IMG/VR virus record: IMGVR_UViG_3300027836_000018
Coordinates: 1 to 42,596 of that record
DNA: 42,596 nucleotides
Source of the DNA: a virus
Direction: 5' to 3' (one strand)
Positions 1 to 42,596 of this stretch are shown in pieces. Both the position numbers and the translations under genes were made by a program. The notes beneath the pieces were generated by a model. That model ran no database searches. It was given only the letters and a program-made list of their open reading frames with translations, and was not told the origin of the DNA. The first letter of the stretch is position 1. Each line of letters begins with the position of its first letter.

Positions 1-275
1 CCTTCCCCTGTTGTTGGGTTTAATAAGAAAAATAATGTGTTTCCTGTGCTTGTATCATTTTCAAACCCATGAACAACAAAACCTGACTTAAACTTTGAAG
101 CTAAAATATTAGACTTCTCGTTCATCAGGTTTAAAAGATTCCCAGATTCATTTTCTAGGTTTGCGTTATACGCAAATGTATATTGTGTTTTATCTAATTG
201 AGATGGATGAGTATCTTTATTCATCCCAATTTTAGCCAAAGATATTTTTAGGTTTTTGCTTTCTCCGCTTGCCAT
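1..275 (-). CDS. N-terminus of a large crAss-like tail (muzzle/stabilisation-type) protein, cut by window edge
   Basis: An open frame starts at the ATG at 275 and runs off the left edge, giving about 91 residues. It begins MASGESKNLKIS and includes the stretches MNKDTHPSQLDKTQYTFAYN and LMNEKSNI. An N-terminus with a 'DTHPSxLxxxxYTxAxNxNLENExG' character is typical of the large tail-tip ('muzzle' or stabilisation) proteins encoded next to the ring proteins in crAss-like phages. That assignment comes from pattern memory and position; most of the protein is outside the window. It lies 11 bp downstream of the ring-like 287-aa gene in the same transcription unit. The start is supported by the gap after the preceding stop and by an A-rich leader. 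A different large tail or fibre protein is possible. Confidence 0.6.
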   Translation of the reverse strand, partial: MASGESKNLKISLAKIGMNKDTHPSQLDKTQYTFAYNANLENESGNLLNLMNEKSNILASKFKSGFVVHGFENDTSTGNTLFFLLNPTTGE

Positions 276-286
276 ACTAGAATTTT

Positions 287-1150
287 TTATTTGTTAGGAA
301 ACATGTTTTCAAATCTATTTGTTTCTCTAATCATTTTTCTTTTTAATTTTTTGTCCCAATTACCTAATGATTCAAATTTCACTTGCGTCATAGCTAAAGA
401 AAAAGTTTCTCTTTCCATTTGTCTGATGTATTGTAACTTATTCATTATGTTTACATCATCATCATTTATCCATAAAGCTTCTAGAATTTTTCTTTTTGCA
501 TAATAGATTAAGTACTCTTCTAAGCTTCTTACTTCTGGTATTATGATATCACCCTCATCATCTGTAGGTAGTCCTTGGTATTGTATGTATATAAAACCAT
601 TTTTAAAATTAGTTTGTAATACATTACCTAAAATATTTATTTCATGTTTGGCAGATCTTGTAAGTTGATCTTGTAAATTCTTACATCCATTAGAGCAGTA
701 TTCTTTTTTAATACCTTTTGTAAGTCTTAGTACTTCTGGCTCTCTATATCTAAATGTGATAGAACAGTTATTGTAGTATACCTTCTCTTCTATTGTTTTG
801 TAGTCTTCTTGCTTATGGCTTCCAGATTGATTATCCCATACATAAGTTTTTTCTACTCTTTGTTTCCAAAATTGAGAGTCTTGTACTTGTTGTTTGCACT
901 CTTCGTCATTAATCTCTTGGCTGTCTGGTGTGCATTTAACTGCTAAGTCTAATGTCCAAAAATTATCTGGGAGTTCTACTTTACCATTTTCTACCTCTAA
1001 TACCTTTTCTGTAAGTACTGTAATGTTTGCTCCAAATCTTTTTAGTTCATTTTTAATCCACATGTTTAATGAGCGATAGTCTATAAGACCACTCTCATCA
1101 TATTGTCTTAAATCTGTTAGGATTTCTGATATTAGTTGTTTTCTTGTCAT
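287..1150 (-). CDS. crAss-like ring/tail-connector protein, 287 aa
   Basis: This 287-residue soluble protein has no signal peptide or membrane segment. The N-terminus (MTRKQLISEILTDLRQY, then LNMWIKNELKRFGANI) is an amphipathic helical region followed by a beta-rich middle with Cys residues (CTPDS, CSNGCKN) and a helical end rich in Lys and Arg. An N-terminal helical pair opening 'xKQLIsxIlxxLrxxxxdsxlxxrxlxxWI', at this place beside the muzzle-like gene, is characteristic of the ring proteins stacked between portal and tail in crAss-like podoviruses. I infer a structural role in the tail barrel. Which ring (R1 to R4) cannot be decided by eye. It is the fourth gene of a tight unit that starts at the promoter near 2500. 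Confidence 0.6.
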   Translation of the reverse strand: MTRKQLISEILTDLRQYDESGLIDYRSLNMWIKNELKRFGANITVLTEKVLEVENGKVELPDNFWTLDLAVKCTPDSQEINDEECKQQVQDSQFWKQRVEKTYVWDNQSGSHKQEDYKTIEEKVYYNNCSITFRYREPEVLRLTKGIKKEYCSNGCKNLQDQLTRSAKHEINILGNVLQTNFKNGFIYIQYQGLPTDDEGDIIIPEVRSLEEYLIYYAKRKILEALWINDDDVNIMNKLQYIRQMERETFSLAMTQVKFESLGNWDKKLKRKMIRETNRFENMFPNK

Positions 1151-1165
1151 TACTACTATGGTGTA

Positions 1166-1333
1166 TTATTTACCTTTTACCTTTTTTAAATTTGGATTTT
1201 TTGCCTTAGCGGCTGGTGAAGCTTTTCTAGCAGATGATGCTAAAATCGCACCTGCACTCTTTAAGGATAATCCTTGTTTTTTTGCTATACTTTTTTGAGC
1301 TGCTTTAAAACCCATTCCTTTTTTCGCTTTCAT
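1166..1333 (-). CDS. Small basic phage protein, 55 aa (MGFKAAQ...SAGAILASSARKASPAAK type)
   Basis: The start ATG at 1333 overlaps the TGA of the preceding gene in an ATGA arrangement, and the frame encodes 55 residues ending in KKVKGK. Key stretches are MGFKAAQKSIAKKQGLS, AGAILASSARKASPAA and NPNLKKVKGK. This is a widespread family of tiny Lys/Arg- and Ala-rich phage proteins of unknown function, often found among structural genes. The helix-forming 'GFKAAQKxIAKKxGxSxxxAGAILA' segment looks like a small helical DNA- or protein-binding unit. The high positive charge suggests contact with DNA or an acidic virion surface, but this is inference. The translational overlap and family pattern make it a real gene despite its size. 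Confidence 0.85.
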   Translation of the reverse strand: MKAKKGMGFKAAQKSIAKKQGLSLKSAGAILASSARKASPAAKAKNPNLKKVKGK

Positions 1334-1797
1334 CTTTTATGCTTTATTAGGTTATAATGAAAATTGTATTTTTTTCCGCTTCTTAATGCGTCTCTTAGTT
1401 TTATTTTTACAGGTTTTGTAAAGTTATAATCAAATACCCAAGGCCTAAGTACTGTACTAGAAGTGGATGGTATGAATAGTAAAGTATACATTGCTCCATT
1501 TGTAAATGAGTTTAGTCTTTTTTGATAAGTTTTAAAATCAAAGTACATTGGTTTGTTGAAATCTTTTACTATGCAGAAGTATCCTAACTTTTTTACAAAA
1601 ACTCCTCCAGAAGCCTCTACTAAGTTGTCTCCAACCTTTCTATAAAAGGATGATATAATCCGTCCATGATACTTGTAATCTTCTACTATTTTCTTATTTG
1701 CGTATTTTGAATTCTCTCTGTAGTACTTAAAAGCTGCGTAGTTTATTATAGAGAAGCTTTTTCCTATTCCTTTTAGGGATAAACTTTTTCCAAACAT
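1330..1797 (-). CDS. crAss-like conserved structural protein, 155 aa
   Basis: This 155-residue basic protein begins MFGKSLSLKGIGKSFSIINYAA. Conserved-looking blocks are IVEDYKYHGRIISSFYRKVGDNLVE and GVFVKKLGYFCIVK, followed by a C-terminal basic end (LRDALRSGKKYNFHYN). A small protein with a 'xxxxYxxxVgdxLve..GGVxlkxLGYF' core directly next to ring proteins is a recurrent member of the crAss-like tail-connector cluster. The ATG at 1797 shares one base with the TAA of the upstream gene (TAATG), and its own end overlaps the 55-aa gene, so the four genes are translationally coupled. The exact role is unknown; a virion part of the ring and tail region is the best inference. Confidence 0.6.
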   Translation of the reverse strand: MFGKSLSLKGIGKSFSIINYAAFKYYRENSKYANKKIVEDYKYHGRIISSFYRKVGDNLVEASGGVFVKKLGYFCIVKDFNKPMYFDFKTYQKRLNSFTNGAMYTLLFIPSTSSTVLRPWVFDYNFTKPVKIKLRDALRSGKKYNFHYNLIKHKR

Positions 1798-2468
1798 TAT
1801 TGTTTTTCTAAATTATTCATATTTGGATTCTCATCAATTGGTGCTTGTTTTTTCATAGCTACTTCTTTTATTGTTTCCGATAGAACTATTTCTTCTAGCT
1901 TATCCGGAACTATAAATTCATAATCCCATAAACTTTTGCAACAATTATCGCTACATGCTGATGCTGAATCTAAATCTTCCATGTTAGTAGTTAGTAGATA
2001 TAAGTTTACTCTTTCTATTTCTGTATCTAACAAATATAAATATCCATCTTTTACATAGTAATATATGTAATCTGAAGATCCTACTCTGTTCTTATCTCTT
2101 CTGTATTGAGATGGTGTAATAGATTTAAACTCTTTTTCTTCGTCTACTGTAAGTACATCTTTTAAAGAGTTTCCGTATCTACTGTAAATAAGTTTTGGCA
2201 GTTTATGTTTTGATTTCATTATTGACTTACATCTTCTGAACTCAATTATGTCACACTTTGTAACTTCTATAGGTTTCATTTCAAAACAGTCAAGTGTTTT
2301 ATATAGGTTGTCCTCTCTAAAAAGACTTCTGTCATTTAGTTTTTGGGATATAAGAAATGTTGATTTTTGTCTACCTACATGTAGTATATATCTTCTGGAA
2401 ATTCTATCGTCTTTTGACAATGAATTTAAACCATTTATTACTCTTGATACGAATTCTCTATTATTCAC
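1797..2468 (-). CDS. crAss-like ring protein, 223 aa
   Basis: The 223-residue product opens MNNREFVSRVINGLNSLSKD, then ISRRYILHVGRQKSTFLISQ, FEMKPIEVTKCDIIEFRRCK, KLPKLIYSRYGNSLKDV, and ends with a Cys cluster (SACSDNCCKSLWDYEFIVPDKL) and DENPNMNN. This order of blocks, especially the 'ISRRxIL..gR.K..FLISQKLnDRSLyReDnly' and 'LP.LIYSRYGNSxK' motifs, closely matches my memory of a conserved ring protein of crAss-like phages located between portal and tail. It is among the best family-level markers here for a crAss-like phage. It is the first gene after the promoter near 2500, so it likely leads a late connector/tail unit. Confidence 0.75.
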   Translation of the reverse strand: MNNREFVSRVINGLNSLSKDDRISRRYILHVGRQKSTFLISQKLNDRSLFREDNLYKTLDCFEMKPIEVTKCDIIEFRRCKSIMKSKHKLPKLIYSRYGNSLKDVLTVDEEKEFKSITPSQYRRDKNRVGSSDYIYYYVKDGYLYLLDTEIERVNLYLLTTNMEDLDSASACSDNCCKSLWDYEFIVPDKLEEIVLSETIKEVAMKKQAPIDENPNMNNLEKQ

Positions 2469-2489
2469 TTTTGCTATGTATTAGATCTG

Positions 2490-2532
2490 CAAAATTAGTT
2501 ATTTTTTTCATATTTTACAAATTAGTTAAATT
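2490..2532 (-). promoter_or_regulatory. Late-class promoter for the ring-protein unit
   Basis: Read on the minus strand, an extended -33 element TTTAACTAATTTG (2518-2530) is followed by 20 bp and a -7 box TAATTTTG (2490-2497). This fits the Bacteroidota consensus TTTG-N19/20-TANNTTTG and shares the long TTTAACTAA extension with four other promoters in the window. The first codon downstream is at 2468. Confidence 0.75.
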
Positions 2533-2561
2533 TTTAAAAAGAAGAGGAGCCGAAGCTCCTC
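2532..2561 (-). terminator. Rho-independent terminator with UUCG loop
   Basis: On the minus strand GAGGAGC-TTCG-GCTCCTC (stem 2544-2550 with 2555-2561) is followed by TTCTTTTT. A perfect 7-bp stem with the very stable UUCG tetraloop and a U-rich tail is a strong intrinsic terminator. It lies downstream of the 485-aa fibre gene and just before the promoter of the next unit. Confidence 0.9.
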
Positions 2562-2573
2562 ATCAACCAACAG

Positions 2574-2598
2574 AAAAAAGAGGAAAACCAAAACCTCT
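2574..2598 (-). terminator. First of two tandem terminators after the fibre gene
   Basis: On the minus strand AGAGG (2594-2598) and CCTCT (2579-2583) form a 5-bp stem around a 10-nt T/G-rich loop, followed by TTTTTTC. It is weaker than the UUCG hairpin 13 bp further on. The pair together closes the fibre transcription unit. Confidence 0.65.
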
Positions 2599-2648
2599 AT
2601 TTTTAACTTTAAATTGTGTAACAATATAAGTCTAGTATGGATCTATCT

Positions 2649-4106
2649 TTATGCTATATTAGTTATTAATCCGTTTGTTACTGTAATTGTTTTTCCATCT
2701 TGTGAGGTAAATGTACCTGTAGCTCCAGTTGTATCACTAGATGTAATGTTTGCCCAATTAGCTTCTCCATTATTAGTTACACTTTTTAAAAACTTTCCAG
2801 CTGCCTGTGTGCCATCTTGTAATTGTATAGCATAATTTCCAGCAGCACCTGCACTAGCTACTCCACGTAAACCTATATTTTTACCAGTAGTAGTACCACT
2901 ACAACCACCATATACGCCATAATTAACATTAGTGTTACTACCTGCTGTCCCATACACTCCAACATTTTCACCTAGTGTACTTATGCCATTTGAAGCACCG
3001 CTTATACCAAAAGCAAAACTCGATCCTGTAGCTACTTTATTTGTAATAGAGTAAAGTCCATTTAATGTACTACCTGATACGACTAATCTAACATTTGTAT
3101 CTGGAACCGCATTTATACCAACAGAAGTACCGTTATCTCTAGTCGTGCCTGTTGATAAAGTGTTTCCATCAGGAGTCCATCTTGCTAAATAATCTTCTGT
3201 GCCTAATCCAGAAATTCCTGTTGGAAGATCTGCCCAATTAGCTTCTCCATTTGCTGTCATACAGGTAAGTACTTTTCCTATACCTTCTGTATTATCTATT
3301 AATTTTACTGCATATTTTGTACCTGGCCCTTGTGCAGTAAAAGATCCTCCAACAGCTCCGCCAGTTCCACTATTAGCTATACCAACTACTCCTACATTTA
3401 ATGATGTTGAATCCTGTGCAATTCCTTCTAATCCTCTATTTTGAGCAGTGTTTATGCCTGAAGTAAGTCCGTATATTGCATTTTTATTAGTAGTAGATGT
3501 GCTATTATTTATACTGTATATACCCTTATCTTCATTACCACTTGTTGTTAACGTCATTACAGTGGCTGCATTAGGAGCTGTGTTTATACCTATAGATGTA
3601 TTATTATCTCGTATTATACCTGTTCCTAAAGTAGAACCATTAGGTGTCCATCTTGCTACATAATCTTGTATACCTGAACCCCCAACTCCTGGAGTTACAA
3701 TATCTGTTATAAAATCAGTAAGTTCAGACTCATTTATACCAAAAGCTATTTCTTTTGACTCTCCGGCTAAACCTATTGTTATTATTGGATTAGTGGTTTT
3801 TAAAGACCTAATCTCTCTTTTTCCTAAAACGTCTACCCCTTTATAAATTTGAGTTCCTGTACCTACATTGATTAAGTTTATTGAGCTACTTACTCCAGCT
3901 ATAGCTGTACAAATATACGCATCCAACTGTTGTATCAATTCTGTAAGAACTGTTTGTGATTCTATTCCAGAGCATTCTAATGTATCTCCAGTATATAGTA
4001 TACAATCAGTGCTTAAATCTTTTACTGGGCATGAGCAATCAGTTTGATCGCATGGTATTTGTGTTTGGCAGATCGTTGTCTGTGAAGTATTATTGCAATT
4101 ACACAT
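2649..4106 (-). CDS. Tail fibre/receptor-binding protein with Cys-rich N-terminus, 485 aa
   Basis: The N-terminus is strongly Cys-rich (MCNCNNTSQTTICQ, CDQTDCSCPVKDLSTDC, LECSGIESQTVLTELIQQLDAYICT). This is the docking-type N-terminus seen in many Bacteroidota phage fibres, where a variable shaft follows. The shaft contains two copies of a unit with the signature DYxARWTPxGxTLxTGxxRDNxTSxGINxxPx (around residues 145-180 and 305-340), each followed by Gly/Ser/Thr-rich beta repeats and a VTxNGEANWA motif. The C-terminus ends FTSQDGKTITVTNGLITNIA, a typical fibre tip. It probably forms a trimeric fibre on the virion. The internal duplication suggests growth by module copying. It is the last gene of the fibre unit, followed by tandem terminators. 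Confidence 0.75.
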   Translation of the reverse strand: MCNCNNTSQTTICQTQIPCDQTDCSCPVKDLSTDCILYTGDTLECSGIESQTVLTELIQQLDAYICTAIAGVSSSINLINVGTGTQIYKGVDVLGKREIRSLKTTNPIITIGLAGESKEIAFGINESELTDFITDIVTPGVGGSGIQDYVARWTPNGSTLGTGIIRDNNTSIGINTAPNAATVMTLTTSGNEDKGIYSINNSTSTTNKNAIYGLTSGINTAQNRGLEGIAQDSTSLNVGVVGIANSGTGGAVGGSFTAQGPGTKYAVKLIDNTEGIGKVLTCMTANGEANWADLPTGISGLGTEDYLARWTPDGNTLSTGTTRDNGTSVGINAVPDTNVRLVVSGSTLNGLYSITNKVATGSSFAFGISGASNGISTLGENVGVYGTAGSNTNVNYGVYGGCSGTTTGKNIGLRGVASAGAAGNYAIQLQDGTQAAGKFLKSVTNNGEANWANITSSDTTGATGTFTSQDGKTITVTNGLITNIA

Positions 4107-4127
4107 AGTTTTATTTTTTATTTTTTG

Positions 4128-4385
4128 TTATACTGCTGGGCAACAAGCAAGTAAATCAGCTTGTAGTTGTTCTACTTGATCTTCTAATTCAGTTATTCTT
4201 GCGTTTGATGCTTGTAAGGCTAATACTATGTTTTGTAAAATAGTATCTAAGTTTGAGTTTGCTGTTACATTTAAGTATGTTATTGCATCTTCTTTAAAAA
4301 TACAAGCTGTAGATGTATGTACCCCATTACATGGGTCTGTTGTTGTGTTTAATACCGGGGTATTAGTTTGGCTGCATGCTGACAT
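4128..4385 (-). CDS. Small fibre-associated coiled-coil protein, 85 aa
   Basis: This 85-residue protein has a Thr/Asn-rich Cys-containing N-terminus (MSACSQTNTPVLNTTTDPCN, TSTACIFKEDA) and a C-terminal heptad region (LDTILQNIVLALQASNARITELEDQVEQLQADLLACC). It is encoded between fibre genes and ends with paired cysteines. The N-terminus resembles shortened versions of the Cys-rich heads of the adjacent 485-aa and 142-aa proteins, so it may be a short fibre, a trimerising adaptor or a fibre chaperone. No enzyme motif is present. The gene is real by its tight spacing (4 bp to the upstream gene) and coiled-coil composition; the role is inference. Confidence 0.6.
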   Translation of the reverse strand: MSACSQTNTPVLNTTTDPCNGVHTSTACIFKEDAITYLNVTANSNLDTILQNIVLALQASNARITELEDQVEQLQADLLACCPAV

Positions 4386-4389
4386 ATTA

Positions 4390-4818
4390 TTATGCTGTTT
4401 GGTTTAGTAAATATTCTAATAGTTCTCCTAGTTTTGTAATAGGTAAATCACAAGCATTATCTGGAAGTGTTAGTCCGCAATGTGTTATATCTTTATCGCA
4501 AATAGCTTCTGTTTCTAAATCTACTATTCTGGTTTGTAATTCACAAATTTTTTCTTCATATTTATCTAATACATTCTTTATAGTGTTTTTACCACTTACT
4601 TGTAAGTAGTCTAAACATCTATCTCCTAATGCAGATAAATCCATTTGTGTATTCATTACTTGTAAAATATCGTAGATATCTTCTGTAGTTTCTTCTAAAG
4701 TAATACAATCTTCGCCTACTAAGCTAGATATGGTTGGTACTTCTAGCTCGTAATATATGCACGTAGCATAGTTTTTTTCGGAGCATGTGTTTTTAATTTT
4801 GTTTCCGCAGTTTTTCAT
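4390..4818 (-). CDS. Cys-rich fibre-cluster protein, 142 aa
   Basis: This acidic 142-residue protein has many cysteines (MKNCGNKIKNTCSEKNYATC, VGEDCITLEETTEDIYDIL, LGDRCLDYLQV, KICELQ, EAICDKDITHCGL, NACDLP). The centre (NTIKNVLDKYEEKICELQTRIVDLETE) is coiled coil, and the end predicts helix (ITKLGELLEYLLNQ). The 'C.TLEETTEDIY' block recalls the docking heads of neighbouring fibre proteins, so I infer a structural adaptor or short fibre. Nothing identifies an enzyme. It sits 15 bp downstream of the second glycine-rich protein, within one operon. The cysteine content suggests disulfides formed once virions leave the cell. Confidence 0.55.
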   Translation of the reverse strand: MKNCGNKIKNTCSEKNYATCIYYELEVPTISSLVGEDCITLEETTEDIYDILQVMNTQMDLSALGDRCLDYLQVSGKNTIKNVLDKYEEKICELQTRIVDLETEAICDKDITHCGLTLPDNACDLPITKLGELLEYLLNQTA

Positions 4819-4832
4819 TTTTTCTATTGTTT

Positions 4833-5765
4833 TTATAAAGTTACTATTAAAGCTAAACCATCTCCTCCTTTTCCTCCTGCTCCTCCTACTCCATTATATG
4901 CTCCTCCTCCACCTCCGCCACCAGATCCAAATGAAGCATTACCACCTTTTCCTCCAGCTCTTCCTGTTGTTGTAGAAGGTGCACCTCCGCCACCTCCAGT
5001 AAAAAACATTGGATTATCCATTAAAGAAATATTTGGTATAAAAGATATTCCATTCCCTCCATGTATTGTTTGGTCTGCTGCATCATTTACTCCTGTAGAT
5101 ATAGTAGGAAGAAATGAAGATCCTAAAATACTTCCCCCATTAAAAGGGGAAGCACCATTAGAAGTAGCTCCACCTCCAGCACCACCTGTTACAACAAGTG
5201 TTACATTAAAATTATTTACAGTTCCTCCAGTATTTGTTCCTGCTGCACCATTTTGTCCTCCTATAGAAGATATAAGACCTGAATCTCCATTAACAAAGTT
5301 AGTGTATGTCCAAGAAGTTGCAGCTAGTCCTCCTACACCAGATACAGTTGAAGATGGTGCTCCTTCTCCTCCTGCTGCAGGAATATCATCACTTTTTAAT
5401 AATACATTAATAGGATCTGAATTTGGTTGAAAATTTATATGAGAACTTGTACCATTACCTCCAGTTTCATTAGCGGTGTTAGAAATTCCTCCTATTCCTC
5501 CTAGTCCTATTTTAATATATAATGTATCAGGAAGCATATTAGCTGCAAATAATGCTTTAGTAATAGCAGAACTTCCACCTCCTCCTCCACCAGTAGTTGA
5601 AGTTATAGAAGAACTATTTCCTGAACCACCTCCACCACCTCCTCCTATAAGGAAAAAGTATACAAAGTTTGCATTTTTAGGTTTGTTCCAAACTTGCCAA
5701 GCAGAACCATTTGCATAAAAAACACTATTTCTTTCAATAGCTGAGAGTGTGTCAAATACATCCAT
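4833..5765 (-). CDS. Glycine-rich adhesin/receptor-binding protein, 310 aa (copy 2)
   Basis: The N-terminus MDVFDTLSAIERNSVFYANG, SAWQVWNKPKNANFVYFFLI is followed by many runs of 4 to 8 glycines interspersed with Ser, Thr and Ala, ending GGKGGDGLALIVTL. Proteins with a 'WxKPxxxxxVxxxxxGGGGGGG' opening and glycine-run C-termini are glycine-rich phage adhesins. In known cases (for example S16 gp38) glycine runs form packed polyglycine-II helices displaying loops that contact the receptor. It is a tandem paralogue of the 303-aa gene only 1 bp upstream, with matching N-terminal layout (VFYA.G...QVWNKP) and C-terminal GDGLxxIxxx. The pair probably gives alternative or joint receptor contacts at fibre tips. 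Confidence 0.7.
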   Translation of the reverse strand: MDVFDTLSAIERNSVFYANGSAWQVWNKPKNANFVYFFLIGGGGGGGSGNSSSITSTTGGGGGGSSAITKALFAANMLPDTLYIKIGLGGIGGISNTANETGGNGTSSHINFQPNSDPINVLLKSDDIPAAGGEGAPSSTVSGVGGLAATSWTYTNFVNGDSGLISSIGGQNGAAGTNTGGTVNNFNVTLVVTGGAGGGATSNGASPFNGGSILGSSFLPTISTGVNDAADQTIHGGNGISFIPNISLMDNPMFFTGGGGGAPSTTTGRAGGKGGNASFGSGGGGGGGAYNGVGGAGGKGGDGLALIVTL

Positions 5766-5766
5766 G

Positions 5767-6678
5767 TTACCAAGCAGTTATAATTATTAATCCATCTCCT
5801 CCATTACCACCTGCACCACCTGAAGCAGTTAATCCTGCTCCACCTCCTGCTCCCCCACAACCAAATGCAGAGTTACCTCCAGCACCACCTTGTCCTCCTT
5901 GCGAAGCACCTCCTCCACCACCTGCTGTAAAAAACATAGGTTGTGCTTTAGATGTATTATCAAGTAAAGATGCTGAGTATCCACCACTACCATTTCCTCC
6001 TGCTGTAGTTGAAGCACCTAATGCTCCTCCTGTAACAGTATTAAGAAATCCTGATCCTATTACACTACCACCCATAAATGGAGTTGTAGTTGTAGTGTTA
6101 CCACCTGAAGGTCCACCACAAGTTATTAATGTAGGTGTTATATCTGTAGCTGCTATTGACAATCCAGAGTTTCCTCCTGCTTGACCTGCAACAGTGGTGA
6201 CAAAACCAAGACTGTTTAGTACTCCTCCTATCCATACAGGAGAAGCTGCTCCACCATTACCACCACCTACTCCACCTCCTGCACCAGTATTTCCAGAAAC
6301 AAGTAATGCATTTATTGGAGAAAGATTAGGTGCAACAGAAACATACGCTAATACACCTACACCACCAGTGCCAACAGTTGCTCCCCCTATTCCTCCAGCA
6401 CCACCACTAGGTACTCTTAAATATAAAGTATCAGGAATTTGAGAAGCTGCAAAGAATCCTAAAGTATATCCTGAAGATCCTCCTCCACCACCACCTCTTC
6501 TAGCAGAGCCAGCAGTGTTTACAGATCCAGCACCTCCACCTCCTCCAGAGCCTAAACAAAAAATGCTTACAAACTTTACTCCATTTGGTTTATTCCAAAC
6601 TTGAAAGTCTGTAGTTCCTTTTGCATAGAACACTTGAGAGTTTTGGGCTCCATTATTTGTATTAAAAACATCTATCAT
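5767..6678 (-). CDS. Glycine-rich adhesin/receptor-binding protein, 303 aa (copy 1)
   Basis: This paralogue of the next gene opens MIDVFNTNNGAQNSQVFYAK, then FQVWNKPNGVKFVSIFCLG, then glycine runs (SGGGGGAGS, RRGGGGGGSSG, GGAGGIGG, AGGGGGASQGG) and GGAGGNGGDGLIIITAW at the end. The composition and the aromatic N-terminal strand match glycine-rich adhesins of phage tails, where the glycine helices form a compact tip. The opposite strand of both genes contains long proline-rich open frames that are only mirror images of GGN codons. It lies 5 bp downstream of the 139-aa gene. Tandem duplication followed by divergence is visible; the receptor is unknown. Confidence 0.7.
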   Translation of the reverse strand: MIDVFNTNNGAQNSQVFYAKGTTDFQVWNKPNGVKFVSIFCLGSGGGGGAGSVNTAGSARRGGGGGGSSGYTLGFFAASQIPDTLYLRVPSGGAGGIGGATVGTGGVGVLAYVSVAPNLSPINALLVSGNTGAGGGVGGGNGGAASPVWIGGVLNSLGFVTTVAGQAGGNSGLSIAATDITPTLITCGGPSGGNTTTTTPFMGGSVIGSGFLNTVTGGALGASTTAGGNGSGGYSASLLDNTSKAQPMFFTAGGGGGASQGGQGGAGGNSAFGCGGAGGGAGLTASGGAGGNGGDGLIIITAW

Positions 6679-6683
6679 AATGT

Positions 6684-7103
6684 TTAGTATTTACCTCCTA
6701 TTGTTGCACATGTATATCCTGCTGCTACAGCTGTACCTAATGTAATATAAATTCTATATCCAGGAGGTAATGCTGTATTAATAGGAAGTTCATATATAGG
6801 AAGAGCTGAAGTTTGAGAAACTGTAGATATAGCTAAAGAAATTTCATCAAATAAAATATTATTAGCTGCTGTACCATTAGTTAAACCATTATTTATCCAA
6901 ACTCTAGCTACAGTAGCTACGTTTGTTCCTAAAGGTCTAAATCTAAGTTTTTGTACATATCCACCATTAGTAGCATCTGCTGTAAAAACTAAATAAGATG
7001 TTCCTGTAGTAAGATCAGTTGTTGTATTTGCTGCTAAGATAGGAGTTGTATTCCATTGGATGTCTCCTAATCTTGTAAAAATTGGGTTTAAATTTGCTGG
7101 CAT
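6684..7103 (-). CDS. Small beta-rich virion/fibre-associated protein, 139 aa
   Basis: The 139-residue protein begins MPANLNPIFTRLGDIQWNTT and has the blocks LTTGTSYLVFTADATNGGYV, LRFRPLGTNVATVARVWINN, ILFDEISLAISTVS, and LPPGYRIYITLGTAVAAGYT with a C-terminal GGKY. A 'xxDATNGxxVxxlRvkPLGTNVATVxRVfxNNG...LPPGYklyvtLGTxVaAG' pattern is a common small beta-sandwich protein of tailed phages, encoded among fibre genes. I believe it is a virion-surface or fibre accessory protein. No biochemical function is known to me. It is in the middle of the fibre operon, 15 bp after the giant fibre gene. Confidence 0.65.
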   Translation of the reverse strand: MPANLNPIFTRLGDIQWNTTPILAANTTTDLTTGTSYLVFTADATNGGYVQKLRFRPLGTNVATVARVWINNGLTNGTAANNILFDEISLAISTVSQTSALPIYELPINTALPPGYRIYITLGTAVAAGYTCATIGGKY

Positions 7104-7118
7104 GTTATTTTATATTTA

Positions 7119-10100
7119 TTAAGTTAAAAAATTTAATGTTTGTAATGCTGAAGCTTTGCCCAAAAAAGAAGGTACAGCAAGAGCTACATAATTTATAGTT
7201 GCATGTTGATCTGTAAGAGTTACTCCATTTGTAATATTTAAACTTCCTTCTATATCTACACCATATGGAGTAGTTGAATTTAAAGCAATTATTAATGGAG
7301 TAGTTGTACTAACTTGTGTTATAATATTATTACCTCTAAATGCTACTATTTTAGTTGTAGATACTGCTGCTCTTGTTATAAAATCAGTTACAGTTAATCT
7401 ACAATTATCTATTGTTACAGTAGATGCCCAGTTGTTATTACTTCCAGTTATGTAACATTCTAAATTTTGTAAAGTCTGACTTGCAACTTTTGTAAAAGTT
7501 AATGGAGTTGTACCTAAAATTCTTCCTGAAGTAGTTGATGCTGTTGTTGTTAAACCTGTAACACTTCCTGTGCAAGTTAAATCATTAAATATTAATCTTG
7601 TAATGGTATAATTTATGCTAAATCTACCTGTAATTTGTATTAATTTTAACTCTAAAGTTAAATTTGGAAGAGCAGCATTTGCAGTTAATTCCACATCACT
7701 TGTAAATGAACAAAATATATGTTCAATTATTACAGGATTAGTTATATATGTATTACTACTTCTTATAACTCCTGTAGTAGCAAATGCTGCAAAAGTTATT
7801 TTTTTAATTCTTAATGAAATAGGATTCCCTATAAATACAGCAAATCCTGATGTTCTTTTTACAATTTCATTAATTATTAAATCAGAATTTAAAAGAATAA
7901 CTCCTGACCCAGACACACCTTCATTAGACCAATCAATTATATTAACGTATCCATTAATTATAAGAAATGAGTTAGTTGAAATAGCAGTTCCTAGAGACCT
8001 ATTAGCAACAGCATCTGATTTTAAGTTTATATTTCCATTTAAGAATGTATAAGTAAAAAACTTAGTTGCTGTAGAAATAAGGTAACCAGACCCAGTATTA
8101 AAGTTAAAATCATAAATATATCTAGCATCTGCATTGAATATAAGATCTCTTGGAGGCATTACAGGCATTGTAATTGCTGTTGTAGCTCCTGTAATGTTAA
8201 TAGTCCATGCAAAGTCAATAGTTGCTGGTAAAGCAGCAATTAATGCAGCCATAGTTAAGTATGGTTTTGTACTATCACCTAGCACTGCTGTTGCATTATT
8301 TCCTGAAACAGTATTTAAATATGCATTATAAGGTATTATAGTAGTTCCCCCACTAATAGCTATATTACCTCCAGCAAGAAGATCATTTCCATTAATAGTT
8401 GCAAGATTAGAACCTGAAATTAAAGCTTCTTGTTTATCTGAAAAGAATATATAATCAGTAACATCTAAATAACCACTTTGAGAACTTGTAGCAACTTGCA
8501 TACTTAAAGTTCTATCTGCACTTAAATCTCCCCCTCCTGATAAAGGACTTGTAGTGGAAATTGTTCTTGATGTTGAAACTTTATTATTAAATGCGGTCCA
8601 ATCTGATGATGATAAAGCTCCTCTATTAGCTGCACTTGCGGTAGGTAAGTTAAATGTATGTGTATCTGTAGATGAAGATATATTTAAATCAGTTCCACTT
8701 GTTCCTACTGCTAAATTTTGCACTTGTTGGGTTAATCCATTTAATGCTGTTATTCCTGTTGTAAATGTTGTAAGTACTTCTGATAAATTACCATTCTCAG
8801 TATGTAGTGTAATAGTTTTACCCGATGTATTTACAAATATTCTAACAGCTAACCTATCAGTAATAAGTAATGTAGTTTGAGGCACAGGAATTGAAGAGAA
8901 GTATTGGTCAACAGTTGTACCATTTGTAATACCTTCAGGATTAAGAGAGTCACTTGCAATAAAGGTAAAAACATTTGTTGCACTCACCTTATAAAGCTCA
9001 GCATAAAAACTTGGCAAACCACCACCACTACTTGCGTTAAAATAAAACTCTACATTCCAATTACCTCCTGGTATATTTAATTGGCTAGGATCACCTGCAT
9101 CAGTAATAAAAGATGCAATATATCCATTACCTGCACCATTTGTTCTTGTAAAGTTAGTACCTGCTCCAAGTACTGGTGTTTTACTTAATTGATAATAAGT
9201 ATCACCACCAAATGTACCTTGTGAAACTGAACCATTAAGATAATAATTAATTGATGAACCACCACCTGTTGAATTTGGGAAATTAGCTAATGTACCATCA
9301 CCTCTAACATATTGAGAAACCAATCCTGCTCCTGTTACAGCTATATCACCAGTAGTTGTTATTGGACTATTTGTAACAGTAAATGCACTTGGCATTGTTA
9401 ATCCTACACTTGTAACACTACCTCCAGTAGCTATTTGCACATAAACACTTCCTGTCCATCTATATATAAGTCCTGTATCAAGAGTTACATATATTTTTCC
9501 AATTTCTCCTGTTATAGGTAAGGCTGCATAGTTTGCAACTTCTATTACATCATCAACATAAGAAGGTAATTGAGAGCTTGGTACTAATCCACTAACCAAA
9601 TCTGCTTTTAAAGCTAAGGCATCAAATACACCATCAGAAGATACTGCATTAGAGCTTCCATTAGTTGGGATTGAGTCTACAGTTGGTATATCTCCAATAG
9701 TTGCAATTGTATAACTTCCTGTTGTTTTATTTGGGAATTCTAGTATAACACCGGCATTTGTTACATTTGTATTTTTTAAATCAGATTCAAAATCTCCGTT
9801 ATGTAAACCCAAGAAACCAGTAGCATCTAAATAAGCATAAGTTCCTGTTACAGCATTTTGGGCACCTACAGCACCATTTAAAACCTGGCTAAAATTACCT
9901 GCAATGTCCCCTACTGTAATAGTGTTTGTAGTGGTTGCTCCTATGTCTGTAACACTTTGTAAATCTTGAGTACCGGTTACTTGTAATTCCCAAACTGCGG
10001 TATCATCTGTATTATCAGTGCAAAGATATAAAGTTCCGTCATCTAATAGCCATCTGCTTCCAACTACAAAACCTTTTGTAATATCATCGTAAATAGTAGG

Positions 10101-11585
10101 TGTAATTGTAAAATTATGTGAAACCTCTCTGATTGTAAAACCATCTTGTTGCATTACATAAAGTCTACCTGCTTCCCACTTCAACTCATAGTCAATAGAA
10201 CATACTAAAGCAACTCCTTTATAACCTCCAAGACTAGCATCGGTAACTCCTTCTTTTACTTTAGCTCCATTACTAAATGTAAGTCCTGCTCCAGTCCCAA
10301 ATTGAATATTATTTGTAGTTGAGTTTCCAACATCTGTTACATCTTGTAAACTTTGGATTCCTCCTGCAACTAACTCAGAAAAAGTAATATCAGTAGTACC
10401 TACAATAAAAAGATAAGTTACATTATTCATGTAATATCTATTACCATACAAAGTACTATCTTCATTATTTACTTTCCATTCTCTGTTGTTTTTATTGAAC
10501 CCACCAGAAGTAGTTGTTATTCTTCTTAATTTCCAAGGTTGAGAAGCACTGCCTATTTGAATAACTTCATAGTCACCATTTTGACTAGCATCAATTTGAT
10601 CTTTAACTAATATTTTTCTATTAGCTACAGAAGTCAATGCGATAGTCATGTCAACTCCATTTATAGTACCCAAGTTTCCATTAGAAACTCCTGTAAGGTA
10701 TAAAGTCTCTTGTGTACATGTAGGTAAAGGTTCTGTAGTTGCGGTGTCTACATGGATTACAGGTAACAATACTACTTGTGTAGGTGGAACATAGTTTATT
10801 TCATAAATGACATCAGAAATACCTATTATAGGATCTTCAGTTTTTTGTAGAAAGAATCTATCTTTATTAGTAAGCCCTTTTAAAATATTTACTTGAGAAG
10901 GGTATAACTCTTCAGTTTCATCAGCAAAATCTGCTCTAGTCAAAATAAAAGGTTCACTTATACTTCCTGCTTGAGTTAAAATATACACCCCATTTTGATA
11001 AGAAATATTAGTTTCTTCAATAGGTATAAAAACAGGTTGATCTTTTACTAATACACTTTCTCCAAGTTCTACAGTAAAACCATCTACAACTAGTGCACCG
11101 TTTATTGGACTTGTTAGTGTGGCTCCTAAACCTCCCATTCCATTATCGTAAGGGATAATTAAATCTGTTGTAGTAGCATAGTCCGCAAATACAACAGGGG
11201 AATCTCCTCCATCTACAGGAGATGTAGAAGAGGCGTAACTAACCCAGACTCCATTAGCTTTTTGATAAAACTTTTCTCCTGTAACTGTATTGTACCAATC
11301 GCTTCCAAGAGGAAAACCCCCTGCAACATTATTAGTAGAAGTAGGGTCTACTGGAAAAAAAGTAGTTAGTTTATTCCAAGCCTCATTTTTTCTTGCGTAT
11401 TGAGATCCGTCATCAGGTGCTTCTGAGATATAATTAGCATCATTGTTTAGTAAAGATATATCATCTCCTGCAACTATACTTTCAGTATATTTTGAAATAA
11501 GCTCTACTTGTGATGCTGTTATGTTAGATAAATCGCCTTTTCCTCTATTTTTTAGAGAGAATATTTTAAAGTTTAAATATGACAT
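7119..11585 (-). CDS. Giant modular tail fibre, 1488 aa, with C-terminal beta-helix-like region
   Basis: The N-terminus (SLKNRGKGDLSNITASQVEL, LLNNDANYISEA) is a fibre docking head. Then come repeated small modules: two LQDVTDVG/LQSVTDIG units with TTNxIxxG, a lysozyme-independent spike-like WLLDDGTLYLCTDNTDDTAVW segment, GTDLNISSSTDTHTFNLPTA followed by ALSSSDWTAFNNKVSTS, a tail-collar-type motif found in many phage fibres. The last 350 residues (from about NAYLNTVSGNNATAVLGD) are rich in short Ile/Asn/Thr strands, consistent with a right-handed beta-helix of the receptor-binding or depolymerase type, but I see no recognisable catalytic site. It is the longest gene in the window and central to host range. 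Its upstream neighbour (237 aa) shares fibre-type motifs. Confidence 0.8.
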   Translation of the reverse strand: MSYLNFKIFSLKNRGKGDLSNITASQVELISKYTESIVAGDDISLLNNDANYISEAPDDGSQYARKNEAWNKLTTFFPVDPTSTNNVAGGFPLGSDWYNTVTGEKFYQKANGVWVSYASSTSPVDGGDSPVVFADYATTTDLIIPYDNGMGGLGATLTSPINGALVVDGFTVELGESVLVKDQPVFIPIEETNISYQNGVYILTQAGSISEPFILTRADFADETEELYPSQVNILKGLTNKDRFFLQKTEDPIIGISDVIYEINYVPPTQVVLLPVIHVDTATTEPLPTCTQETLYLTGVSNGNLGTINGVDMTIALTSVANRKILVKDQIDASQNGDYEVIQIGSASQPWKLRRITTTSGGFNKNNREWKVNNEDSTLYGNRYYMNNVTYLFIVGTTDITFSELVAGGIQSLQDVTDVGNSTTNNIQFGTGAGLTFSNGAKVKEGVTDASLGGYKGVALVCSIDYELKWEAGRLYVMQQDGFTIREVSHNFTITPTIYDDITKGFVVGSRWLLDDGTLYLCTDNTDDTAVWELQVTGTQDLQSVTDIGATTTNTITVGDIAGNFSQVLNGAVGAQNAVTGTYAYLDATGFLGLHNGDFESDLKNTNVTNAGVILEFPNKTTGSYTIATIGDIPTVDSIPTNGSSNAVSSDGVFDALALKADLVSGLVPSSQLPSYVDDVIEVANYAALPITGEIGKIYVTLDTGLIYRWTGSVYVQIATGGSVTSVGLTMPSAFTVTNSPITTTGDIAVTGAGLVSQYVRGDGTLANFPNSTGGGSSINYYLNGSVSQGTFGGDTYYQLSKTPVLGAGTNFTRTNGAGNGYIASFITDAGDPSQLNIPGGNWNVEFYFNASSGGGLPSFYAELYKVSATNVFTFIASDSLNPEGITNGTTVDQYFSSIPVPQTTLLITDRLAVRIFVNTSGKTITLHTENGNLSEVLTTFTTGITALNGLTQQVQNLAVGTSGTDLNISSSTDTHTFNLPTASAANRGALSSSDWTAFNNKVSTSRTISTTSPLSGGGDLSADRTLSMQVATSSQSGYLDVTDYIFFSDKQEALISGSNLATINGNDLLAGGNIAISGGTTIIPYNAYLNTVSGNNATAVLGDSTKPYLTMAALIAALPATIDFAWTINITGATTAITMPVMPPRDLIFNADARYIYDFNFNTGSGYLISTATKFFTYTFLNGNINLKSDAVANRSLGTAISTNSFLIINGYVNIIDWSNEGVSGSGVILLNSDLIINEIVKRTSGFAVFIGNPISLRIKKITFAAFATTGVIRSSNTYITNPVIIEHIFCSFTSDVELTANAALPNLTLELKLIQITGRFSINYTITRLIFNDLTCTGSVTGLTTTASTTSGRILGTTPLTFTKVASQTLQNLECYITGSNNNWASTVTIDNCRLTVTDFITRAAVSTTKIVAFRGNNIITQVSTTTPLIIALNSTTPYGVDIEGSLNITNGVTLTDQHATINYVALAVPSFLGKASALQTLNFLT

Positions 11586-11596
11586 ATTGTTTTATT

Positions 11597-12310
11597 TTAT
11601 TCGTAAAGACATTCTATATCTACTATTTTTCCAAGGCTATTTATGCCATAACTACAAATTGGTGATAAATCGAATCTATAATTATTCCCATCTCCTACAA
11701 ATATTGTGTTTCCGCTTTTATCTGTGTATATTGTAGATCCTATTGCGTTTTGTGTGGTATAATCTTTTGTTGAGTAAAACTTAACTAACTCCAAGACTTC
11801 TAATGGGGGCCATCCACCAAATTCGTTTGGTCTATTTGTAATATCAAAATAGATAGGGTATAAAACTAATTGTACTTTAAAAAATGGTATTTGATCCTCT
11901 TCTATGATTATCCCTTCATCTTGAATCCAATTGGCTATATGTGTTTCGGTTACCTCTTCTAATGTTGATACCCCTAATTCTTCTAAAGTAGGGTAAAAAT
12001 AAATTATTTTGTTATCTTGTGTGCTTTCTATAAATAGTTTACCATCAACTGTAGACAGCGTAATTAGATTTCCGCTTTCTGAGCTTACAAATGTAGATAT
12101 GTTAACTATTGGGTTTTCTGCTGTTCCGGTTACTCCTGTTCCTGTTAGGGTACTTAATCCTTGTAGATCAATTAGTGGTAAGGCTGCTCCACATTTATCT
12201 GTTACATATGTTTTTACTGCTGTGGCACCATCTTCTACTACAAAGTATACAGAGTTTGGTTGAGGTCTAATTGGAAGTATTTTTACTTTGAAGTGTTGTA
12301 TTTCTTTCAT
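11597..12310 (-). CDS. Fibre-like virion protein, 237 aa
   Basis: The first 75 residues (FKVKILPIRPQPNSVYFVVE, AVKTYVTDKCGAALPL, GLSTLTGTGVTGTAENPIVN) match the connecting domain often found at the start of Bacteroidota phage fibres, where a 'xPNxVYFVxxdGxxxvkxYVTDxxGxxxPLxD' unit precedes the shaft. The remainder is acidic and beta-rich, with no long repeats, and ends SPICSYGINSLGKIVDIECL. I infer a short fibre or an adaptor holding the giant fibre encoded 11 bp downstream. Its own start at 12310 lies 1 bp from the end of the 113-aa gene, so the whole cluster is co-translated. Confidence 0.6.
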   Translation of the reverse strand: MKEIQHFKVKILPIRPQPNSVYFVVEDGATAVKTYVTDKCGAALPLIDLQGLSTLTGTGVTGTAENPIVNISTFVSSESGNLITLSTVDGKLFIESTQDNKIIYFYPTLEELGVSTLEEVTETHIANWIQDEGIIIEEDQIPFFKVQLVLYPIYFDITNRPNEFGGWPPLEVLELVKFYSTKDYTTQNAIGSTIYTDKSGNTIFVGDGNNYRFDLSPICSYGINSLGKIVDIECLYE

Positions 12311-12311
12311 A

Positions 12312-12653
12312 TTACCATTCTATTTTACTCCATTCACAGTATTCATCTACTGCACATGATAATCTGTTTATATTAGGGTGTATTCCACAAAGACTGTCCT
12401 TTTTTATAGTGTTGTCACATCTTTCTATTTCACCTTTTATTTTTTTGTTTACCCAGTCTATGAGTTCGCATTCGTCTGTACATAGGATATTGTAAAACAT
12501 TTGTGTATGTCTTAATTTATCTTTATCTACTTCTTCGCCAATACCAAACTTTTTAGTTAGGTAGTAAGAATCTGCTTGTCTTAATAAATCGGATTCAAAT
12601 TTATCAAAATAGTTTTCTTGTGTTAATATCAGAAAATTTTGTTGTCCAGCCAT
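12312..12653 (-). CDS. Conserved small virion-cluster protein, 113 aa
   Basis: I do not recognise this protein. It is 113 residues, soluble and mainly helical, with six cysteines in the C-terminal two thirds (ILCTDECELIDWVNKKI, ERCDNTI, SLCGIHPNINRLSCAVDEYC, then WSKIEW). The genes on both sides encode the 182-aa and fibre-like proteins, with 1-bp gaps, so a role in the same assembly is likely. The cysteine content parallels that of other proteins in this fibre cluster (485, 142 and 85 aa), suggesting disulfide-stabilised virion parts or, less likely, metal binding. Confidence 0.6.
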   Translation of the reverse strand: MAGQQNFLILTQENYFDKFESDLLRQADSYYLTKKFGIGEEVDKDKLRHTQMFYNILCTDECELIDWVNKKIKGEIERCDNTIKKDSLCGIHPNINRLSCAVDEYCEWSKIEW

Positions 12654-12654
12654 A

Positions 12655-13203
12655 TCAGATACAATCTTTACAATCCATTAATTTTTTTAATAACTCTCTT
12701 GCTTGTTGAAAAAATCTATCGGCCTTTACAATATCTCCAAGTTTAGCGTGTGATTTAGCTACTTTAATTAACCAATCAATATCATATATTTTATCTCTAA
12801 AAGCTTTATCGTTTTTTGAGTATTCAAATCCGTATTTTACTATTACTTTAGATAGTTCTAATTCTGTTCTATCTGTCTTTAAATAGTATTTTAATTTTTC
12901 AAAATTTGTGTACCCACTCTTTAAGTTTATTGTGTATACTCCATCTGGAAGATCTCCATATACCTCATCTGTACAATCTCCTTTTAAGCAAGTTATACCT
13001 AGATTGTGGCTATTAAAAGAATTTAATGCTTTTTTCTTAAAAGAAAAAGTTAATGGTTTTTGTGATCCAGGCAAAGTTATTAAAATAAATGCTGGTTTTA
13101 TTTCTGCATGTACCCAGTCACTACTATCTCCTATCCAAAGTGTTTGTACAGTAGATTGTATTACATCAAAATCTATTTTTATTTCTCCTACTATTTGTGA
13201 CAT
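12655..13203 (-). CDS. Conserved phage protein of the fibre cluster, 182 aa
   Basis: The N-terminal 115 residues look like a beta-sandwich (IKIDFDVIQSTVQTLWIGDS, KPAFILITLPGSQKPLTFSF, GDLPDGVYTINLKSGY), with two cysteines in LKGDCTDE and LGITCLKG. The C-terminal 65 residues are a helical pair with a TPR-like feel (DIDWLIKVAKSHAKLGDIVK, ADRFFQQARELLKKL) ending CKDCI. No enzyme motif is visible. Proteins of this design precede fibre genes in related phages; a scaffold or adaptor role is inferred from position only. It is separated by 13 bp from the spanin-like gene upstream and marks the change from lysis to fibre genes. Confidence 0.55.
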   Translation of the reverse strand: MSQIVGEIKIDFDVIQSTVQTLWIGDSSDWVHAEIKPAFILITLPGSQKPLTFSFKKKALNSFNSHNLGITCLKGDCTDEVYGDLPDGVYTINLKSGYTNFEKLKYYLKTDRTELELSKVIVKYGFEYSKNDKAFRDKIYDIDWLIKVAKSHAKLGDIVKADRFFQQARELLKKLMDCKDCI

Positions 13204-13216
13204 TGGTTTTTATTTT

Positions 13217-13684
13217 TTAAAATAAGTTATATTCAAATATAAATCTATACCCAGATGGGTTATTTGGTTGTGCAAAATATTGACCACCTATGCTGAACTT
13301 ATTAAACTCTAATAGTAAAGTCCCATATAGATAAGGATTTACTAAGCTGGTATTTACAGTTTGTACTCCTAAGTATGCGTGGAGTTCAGGTTTTTTAAAC
13401 CAGCCAATAGCTTTATCTTGTACGGTAATTATTTCATTTTTCTTAGCGAGGATACTATCTTTAATTTTTATAATATCTGTAAGCTCGCTATTTTGATTTT
13501 GTAAATTTTTAATTTCTTCTTCTTTAATCACTAATTTACTTTTACATATATCTCCTTTGACAAGATCTTTTACTATTTCTCTAGCTATATTTTCATTCAA
13601 TACTATCTTTTTGACAGTATCTGTCTGAGAAAAACTTTTGAAGCTTACTAAAAGCAATAGTATCAATAACTTTAATTGTGTCAT
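13217..13684 (-). CDS. Exported outer-membrane-type protein, likely o-spanin counterpart, 155 aa
   Basis: The product has a clear signal peptide (MTQLKLLILLLLVSFKSFSQ, cleavage expected near SFS-Q), a periplasmic coiled coil (LVIKEEEIKNLQNQNSELTD, LAKKNEIITVQDKAIG) and a C-terminal aromatic, strand-like region (LHAYLGVQTVNTSLVNPYLY, then YRFIFEYNLF) ending in Phe as outer-membrane proteins do. The start lies inside the i-spanin-like gene in another frame, with 92 bp overlapping, the nested layout typical of Rz/Rz1 pairs. It lacks a lipobox Cys, so it is not a classical Rz1 lipoprotein; a short beta domain may anchor it instead. Function in outer-membrane disruption is inferred from position and topology. 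Confidence 0.65.
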   Translation of the reverse strand: MTQLKLLILLLLVSFKSFSQTDTVKKIVLNENIAREIVKDLVKGDICKSKLVIKEEEIKNLQNQNSELTDIIKIKDSILAKKNEIITVQDKAIGWFKKPELHAYLGVQTVNTSLVNPYLYGTLLLEFNKFSIGGQYFAQPNNPSGYRFIFEYNLF

Positions 13685-13943
13685 GTTCTAATTGTATTAA
13701 TATTTTTTCTTTTTGGACAATTACTTTATTATTAGATTTTAAACTATCAAGCTTGTTCCAATGTAATTCTTCACGTTTTTCTAGTAATTCAATGTCTGCT
13801 TCAAGACGTTTCTTTTCTTTTTTTAATTCATTGTTTTGTCCTATTCCATATATAAGAAATAGAATGAATAATAAAATTAGAATAGTTCCTAACCATTGCT
13901 GTTTTATAAAATTACTTATATGGCACATATGATGTTTTACCAT
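13593..13943 (-). CDS. Inner-membrane spanin (Rz-like), 116 aa
   Basis: The topology is that of an i-spanin: short N-terminal cytoplasmic segment, one transmembrane helix (residues about 18-35, LGTILILLFILFLIYGIG), then a long periplasmic coiled coil (KKEKKRLEADIELLEKREEL, then KLDSLKSNNKVIVQKEKILI). The ATG at 13943 overlaps the end of the endolysin by 32 bp; the internal Met at residue 6 would be an alternative start. The gene for an exported coiled-coil protein starts within its 3' part. Known spanins bridge inner and outer membranes and fuse them at the last step of lysis; I assign the role from topology, overlap and gene order, not from sequence identity. Confidence 0.75.
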   Translation of the reverse strand: MVKHHMCHISNFIKQQWLGTILILLFILFLIYGIGQNNELKKEKKRLEADIELLEKREELHWNKLDSLKSNNKVIVQKEKILIQLEHDTIKVIDTIAFSKLQKFFSDRYCQKDSIE

Positions 13944-14373
13944 TAGTTTTTATTGCTCTTAATATTTGTTTTCTTTGTTTGCCTGTTGATTCATAAGATA
14001 CATGTACCCAGTCTGGGTTTTTATCTGTGCCAAATTCCCAAATCATTTGATCAAATACTAAATTATTTTTAATATAATCAAATACTTGTTTATTTGTAAT
14101 TGATGTACCATCCATATCAATATCAATTGCTTCACCAGAACAATGTTGTGAAGTTAGTGATCCACCTATTTTTTTATTTAAGGCTGCACTTCTATACCCA
14201 CTTGATATATGAATAGGGGTGTTAAAATGTTCTCTAATAGGTTCAAATACTTTTTCAGCTAACTTTTTAAAGTTCTCTAAATGTTCTGCAGTTGGTTCAT
14301 TGCTGATACCATTTCTTTTTGCTGATTCACTTCTTGTTACTTCAGCTAATGATAAGTGTTTACTCAGTTGCAT
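13912..14373 (-). CDS. Endolysin, M15-family D-Ala-D-Ala carboxypeptidase-like peptidase, 153 aa
   Basis: The zinc-peptidase motifs are in order: ISSGYRSAALNKKIGG, then SQHCSGEAIDIDMDG (first His and the Asp ligand), and PDWVHVSYES (last His ligand). This is the Peptidase_M15_3 / VanY-like fold used by many phages as a peptidoglycan-cleaving endolysin. The frame is open further upstream, but the N-terminus MQLSKHLSLAEVTRSESAKR starting at 14373 matches family starts, and overlaps the upstream membrane gene by 14 bp. There is no signal peptide, so access to the wall depends on the holin-type proteins encoded just upstream. It is flanked by the spanin-like pair on the other side, giving a complete lysis cassette. 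Confidence 0.88.
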   Translation of the reverse strand: MQLSKHLSLAEVTRSESAKRNGISNEPTAEHLENFKKLAEKVFEPIREHFNTPIHISSGYRSAALNKKIGGSLTSQHCSGEAIDIDMDGTSITNKQVFDYIKNNLVFDQMIWEFGTDKNPDWVHVSYESTGKQRKQILRAIKTNGKTSYVPYK

Positions 14374-14620
14374 TTTCTTCTTGTTTTTTGTTATTATTAG
14401 TGTTAAAAATTTTACCTGCTGTAGCAATACCAAAGCATATCATTGTAAGAGTCATAAACCCATCAAAGATAAACTCTTTAATTATTAATTCTTCACCTAA
14501 TATTCCAGTTATTACATCTACTAATAGTGTAAAAACCATTGCAAAAAAAGAAACAACACCAACAAATGCTTTTTCATCTATTGAATTATTATCACTTATT
14601 AATTCTCTCCAAAATTTCAT
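14360..14620 (-). CDS. Small membrane protein of the lysis cassette (holin-like), 86 aa
   Basis: This 86-residue protein opens MKFWRELISDNNSIDEKAFV and has two predicted transmembrane helices (about residues 19-42, VGVVSFFAMVFTLLVDVITG, and 48-70, FIFDGFMTLTMICFGIATAG), with an Asn/Lys/Glu-rich cytoplasmic tail (NNNKKQEENATE). Small two-helix proteins of the 'KFWRELISDNN..S.K..VG' type stand next to endolysins in many Bacteroidota phages. Holin, antiholin or pinholin are possible. It is one of three membrane proteins in a row: a likely holin (143 aa), the PAS-domain protein (369 aa), and this. How labour is divided cannot be read from sequence. Confidence 0.7.
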   Translation of the reverse strand: MKFWRELISDNNSIDEKAFVGVVSFFAMVFTLLVDVITGILGEELIIKEFIFDGFMTLTMICFGIATAGKIFNTNNNKKQEENATE

Positions 14621-14633
14621 ACTTGTTTAATTT

Positions 14634-15743
14634 TTATTTATTACCACCTTCTTGTGTAGCATACTTAATACCCATAATTGTACCAACTATTGAGAATGCG
14701 TTAGTTAATAATACACTAAACATATTTGACCATGTTGAACCAATTATTTGGGTGTCTTGATCTGTTACAATGGCGGCCCAGTATAGTACAGTTGTAACAA
14801 TACCAACACCTACTATAACAGCTAACGCACACTTAACAATTATTTTTATTAATTCATTCTGACTCTTTTTTAATACTACATCTAAATCATTTAAAGCAGC
14901 GTCCTTTTCTAATTCTATTGCGTGTTTAAGCTTTTGTGAGTTATCTAATTCAACTGTTAAGTTCTTTGTAAGCTCATCTATTTTCTTCTTATTGTTTACA
15001 GACTCAGTAATATCAGTTGCAATCTTAACTACCTCAGTAATATTGCCTTTACTGTCAAGTACAGGATTGTATGATGCTTGTAAATAAACAATAGAACCGT
15101 CTACTTTTCTCCTTTCAAATATTCCATCAAAGAACTTACCCTTTCTTAAACTTTCCCAAAACTTAGTATAGTCATCAGACTTTGAGTACTCATAGCTTAC
15201 AAAAATACTATGATGCTTTCCAATGAGTTTACTTTTTTCATTGGTTTTATACCCCATAGTTTCTAAGAATATAGAATTTACATCTAGTATAAATCCATCA
15301 GTGTTAAAACTAATAATAGCAGTACTTCGGTTAATTGCGTCTACTTGTTTCTTACTATTGACAATTGTTGTAATGTCAGTAGCAATCTTCATTACTTTAG
15401 TAATCTTATTGTTCTCATCAAAAATAGGATTATAAGTTGCTTGGAGATTAATAAGACTTCCGTCCTTTCTTCTTCTCTCAAACTCTCCTTGGTAGTACTT
15501 ACCACTTCTTAATATATCCCAAAATTTTTCATACTCAAGTGATCTTGAATAATCTTCACATACAAAAATGCTATGGTGCTTACCAAGAAGTTCTTCATGG
15601 TTACCTAAACCATAACCCATTGCTTTCAAGAAAATATCATTAACTCCTAATATAGTACCATTAAGGTCAAAGTAAATAATAGCATTACTTCTATTAATTG
15701 CTTCTAATCTACTTAATAACTCCTCTTTAGATAAATTTTTCAT
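14634..15743 (-). CDS. Tandem PAS-domain sensor with coiled coil and holin-like transmembrane C-terminus, 369 aa
   Basis: Two similar PAS domains occupy residues about 13-126 and 136-247. Each has AINRSxAII.F, a GKHHSIFV loop (His56-57 and His177-178), KFW..LR.GK, FERR..DGS and a closing KIATDIT. They resemble the tandem PAS units of BdlA/Aer-type chemotaxis receptors, which bind haem or flavin in characterised members. Residues 248-300 form a coiled coil. The end has two membrane segments (about 301-327 and 338-360, the second including LLTNAFSIVGTIMGIKYA), a pattern of small phage holin-like proteins. No kinase, methyl-accepting or cyclase domain is present. The gene overlaps the holin-like gene by 1 bp and precedes the small membrane protein and endolysin. 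I infer a sensor that couples a redox, oxygen or metabolic signal to lysis; ligand and mechanism are unknown. Confidence 0.85.
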   Translation of the reverse strand: MKNLSKEELLSRLEAINRSNAIIYFDLNGTILGVNDIFLKAMGYGLGNHEELLGKHHSIFVCEDYSRSLEYEKFWDILRSGKYYQGEFERRRKDGSLINLQATYNPIFDENNKITKVMKIATDITTIVNSKKQVDAINRSTAIISFNTDGFILDVNSIFLETMGYKTNEKSKLIGKHHSIFVSYEYSKSDDYTKFWESLRKGKFFDGIFERRKVDGSIVYLQASYNPVLDSKGNITEVVKIATDITESVNNKKKIDELTKNLTVELDNSQKLKHAIELEKDAALNDLDVVLKKSQNELIKIIVKCALAVIVGVGIVTTVLYWAAIVTDQDTQIIGSTWSNMFSVLLTNAFSIVGTIMGIKYATQEGGNK

Positions 15744-16174
15744 TAGTTCTTAATATCGCCAATATCCTCTTTAATTTCTTTAGTTCTTTTTAAAACTTCT
15801 TTTAGTAAACTAAATACATCTACATTAAAAGCGTCTTCAAAATTTTCTTTTATGCTAACAGATTCTATAAATATTAAAACTATAGTAACAACTTTTGTAA
15901 AAAAGAAAGGTATTGAAAACCATATTTTAAAAAACTCCCCCAATAAAAATGTATCAACCATGAATATTAATAATACTGCAGATTGGTATAATACAAATTT
16001 AGAAACTATATTGCTTAACTTCCTAGAAGTTATCTTTTGTTTTGTTTTTATTGATCTTGCTATTCCAAAGATTGTGTCTAATGCAATAGCAGTACCAACT
16101 GAAATTAATAAACCTTGTATTGGGGCAAAAAATAATAAAAGTGTTGTTAGGAAATATACTAAATATGCCTTCAT
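15743..16174 (-). CDS. Holin (phage holin family 4-like), 143 aa
   Basis: Three or four hydrophobic segments are visible (YLVYFLTTLLLFFAPIQGLL; LISVGTAIALDTIFGIARSI; FVLYQSAVLLIFMVDTFLLG; FFFTKVVTIVLIFIESVSIK), followed by a charged cytoplasmic tail (LKEVLKRTKEIKEDIGDIKN). The 'ALDTIFGIARSIKTKQKITSRKL' loop, an Asp in a membrane helix followed by a basic stretch with Ser-Arg/Lys, is the hallmark of the phage_holin_4/TcdE group. It is the first gene after the terminator at 16208-16230 and heads the lysis cassette. In known members the holin forms lesions in the inner membrane, which sets lysis time. The TAA at its end shares one base with the ATG of the PAS gene. Confidence 0.75.
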   Translation of the reverse strand: MKAYLVYFLTTLLLFFAPIQGLLISVGTAIALDTIFGIARSIKTKQKITSRKLSNIVSKFVLYQSAVLLIFMVDTFLLGEFFKIWFSIPFFFTKVVTIVLIFIESVSIKENFEDAFNVDVFSLLKEVLKRTKEIKEDIGDIKN

Positions 16175-16199
16175 TTTCTCTCTTTCGATAAAAATTAGA

Positions 16200-16230
16200 T
16201 AAAAAAAGGGAGGAGTGTTTTGCTCCTCCC
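16200..16230 (-). terminator. Strong terminator between virion and lysis genes
   Basis: GGGAGGAG (16208-16215) and CTCCTCCC (16223-16230) form a perfect 8-bp stem with a 7-nt loop; on the minus strand it is followed by TTTTTTT. On the plus strand it is also followed by a T-rich tract, so it could act in both directions. No promoter of the visible classes lies between it and the holin gene, so the lysis genes probably depend on readthrough. Confidence 0.9.
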
Positions 16231-16247
16231 CTCTGTTTTTTTTGTTC

Positions 16248-17945
16248 CTAGAACCCTGCTGATACAGTTGGTAATCCTGCTGCTACTGCTAGCAAGTTAA
16301 CTTGCGTTTGAATAGTTGCGTGTTTTCCAATTTCTGCTAAGATATGGTAGTCAAAGTTTTCAACTACTTCTCCTGAGAAAGATTGTGCGAAACGGTTAGT
16401 TCTAACTCTTACAACATAATCAACATATTGTGCAAGTGGTTTCAAGTGAGATTCTTGACCTAAGATAGCTTTACCATAGTTGTTTCCAGCTAGTCTTTGT
16501 CTGTTTTCAAAATACACTCTTGTACGCTCTTCTAAGTCATAGAAGTGAGCTCCTAAAGCTTCTGGATCGGATGCGATAGAAAGTAATTTTACTTTAAATC
16601 TACCGTTTGTACCTGAATTAAATGATTCAGAAACAGTTCCTGGTGCTTCGTTAGCTACAGATAATCTTGTAGAGCTATATACGAATGGAAGTTCATCTCT
16701 GTATTCTTCTCCACCGGCTAAGATGTTTACTTTACCTTTCAAGTGAATACCCATTAATGCTGTAGCATCATAAGTAACTGGTTCAGCAACCCAAGATACT
16801 CCTTCATAAGAAACTGGTGCTTCTGCAACAAATAGGTCTCTCAATAATGGAGAACACTCTTCACAAACAATTTCAGATAGTACATTAGTTTCGTATACAG
16901 TTTGACAAGCTGCTGCTGCTGGATTTGTAGCGATTGCGATTGTCAATTCTGGATAAAATGCTTCTAAAGCATCTAATTTATCTTGTCCACATTTATCATC
17001 TGCTAATTGCAAAGTAAACTTTTTATTAATTGCAGTACATGTATCTCCTTCAACCCATTCGATTACTGTTGTGTTTGTAGTAATTTCAGGAATTCCATCA
17101 CAGTTAGCGTCAGCTAAAGTTGCAACTACTAAAGAGTAATCAGGTAGTACTGTTCCTTCTGGAGCTAATAATACATAAGTTGATATACCTGCGTCTGCTG
17201 CTCCTGGTGTGAAAAATTCTCTTTTTACAAGGTAAGCTGGATACTGTGCTTGTACTAATGCTAAAGCAGAGTAGTTACCTTTATCATGTACTGATAATTT
17301 AAAGAATGTAAAATCTGTACCTGTTACAGTATTAGTATTACCATCATTTACTGGAGTAATATCAATATAGTTAAGGATAGATACTCCACCAAGTAAAGTT
17401 ACTTCTTTTAAGCGTTTAACACCTTCTTCTACAATTTCGTGCATTGTAAATGTACCTGTGTTTGGAGCCTCTAAGTAAAGTTTAACTGTTACTTTTGCTT
17501 CTGGGTAGCCTAACATTCCGATAGCTTCTCCAGCTAAAGTAATGTCAATTACTTCGTTGTCTCCATTTCCTAAAACAATAGCTGAATTTGCATTGATACC
17601 ATCATATCCAATGATAAGTTCATCAACTGAGATTCCTGTTTTAGGTGCGTTAACTTTGATATCTACAATTTCAGAAATTTTGAAAGGTACTGTAGAATAT
17701 GCTTTGTCAGATTGTGATCTAGTTGGAGTTAAAGGTGCGATACCTAATCTCAATTCGAATAATCTGTTTCTGTCTGTTGCTGGTGTTGTAATTGTACTAG
17801 TAACTGCCATTCCTAAAGAAGAAGGTGCAGCTCCTTTGTCTACAATACCAAACTGACCTTTAGCTAATCTTGTAGAGTAGCCAGTTGTCATTACCGAACC
17901 TTCGTTGGTAACAAAAAATAGTGATTGTGGTGCGTGACTTGCCAT
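16248..17945 (-). CDS. Large, apparently abundant virion protein of unknown function, 565 aa
   Basis: The protein begins MASHAPQSLFFVTNEGSVMT and is beta-rich, with repeated Val/Ile/Thr strands and two Cys pairs (TVYETNVLSEIVCEECSPLL). The last third has SSTRLSVANEAPGTVSESFN, KVKLLSIASDPEALGAHFYD and YVDYVVRVRTNRFAQSFSGE. Codon use is shifted toward C-ending codons (TTC, AAC, CGT) compared with the flanking AT-rich genes, a feature shared here mainly with the capsid gene, which suggests strong expression. Its size and N-terminus could suggest a tail sheath, but the usual sheath C-terminal signature is absent and the surrounding phage looks podoviral. A tail-barrel, spike or head-surface protein is more likely. 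The gene ends at a strong terminator. Confidence 0.6.
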   Translation of the reverse strand: MASHAPQSLFFVTNEGSVMTTGYSTRLAKGQFGIVDKGAAPSSLGMAVTSTITTPATDRNRLFELRLGIAPLTPTRSQSDKAYSTVPFKISEIVDIKVNAPKTGISVDELIIGYDGINANSAIVLGNGDNEVIDITLAGEAIGMLGYPEAKVTVKLYLEAPNTGTFTMHEIVEEGVKRLKEVTLLGGVSILNYIDITPVNDGNTNTVTGTDFTFFKLSVHDKGNYSALALVQAQYPAYLVKREFFTPGAADAGISTYVLLAPEGTVLPDYSLVVATLADANCDGIPEITTNTTVIEWVEGDTCTAINKKFTLQLADDKCGQDKLDALEAFYPELTIAIATNPAAAACQTVYETNVLSEIVCEECSPLLRDLFVAEAPVSYEGVSWVAEPVTYDATALMGIHLKGKVNILAGGEEYRDELPFVYSSTRLSVANEAPGTVSESFNSGTNGRFKVKLLSIASDPEALGAHFYDLEERTRVYFENRQRLAGNNYGKAILGQESHLKPLAQYVDYVVRVRTNRFAQSFSGEVVENFDYHILAEIGKHATIQTQVNLLAVAAGLPTVSAGF

Positions 17946-17991
17946 TTAATTTTAATTTTAATTTTTGATTATTTTATTTTATTTGCTTATT

Positions 17992-18099
17992 TTAACACAT
18001 TTTTGTACCGCCTTTTTTGTAGGCCGGTTTGCTTTTCATTTTAGCAGTTCCTGCCATTTTACCCATGGCTGGTTTTTTTGCTGTAGCTTTCTTTTTCAT
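17992..18099 (-). CDS. Tiny Lys-rich protein, 35 aa
   Basis: An open frame from ATG 18097-18099 to TAA 17992-17994 encodes 35 residues: MKKKATAKKPAMGKMAGTAK followed by MKSKPAYKKGGTKMC. About a third of the residues are Lys, with Met/Gly/Ala between. Tiny proteins with a 'YKKGGTK' end are common in Bacteroidota and crAss-like phages among structural genes. The frame sits with 16 and 46 bp gaps between the 221-aa connector gene and the 565-aa virion gene, and its codon use fits coding sequence. DNA condensation or a capsid-bound role is a guess from charge. Confidence 0.75.
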   Translation of the reverse strand: MKKKATAKKPAMGKMAGTAKMKSKPAYKKGGTKMC

Positions 18100-18115
18100 T
18101 TTTAATTATTTATAT

Positions 18116-18781
18116 TTATACTTTTTGTATTGCTCTTTGCATATCTATTTGATACTTAGGATTAGAATTATTTTGTTCAAATAAGCTAGATGCCATCGTT
18201 ATGATTCTATCTAAAAACTTATCATCAAATTCTGGATCAATACTTGTATCAAATTGAGATTCTGGATCATCTTCTGTAAGTAACCTAATTTGTAATGGGT
18301 ACCTATAGTAAGACATATATAACTTATTATGTTTGAAATCTTTTTTGAAAGCGTATACTTTATCTGAAGAGATAATCATTGGTGCTTCTCTAGCTGAGAA
18401 TGATGGTTCATTAAACTCATCTTGTAAAAATTCAAGTCTATTATCGTCTTTTATTTCAAAAAGATAAATAGTTTGATCTTCACATTTTTCATTAGAAGCT
18501 TTTGTATATGCTGAAGAAAAATCGAAGTAGTCTTGTGGTAGATCAAATAGTGTTGCTACTTCTGTGTTTTGTGGATTGCTTATGCCGTGGTTAGATACTA
18601 ATATTCTTTGTAGGTATCTAATTTCATCGCTGCTTTTTTTGTCTAAGATAGCTTCTACCATCTTATTCTGTGCTTCATTAAATAGTAAAACAAATCTTCC
18701 TCTATCTACTGCGATTTTGGAATTTTCAAAATTTTGATTTACTTTTAATTGGAACTTTATATATGCTTGCTCTGTGTTCAT
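18116..18781 (-). CDS. Head-to-tail connector/ring-type protein, 221 aa
   Basis: This acidic 221-residue protein has an N-terminal helical region (MNTEQAYIKFQLKVNQNFEN, FVLLFNEAQNKMVEAILDKK), a middle with LFDLPQDYFDFSSAYTKASN and a KLYMSYYRYPLQIRLL strand, and a C-terminal helix (FDDKFLDRIITMASSLFEQN). The order 'Nxxq..mve..l....LP.dy......Y.r.P......DPEFDDKFLDRII..A' is that of adaptor proteins that dock under the portal in podoviruses, including the crAss-like ring proteins. It lies three genes from the capsid protein rather than with the other ring proteins near 1-2.5 kb, so it may be the ring nearest the portal. That placement is inference. Confidence 0.6.
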   Translation of the reverse strand: MNTEQAYIKFQLKVNQNFENSKIAVDRGRFVLLFNEAQNKMVEAILDKKSSDEIRYLQRILVSNHGISNPQNTEVATLFDLPQDYFDFSSAYTKASNEKCEDQTIYLFEIKDDNRLEFLQDEFNEPSFSAREAPMIISSDKVYAFKKDFKHNKLYMSYYRYPLQIRLLTEDDPESQFDTSIDPEFDDKFLDRIITMASSLFEQNNSNPKYQIDMQRAIQKV

Positions 18782-18789
18782 ATTAAATT

Positions 18790-18820
18790 AAAAAGGGGGA
18801 GTTTTTTGGGGTTCTCCCCC
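18790..18820 (-). terminator. Hairpin terminator after the 331-aa gene
   Basis: GGGGGAG (18795-18801) and CTCCCCC (18814-18820) form a 7-bp G/C-rich stem with a 12-nt loop, followed on the minus strand by TTTTTAATTT. It overlaps the region just before the next start codon (18781) and no new promoter is visible, so it probably lowers, rather than stops, transcription of the connector genes. Confidence 0.8.
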
Positions 18821-18828
18821 ATAATAAT

Positions 18829-19824
18829 TTAGTCAATTAATGAGGAAAAAATCTTTTTAAATTCTGAATCTTCATTGATTTTTCTAGCTGCATTTTTCCA
18901 GCCATTATCAATATAAATATCATCTAACCAGATTTCTCCTTTTTTGAATTTTACTTTACCTTTTGTGTAAAGTTCTTTTAACTTAGCATGGATAAAAATC
19001 TCTTCTGCTCCAGACTCAGTATTGTATCTTTCGATAGTATCAATAAAGACTTTGTCATTTTGGTATTTATCTTCCTTAGATCTTAAGAAGTTACCGAATA
19101 CAGTAAATAATACTGCATCATCTGCACTTGCACTTGTGGTAATTCCTAAGTAATCCATAACTTGTAATAGACCTTCTCTGTTTGAGCTTATCATGTTATA
19201 GAATAAAGCAGAAGCTTTTGCTTGTTTCATTTCTTTCTCTGCTTCTCTAGACATAGAACTGTCTTTATCTACGATGCAATACATTGAAATTGGTTGCTTA
19301 AATTCTGGATGATTTTCTAAACTCTTAGGTGTGATCCTTTTGTGTAGTAATAATAAATAAAGGCTTAATAGATCTTCAGTTTTTGAAGTGTCGAATAATT
19401 TACCTCTTTGGATTTTAATTCTGTAATTATCCCAGTATTTATTATTGTCTTGAGAGTGTCTTAGTATGCCTTCTCCTTTTTCAAGTTCAATAGGTTCAAC
19501 TATATTCTCTTTTAATGATTTAAGAGCTATTTCTCTAGCGTTTGAATCTGTTATCGCTCTAGCTAATGCTGTAGATGTAGCGTATAATCCTGTATCCCAA
19601 ACTTCTCTTTCTTGGTTGAATACCGCACCTGGAAAACTGTCTACAATGACATCACTAAGTACTTTTGAGGTATTAAACTCTTTAAATCCTTCTGGTGCAG
19701 AAGTGTCTAATTTTTCTTTAATTTCGTATAATGTATCTTTTTTAATTTCAAAGTCATATAACTTTAAGATAACATTATTTGAAGCCATTACTGTTTTTGA
19801 CAGTAGTTCTTTTTTAGCTGGCAT
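18829..19824 (-). CDS. Conserved crAss-like head-region protein, 331 aa
   Basis: This 331-residue protein starts MPAKKELLSKTVMASNNVIL and is mostly helical, with VIVDSFPGAVFNQEREVWDT, YATSTALARAITDSNAREIA, LLLLHKRITPKSLENHPEFK and a C-terminal basic end (WLDDIYIDNGWKNAARKINE). I do not recognise a named family. It follows the capsid gene after a terminator and has its own late-class promoter (19872-19902), so its dose is set separately from the capsid protein. Position suggests a capsid auxiliary or a protein packaged with the genome. No enzyme motif is visible. Confidence 0.5.
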   Translation of the reverse strand: MPAKKELLSKTVMASNNVILKLYDFEIKKDTLYEIKEKLDTSAPEGFKEFNTSKVLSDVIVDSFPGAVFNQEREVWDTGLYATSTALARAITDSNAREIALKSLKENIVEPIELEKGEGILRHSQDNNKYWDNYRIKIQRGKLFDTSKTEDLLSLYLLLLHKRITPKSLENHPEFKQPISMYCIVDKDSSMSREAEKEMKQAKASALFYNMISSNREGLLQVMDYLGITTSASADDAVLFTVFGNFLRSKEDKYQNDKVFIDTIERYNTESGAEEIFIHAKLKELYTKGKVKFKKGEIWLDDIYIDNGWKNAARKINEDSEFKKIFSSLID

Positions 19825-19871
19825 ATTTTTTTTGAATTTTTGGTTTATTCTTTTTTGGTTTGTTGGTTTTG

Positions 19872-19914
19872 CAAAGTTACGTATAACTTTTGGTATTTCA
19901 AAATTAGTTAAAAA
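19872..19914 (-). promoter_or_regulatory. Late-class promoter for the 331-aa gene
   Basis: On the minus strand TTTTAACTAATTTTG (19899-19913) is followed by exactly 19 bp and TAACTTTG (19872-19879). The extended -33 element begins inside the T-tract of the capsid terminator, so terminator and promoter are interlocked. The start codon is at 19824, giving a leader of about 40 nt. Confidence 0.85.
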
Positions 19915-19942
19915 CTCTGCCCCACAATTTAGCAGGGCAGAA
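19910..19942 (-). terminator. Terminator after the major capsid gene
   Basis: TTCTGCCC (19935-19942) pairs with GGGCAGAG (19915-19922), leaving a 12-nt loop, and is followed on the minus strand by TTTTTAAC. It closes the scaffold-capsid unit 16 bp after the capsid stop codon. Confidence 0.85.
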
Positions 19943-19957
19943 TCTAAAACTTATTTA

Positions 19958-21652
19958 TTAATTAAATCCTTTTCTTCCAGCTTCGTCTAGTTCAACCATA
20001 ACGAAACGTGTCAAATCTTTAACGTGGATATCAACGATGTTAAATGCCCAGAACTCTTGTCCGATTTGTTTCATAGAAGACATGATATCTCCTGCTTTAC
20101 GGTAATCGTAACGTCCGTTAGTAGTTCCCCAGTAGCTCATTTCTCCTTCTGGCTTAACCAAGTAGATATTAGCCCCAGCATTTCCTCCTTCAACTAAAGT
20201 AGCACCTTTTGGTAAAGCTTTGTTGTTAGAGTATTGTTGATCTTCTACATCCCAGATGATCAATGAATATGCAGTTGGTGACAAGTTTTCTGGGTGCATA
20301 CCACCTGCTAAACGATCAACACCTTCCATCATGTTCAATGATGTATCTTCTTCTACTTCAAGATTTCCAATACCTGGAATAAATACTTTAGTAAAACGAA
20401 TTGGAACGTACTCTAAGTTAAATGGATCATTTCCACGAACTGGATTTGGAATAGTTCTATCAGTACCCAAGAAGTTGTTGATACCTGCGTTTTGAGAGTT
20501 TACCTCGTCAGAGAAGATCTCTAACATGTTTTGGTAAGCGTATTTACCAGCTTTAAACTTCAATCGTCTTTCAACGTCTTGTTTGAATGGGTTAATACGG
20601 AATACGTACTCTACAGCTTCTTTTAAGTGATCTCTTGTGATTCCTCCAGGACGACCATACTTAATCAACTTACCTCTTCTCAATTGGTGCCATAAACCTT
20701 CGTTTAATCTAGCCATACCATTTGTATCACGGATAGTAGCTGCTTTTTGGAACAACATTTTTTGTGCTGTTAATCTTTCAAGCTCTCTCATTGTCAAGAA
20801 CTCCATAGTAGCTCCAATTCTAGCAGTTCTCATATCTGGAACTTTCTTACCACCTTTATTAACCATGTTAGCTAATACTGCGTATTCGTTGTCTCCAAAT
20901 TCTGATTGTAGCTTATCTAAATATTGTTTAGATTGAGCATCTGCTCCAGAGAATGATTTAGAGTCTGCCATACCTGTGATATAAGCTTCAACTCCAGATG
21001 CAGTACCTAATCTAAATTCACATCTCATTGTACCAACTGTATCTGGCATATCGAAGTGAGAGAAGTTAGTACCTCTTTCTCCTAAAATAACGTGACCTAC
21101 TTTAAAGTATTGAGTACCTTTAACTAAGTTTGAAGGCAAAAACCAAGTAGTTTTATCGTTGTCTGCCAACTTAACTGTGTGTTCCCATCCTTCTCCAACA
21201 GCTACAACAGGCTCTTCACCAGAAACAACGATTTGTTGTCCGTAGTATTTATCGTTTGTCAATACATCTCCAGTTGTAAATGCTTTGCTCAAAACGATTT
21301 TGAAAGTTCCACCGTCAATACCTGCGTAAGTTTGGTTACTCAAATCTCTTGTTGTGTAGCAACCTTTGTACTCCTCTACTGGAATATCATAGGTAAAACC
21401 TCCGTCCCATCCGTTAACTTCCAAAACTGCTTTGTTTTGCAAAAGTTCACGTAAGATACCGTAGCTACGTACTGCTTGTTTACCCCATAGGTTCATTAAA
21501 CCTAGGTGATGTTTGTTTGGGTCTTCTTTATACCATGAATAAAGAGAAGGCAAATCCTGTACACCATTAATAGACGAAACTGTCTTTTTGTTAGTGAACA
21601 TGATAACTTGATCTCCATTTACAATATGAGGAATGTTTTGTTGTGTTACCAT
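19958..21652 (-). CDS. Major capsid protein, crAss-like HK97-fold, 564 aa
   Basis: The 564-residue protein has the blocks ILRELLQNKAVLEVNGWDGG, PDTVGTMRCEFRLGTASGVE, GATMEFLTMRELERLTAQKM, RLNEGLWHQLRRGKLIKYGR followed by PGGITRDHL, and a C-terminal IGQEFWAFNIVDIHVKDLTR. The 'NEGLWhQLRRGkxIkYgrpgGIT' block and overall layout match the capsid protein family of crAss-like phages. In that group it builds the icosahedral shell. Position directly after a scaffold-like acidic protein, and the portal before that, supports it. Codon use is clearly optimised (many CGT and TTC codons in an AT-rich genome), as expected for the most abundant protein. A terminator follows. Leader is A-rich without Shine-Dalgarno. 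Confidence 0.9.
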   Translation of the reverse strand: MVTQQNIPHIVNGDQVIMFTNKKTVSSINGVQDLPSLYSWYKEDPNKHHLGLMNLWGKQAVRSYGILRELLQNKAVLEVNGWDGGFTYDIPVEEYKGCYTTRDLSNQTYAGIDGGTFKIVLSKAFTTGDVLTNDKYYGQQIVVSGEEPVVAVGEGWEHTVKLADNDKTTWFLPSNLVKGTQYFKVGHVILGERGTNFSHFDMPDTVGTMRCEFRLGTASGVEAYITGMADSKSFSGADAQSKQYLDKLQSEFGDNEYAVLANMVNKGGKKVPDMRTARIGATMEFLTMRELERLTAQKMLFQKAATIRDTNGMARLNEGLWHQLRRGKLIKYGRPGGITRDHLKEAVEYVFRINPFKQDVERRLKFKAGKYAYQNMLEIFSDEVNSQNAGINNFLGTDRTIPNPVRGNDPFNLEYVPIRFTKVFIPGIGNLEVEEDTSLNMMEGVDRLAGGMHPENLSPTAYSLIIWDVEDQQYSNNKALPKGATLVEGGNAGANIYLVKPEGEMSYWGTTNGRYDYRKAGDIMSSMKQIGQEFWAFNIVDIHVKDLTRFVMVELDEAGRKGFN

Positions 21653-21688
21653 TTTTTATTTAATTTAATTTTTAGTTATTTATTTTTA

Positions 21689-22807
21689 TTATTCAAAGCT
21701 TAATTGTTCAAATACAGTTATTGGTGAGTCATCTTCTTTCTTTTGTTTAGATACTTTAGAGTTGTCTTGTATAATTCTAATCTTCTTTAGATTATCTAAC
21801 TGTACATTTTTCTTAACTTCCCCGGTTACTTTCTTCAAGTAAGTCTCTTTATCTAACATGAAAAAGATTAGTTCTTTTGCTTTCTCAGGATTTGTCATCC
21901 ACTCTTCGTAGATTTCATCTATTTCAAAAGATCCATTTTTTGTTGTCTTTGTAGCTAAGTCTACAAATTTTCTAACTGTAGTTTCGTTTAATCCATCTCC
22001 TTTTAAAGATACGGTTAAATCTTTTCTGTATTGTTTTATTCTTTCTTGTTCTTGTATTTTCTCTTGTTGTAGTTCTACCTCTTTATTTTCGAGACCTATA
22101 TAAAACTGTGCTCTTTGGTATTCTACAATTTTTTGAGCTTTTTCGTCTAAACTTAAATCTGATTTTGCTGAGTTTACTAAAGCTCTTGTTTCAGATGCGT
22201 TATGTTTTAATACGTTTGTGTAGTACCAAGCTAACACTTGTTCATTATGAGTATCATTCTCATAATCGTATCCTTGGAATGGTTCTTTTAAAGATTCTGG
22301 ATTTTCAAATAAAGCTTTAGCTAATTCAAGATCTCCATTCTTAACAATATTGATTAGTCTCTTTTTGACTTCATCTACACCCTCTACTGAGATAAACTTT
22401 TCAGAAAATTCCTCTTCTTTTTTAGCTTTTAGTGCTTCTTTAATATTGTCAAATTTATCTTTATCTATATCTTTGATTTCAGATAACTTAACTTCGTTAC
22501 CTTCTTCATCTTCGATAATCACATCTTCCCAGTCTCCTGATTTTAGATTTTCTTGGATAAGTCTGGAATAAAAATCCTCTCCGTTGTTAAAGCTTATTTC
22601 TTCTTTTGGAGATTCTTCTTTTTTACTTTCTATTTCTAGGTCTAACTTTTCTTCTTTATTATCCTCTTCTTCTTTATCTTCGATTTTTAAATCTTCGTTA
22701 GAGATAGTAGGTTCTTCAGTTTTTTCTTCTTCTCCGTCTAGGCTAAAGTTACTGAAATCTAAAAGTTGTTCAAATGAAAGTTCTTGTTGGTTTTGTTCTG
22801 TGTCCAT
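21689..22807 (-). CDS. Scaffold-like acidic coiled-coil protein, 372 aa
   Basis: The first 120 residues are very acidic (DGEEEKTEEPTISNEDLKIE, then EEEDNKEEKLDLEIESKKEE). The middle and C-terminal parts are helical with a Gln/Glu/Lys coiled coil (GLENKEVELQQEKIQEQERI) and a basic C-terminal tail containing KKVTGEVKKNVQLDNLKKIR. A highly charged, helical protein encoded immediately upstream of the capsid gene and downstream of the portal is the usual position and character of a capsid scaffold. No protease motif is visible. Assignment is by position and composition. It starts a transcription unit with its own late-class promoter, shared with the capsid gene 36 bp downstream. Confidence 0.7.
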   Translation of the reverse strand: MDTEQNQQELSFEQLLDFSNFSLDGEEEKTEEPTISNEDLKIEDKEEEDNKEEKLDLEIESKKEESPKEEISFNNGEDFYSRLIQENLKSGDWEDVIIEDEEGNEVKLSEIKDIDKDKFDNIKEALKAKKEEEFSEKFISVEGVDEVKKRLINIVKNGDLELAKALFENPESLKEPFQGYDYENDTHNEQVLAWYYTNVLKHNASETRALVNSAKSDLSLDEKAQKIVEYQRAQFYIGLENKEVELQQEKIQEQERIKQYRKDLTVSLKGDGLNETTVRKFVDLATKTTKNGSFEIDEIYEEWMTNPEKAKELIFFMLDKETYLKKVTGEVKKNVQLDNLKKIRIIQDNSKVSKQKKEDDSPITVFEQLSFE

Positions 22808-22815
22808 TGGTTGTG

Positions 22816-22857
22816 CAAATTTATTAAGTTTTTTTTGATTTACAAAATTAGTTAAAT
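22816..22857 (-). promoter_or_regulatory. Late-class promoter for the scaffold-capsid unit
   Basis: On the minus strand ATTTAACTAATTTTG (22843-22857) is followed by 19 bp and TAAATTTG (22816-22823). The -7 box ends only 9 bp before the start codon at 22807, so the mRNA probably has a very short leader. Confidence 0.85.
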
Positions 22858-22879
22858 CTTCAATATATGATATGTTACT

Positions 22880-22919
22880 ATGTTAAATGTAATTTTATTT
22901 GTTAAAGATTATTTAACAT
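22880..22919. repeat. 9-bp inverted repeat in the portal-scaffold gap
   Basis: ATGTTAAAT (22880-22888) and ATTTAACAT (22911-22919) form a perfect 9-bp inverted repeat with a 22-nt spacer, directly at the portal stop codon. It is AT-only in the stem apart from one G/C pair and has no following T-tract, so it is a weak terminator at best. It could be a protein-binding site upstream of the scaffold-capsid promoter. Confidence 0.5.
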
Positions 22920-25696
22920 TAGTTTTTATTTATCTCAGCAATATATCTTTGATTCATTATCTCTTTGTCTTTTTGGTCTAATTGTCTAACTTTTAACTCT
23001 AAGTCTTTTTCTAATAGGTTTAATTTTTTAGAATCTGCTATAGATTGCTGTTCAAGCTTTGCTGTATTCAGTTCTATATCACTAGAAGCTTTCATTTCTT
23101 TAAGTGCTAAGTCTGATCTCTTAGATATATTTTCAAAAGATTGTGCATCTGATTGTTTATCAGCAGCACGGCCTTGTGCTTGTATATCTTCTTGTAGAAT
23201 TCTAGCTTCTCTGTCTTTAGCGTTTTCGGATGATTTGAAATCTCTTTCTGATTTTTTATCAGCAGCTTCTGCTTGAAGTTTCTTATCCATTAATTCTTGT
23301 TCATGAGCTCTCTGTGCTTCAACTTCTTTTTGTTTCTCGTTTCTACCTTTTCTTCCTATGGCTATAAGTTCAGTGATAGTATCTGCGGAGAATAATTCAG
23401 CATAATCTAAGATATCGCTTCCTAATGTATTCATATTTAACAATGCTTGTTTCATTGTTTCTAGTTCTCTACGTTTCTTAGGATCGTTAATAGGAAATAG
23501 TCCAATTCTTCTAAGAGGGAAATCTGGATCTGTTAAATTTATGTATTGTTTGTCTCCATCTGAATTAGAGAATACCATATCTACATCTAAATACTCTTTC
23601 TGACAATACTGTGCTACTGTTAAATGTAACTCCATTGCTTTTCTTCTAGCCACTGCCATATTTGTAAATATGTCTGCTGTTTGCATATAAGATGCTTCTG
23701 AACCTTGTTTAACTCCTGTGGCTGTTTCGTATACAGTTGGTTGTCCAAGTCTTTGTGGAGTAATACCAATTTGTTCTAATGCCTTCTTAAAGTAGTATTC
23801 TGACAATTGGATTCGGCTGTTAATTTGTTTATCAAATGTAACATCTTGGACCATAAAAGTATTCATTTGAGGATTTGCTCCTGCCATGTTTTGTTTTGTG
23901 GTGTCTAATGGGACAAGTCCAACATCTTTTGCTAAATCTCTTAGTTTTTCTAATGACTCTTCAATTGTACCATGATCTTTATATTCTGATGGTAAGAAGT
24001 TTATATCAAACAAGAAAAACATTCCTATCTCTTTTTCTAAAAGATTAAATATTTGGTTCAAGCAAATATTGTACCCAATTTGATATGGTCTTAATCTCAT
24101 AGCTACTGATGAGGCTATTATTCCAGATACTGGTAGCTTTACATCAAAGATATTTGAATCTCCTTTAATTTGATAAGGTAATGGCTCTACTCCAATATAT
24201 AAGTTATCTGATAGTTGAGAGTTACCTGCGTTAATCTTAGTACCCTTCCATACTTCCGGTACCCAAAATTCATACATTGTATCTTTTTCAAGATCTTTTT
24301 GTATTTCATTTAAAGCTTTTGTACTTATTTTTTTAATGCTATTTTCTTCAATAAACTCAGGTAATAGTTCGTCTGTTACGATAGCTGTGTCTTCTATACC
24401 TGTTGCTGTGGTATAATTTAGGAACCACATTCTTTTCATGCTCTTCCAGTAACCTTCTGTAACTTGTAATAAATCAGTTCTTACTGATATATCTTCTCTA
24501 TGTACAGTACTGTACCTTTGTCCTATGTGATTTTGATTTTGGAAAGGGCTTAACCAAGATGGTACTCTTTTTTCTCCGTCTGGGGTATTTAGTATTGTTT
24601 CTCCCATTGGTAAATCCAATGCGTCTTGAAACTGTAGTCCTAAATCATAATCGTAGTAGTTTTCAAAAGGTATTGTTTGTACTTGGCCAAACATTCCGTT
24701 GTCCATCATGCTTTTCCATGAGTGTACGCTTGAGTTTTGGTTTGTATTACTTTCTGATCCAAATCTCTTACCTAATTTTTTAATTTGGTCTGGTGTTATA
24801 ATATGTCCGTATCTTTTAATAATATCTGAAACAGATATATAAAAAACTCTACCTACATATTCACAATCTTGTGGATTTTCAGCAATAACATCTTTAGAAA
24901 AGAAAGTTTCTATTGGAGACCATCTTTCTGGTTTATAGTAATCATACCCAATATAGTAGTGTCTAAAACATCTACCAGTTAATAGGTAATCTTCCATTTC
25001 TTGTTTATCTATTTTGTCCATGTAAAATCTTTGTTGATCTTTTTCAATTACATGTTCTGCCCATTCAGCTGCTTTTGTTTTCCAGCTTTTCATTTCTTTT
25101 TCTATCTGAGAAGGTTGTATAATTTTTGCTTTCTCTTGTTCGAGCATTTGCATATACTGTTGTCTCTCTTCTTCAGAGTTAAAATCTTGTTTGTTTGTGT
25201 CTATGCCGTCTTTCATAAGAGCTATCTCTAACTCTTTCTTAAAAGTTTCTATAGCATAATTTTGTACTTTTTTTGTACGTTCTCTTAGGTACTCATTATC
25301 TGATATATCATCAATACAGTCTACCTTAAAGTCGTCTTTTTGTTCTAACCACTCTCCTACTAATTGTCTAGTTATTATACCTATAAAATCATAGTGTTTT
25401 ACAAAAGTTGGTATTCCAACTCCATCCCCTAGTTCTCTAACTCTATCTAATATACTATTGTCTAGTCCATAATCAGAATAGGCAAGTCTACCTTCAAGCA
25501 TTTTATAAAACTCTCTAAAAGATACATTCTCTGCCAATTGGGAGATGCCTATGGATTCTAATGCGTCCATCATCTTTTTTTGCCATTGTGGTTTTTGTTT
25601 TATACTTTCAGATACTGTTTGTGTAGGTATAGAGTGAGTTGTTACAACTGATGTCCCTATTCCGTTATAAAAACTATGTAAGTTAGTTTCTGCCAT
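22919..25696 (-). CDS. Portal protein, crAss-like, 925 aa
   Basis: This large protein begins MAETNLHSFYNGIGTSVVTT and has the blocks QKPQWQKKMMDALESIGISQ, FREFYKMLEGRLAYSDYGLD, GVGIPTFVKHYDFIGIITRQ followed by LVGEWLEQ, LLTGRCFRHYYIGYDYYKPE and PLPYQIKGDSNIFDVKLPVS. The last 150 residues are a long Gln/Lys/Glu coiled coil (KQKEVEAQRAHEQELMDKKL onward). Layout, length and position between terminase and capsid match portal proteins of crAss-like phages, the dodecameric ring through which DNA enters and leaves. The N-terminal 'KPQWQKKmmDaLE' block is a good family sign. It follows a hairpin terminator without a visible new promoter. Confidence 0.9.
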   Translation of the reverse strand: MAETNLHSFYNGIGTSVVTTHSIPTQTVSESIKQKPQWQKKMMDALESIGISQLAENVSFREFYKMLEGRLAYSDYGLDNSILDRVRELGDGVGIPTFVKHYDFIGIITRQLVGEWLEQKDDFKVDCIDDISDNEYLRERTKKVQNYAIETFKKELEIALMKDGIDTNKQDFNSEEERQQYMQMLEQEKAKIIQPSQIEKEMKSWKTKAAEWAEHVIEKDQQRFYMDKIDKQEMEDYLLTGRCFRHYYIGYDYYKPERWSPIETFFSKDVIAENPQDCEYVGRVFYISVSDIIKRYGHIITPDQIKKLGKRFGSESNTNQNSSVHSWKSMMDNGMFGQVQTIPFENYYDYDLGLQFQDALDLPMGETILNTPDGEKRVPSWLSPFQNQNHIGQRYSTVHREDISVRTDLLQVTEGYWKSMKRMWFLNYTTATGIEDTAIVTDELLPEFIEENSIKKISTKALNEIQKDLEKDTMYEFWVPEVWKGTKINAGNSQLSDNLYIGVEPLPYQIKGDSNIFDVKLPVSGIIASSVAMRLRPYQIGYNICLNQIFNLLEKEIGMFFLFDINFLPSEYKDHGTIEESLEKLRDLAKDVGLVPLDTTKQNMAGANPQMNTFMVQDVTFDKQINSRIQLSEYYFKKALEQIGITPQRLGQPTVYETATGVKQGSEASYMQTADIFTNMAVARRKAMELHLTVAQYCQKEYLDVDMVFSNSDGDKQYINLTDPDFPLRRIGLFPINDPKKRRELETMKQALLNMNTLGSDILDYAELFSADTITELIAIGRKGRNEKQKEVEAQRAHEQELMDKKLQAEAADKKSERDFKSSENAKDREARILQEDIQAQGRAADKQSDAQSFENISKRSDLALKEMKASSDIELNTAKLEQQSIADSKKLNLLEKDLELKVRQLDQKDKEIMNQRYIAEINKN

Positions 25697-25716
25697 TTTA
25701 ATTATTTATTTTTTGT

Positions 25717-25747
25717 AAAACCCACTATAGTTTATTTATAGTGGGTT
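25717..25747 (-). terminator. Terminator after the 76-aa gene
   Basis: AACCCACTATA (25719-25729) and TATAGTGGGTT (25737-25747) form a perfect 11-bp stem with a 7-nt loop, followed on the minus strand by TTTTAC. The T-tract is short, so termination may be partial, which would allow transcription into the portal gene. Confidence 0.75.
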
Positions 25748-25757
25748 AATTTATTTA

Positions 25758-25988
25758 CTATCCAAGTAACTCTAAAACTCTTGCTTGTACATCAGTATCA
25801 GTCCATTGACCAATAGCGTCATATGCTTCACCTTCCCAAAGAACTAATTGTCCTAATTCTCTTGTAAAAGCTCTTACAACTTTTCTTTCAGCGTTATCTG
25901 TAACTTCTTCAATTGTTACTTCTTCAAAAGTTCTTTTCAATTCTTTAACGATTACAATTTCTTTTGGTGTTTCAAATGTGATTTTCAT
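25758..25988 (-). CDS. Small acidic protein downstream of the repeat fibres, 76 aa
   Basis: This 76-residue protein reads MKITFETPKEIVIVKELKRT, then FEEVTIEEVTDNAERKVVRA, FTRELGQLVLWEGEAYDAIG and QWTDTDVQARVLELL. The first half is strand-rich and the second half helical. Small proteins with a 'GxxvLWeGxAYDxIGQWTDxDV' end often stand beside tail-fibre genes in Bacteroidota phages, so it may assist fibre assembly or cap the fibre. No known enzymatic motif. Its leader consists almost only of ATTT tandem repeats (25990-26025). Confidence 0.6.
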   Translation of the reverse strand: MKITFETPKEIVIVKELKRTFEEVTIEEVTDNAERKVVRAFTRELGQLVLWEGEAYDAIGQWTDTDVQARVLELLG

Positions 25989-25989
25989 G

Positions 25990-26026
<37 letters not shown>

Positions 26027-27175
26027 TTAAAGTCTTACTGCCTCTATGGCAAAAGTTGTTTGATTATAGTATAAGTATGTACTTCCTGCTACAGCTCCAT
26101 TAGGAACAGTGATTGCTGTTGTTGCTGCAGTTCTATTTGTATAAGAAGGTAAAGAGCCATTAGCAAAAACTGTTTGTCCTGATAATGATCCTCCTTTGTG
26201 TGCTTGATAACCAAAAGCATTAACATTGTCTCCTGTAGAATTCATTCCTGCTTCAGCACCAAAAAGGTTTGATCTATAAACATTTGATGTACCTTCTCCT
26301 GCTAAATAACCTAAGAAATTAGAAGCATAACAATTATTTGCATTATAGCCAGCTCTTTTTCCTAAAAAGTTAGAATTACCACTTTGGGCTAACTGCCCTG
26401 CTTGAAATCCTAAAAAATTTGAATAAGAAGAAAAAGTTGCACTTCTTCCTGCTACAGTTCCTAAGAAGTTTGAATAAGCTGCACCAGTTGCATTTTGTCC
26501 TGCTTGCTCTCCAAGAAAATTTGAACCATTAGCATAAGGGGCATTGTTACCTGCTAAAAGTCCAAGAAAATTAGAGTTGTTTGCAAAATCAGAACTACTT
26601 CCAGCACTAGGTCCAAAAAAATTCGATCTATAAGCATTAGGAGATTGGTAACCAGAATTTTGTCCTAAAAAATTTGAATTATAACTATCTGTGGCTTGAT
26701 AGCCAGAATAAGCCCCTAAAAAATTTGAACTATAAGCATTATTTGCTTGATAACCAGCAAACCTGCCTAAGAAGTTAGAGTATTCAGCATTTGTTGCATC
26801 TAACCCTGATTGTAATCCTAAAAAATTTGAGTTATTTGCAACAAGAGCTCCTTTACCTGATTGATAACCTATAAAGTTAGAGTGATATGCATTATAAGTT
26901 TCATATCCTGCACCTGGTCCTATAAAGGTAGAATAAACAGCATTTGACATTTCTTCTCCTGGGTCACCAGCTAGTTCTCCTAAAAAAATATTACCAGAAT
27001 TAGGGGGTATTCCTGAAGCAGGGTTTGTAGAATATAATGAAGTACCAATAGTTGCTATTGAAGAGGGTGTTTGAGATAATGTTTCTACTTCATCCTCTAA
27101 AGCTACTACTCTGTCTGGTAAAGTTGGCCAAAAATTTGTTTTTGGAAGAGGAAATTTACTATCGTAATTTTTCAT
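26027..27175 (-). CDS. Repeat-fibre protein B, 382 aa, 17-residue SNFLG repeats
   Basis: The N-terminal 55 residues (KFPLPKTNFWPTLPDRVVAL, DEVETLSQTPSSIATIGTSL, YSTNP) closely match those of the 669-aa protein and are likely a common virion-docking part with a short coiled coil. Residues about 82-318 are about 14 repeats of 16-17 residues with the core SNFLGxxAGxxAxNAxx. The C-terminus differs (YTNRTAATTAITVPNGAVAG, then LYYNQTTFAIEAVRL). The repeat has the Gly/Ala spacing of parallel beta-solenoids such as YadA-type heads but a longer period. I infer a trimeric fibre whose end defines binding. It has its own late promoter (27199-27240). Confidence 0.8.
   Translation of the reverse strand: MKNYDSKFPLPKTNFWPTLPDRVVALEDEVETLSQTPSSIATIGTSLYSTNPASGIPPNSGNIFLGELAGDPGEEMSNAVYSTFIGPGAGYETYNAYHSNFIGYQSGKGALVANNSNFLGLQSGLDATNAEYSNFLGRFAGYQANNAYSSNFLGAYSGYQATDSYNSNFLGQNSGYQSPNAYRSNFFGPSAGSSSDFANNSNFLGLLAGNNAPYANGSNFLGEQAGQNATGAAYSNFLGTVAGRSATFSSYSNFLGFQAGQLAQSGNSNFLGKRAGYNANNCYASNFLGYLAGEGTSNVYRSNLFGAEAGMNSTGDNVNAFGYQAHKGGSLSGQTVFANGSLPSYTNRTAATTAITVPNGAVAGSTYLYYNQTTFAIEAVRL
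26222..26932 (-). repeat. Coding tandem repeats (about 14 units of 48-51 bp) in fibre B
   Basis: In the translated frame there are about 14 units beginning SNFLG, SNFIG or variants, each 17 residues apart except one of 16. Codons vary between units, so the repeats are older at DNA level than a recent tandem expansion, with stronger conservation of Ser-Asn-Phe, Gly5 and Gly9 positions. Confidence 0.85.
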
Positions 27176-27198
27176 TTTTATTTGCTTAGATTAATTTG

Positions 27199-27240
27199 CA
27201 AAATTAGTTAAATATTCTAGTATTACAAAATTAGTTAAAT
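27199..27240 (-). promoter_or_regulatory. Late-class promoter for fibre B
   Basis: On the minus strand ATTTAACTAATTTTG (27226-27240) is followed by 19 bp and TAATTTTG (27199-27206). The -7 region repeats the whole ATTTAACTAATTTTG sequence (27199-27213), so the promoter consists of two direct copies 27 bp apart. Start codon is at 27175. Confidence 0.85.
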
Positions 27241-27242
27241 AA

Positions 27243-29252
27243 CTAACTTAAAGTTATTGTTCTTGTGTTGCCATTAATTCTAATCTTTAGGCCTGTATCT
27301 GTGTTACTCTCTAGCCAAACATCTCCATCATTTGGGGATGTTGGTGCTGGTCCAACTCTTAACCTCATTAAAGCTGATGCTGTTGTTGATGCGGCTATAT
27401 CTAAATTAGCTGTAGGTGTAACAACACCAATACCTATTTTACCACCAGTGTTATAGGTTATAGATGGAGATCCAGTTGTTGTAGAATGTAAACCAGTACC
27501 AAATAATACTCCACCTAAATTAAGACTATTATTAGTAGCAGTTGGTAAAGATATATTTGTTCCTATAATAATATTATTTGTACCTGTACTAGTAGCACTA
27601 GTGCTAAAATTGTAACCAGCCTGAAAACCAATAAATGTTGAATAACTACCACTTGAATTTAAGTATCCAGCACGATATCCTATAAAAGTAGCATAGGAAG
27701 CACTTGGTGAGTATTGACCAGCAGCATAACCTAAAAATGTTGCTGCATTAGAGTTTGTTGCACCCCAACCAGCAGCATATCCAGCAAATAATGAAAAATT
27801 AGCACTTGTTGCTTCGTAACCAGCAAATCCACCAATAAAATTTGATTGATTAGCATTAGTTGCAGAAAGACCAGATCCTACACCAATAAAGTTTGAACCA
27901 CTTGCATTAGTAGCACCCCAACCAGCACCATTCCCTATAAAATTTGCATTATTAGCACTTGTTGCGTCTCTACCAGCTCTCTGTCCTATAAAATTTGAAT
28001 TGTATGCGTTTGTGGCATTTAAGCCAGAACTATCACCTAAAAAATTTGATTGGTAAGAATTAGTAGCTGAATAACCAGCACTCTGCCCTAAGAAATTTGA
28101 ATTGTATGCATTAGATGCTAAATATCCTGCGCCTTGCCCTATAAAATTGGAGTTATTAGCACCAGTAGCAGATATACCTGCACTCTGCCCTAAGAAATTT
28201 GAATTGTTAGCGTTGGTAGCACTTTGTCCAGCACTTTGACCAAGAAAATTAGAATTATAAGCTGTAGTAGCTGATGTTCCTGCATTTTGTCCTAAGAAAT
28301 TTGAATAAGCTGCACCACTTGCAAGTTTACCTGCTTGGTACCCAGAAAAATTAGAATAAAATGCATTAGTTGCTTGATAACCACTTTCTTGTCCTAAGAA
28401 ATTTGAATGCCTAGCATTAGTTGCTTGATAAGCTACATCACGACCTAAAAAGTTAGAGTCATAAGCATTAATAGCAAATTTACCTGTATTACTTCCTATA
28501 AAGTTTGAATTTCTAGCATCAGTAGAGGCGTACCCTGAACTAAGCCCTAAAAAATTTGAATTATAAGCATTAGTAGCTTGATACCCTGCGTTTGCACCTA
28601 TAAAATTAGAATATTGTGCAGAAGTTGCTTGGTATCCTGCTTGGTTACCAATAAAGTTTGAATAGGGAGCATATGTAGCTTGATATCCTGCGTTTGCACC
28701 TATAAAATTAGAGTCATAAGCACTCAATGCAGCTCTACCTGCTTGATATCCTATAAAGTTTGAAGATGAAGCATTAGTTGCATAAGCTCCGGCATTTTGT
28801 CCTATAAAGTTTGAATAAATAGCATTTTCAGAAAAAAGACCTGCTGAATATCCTAAAAAATTAGCATAACGTGCATTAGTAGCTGATAAACCTGCTGAAT
28901 ATCCTAAAAAATTAGAACTATCTGCATTGGTAGCTCCTTGACCTGCGTATTGCCCTAAAAAATTTGACTGATAAGCATTTGTAGCTTGATAACCTGCAGC
29001 AAATCCAATAAAGTTTGAATTACCTGCAAGTAATGCATCTTTACCTGCTTCATCTCCTAATGCTACAGTACCATAATTAGCTGTAGGACCTGCTAAAGGA
29101 TTAGTAGAATAAAGAGTTGTACCATTAGTGGCAATTGAAGATGGGGTTTCTGATAAATCTTTTACTTCATTTTCTAAAACTACTACTCTATCAGGTATTT
29201 CGTGCCAAAAATTAGATTTTGGAAGAGGGAACTTTTTACTATAATCTTTCAT
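27243..29252 (-). CDS. Repeat-fibre protein A, 669 aa, with about 28 17-residue repeats
   Basis: The head (residues 1-55: KKFPLPKSNFWHEIPDRVVV, LENEVKDLSETPSSIATNGT) is nearly the same as that of fibre B. Residues about 79-554 hold some 28 repeats of 17 residues, consensus SNFLGQxAGYxATNAYx. The C-terminal region (IIIGTNISLPTATNNSLNLG, GGKIGIGVVTPTANLDIAAS, then APTSPNDGDVWLESNTDTGL) is a typical tip of Bacteroidota phage fibres with the 'GxIGIGTxxPTAxLDI' and 'PNDGDxW' signature. The repeats probably build a long trimeric beta-solenoid shaft. It stands between terminase and portal, with its own promoter. Compared with fibre B it has twice the shaft and a different tip. Confidence 0.85.
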   Translation of the reverse strand: MKDYSKKFPLPKSNFWHEIPDRVVVLENEVKDLSETPSSIATNGTTLYSTNPLAGPTANYGTVALGDEAGKDALLAGNSNFIGFAAGYQATNAYQSNFLGQYAGQGATNADSSNFLGYSAGLSATNARYANFLGYSAGLFSENAIYSNFIGQNAGAYATNASSSNFIGYQAGRAALSAYDSNFIGANAGYQATYAPYSNFIGNQAGYQATSAQYSNFIGANAGYQATNAYNSNFLGLSSGYASTDARNSNFIGSNTGKFAINAYDSNFLGRDVAYQATNARHSNFLGQESGYQATNAFYSNFSGYQAGKLASGAAYSNFLGQNAGTSATTAYNSNFLGQSAGQSATNANNSNFLGQSAGISATGANNSNFIGQGAGYLASNAYNSNFLGQSAGYSATNSYQSNFLGDSSGLNATNAYNSNFIGQRAGRDATSANNANFIGNGAGWGATNASGSNFIGVGSGLSATNANQSNFIGGFAGYEATSANFSLFAGYAAGWGATNSNAATFLGYAAGQYSPSASYATFIGYRAGYLNSSGSYSTFIGFQAGYNFSTSATSTGTNNIIIGTNISLPTATNNSLNLGGVLFGTGLHSTTTGSPSITYNTGGKIGIGVVTPTANLDIAASTTASALMRLRVGPAPTSPNDGDVWLESNTDTGLKIRINGNTRTITLS
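27591..29018 (-). repeat. Coding tandem repeats (about 28 units of 51 bp) in fibre A
   Basis: About 28 consecutive 51-bp units encode 17-residue repeats with core SNF[LI]Gxx[AS]Gxx[AS]TNAxx. The last four units (SLFAGYAAGW, ATFLGYAAGQ, ATFIGYRAGY, STFIGFQAGY) drift from the consensus at the transition to the tip. Several units are nearly identical at DNA level (for example around 28190-28250 and 28560-28700), so unit gain or loss by recombination is plausible. Confidence 0.9.
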
Positions 29253-29275
29253 TTTTTATTTTGTTTTTTAATTTG

Positions 29276-29317
29276 CAAAATTAGTTAAATTTTAGCAATC
29301 TTCAAAATTAGTTAAAT
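29276..29317 (-). promoter_or_regulatory. Late-class promoter for fibre A
   Basis: On the minus strand ATTTAACTAATTTTG (29303-29317) is followed by 19 bp and TAATTTTG (29276-29283), again with the -7 region itself inside a second full ATTTAACTAATTTTG copy (29276-29290). It lies just after the terminase stop at 29321. Start codon is at 29252. Confidence 0.85.
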
Positions 29318-29320
29318 ATT

Positions 29321-32047
29321 CTAGAAGTACCTCATATCCCTACTTGAAGACCCATACAACCTCTGTGCCATATTTTTTTCTGGCTTTTTCCTTTGAGATT
29401 CCTCTGTTTTTTGCTTCTTATTTGATATTGTTGGTAGCATATAATTATTAAACAAATAGAATTCATAACCTAGGCATGACATAAATGATGTCATTCTATC
29501 TACGTTGTTCTCTTTTTTATAAGATATCATTTCATCAAGTAATCCTATGTCATTGATCATCTGTACACCAAGTATGGTTTTTTCGATTCCGTCTTCATCA
29601 TAAATAGTAAATTCTTGCTTGGCATAATTTTTTAATAGCCCAAATAAAAACTTCTTATTCTCAGGTGTTGGTGCCCATCCATATCTTCTTTTACCTTGAG
29701 ATCTTTGTGACATATCTGATTTAAAATCCATAGATTCTACAAGCCAAAGATCTGTACTTCTCTTTCTATCTAAGTATTCCTTAAAACCCATATCCGCATT
29801 CTCCATAAATACCTTTGCGTTAAATGCTTGCATTAGTAAATATATCTGTCTATACATTTTATTATGTGGATCCGGTCTTGTTGCTACTGAAGCTACAATT
29901 CTACCACACCATTTATCCATGCCAATATTTACTTTGTATATATGGAATGATCCAACAGAGTCTGTCCCTGATTCTTCTTGTTTATAATCATCAAATCCTC
30001 CTACATACAAATAGTCTACTGGTTTATCTGATGGTAAGTCCTCATATAGTATCACAGGAGCGTCAATAAATCCTCCTGGATGTGGATATTCAGCTAGAGG
30101 TTTATTGTTCATCTCATAAGCTATTTTACCGTTAGATTCTTGTATTATGGTAACTCTCTTTCCTATATCTCCAGATTCGAGTAAAAACTCTTTATGTCTT
30201 TTTGCTTCCAATGCTGGAAAAGGGTTTTCTTCAGATGACATGAAACACTCTTCTGGGTCAATTGGGTACTGTACAGTTCTTTGCTGTTCTAGTAGTTTAT
30301 CCCCTGCGGCCTCTTTTCTCCAAGCTTCTAGTTTTTCTTTATTGCCTTTCCAATCAGTGACTTGTATATTTATAGAGTCTAACATTTCATCTTCTATACC
30401 TATATATTCTGAGAATGGTGTGTCCTTTTTTAAGAAACCCTCTTTATAAGCCATCTGTGCTGGTACAAATATACCAAACTTTCTTCTTTTCCATGTAATG
30501 TATTCTGGATCTATCTTATCTTCTAGCAAATCCCAGTCCATTGGCATAAGATTATATTTTGCTGGATCAGAAAGTACAGTATTAGCGTCTTTTGATAGTC
30601 CTTCCTCACCTGCGGTTCCTACTAGAATTGGTACACACTTAAATCCGTAAGGTGTTTCAAATGATGGTAAAGCTGCTAAATAAGATCTTAAAAAATCATA
30701 CTTACCTATCTCATCATTCACAAACGCACTAGGTGCACCACCTGCTGTTTTTTGAGAAGCTTTTTTAGAACCTGCCGCTAAGTTAATTACAGATATGGTT
30801 GAATATTTTACTATATTAGATGCATCTTCTTTTATTCCTAAGATAGTATTACCACCATCCCATGCTTGGCTCTGCACCTCTAATTTAAATGCCGGGGTTG
30901 TATGGTCCATTGAGGTTCTAACTTTATCTGTTAGATCCTGTAAATCCTTTTCTGACCCACCTGTTAACGTAGCTACGGCATTTGGCTTAGTATGGGCTTT
31001 CCATTGTATGTATGAAGCTAGTAATACCGACTTAGTAAAACGTCTTGTTCCATACAATAGTAAACCCTTATCTCCTGCGTCTTCTGCTTTCTTAAGATTC
31101 TCTACAAAGAACCATTCGTTATCTCGAAAGTATGGACTTATTGTAGGCTCACTTTTATCTGGTTGTGGTATAGGTGTTTTAAAAACATTTAGGTGCCAAT
31201 ATAGCCATGGATGAAAATAGTAACCATTTATATTTATGCCCTTTGTTACTTTTTCTCTTTCTTCTTCCCAGAATTGTAAAACATCTTTACTTTGCTCCCA
31301 GTAATGCTTTTTAGGATTCCATTTTGGTATATCTTTATCTTTCATATTAATTAACATCTCTTTTGAAGTTGTTAAGTTTATATGGCTAAATGCAGCTTCT
31401 GTGGCTATATTAATATCAAGATTTCTAATGATAAGTGGCTCCTTCATAAATAAAGAGGCTTTTTGATCTTTAAAAAACTTAACTGTTAAATTATCGGTAG
31501 AGTTATTAATATTTAATTTAGATAGTTTCTCTTGTATCTTTATCTTTTCATTAAATACCGTGTCTTGGAATACAATTTCCTGAGCTTTATAATCAGCTTC
31601 TTGCTCTGTTTCTGCATTATCTACAAGTACGTCAAGATTATACTTCAGGTAGTTATCACATTTTTTTATATGGATATTTATAATTTCTACAGTTTCGTCT
31701 ATAAAGTCTTGTGTCTTTTTTAGATGTCTATCTCCTTGAGACTCAGATATAAACACAGAAAGCCTACCTAGTATGGAACTGGTAAGCTCATTTTCCTGCT
31801 TAAAGAGTGCTTCTTTGGTTTTTTTGTACTGTTCGGCTGCTTGTCTTATTTCTTTTTCAATCTCTTGTAGCTTTCTATTTCTATCTCTAGGGTCTTCAGA
31901 TTCTAAGTTAGATATTCTATCAGAAAAAACTTTAGATTTTTCAGAGTATCTCTCTGAGTCATCCCAATGATTTGCCTCTATTACTACCTTATTTCTTCCA
32001 AAATACTCTTTGTGATTTTTTATAAAATTATCTACAAAATCAGACAT
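29321..32047 (-). CDS. terL: Terminase large subunit, 908 aa, with unusual Walker A
   Basis: Residues 1-290 are an unusually long helical N-terminal part. The ATPase core has a Walker-A-like LLYGTRRFTKSVLL (333-340 core GTRRFTKS), an SxxTGGSEKDLQ region, and Walker B with catalytic Glu in PSAFVNDEIGKYD (about 440-451). The nuclease domain begins near VDYLYVGGFDDYKQEE (Asp686/687), with VFMENADMG (Glu749) as a second acidic site. The large terminase drives DNA packaging at the portal and cuts the concatemer. Position next to portal and capsid genes fits. Walker A normally has Gly-Lys-Ser/Thr; here Thr-Lys-Ser replaces it, and the codon (ACT) is clear. No frameshift is evident. The preceding 149-aa gene overlaps by 8 bp and may encode the small subunit. 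Confidence 0.9.
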   Translation of the reverse strand: MSDFVDNFIKNHKEYFGRNKVVIEANHWDDSERYSEKSKVFSDRISNLESEDPRDRNRKLQEIEKEIRQAAEQYKKTKEALFKQENELTSSILGRLSVFISESQGDRHLKKTQDFIDETVEIINIHIKKCDNYLKYNLDVLVDNAETEQEADYKAQEIVFQDTVFNEKIKIQEKLSKLNINNSTDNLTVKFFKDQKASLFMKEPLIIRNLDINIATEAAFSHINLTTSKEMLINMKDKDIPKWNPKKHYWEQSKDVLQFWEEEREKVTKGININGYYFHPWLYWHLNVFKTPIPQPDKSEPTISPYFRDNEWFFVENLKKAEDAGDKGLLLYGTRRFTKSVLLASYIQWKAHTKPNAVATLTGGSEKDLQDLTDKVRTSMDHTTPAFKLEVQSQAWDGGNTILGIKEDASNIVKYSTISVINLAAGSKKASQKTAGGAPSAFVNDEIGKYDFLRSYLAALPSFETPYGFKCVPILVGTAGEEGLSKDANTVLSDPAKYNLMPMDWDLLEDKIDPEYITWKRRKFGIFVPAQMAYKEGFLKKDTPFSEYIGIEDEMLDSINIQVTDWKGNKEKLEAWRKEAAGDKLLEQQRTVQYPIDPEECFMSSEENPFPALEAKRHKEFLLESGDIGKRVTIIQESNGKIAYEMNNKPLAEYPHPGGFIDAPVILYEDLPSDKPVDYLYVGGFDDYKQEESGTDSVGSFHIYKVNIGMDKWCGRIVASVATRPDPHNKMYRQIYLLMQAFNAKVFMENADMGFKEYLDRKRSTDLWLVESMDFKSDMSQRSQGKRRYGWAPTPENKKFLFGLLKNYAKQEFTIYDEDGIEKTILGVQMINDIGLLDEMISYKKENNVDRMTSFMSCLGYEFYLFNNYMLPTISNKKQKTEESQRKKPEKNMAQRLYGSSSRDMRYF

Positions 32048-32489
32048 TATTTGATTCTTTTATTTGTTTTAGTAGGCCCTGGTAAAAATCGCCTTTTAAA
32101 AAATCTTCTCTGGCCTTAGCTAATTTGCCTGGCTCTACTTCTACTAGATCTTCTTTTTCGATTTTAAAATCCCTTTTTGGTGCCCAGTCTTTCATGTCAT
32201 TATAAAACTTTTCTATCTCTTCTGGTAAAGATTCTGTAGAAAACTCAATGTAAATTTCAATTGCATTTATTAGTTTTAAATATAAAACTTGTAAATCTTT
32301 ATTGTACAAGATAGTATCAACATATGCGTTAAGTAAAACATCCTTAAATGTCTCAGGGTCTTTATCGGAAATTAATGCTTTTACATTGCCTTTCAATTTA
32401 ACAACCTCTTCATTTTTTAATTTTACTATTTCTTCAAACTGTTTAAATTCCGAATATAATTCTGCGATTTTTGATTTAAGCTGTTTCAT
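32040..32489 (-). CDS. Coiled-coil protein before terL, candidate small terminase subunit, 149 aa
   Basis: The 149-residue product is helical throughout, beginning MKQLKSKIAELYSEFKQFEE with a Lys/Glu heptad region up to about residue 40, then AYVDTILYNKDLQVLYLKLI and an acidic C-terminal part (KRDFKIEKEDLVEVEPGKLA). It overlaps the start of terL by 8 bp and is overlapped by the 65-aa gene at its own start (14 bp). A small, oligomerising helical protein coupled to terL is the usual form of a small terminase subunit, but no DNA-binding helix-turn-helix is clear. The assignment is therefore positional. Confidence 0.5.
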   Translation of the reverse strand: MKQLKSKIAELYSEFKQFEEIVKLKNEEVVKLKGNVKALISDKDPETFKDVLLNAYVDTILYNKDLQVLYLKLINAIEIYIEFSTESLPEEIEKFYNDMKDWAPKRDFKIEKEDLVEVEPGKLAKAREDFLKGDFYQGLLKQIKESNNV

Positions 32490-32673
32490 TTTCTATTGTT
32501 TTGGTTTTTTCTATTGCTGTAAATAATTCCTCATCTGACTTTTCTAAAATATCAGATATGCTTTTTGCTCCGGCTACTCTTAAAAATGAATATAGTATTT
32601 CTCCTAATGTGTAATCAGGGAAAGATTTTACTAATTCTTGCATTTCTCTAATTGCGTTATTTTTATAATTCAT
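32476..32673 (-). CDS. Small helical protein upstream of terL, 65 aa
   Basis: The 65 residues (MNYKNNAIREMQELVKSFPD, YTLGEILYSFLRVAGAKSIS, DILEKSDEELFTAIEKTKTI) suggest a compact helical bundle with a helix-turn-helix-like middle (YTLGEILYSFLR..GAKSISDIL). It is coupled by overlaps to genes on both sides (1 bp with the 103-aa gene and 14 bp with the 149-aa gene). Related small proteins occupy the same position in crAss-like phages to my knowledge. The role is unknown; a packaging or transcription accessory are both possible. Confidence 0.6.
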   Translation of the reverse strand: MNYKNNAIREMQELVKSFPDYTLGEILYSFLRVAGAKSISDILEKSDEELFTAIEKTKTIENETA

Positions 32674-32984
32674 TATACTATTGTTCCTGTTAAATTAAAA
32701 GAGATACTTTTTTCTACCCCTTTGTCTAATACTTTTTCGACTACTCTTTGATTAATAACCCCTAGTTTTTTTGAGTCATATGTAATAGTGAGCTCAATTC
32801 TACCTGGGGTTGATACAATACTTGGCATTGTGCATCCACAAGTCTTTGTGGCTGATACGTGCTCTGCATCTTCAATAACTATTAATACTGAAGTGTCTGA
32901 TCCTTTTTTTATAGTACCATACTGTATCATGTATGAAGTATTTTCAGCTACTTCTTTTACTCTTTTGTCTGTTGTTATTTTCAT
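32673..32984 (-). CDS. DUF1573-like Ig-fold protein, 103 aa
   Basis: The protein has the DUF1573 pattern: a first strand region with YMIQYGTIKKGSDTSVLIVI, then ATKTCGCTMPSIVSTPGRIE, LTITYDSKKLGVINQRVVEK, and a final beta strand (VEKSISFNLTGTIV). In DUF1573 the 'CGCT.P......PG....I.VTYDS' signature is an immunoglobulin-like domain found in Bacteroidota surface proteins. Here there is no signal peptide, so it is probably a virion or cytosolic module. It stands between the Cys-cluster protein (2 bp gap) and the 65-aa gene (1 bp overlap). In crAss-like phages similar small genes lie near the terminase. The function is unknown. Confidence 0.65.
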   Translation of the reverse strand: MKITTDKRVKEVAENTSYMIQYGTIKKGSDTSVLIVIEDAEHVSATKTCGCTMPSIVSTPGRIELTITYDSKKLGVINQRVVEKVLDKGVEKSISFNLTGTIV

Positions 32985-32986
32985 TT

Positions 32987-33301
32987 TTATTTTATATTAT
33001 TCCATTTACCTAGTGGGCACATATTCTCTTGATCTTCTTGAGAAGATTTGAATACTAATTCACAACCACACTGTAAGCACACTGAATCTTTAGATATGCT
33101 AACACCTGTCAAAATGTTTAATGTTTGGTTTGCCATTATTTTTAATCTATCCAATAAAGTTTTTGCTTCTTTATTGTCAGAGTTATGCGGACATTTACCA
33201 CAAATTTTTAATCTCTCTTTTTGTAATTCTGTAAGCTCGCCCTTGTACTCTAATCTTGATTTTACTGGTAGCCAAATTTTACTTATTAATCTTTTCATCA
33301 T
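32987..33301 (-). CDS. Zinc-ribbon-like Cys-cluster protein, 104 aa
   Basis: The 104 residues begin MMKRLISKIWLPVKSRLEYK and include KICGKCPHNSDNKEAKTLLD, then SVCLQCGCELVFKSSQ and ENMCPLGKW. The two knuckles (CGKCP, CLQCGC) plus CPLGKW form a likely zinc site. Proteins with 'ICGKCPHNS...CxxCGCxLxxK....exCPLGKW' are conserved in the terminase-proximal cluster of crAss-like phages and occur in other Bacteroidota phages, with no function established that I know. It overlaps the IHF-like gene by 23 bp. A DNA- or protein-binding role is inferred from the metal site and the basic N-terminus. Confidence 0.7.
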   Translation of the reverse strand: MMKRLISKIWLPVKSRLEYKGELTELQKERLKICGKCPHNSDNKEAKTLLDRLKIMANQTLNILTGVSISKDSVCLQCGCELVFKSSQEDQENMCPLGKWNNIK

Positions 33302-33725
33302 ACTTTATATTTATATCTGACCAAATTCTTACAAAAGAGTCTATTACATTTAATCTATTAAAAATATCAGATTGTAATTTTTTGCCAAATTTGTAAATAA
33401 GTGGTCTTCTAAAATTTTTTAAGTTATTACCATTTTCACTAAGTATCTTTTTTAATACCTCTACTTTTTCGTCTATCTTATTTCTCTTTAGAAATTTTGA
33501 AGATAATGCTAAATAATAATTTAATGCAAGTTTGCCTAAATTTGGAAAATTAACCAGCACAACATCCTCTTTGGTTTTTAGCGAATGTTTTAAATAGTTT
33601 ATATTTGTATCAAGTACATCTTCAATATATTTTTCTTCAATACCAAACTCTTCTGCTAACTCTTTTATTATATCTTCAGAAAAAACTATTGTCTTATTCT
33701 TTTTGGAGGAGTAGGACATATACAT
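33279..33725 (-). CDS. IHF/HU-like DNA-bending protein, 148 aa
   Basis: The N-terminal 60 residues follow the HU/IHF alpha-helical dimerisation body: IVFSEDIIKELAEEFGIEEK, then YIEDVLDTNINYLKHSLKTK and EDVVLVNFPNLGKLALNYYL (the latter equal to the V.L.NFG.F strand of HU). The C-terminal 80 residues (RRPLIYKFGKKLQSDIFNRL, FVRIWSDINIKYDE) are longer than in HU and lack the clear Pro-tipped arm. IHF-like proteins are regular members of the crAss-like structural cluster and are thought to be carried in, or to assist packing of, the capsid DNA. It overlaps the 118-aa gene by 32 bp, indicating coupled translation. Confidence 0.75.
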   Translation of the reverse strand: MYMSYSSKKNKTIVFSEDIIKELAEEFGIEEKYIEDVLDTNINYLKHSLKTKEDVVLVNFPNLGKLALNYYLALSSKFLKRNKIDEKVEVLKKILSENGNNLKNFRRPLIYKFGKKLQSDIFNRLNVIDSFVRIWSDINIKYDEKINK

Positions 33726-34050
33726 CTTTTTTACCGATTATAAAACTCTGTCTTATACTATCCATATCTGGTGATAACTTACTCATTCTTAAATTTGTAG
33801 CACTTGGATTTAAAAAACCCTTATTTCTTAAATGCAAATCTGCTACTCTAATATCACCATCTTTTTTTCCTGTATCCTCTTTTATAAATTCTTTGGTCTC
33901 TTTACTATAACCATTTCTAATATAATAAATTAGGATTATTCTTTCAAAATTTCTAAGAGGCTTATCTTGCGTAAGAGAATAGATCTGTAGAATTTTATCT
34001 ATCTTATCTATCTCATTCCTATATGTCGATTTTAATGTTGGAAACTTCAC
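33694..34050 (-). CDS. Conserved small protein, possible winged-helix fold, 118 aa
   Basis: The 118-residue protein is Arg/Lys-rich with a helical N-terminus (YRNEIDKIDKILQIYSLTQD) and a core NFERIILIYYIRNGYSKETK, then KDGDIRVADLHLRNKGFLNP, SATNLRMSKLSPDMDSIRQS. The 'IRVADLHLRNKGFLxP' part reads like a winged-helix recognition helix and wing, so a DNA-binding or regulatory role is possible, but I have no family name for it. It has a promoter of its own just upstream (34065-34096) in addition to the promoter of the preceding gene. Confidence 0.55.
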   Translation of the reverse strand: MKFPTLKSTYRNEIDKIDKILQIYSLTQDKPLRNFERIILIYYIRNGYSKETKEFIKEDTGKKDGDIRVADLHLRNKGFLNPSATNLRMSKLSPDMDSIRQSFIIGKKDVYVLLLQKE

Positions 34051-34064
34051 TATATTTTTTTATG

Positions 34065-34096
34065 CAAAGATATATAAAATATACATACACTACAAG
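34065..34096 (-). promoter_or_regulatory. Early/host-class promoter for the 118-aa gene
   Basis: On the minus strand CTTG (34093-34096), 20 bp, then TATCTTTG (34065-34072). The -7 box is identical to those before the helicase and 174-aa genes on the other strand and the long TTTAACTAA extension is absent. Start codon is at 34050, giving a leader near 10 nt. Confidence 0.7.
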
Positions 34097-34115
34097 ATAA
34101 TTAACATTTATTTAA

Positions 34116-34394
34116 CTAATACTCTTTTTCTATTATATTCTCATTCTTAGGTTTATATCTAAAAAAGTTAAAAAAGAACGACTCTAGTATCCTTCCAAGT
34201 GCCCTGATACTCATAGTGCCATTCATTTGAAATAATCTATATAAGTCAAATGTCATATTGCTAATATAATCATCATTCTCATCTAAGTATTTTGTAGATA
34301 CAATATTTTCTGAAACATTTTCCCAAAGTAAGTCGTAAAACTCTTCGTATGTTATCTCCTGAAACTCGGAGTAAGTTAAATCTGCTACTGGCAT
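34116..34394 (-). CDS. First gene of the minus-strand module, unknown, 92 aa
   Basis: The 92 residues are acidic and aromatic: MPVADLTYSEFQEITYEEFY, DLLWENVSENIVSTKYLDEN, DDYISNMTFDLYRLFQMNGT, MSIRALGRILESFFFNFFRY, KPKNENIIEKEY. I do not recognise the family. The FFFNFFRY block is hydrophobic but too short to be a clear membrane helix. Being first behind the outermost minus promoter and far from the structural genes, it might be an early regulator, but there is no motif to support this. The start at 34394 follows an A/T-rich leader 23 bp from the -7 box. Confidence 0.55.
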   Translation of the reverse strand: MPVADLTYSEFQEITYEEFYDLLWENVSENIVSTKYLDENDDYISNMTFDLYRLFQMNGTMSIRALGRILESFFFNFFRYKPKNENIIEKEY

Positions 34395-34416
34395 AATTAT
34401 GGTTTTTTTATTTTTG

Positions 34417-34448
34417 CAAAGGTAGTAATTTAATAAATAACATCCAAA
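34417..34448 (-). promoter_or_regulatory. Promoter at the head of the minus-strand module
   Basis: On the minus strand TTTG (34445-34448), 20 bp, then TACCTTTG (34417-34424), matching the Bacteroidota consensus. The region upstream of TTTG reads TTATTATT and lacks the TTTAACTAA extension of the late class. Confidence 0.8.
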
Positions 34449-34462
34449 ATAATAAAAAAATG

Positions 34463-34503
34463 TTTAACGTATTTGTTTTATCCAATTATTATTTGTAAAT
34501 TTG
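34463..34503 (+). promoter_or_regulatory. Promoter for the intergenic RNA
   Basis: TTTAACGTATTTG (34463-34475), 20 bp, then TAAATTTG (34496-34503). The -33 part resembles the late-class element TTTAACTAATTTTG with two changes and one base missing, and the -7 box equals that of the scaffold-capsid promoter. It points into the structured region, with a start expected near 34510. Confidence 0.75.
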
Positions 34504-34509
34504 CAAAAA

Positions 34510-34818
34510 TATTTATTATAATACGTGGCTATCTGAAAAGATTCGTATTTGCGGTGAGAAATTACCTAGGCTAAATGGAAGAGATGTGTATACTAGTTAT
34601 ACAATATTCGCCAGAGTATAGCTGTTTTTATGGTTTCAGCTAAAGCTATGTGTAGGTTGTTAAATAAATAATATAATCGAATACTAACTAGAAGGAAGAA
34701 GGGGTTAGTAAAGTAGTAGAACAAAAAACCTACAGAATGTGGATTCGGTGTTTTTCCTATTCTGGGATTCTCTCTACCTCTCTCTTTTTATTTAAGAGGG
34801 GGGTAGGGGGGTGTTTTT
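34510..34818 (+). ncRNA. Candidate structured non-coding RNA, about 310 nt
   Basis: A promoter (34463-34503) and an intrinsic terminator (34769-34818) bracket a stretch without a convincing reading frame but with many helices. (a) AATACG (34520-34525) with CGTATT (34544-34549), enclosing ATCT-GAAA-AGAT, a GNRA-capped stem with a 5/1 internal loop. (b) GGTGAG (34553-34558) with TTCGCC (34607-34612) using two G-U pairs. (c) TGTATA-CTAGT-TATACA (34587-34603). (d) AGCTG (34620-34624) with CAGCT (34637-34641). (e) TGTAGGTT (34651-34658) with AACCTACA (34727-34734), enclosing TACTAAC (34682-34688) with GTTAGTA (34704-34710), whose loop is purine-rich. I cannot match it to a known RNA family. The helices are compatible with one another. 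Confidence 0.65.
34769..34818 (+). terminator. Terminator of the intergenic RNA
   Basis: CTACCTCTCTCTT (34774-34786) pairs with AAGAGGGGGGTAG (34794-34806) through 13 bp including two G-U pairs, with a 7-nt loop. The pairing can extend by about five more pairs outward with the C/T and G runs. TGTTTTT follows (34812-34818). It is one of the longest stems in the window. Confidence 0.8.
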
Positions 34819-35012
34819 ACCGCAACACACCATTATTAAAAAGAGCAGTTTTCTTACCAACATCACTAGCAAAGGAAACCGCAAAAATATTAGAGATGAG
34901 ATTGGTAGCAAAAAAAGTACGGTTTCCTATATTGTACTAGGTAAACCGCAAATATTTACAAAATATTATGGATTTTTATCTCTATAAATTTTTTTTCCTC
35001 GTATATTATTAG
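34819..35012. other. Repeat-rich intergenic region, candidate origin or operator
   Basis: No credible gene is present. ACCGCAA occurs three times in the same direction (34819-34825, 34878-34884, 34945-34951); the last two sit in longer repeats (AAACCGCAAAAATATT and AAACCGCAAATATT). GGAAACCG (34874-34881) and CGGTTTCC (34920-34927) are a perfect 8-bp inverted repeat. TACCAA (34855-34860) and TTGGTA (34902-34907) are a second inverted repeat that interleaves with it. An AT-rich stretch follows. Iteron-like repeats next to an AT-rich tract beside divergent operons and a helicase gene suit a replication origin or a repressor/activator site. Confidence 0.5.
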
Positions 35013-35020
35013 TATCTTTG
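35013..35020 (+). promoter_or_regulatory. Early/host-class promoter (-7 box) for the replication genes
   Basis: TATCTTTG lies 17 bp before the helicase start codon. At the expected -33 distance there is a T-run (34988-34996) without the G of TTTG, so the -33 part is weak; an activator or the repeats upstream may compensate. Confidence 0.65.
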
Positions 35021-35037
35021 TAAAAAATTAGTAGAAG

Positions 35038-36417
35038 ATGTTTAAATTAAGAAAGTACCAAAAAGAATCGTCAGACGTAGCTTATGATATCTTGACTTCC
35101 AAGAAATCCAGAAAAGAGCTTATTGTCTTGCCTACTGGTGCCGGAAAAAGTCTACTAATAGCTGACGTAGTTAAAAGGTTAAAAACTCCTGTAGTTATAT
35201 TACAGCCATCAAAAGAACTTTTAGAACAAAACTATAACAAGTTTCTTTATGTTGGCGGAAAAGCAACGATATACTCTGCATCAGCCGGTGTTAAAGAATT
35301 AAGCAAAGTGACATTTGCTACAATAGGTTCAATAGTAAAAGAAATAGATAGTTTAAAAAAATTAGGCGTAAAAAATCTAATTATAGATGAAGCTCACATA
35401 GGAGTTAAATCAGGATCTCAGCTAAGATCTTTTATTAAGAAGTTAGAAATAACTAATGTTGTTGGATTAACAGCCTCTCCATTTGTATTAAGCGGAGGAA
35501 TGAGTGGATCAGAACTGCAGATGTTAACAAAACTGCAATATAAATTATTTTCAGATATTGCTTATGTATCCCAGATAAAAGACATAGCTAAAGATTTTTG
35601 GACACCGTTGAAATACGAATACATAAATCAAGATAAATCAATATTAGAAGTTAATACATCAGGATCAGATTTTACCGACAATAGTATTAAGCTTTTCTAT
35701 AAAGGAAATGATATCCAGAAGCAAATTATAACTAAAGTAGGCGATTGTATTAAGCAAAATAGAAAAGCTATTTTAGTATTTGTTCCATCTATAGAAGAAG
35801 CTGAAGATTTAGCTAAGAATATAAAAGGATCTAGACATGTTAGTTCAAAAACATCAAAGCAAGAACGTGATGAAATAATAGAAGGTTTCAAATCTGGTAC
35901 TATAAAAACAGTAATAAATGTAGGTATATTAACTACAGGTTTTGATTACCCAGAGTTAGATACTATAATTATAGCAAGATCAACGATGTCTTTTGCTTTA
36001 TATTATCAAATGGTAGGCCGTGGCTGTAGATTACACGATGATAAAAAAGAAACTCTTATTGTAGATTTTAGCGAGAACTTTTCCAGATTTGGTAAAGTAG
36101 AAGATTTCACAATAGACTTTGTTGAGGATTATGGTTGGGGGTTATTTAGAGATGAGTACCTAATAAGTAATTATCCTATTGATGCAATAACAAGGCCTAC
36201 AAAAAATAGCCTTATAGATAAAAAGAAGAATAGATTAAGCAAACCAAAAGATGTAGTATTTTATTTTGGGAAACATAACGGAAAGACTGTTTCCTATGTT
36301 ATTGAAAAGGATAAAAACTATATTTCTTGGCTAGTATCAAATAAAGATTTTAATTGGTTTGGCACCAAAGGAAAAGCCTTAAAAGCCGCAATAGATTACG
36401 AATTAATACCTAAATAA
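35038..36417 (+). CDS. SF2 DNA helicase (RadD/UvsW-like) with ExoX-like C-terminal module, 459 aa
   Basis: Helicase motifs appear in order: Q-motif-like LRKYQKE (4-10), Walker A LPTGAGKS (31-38), ILQPSKELLEQN (Ia), DEAH (117-120), TASPF (145-149), a motif V-like VGILTTGFDYPELDTII (around 295-312) and motif VI YYQMVGRGCR (322-331). This layout matches ATP-dependent helicases of the RadD/UvsW group that act on replication forks and recombination intermediates. Residues 406-440 (VVFYFGKHNGKTVSYVIEKD, YISWLV) form the small 'FGKHKGKT...yl.WL' module found at the C-terminus of exonuclease X and other DNA repair proteins. It heads the plus-strand replication operon, 3 bp before recA. Confidence 0.85.
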   Translation: MFKLRKYQKESSDVAYDILTSKKSRKELIVLPTGAGKSLLIADVVKRLKTPVVILQPSKELLEQNYNKFLYVGGKATIYSASAGVKELSKVTFATIGSIVKEIDSLKKLGVKNLIIDEAHIGVKSGSQLRSFIKKLEITNVVGLTASPFVLSGGMSGSELQMLTKLQYKLFSDIAYVSQIKDIAKDFWTPLKYEYINQDKSILEVNTSGSDFTDNSIKLFYKGNDIQKQIITKVGDCIKQNRKAILVFVPSIEEAEDLAKNIKGSRHVSSKTSKQERDEIIEGFKSGTIKTVINVGILTTGFDYPELDTIIIARSTMSFALYYQMVGRGCRLHDDKKETLIVDFSENFSRFGKVEDFTIDFVEDYGWGLFRDEYLISNYPIDAITRPTKNSLIDKKKNRLSKPKDVVFYFGKHNGKTVSYVIEKDKNYISWLVSNKDFNWFGTKGKALKAAIDYELIPK

Positions 36418-36420
36418 TAT

Positions 36421-37410
36421 ATGACAAAGATGGAAGAAAAAGATCCGCTATTTGATGTTCTAGCAAGCATGGACAAACGTTTTGGGAAAGGTGCAGTTAT
36501 TGTTGGAGACACAGTTATACAGACTGAGAGACAAAGCACAGGATCCCTAGGAGTAGATATCATTACTGGCGGTGGCTGGGGTAAAGGAAGAATGGTTGAG
36601 ATTTACGGCCCGGAAAGTTCAGGAAAAACCACACTGTGTATCCACACTATGATACAAGCACAAAAAGATAACCCTGAAAAAAGAGTTGCATTTATTGACG
36701 CAGAGCACGCTTTTGATAGAAGATATGCTGAGCATTTAGGGTTAGATATGACGCAAGTAATTATATCACAGCCAGATAGTGGAGAGCAAGCCTTAGAAAT
36801 TGCAGAGGCTTTAATTGCATCAGGTAAAATATCAGTGTGTGTTATTGACTCAGTTGCAGCACTTACACCAAGAGCAGAGATTGAAGGAGAAATGGGGGAT
36901 TCTAAGATGGGTCTTCACGCAAGACTTATGTCACAAGCTTGTAGAAAACTAACTGGAGTTGTTAACAAAACAAATACTGTACTTCTTTGGACAAATCAAA
37001 TACGAATGAAGATTGGAGTTATGTTTGGTAGCCCGGAGACAGTTCCTGGAGGAGAAGCTCTTAAATTTTACGCATCAACCAGAATTGATATCCGTAAGTC
37101 TAAAGGAGATGACGATAAAGACGGAAACAGAGTTAATAGCCACGTTACTGTAAAGACTATTAAAAATAAATTAGCTGCACCTTTTCAAGTCACTAAATTT
37201 GATATTGTTTTTGGAGAAGGTATCGACAGATCTAGTGAGATACTAGCAATAGGTGAAGATATTGGAGTTATTAAAAAAGGAGGCTCATGGTTTAGCTATG
37301 GAGATACTAAATTAGGACAAGGAGCTAGTAATGTAAAAGATCTTTTAAGAGATAACCCAGAATTATCTGACGAGATTGAATTAAAGATTAGACAACACTT
37401 TGATATCTAA
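36421..37410 (+). CDS. recA: RecA recombinase, bacterial type, 329 aa
   Basis: The sequence contains the bacterial RecA core: RFGKGAV, Walker A GPESSGKT (63-70), DAEHAFD (93-99), SQPDSGEQALEI (116-127), VIDSVAALTPRAEIEGEMGD (Walker B and L1, about 141-160), QIRMKIGVMFGSPETVPGGE (L2, 193-212) and ALKFYAST. It should form filaments on single-stranded DNA and drive strand exchange in phage recombination and repair. It is shorter than E. coli RecA (353) and ends soon after the core (LRDNPELSDEIELKIRQHFD), lacking the acidic tail. L2 has VPGG where host RecA usually has TTGG. It resembles host-type RecA more than T4 UvsX. It is flanked by a helicase and a nuclease-like gene; TAATG overlap links it to the latter. 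Confidence 0.95.
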   Translation: MTKMEEKDPLFDVLASMDKRFGKGAVIVGDTVIQTERQSTGSLGVDIITGGGWGKGRMVEIYGPESSGKTTLCIHTMIQAQKDNPEKRVAFIDAEHAFDRRYAEHLGLDMTQVIISQPDSGEQALEIAEALIASGKISVCVIDSVAALTPRAEIEGEMGDSKMGLHARLMSQACRKLTGVVNKTNTVLLWTNQIRMKIGVMFGSPETVPGGEALKFYASTRIDIRKSKGDDDKDGNRVNSHVTVKTIKNKLAAPFQVTKFDIVFGEGIDRSSEILAIGEDIGVIKKGGSWFSYGDTKLGQGASNVKDLLRDNPELSDEIELKIRQHFDI

Positions 37411-37880
37411 TGACAAAGAATAATTATACAGATTGGAGTTACGGAGGAGAGTCAATAGGCTCCCTCCAAGATCTGCAGAAACACATGCATAACATTTGGG
37501 GCTTTGTATACAAATTACAATTGTGTGATCCTAAAACTAACAATGTAACTTTTGAATACGTAGGTAAAAAGAATCTATATACTAGGAGAAAAAGAACATT
37601 TGGTAAAAAAGAAAAGACAGCTCTTAAAGACAAGAGATTAAAAGCGTATGAATACGTTACTAAAGAAAGTGATTGGAAATCTTATCTATCTAGTAATAAG
37701 TTTATTAAAGAAAATAATAAAAAGTTTTTTATAAAAAGAAAAATACTACTTTTATCAAATAACGATAGCGATCTAACCTACCAAGAAGCAAAAGAAATTA
37801 TCTGCTCAGGTGCACTAGATGACTGTAAATTTTTGAATGACGGAGTATCACTAAGAAGATTTGGAAAAAAAATAATTTAA
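37410..37880 (+). CDS. GIY-YIG-like nuclease-related protein, 156 aa
   Basis: The pattern GFVYKLQLCDPKTNNVTFEY followed by VGKKNLYTRRKR (around residues 31-62) fits the 'GFIYkitnl..g..YIGKK' form of a phage GIY-YIG-like family. It continues with a Lys-rich region (TFGKKEKTALKDKRLKAYEY, TKESDWKSYLSSNKFI), a FIKRKILLLSNNDSDLTYQE strand-helix and a final small motif (GALDDCKFLNDGVSLRRFGK). In this family the first Tyr and the YIG Tyr line the active site; here the first motif is GFVY and the second YVGK. A structure-specific or nicking nuclease in phage recombination is likely, though an inactive DNA-binding copy cannot be excluded. It sits between recA and phoH. Confidence 0.65.
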   Translation: MTKNNYTDWSYGGESIGSLQDLQKHMHNIWGFVYKLQLCDPKTNNVTFEYVGKKNLYTRRKRTFGKKEKTALKDKRLKAYEYVTKESDWKSYLSSNKFIKENNKKFFIKRKILLLSNNDSDLTYQEAKEIICSGALDDCKFLNDGVSLRRFGKKII

Positions 37881-37888
37881 ACAATAAC

Positions 37889-38536
37889 ATGAAAGAACCC
37901 AATAGAGTTAGGAAGTCAGATATTAAATATCAGATTACACTAAATGAAGAACAAAAAGAGACTAAGCAATTAATAATTGACAATCAAATTGTTGTTGTTA
38001 CAGGAAGAGCAGGTAGTGGAAAGTCGTTAATTTGTGCACAAACAGCGTTAGACTTCTTGATGAAGAAACAATGTGATCACATATTAGTTACCAGGGCGGC
38101 AGTAGAAGTTGGAGCATCTTTAGGATTCTTACCAGGGGATTTGAAAGATAAGTTTGATCCATATCTAGAAGCATTTCAAGAAAACTTGATTAAATGCTAT
38201 GATAAGGTTAAGATCTTAGACCTAATAAAAGAAGATAAAATAAAAGCTTTGCCTGTACAATTTATTAGAGGTAAAACAGTTGATGATGTACTTGTAGTAG
38301 AAGAAGCTCAGAATCTTACTAAAGCAGAAATGCTGGCTATCTTAACTAGGCTTGGTAAAACTGGTAAGATTATTATCAACGGAGATAACGAACAAAAAGA
38401 TATCCGTGACGAGTATAACGGATTGTCCTATGTGATAGAATTATCCAAAAAAATTGAAGAAATCAAGTGGGTTAAGCTAAAAACTAACCATAGATCTGAT
38501 ATTGTTGGAAAAATTTTAGACTTTGAATACAAATAA
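37889..38536 (+). CDS. phoH: PhoH-like P-loop ATPase, 215 aa
   Basis: The signature is clear: Walker A VVVTGRAGSGKSLICAQTAL (about residues 33-52), ILVTRAAVEVGASLGFLPGD followed by LKDKFDPYL, the Walker B DVLVVEEAQNLTKAEMLAIL, then TRLGKTGKIIINGDNEQKDI and a C-terminal LKTNHRSDIVGKIL. This is the PhoH family, widespread in phages, with predicted RNA-dependent or helicase-like ATPase activity; its role in infection is not settled. It lies 8 bp after the nuclease-like gene in the replication operon. The start MKEPNRVRKSDIKYQ is consistent with the small gap. Confidence 0.9.
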   Translation: MKEPNRVRKSDIKYQITLNEEQKETKQLIIDNQIVVVTGRAGSGKSLICAQTALDFLMKKQCDHILVTRAAVEVGASLGFLPGDLKDKFDPYLEAFQENLIKCYDKVKILDLIKEDKIKALPVQFIRGKTVDDVLVVEEAQNLTKAEMLAILTRLGKTGKIIINGDNEQKDIRDEYNGLSYVIELSKKIEEIKWVKLKTNHRSDIVGKILDFEYK

Positions 38537-38568
38537 CTTGCATAATCCAAATATTAATCGTATCTTTG
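38537..38568 (+). promoter_or_regulatory. Internal early/host-class promoter
   Basis: CTTG (38537-38540), 20 bp, then TATCTTTG (38561-38568). The ATG of the next gene (38573) begins only 4 bp after the box, at about the position where transcription should start, implying a leaderless or nearly leaderless message. Confidence 0.8.
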
Positions 38569-38572
38569 CCAA

Positions 38573-39097
38573 ATGAAAATCGAAACTATTAAAAAATACT
38601 TCTTAAATGACGTAGAAGTTGAGAAAAAAGATATCCAATGGGATAACACAGATAATAGAATAGTCATTACTAATAACGAATGTAGAGTTTACACAGGAAA
38701 ACTCTCAACAAGATTTAAAGGACCAAGAATGGAAAAAAGAGAATTTATTACTGTATCAGTAATCTCGTCTAAATTAAAAGACGAAGTTCAAAAAAGAATG
38801 GACGGAATAGACAGTCTAAGTAAGAAAGACTCTAACGGAAGAGGTTTAGATTTCTACGAAGATTTAGGAATACCACCACCAGAAGAATTATTAGAGGATG
38901 CTCTTCTAGGAACAAATGAGGAAGATTATGTAGAAGTAATTAGTGAAGCTAGGATTAGGATAGATCTAATTAGTTTTATGGTAAACAATGATGATAGAGG
39001 ATGTGCGGTCTACACAGAAATAGATTATAAATTAACAGTAGAAGAAACGGCAGAAGAATTAGAACTAAAAATTAAAAATGCAAAATATGGAATTTAA
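38573..39097 (+). CDS. Unknown protein upstream of the SSB-like gene, 174 aa
   Basis: I do not recognise this 174-residue acidic protein. It starts MKIETIKKYFLNDVEVEKKD and has RIVITNNECRVYTGKLSTRF, KREFITVSVISSKLKDEVQK, GRGLDFYEDLGIPPPEELLE and a C-terminal pair of strands and helix (ARIRIDLISFMVNNDDRGCA, EETAEELELKIKNAKYGI). No catalytic motif is visible. It has its own internal promoter with an almost leaderless start and overlaps the SSB-like gene by 20 bp, so the two are probably made together and may act together at the replication fork. Confidence 0.6.
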   Translation: MKIETIKKYFLNDVEVEKKDIQWDNTDNRIVITNNECRVYTGKLSTRFKGPRMEKREFITVSVISSKLKDEVQKRMDGIDSLSKKDSNGRGLDFYEDLGIPPPEELLEDALLGTNEEDYVEVISEARIRIDLISFMVNNDDRGCAVYTEIDYKLTVEETAEELELKIKNAKYGI

Positions 39098-39803
39098 CAA
39101 AAACTATTTACAATTAGACAAAACTCAAGGTCAGTTTTATCTTTACTCTAAGGACGAAAAAAGCGAATACAAAAAACATGAGTCCACAACAGGTAAGGTA
39201 ACTTATAGAAAGTACTTTGACAAAGGAGTTACAGGAACATTGGATTCAGTTACTATTTATGAAAGTAGTTATGGAAAAGAGATTTCTTTTAGTATCTTAG
39301 ACGGTAATAATCAGTATTATGCACCAATCGGAATTTTTGACCAAAGAAACAACATAAATAACTATGCTGAGAGTGTAATAAAATTCTTACCTCTATTAGA
39401 AAAGAAACAAAATATTCTTTTATACCCTTACAGATTTACTCCAGAAGGTGAAAAATATGCAAAAGTAGGAGTTTCTTTTACAGTAAATGGAGAAAAAATT
39501 AAACCTGCACTTAGCAATAGCTACTATAATAGAGAAGGAGATTTAGTACCTGGAGATATTCCAGCAATTAAGTGGGTTAAAAAGCTAGGCGAAAACAAAC
39601 CGTCAGCCGCATCACTAGAAGCAAAAGACGAGTATCTACTAGAGCAATTAGAATTAGCTGTATCAAGGTTAACTTGGAGGACAGATTCATCAGCTCCTAG
39701 AGAAGAGAATAAAGAGGAGCCTTTACCACAAAAACCAGAAGCTAAAAAGGACCAACTAGTAACAAACCAACAAGAAGACGAAGAAGACGATTTACCATTT
39801 TAA
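39078..39803 (+). CDS. Single-stranded DNA-binding protein-like, 241 aa
   Basis: The C-terminus is the best evidence: an unstructured Pro/Lys/Glu/Gln-rich tail (EENKEEPLPQKPEAKKDQLV) ends QQEDEEDDLPF, an acidic tip with the terminal D/E-D/E-x-PF signature by which SSB proteins bind partners. The N-terminal 170 residues are beta-rich (KVTYRKYFDKGVTGTLDSVT, GKEISFSILDGNNQYYAPIG, KYAKVGVSFTVNGEKIKPAL), consistent with a divergent OB fold not recognisable by motif alone. Likely role: coats phage single-stranded DNA and recruits the helicase, RecA or polymerase. Either ATG at 39078 or 39087 could be used; both overlap the upstream gene. Confidence 0.75.
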   Translation: MQNMEFNKNYLQLDKTQGQFYLYSKDEKSEYKKHESTTGKVTYRKYFDKGVTGTLDSVTIYESSYGKEISFSILDGNNQYYAPIGIFDQRNNINNYAESVIKFLPLLEKKQNILLYPYRFTPEGEKYAKVGVSFTVNGEKIKPALSNSYYNREGDLVPGDIPAIKWVKKLGENKPSAASLEAKDEYLLEQLELAVSRLTWRTDSSAPREENKEEPLPQKPEAKKDQLVTNQQEDEEDDLPF

Positions 39804-39815
39804 TATTTAAAAAAC

Positions 39816-40232
39816 ATGACACAAGAACAAAACACACCAATGCCACAAGGATTTGGCTACCAAGGAGATGAGATGATTACTATTTCAGCAAAAGAGTTTA
39901 TCAAATTAAAAGCTGCTGTAGAACAAGGTATTAGAGCTACAATTGTTAACTACTTACCAGAAGTTACAGATTGGATCGAAGTAGCAACCTCAAATAGAGT
40001 AGAAAGCCCTACTATGGAGCAAATCCAAAATAGAGAAGTAGTTATGGTAACTAACCGTGAATCTACGTTTAGCCCAAACAATGTTAAGACATTTTTCTCA
40101 GATAAACTTTCTATGGAAATGGTTGAAGGACAAGAATTACTTGCCTCAATTCACCAAAGAAATATCGAGTCTGGGTTAGCTAAGAGCTTTGAAGAGTTAA
40201 GAGCTATGCAAAACACAACAGATGAAAAATAA
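39816..40232 (+). CDS. Unknown replication-operon protein, 138 aa
   Basis: The 138-residue protein (MTQEQNTPMPQGFGYQGDEM, then ITISAKEFIKLKAAVEQGIR, ATIVNYLPEVTDWIEVATSN, NRESTFSPNNVKTFFSDKLS, IHQRNIESGLAKSFEELRAM) has a flexible N-terminus and otherwise a helical fold. No family is recognised. Its tail overlaps the next gene by 11 bp (ATGAAAAATAA), so they are translated together. Position directly after the SSB-like gene suggests an accessory role in replication. Confidence 0.6.
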   Translation: MTQEQNTPMPQGFGYQGDEMITISAKEFIKLKAAVEQGIRATIVNYLPEVTDWIEVATSNRVESPTMEQIQNREVVMVTNRESTFSPNNVKTFFSDKLSMEMVEGQELLASIHQRNIESGLAKSFEELRAMQNTTDEK

Positions 40233-40518
40233 ACCATTACAGCAACAGGTGACTAAAAATCATCTGTTGCGTAATTTATCTGAAGTAAAAAACCACCTTG
40301 GTAAAAACTGTACATTCTTAGCATTCTCTAAAGAAAGCTCTCTTAATCCAGAGACCGGGCAAGTAGAAGAATACAATGCTTTTAATGCAGTTATGCTAAA
40401 CAATTTAGGAGGTAAAGACAGAGTCATTTATAGAATTGATAAAACTCTAGATGCTTTGGATAATGAGGATTTTATGATGCTTGCAAATAGTTTAAATACA
40501 ATGTCTTATGAAGGATGA
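40222..40518 (+). CDS. Unknown small protein, 98 aa
   Basis: The 98-residue protein starts MKNKPLQQQVTKNHLLRNLS and contains EVKNHLGKNCTFLAFSKESS, LNPETGQVEEYNAFNAVMLN and a C-terminal helix (RIDKTLDALDNEDFMMLANS). It is basic at the start and acidic at the end. No domain is recognised. Its ATG lies within the tail of the 138-aa gene and its own end overlaps the 59-aa gene, giving a chain of coupled small genes before groEL. Confidence 0.6.
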   Translation: MKNKPLQQQVTKNHLLRNLSEVKNHLGKNCTFLAFSKESSLNPETGQVEEYNAFNAVMLNNLGGKDRVIYRIDKTLDALDNEDFMMLANSLNTMSYEG

Positions 40519-40687
40519 AGAAAAAATAATTAAAGAGGAATACCAAAAACTATTAGAAGCAGGAGATTTAGAAAATCTTTTTCCTAGTATGAAATGTAAT
40601 TGGGAAGATGATAAACAAAGATTTATCAAACAGTGGAGAATAAATCAAGAAATATTAAAAGAGTCTTATGTTAATAAAATTAAATAA
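40508..40687 (+). CDS. Small acidic helical protein, 59 aa
   Basis: A frame from ATG 40508-40510 to TAA 40685-40687 encodes 59 residues: MKDEEKIIKEEYQKLLEAGD, LENLFPSMKCNWEDDKQRFI, KQWRINQEILKESYVNKIK. It overlaps the upstream gene by 11 bp and the groEL start by 20 bp, filling a gap that would otherwise be 149 bp long in a very compact operon. Composition is amphipathic helical. I find no family match. Tight overlaps on both sides and normal codon use support a real gene. Confidence 0.7.
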   Translation: MKDEEKIIKEEYQKLLEAGDLENLFPSMKCNWEDDKQRFIKQWRINQEILKESYVNKIK

Positions 40688-42221
40688 CGAAGCTAAACAA
40701 GCTTTAAAAGAAGGAATTGAAGTTGTTGCCAGTGCAGTTAAGACTACAATGGGGGCAGAAGGGAAGACAGTTATCATCAGGAATAAAATGGGTTTTAGGA
40801 ACCACATTACTAAAGATGGTGTTACTGTAGCAGAAAGCATTATGCAAGATGACGACTTCCGAGAAATGGGGGGTCAATTATTAAAAGAAGCAGCAAGAAG
40901 GACTGTAGATTTAGTTGGTGATGGTACCACTACAACATCAGTACTAACAGAATTTTTAGTAAGAAATGCATTAGAGGTTTTAGAGTTTGCACCGAGCGTA
41001 TCTCACGTAGAGTTTATTGAGGGTATGAATATTGCTTTTAAAGAAGTTCAAAAAAACTTACACAAGCTTACTAAAAAAGTAGGAGAAAAAGAAATGTTTC
41101 AAATAGCAACTATCTCTGCAAATAACGATCCAGTAATTGGTAAAGTTGTAGCAGACACTTTTATTAAAGTTGGTAACGAAGGAACTATTGATATTCAAGA
41201 AGGTGTTTCAAGGGATACCACAACAGAGTTTATTGAAGGTATGTCAATCGAAAGAGGATGGTCAATTCCACACTTTATCACAGATCAATCTACAATGACA
41301 GTTACTCTAGAGAACGCCAAGATTTTAATTTACGATGGCCCGATTAAATCTATCAACGATATCGCACCAGTTGTAAGAGAATGCCAAACAAACGGAAACT
41401 CTTTGTTTATTGTAGCAGAAGATGTAGACGAAGGTGTTATGGCAACTCTAGCTAAGAGTAAAATGCAAGGCACACTAAATGTATCTGTAACACTTAGCCC
41501 AGATTTTGGGTTAAATAGAACAAACATCTTAGAGGATCTAGCAGCATTCACATCAGGTGAAGTTTACTCTACAAAAACAAGTACTAAGATTAAGATGGGT
41601 CTTGCTAAAAAGATTTTATCAGACAAGAATAGAACGGTATTTATCTGTGAGGGTATTTCAGAAGAAGTAGAAAAAAGAGCTGAGGATATCAAAGGCCAAA
41701 TAGAAAGCGCAGCAGATCAATTTGACAAAGCAAAATTATCAAAGCGATTGTCTAACCTTAAGAATACAGTTGCTATTATATACGTAGGTGGTGTAACTGA
41801 ATCAGAACTAAAAGAAAAGAAAGACCGTATTGAAGACGCAGTACATGCTGTTAGATCATCAGTTGATGGTGGCTTTGTTTCTGGAGGTGGATCTACTTAC
41901 AAACATATTGCTGAGAGAAGAATGAAACAAGGAGAAAAACTTAGTGGTGCTACATCATTAGGTTATTACAATGTAGTCTCTGCCATCCACATGCCATTCT
42001 TTCAAATATTAAGTAATGCCTCTATGGATAGTGTTGCATTTAGTTCTTCTGCAAGTAAATTTGGATTTGGTGTAAACGTAAAGACAAGAAAAGTAGAAAA
42101 CTTATTGAAGACTGGTATTATCGACTCTACAAAAGTTCTAGAAGTAGCCCTAGAAAATGCGATCTCAGTAGCTGCATTAGTAATAAAAACGGATTGTTTA
42201 ATTTCAGATAACGGATTATAA
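40668..42221 (+). CDS. groEL: GroEL-type chaperonin (HSP60), 517 aa
   Basis: The equatorial ATP site is complete: TKDGVTVAES (residues 48-57, Asp50), LVGDGTTTTSVL (82-93, Asp85), and EKKDRIEDAVHAVRSSVDGG followed by FVSGGGS (383-409, Asp390), equal to E. coli Asp52, Asp87 and Asp398. The intermediate and apical parts are recognisable (ATISANNDPVIGKVVADTFI, GMSIERGWSIPHFITDQ, SPDFGLNRTNILEDLAAFTS). It is about 30 residues shorter than E. coli GroEL and lacks the C-terminal Gly-Gly-Met tail. It probably folds phage proteins such as the capsid protein or the long fibres. It is followed at once (TAATG overlap) by a GroES-like gene. A full phage GroEL is uncommon, and this one looks catalytically intact. 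Confidence 0.95.
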   Translation: MLIKLNNEAKQALKEGIEVVASAVKTTMGAEGKTVIIRNKMGFRNHITKDGVTVAESIMQDDDFREMGGQLLKEAARRTVDLVGDGTTTTSVLTEFLVRNALEVLEFAPSVSHVEFIEGMNIAFKEVQKNLHKLTKKVGEKEMFQIATISANNDPVIGKVVADTFIKVGNEGTIDIQEGVSRDTTTEFIEGMSIERGWSIPHFITDQSTMTVTLENAKILIYDGPIKSINDIAPVVRECQTNGNSLFIVAEDVDEGVMATLAKSKMQGTLNVSVTLSPDFGLNRTNILEDLAAFTSGEVYSTKTSTKIKMGLAKKILSDKNRTVFICEGISEEVEKRAEDIKGQIESAADQFDKAKLSKRLSNLKNTVAIIYVGGVTESELKEKKDRIEDAVHAVRSSVDGGFVSGGGSTYKHIAERRMKQGEKLSGATSLGYYNVVSAIHMPFFQILSNASMDSVAFSSSASKFGFGVNVKTRKVENLLKTGIIDSTKVLEVALENAISVAALVIKTDCLISDNGL

Positions 42222-42451
42222 TGGAGCCACTTTTTAAACGAGTAATATTAAAACAAGATAAGCCAGTAGAAGATGTATTCTCAGAAGCAAAACCAAAAGC
42301 TTATCTGTATCAAGTCGCAATAGATTGTGACGAAAGAATAAAGAATAACATAAACAGAGAAGTGAAATATACCTCTGGAGACATTATTGACGAAGACCAG
42401 GATTTTGATTATATTTTATTGCATGAAACCAGCCTACTATACTTTGTATAA
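42221..42451 (+). CDS. Short GroES-like co-chaperonin, 76 aa
   Basis: The ends match GroES: MEPLFKRVILKQDKPVED corresponds to the 'MxPLxDRVxVkx' N-terminal strand, AKPKAYLYQVAID to the 'EKPxxGxVvAVG' strand, VKYTSGDIIDEDQDFD to the 'VkvGDxVxx' turn, and YILLHETSLLYFV to the closing 'YLILrExDILAvv'. It has 76 residues against about 95 in bacterial GroES, and the segment that would be the GroEL-binding mobile loop is short (PVEDVFSE) without the usual Gly-Gly-Ile-x-Leu motif. It overlaps groEL by one base (TAATG). It may cap only the phage GroEL. The family call depends on these scattered matches and on the position after groEL. Confidence 0.75.
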   Translation: MEPLFKRVILKQDKPVEDVFSEAKPKAYLYQVAIDCDERIKNNINREVKYTSGDIIDEDQDFDYILLHETSLLYFV

Positions 42452-42480
42452 GTAAAGCGTATCGGTAAACCACTTATTTA

Positions 42481-42526
42481 CCTACCCTTAGTATGTTAAC
42501 CGAGTACTGACAAGGGTAGGTTTTTT
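42481..42526 (+). terminator. Strong terminator of the replication-chaperonin operon
   Basis: CCTACCCTT (42481-42489) and AAGGGTAGG (42512-42520) form a perfect 9-bp stem followed by TTTTTT (42521-42526). The 22-nt loop contains a further AGTA/TACT pairing. It lies 30 bp after the GroES-like stop codon. Confidence 0.93.
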
Positions 42527-42537
42527 AAATCAAAAGC

Positions 42538-42596
42538 ATGATAGATAAGTACATAAAAATGAGGAATGCCAATCAGTTTGATATGCAATGGTTCTA
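42538..42596 (+). CDS. Start of another plus-strand gene, cut by the window edge
   Basis: An open frame from ATG 42538-42540 runs to the end of the window, encoding MIDKYIKMRNANQFDMQWF. It starts 12 bp after the T-tract of the terminator, with the A-rich leader typical of this genome. No visible promoter lies between terminator and start, so some readthrough is implied if the call is right. Too short to identify. Confidence 0.6.
   Translation, partial: MIDKYIKMRNANQFDMQWF

Follow-up and report, generated by a model that had tools for sequence, protein, structure and literature searches.

The usual picture of lysis in virulent phages is that a clock within the holin sets its timing and that, of outside influences, only a collapse of energy or superinfection can alter it. 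What a predicted sensor joined to a membrane tail might be doing among phage lysis genes is the question raised by an open reading frame on the minus strand of the window, the whole 42,596-nucleotide stretch of viral DNA analyzed here. The frame starts with ATG and encodes 369 amino acids, and the plus strand across it is full of stops (Table 1). The first-pass annotation, made from the sequence alone, had described two PAS domains with paired GKHHSIFV motifs, a coiled coil followed by two membrane helices, and no kinase, cyclase or methyl-accepting output domain, and this description held in all its parts. The Pfam profiles PAS_3 (PF08447, E=9e-27) and PAS_9 (PF13426, E=3e-23) match far above the cut-off, the motif occupies residues 54-61 and 175-182, and AlphaFold2 predicts two PAS folds (pLDDT mostly 77-89), placing the protein in the PAS superfamily by both profile and fold. 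The model continues with one long helix (residues 246-327), which spans the coiled coil and TM1, followed by another at 331-364, the membrane part being modeled at a pLDDT of ~60-68, and profile searches of the protein returned no kinase, cyclase or MCP domain. Because homologous loci number in the hundreds and dN/dS is ~0.1, this architecture is not a product of chance.

Table 1. Coordinates of the focal gene, its parts and the neighboring lysis genes in the window.
Feature	Position	Strand	Basis
Tandem-PAS / coiled coil / two-TM tail protein, 369 aa (focal gene)	14634..15743	-	ORF, Pfam, AlphaFold2
PAS1, residues 13-126	15366..15707	-	Pfam PAS_3 33-120 and predicted fold
PAS2, residues 136-247	15003..15338	-	Pfam PAS_9 143-247 and predicted fold
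Coiled coil linker, residues 248-297; modeled as running on into TM1	14853..15002	-	AlphaFold2
TM1, residues 299-327; one conserved face (100-degree periodicity)	14763..14849	-	Conservation analysis
Loop and TM2 block, residues 331-363, TQIIGSTWSNMFSVLLTNAFSIVGTIMGIKYAT; near-invariant in tandem-PAS forms	14655..14753	-	Conservation
Holin, Phage_holin_4_1 (PF05105), E=1e-11; TAATG overlap with the PAS gene	15743..16174	-	Pfam
tm2, 86-aa two-helix membrane protein	14360..14620	-	Neighbor analysis
Endolysin, peptidase M15_3, ATG at 14373	13912..14373	-	Pfam E=5e-21; phrog_894 E=4e-41
Candidate Rz-like spanin	13593..13943	-	Weak, phrog_1026 E=0.002
Signal-peptide protein recurrent in such cassettes (cluster 15)	13217..13684	-	Gene clustering

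The genomic setting was likewise as first described: the holin gene lies upstream and shares one base with the PAS gene, and a small membrane protein (tm2) and the M15 endolysin follow. The same cassette (holin, PAS-tail protein, tm2, M15 endolysin, Rz-like protein) is repeated almost gene for gene at another locus, L027, at which the holin is only 47% identical to that of the window and the PAS protein 85%. The window record, a virus contig, is related to Cellulophaga phages phi17:2 and phi4:1, with which it shares a virion structural protein at 47% identity. Since the relatives are Cellulophaga and Flavobacterium phages, we infer that the hosts are probably Flavobacteriia or other Bacteroidota. 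The window also encodes a phage GroEL-like chaperonin (phrog_5725) at 40668-42221.

A scan of IMG/VR with the focal protein returned 269 relatives, the best 80 of which are 82-96% identical over the full length, and a scan with the tail alone identified at least 551 contigs encoding it. The loci retrieved in the first scans contain 263 PAS ORFs, of which 260 end in the tail and three are truncated or frameshifted. The tail was found neither in a phage collection of 50,697 records nor in plasmid records, and its form was absent from 84,980 bacterial and archaeal genomes, where matches were limited to chemoreceptors and sensor kinases that have the PAS part in common with it; it is therefore not a common prophage gene. 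Candidate relatives in isolated phages were set aside, being chemoreceptor-like sequences on unannotated contigs; the match in a Shewanella phage is weak (E=0.09) and lies in an unannotated row of genes. Cellulophaga phages phi19:1 and phi18:3 gave PAS-like fold matches that were likewise set aside, phi19:1 having no sequence relation in the part searched.

Genes on these IMG/VR contigs, which are often fragments, were called by a simple script and clustered by BLAST, and 129 distinct loci were compared, 95 of them with three genes visible on each side. An endolysin lies within three genes in 84 of the 95, and an endolysin, holin or tm2 in 90, compared with only 4 such genes among 837 located five or more positions away; the p value of about 1e-42 overstates independence because the loci are mutually related, yet the effect is plain. 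Lysis genes are distant in the remaining 5 loci. For the single-PAS form, an endolysin or tm2 was present within five genes at every locus (22/22). The endolysin types exchanged around the tail gene include GH19, M15, GH24 and PG-binding proteins, and gene order varies too. The commonest neighbor of the PAS-tail gene is tm2 (97 of 129 loci), which falls within three genes in 73 of the 95 loci and outside that distance in 22. Since a Phage_holin_4_1 holin was present in only 8 of 44 large contigs, many large contigs lack a recognized holin of this family. The survey for such fusions beside endolysins that the first-pass annotation had suggested thus found that the gene is not unique to the window, and the linkage supports the annotation's proposal that a sensory protein whose output lies in the membrane belongs to the lysis cassette. 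Genomic linkage by itself does not demonstrate action on lysis; it does indicate that many uncultured aquatic phages carry a predicted sensor-bearing membrane protein among their lysis genes.

The most conserved part of the protein is its end. In a set of 90 different full-length proteins, the most divergent of them 62% identical, nearly every position of residues 331-363 is at least 99% conserved. Synonymous codons in this block vary as they do elsewhere, so that selection acts on the protein and a hidden DNA or RNA signal is ruled out as the cause of the invariance; an artefact of the seed pattern is also ruled out, since loci found by PAS patterns alone have the same tail. Conservation of TM1 follows one helical face (100-degree periodicity, p<5e-5), and TM2 is conserved on all faces, which suggests that TM2 may be surrounded by protein, as in an oligomer. 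TM2 also bears a weak polar stripe (p=0.016). The same loop and TM2 block occurs in the single-PAS and two-component forms described below, and it varies in places in more distant relatives, near-invariance being a property of the tandem-PAS forms. We regard the tail as a shared, strongly conserved, putative output module.

Indeed, the tail occurs behind two PAS domains, behind one, or behind an unrelated short N-terminal domain, forms that the window sequence alone could not have revealed to the first-pass annotation. A single-PAS query led to proteins of ~190-227 amino acids with the same coiled coil and tail, in which a short domain marked by a conserved EGN motif takes the place of the PAS part. 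At all 27 loci of this type, the tail gene comes after two others, the first encoding a larger protein and the second one of 143-154 aa; ten operons that were read out encode, in order, a histidine kinase, a CheY-like receiver and the tail protein, with receiver and HATPase_c domains confirmed by Pfam. Kinase loci found through their PAS domains alone have regulator and tail downstream in 18/18 cases, and a search based on the regulator placed a kinase upstream in 101 of 102 and a tail protein downstream in all 98 testable cases. These adjacent genes have the marks of a two-component system: the phospho-Asp is intact in 102/102 regulators and the H-box in 100/101 kinases. The regulator is a bare receiver without a DNA-binding domain. 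The arrangement is found in larger phages, with an endolysin, tm2 or holin nearby in 26 of 31 loci with full context; many lie near tm2 or a holin and not near an endolysin, and in some operons kinase, regulator, tail, tm2, endolysin and holin form an uninterrupted run. Neither the regulator nor the two-component tail protein matched any isolated phage, and the kinase-linked tail protein matched no solved structure. At two loci (L447 and L448), ~1.4 kb separates the PAS kinase from the genes for regulator and tail, and a third (L438) has two kinases in series.

The window protein aligns with these systems in separate pieces in all 18 two-component contigs tested. Residues ~246-367 align with the tail protein in every one and the PAS part with the kinase in most, the contigs of L431, L500, L556 and L560 giving the tail match only. 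The best pairings are 49% identity with a kinase over residues 1-274 and 62% with a tail protein over residues 249-364. A receiver domain was detected in none of 38 PAS-tail contigs compared with 5 of 11 two-component contigs (Fisher p=2e-4), a test whose sensitivity is limited because only those 5 of 11 scored; the window's own 42.6-kb record, possibly incomplete, has no PF00072 or PF02518 match to a receiver or kinase. Most simply, the window protein would short-circuit the phosphorelay, its sensor being fused directly to the output. Taking linkage, conservation and these alignments together, we read the focal protein as probably the one-component form of a phage signaling system that acts through a new two-helix membrane module of the lysis cassette.

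One type of cassette allowed presence and absence of the gene to be compared directly. The isolate Flavobacterium phage vB_FspM_immuto has tm2, a GH19 endolysin and a holin arranged as in PAS-bearing contigs, with ~75-88% identity to their counterparts there; the PAS-tail gene is absent, with 10 bp between tm2 and the endolysin in its place. Sequence was sufficient in 73 such cassettes: the slot holds a PAS-tail gene in 11 and lacks one in 62 (some contigs being near-duplicates), 9 of the 62 carrying other inserts. Since most cassettes of this closest type lack it, the gene is an optional insert and not a core component, and lysis does not need it. Absence from related lysis cassettes had been named at the outset as a point that would count against a lysis-linked sensor; it holds for most cassettes of this close type, whereas other cassettes carry the gene with the endolysin linkage given above. 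At one locus (L364), the slot is occupied by the single-PAS version with the same tail. Another (L304:4655-5356) has a 4HB_MCP_1 chemoreceptor sensor, a four-helix bundle (E=1e-7) without an output domain, within a three-gene insert. This insert, which is apparently a separate sensory one, was accompanied by tm2 or endolysin genes at 21/21 loci examined. The 4HB_MCP_1 sensor was also seen in 33 loci (L454-L486), flanked by genes for proteins of 106-131 aa and 146-151 aa. The slot after tm2 in L302, L366 and L375 encodes an 86-89-aa one-TM protein and a 134-142-aa signal-peptide coiled-coil protein.

Comparison with known families indicates which parts of this arrangement have precedents. The tail resembles holins in having two TM helices and an endolysin close by, and the first-pass annotation had read it as a holin-type pattern; that reading was an interpretation, and the proposed comparison of the C-terminal tail with holin families gave it no support, as neither the tail nor the whole protein matched a holin family in Pfam, PHROGs or NCBIfam; nor is the tail similar to any known antiholin. 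Compared with tm2 and with another two-helix cassette protein, the tail gave hhalign probabilities of 4-5%, the tm2 comparison (4%) being a weak test with shallow profiles (Neff 1.3). A family of unknown function, phrog_1544, matched the coiled coil and tail of all forms weakly (E 1e-5 to 0.09) and was set aside because the same search also matches unrelated control genomes. A role in anti-phage defense was rejected, there being no PADLOC match. Holins and two-helix lysis regulators such as mycobacteriophage LysF1a (PMC13056207) share with the focal protein two TM helices, a predicted N-in/C-in topology and a location in the lysis cassette, but have no sequence relation to it, and the focal protein differs in the ~250-aa sensor in front and in its near-invariant TM2.

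The closest solved structures to the PAS pair are redox or aerotaxis sensors (MmoS, NifL and Aer). The FAD-PAS redox sensors MmoS and NifL are its best matches in sequence and fold (3ewk, 2gj3), with MmoS 3ewk the best Foldseek match (E=4e-16); their conserved Trp is present at the aligned sites of the focal protein (W75, W196), in which FAD is a candidate ligand, whereas the output differs. Among the nearest cellular relatives of the PAS part are chemoreceptors of the BdlA/McpS/Aer type, which have the same PAS subtype, the GKHHS motif and N-terminal PAS domains on a helical transmission segment. The PAS domains of BdlA have been grouped with FAD binders, as a prediction (PMC8694187). Unlike these receptors, the focal protein has no MCP signaling domain by profile search, ends in a two-helix membrane tail and is encoded in a phage lysis cassette. 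The large-phage form has a kinase and receiver with intact phospho-sites in common with bacterial two-component systems, but is phage-encoded, has a receiver-only regulator and encodes, as the product of its constant third gene, a membrane protein close to lysis genes. In concept, VqmA of phage VP882 comes nearest, being a PAS sensor carried by a phage that links lytic induction to a chemical signal (PMC12802170); VqmA, however, is a DNA-binding transcription factor acting on the lysogeny switch, whereas the output here would be a membrane module beside the endolysin. In open-access full texts (a set outside which subscription papers and preprints fall), we found no PAS-holin fusion, no lysis-tied phage two-component system and no description of the tail, in keeping with the earlier statement that no such fusion had been described.

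These observations are consistent with a mechanism in which the PAS pair, in the cytoplasm, would read a signal of host state through a FAD or haem redox cofactor or a small ligand. The change would travel along the continuous coiled coil into TM1 and TM2, and the tail would oligomerize in the inner membrane, where it would fix the time of lysis by forming a gated holin-like lesion or else by restraining or releasing the other membrane proteins of the cassette. In the two-component form, the phosphorylated regulator would bind the short N-terminal domain of the tail protein to bring about the same step. All of the support is comparative, and no isolated phage among the records searched carries an identifiable tail, kinase-linked tail protein or regulator. 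The two-helix module, driven by fused PAS domains or by a kinase and regulator, may define a new class of phage signaling through which virulent phages infecting aquatic Bacteroidota fit the timing of lysis to the physiology of the host cell; on this proposition we are evenly divided.

Were the tail itself a holin-type pore, it would be a lesion former gated by the PAS domains or by phosphorelay, its opening set by ligand or redox state. The predicted N-in/C-in two-helix design, the conservation of TM2 on all faces with its polar stripe and the rarity of Phage_holin_4_1 holins on large contigs favor such a pore; yet a separate holin is encoded in the window and elsewhere, TM2 is far more conserved than is usual for holins and matches none of their families, and some cassettes, including that of an isolated phage, lack the focal protein, leaving the pore somewhat unlikely in our judgment. 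It is possible, though we hold this only tentatively, that the tail is instead a holin regulator, antiholin-like or lysis-inhibition-like, which binds, holds or releases the holin or tm2 as the sensor directs. Two-helix holin-like regulatory proteins are known from mycobacteriophages (PMC13056207), tm2 is the most constant neighbor, and in one cassette type the PAS gene fits exactly between tm2 and the endolysin. Because the tail hardly varies across cassettes that differ widely in holin family and in the sequence of tm2, self-assembly or a conserved host partner is favored over such a partner within the cassette, and tm2 is missing from the vicinity in 22 of the 95 loci.

Two further explanations place the protein outside lysis timing by host state. 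A host-takeover module acting on host signaling, energetics or chemotaxis, and traveling with the lysis genes as a moron, would fit the chemoreceptors and sensor kinases that are its nearest cellular relatives, the output-less 4HB_MCP sensor in the same slot of other phages, and the loci found elsewhere in the genome. We consider it unlikely, as linkage to exchanged endolysin types is very strong, the MCP and CheW/CheA-binding parts are absent, and no bacterial or archaeal genome searched had the tail form. A sensor of superinfection or an exclusion protein, comparable to the T4 lysis-inhibition pathway, would also be a membrane protein of the lysis region, and sensing a second infection would presumably alter lysis timing as well; however, the PAS domains have no signal peptide ahead of them and are therefore presumably cytoplasmic, not periplasmic, and exclusion proteins usually diversify fast, which the tail does not, making this explanation very improbable.

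The preferred reading, a one-component signaling protein of the lysis cassette, bears on more than the window. Hundreds of phages join a predicted sensory input to a lysis-cassette membrane module, in one- and two-component forms, which suggests that such viruses sense host state before or during lysis. If the module acts as proposed, these phages would pick the time of lysis by host state, with consequences for burst size and for virus-driven mortality in lakes and seas. The natural plus/minus pair of cassettes, including that of the Flavobacterium phage isolate that lacks the gene, makes the idea testable. In Cellulophaga phages phi17:2 and phi4:1, the region corresponding to the window cassette has an amidase endolysin and a cupin gene and lacks the PAS protein; the cupin-domain protein of phi17:2 (gp061, L277), possibly a small-molecule sensor, is encoded next to the endolysin at the position of the window cassette.
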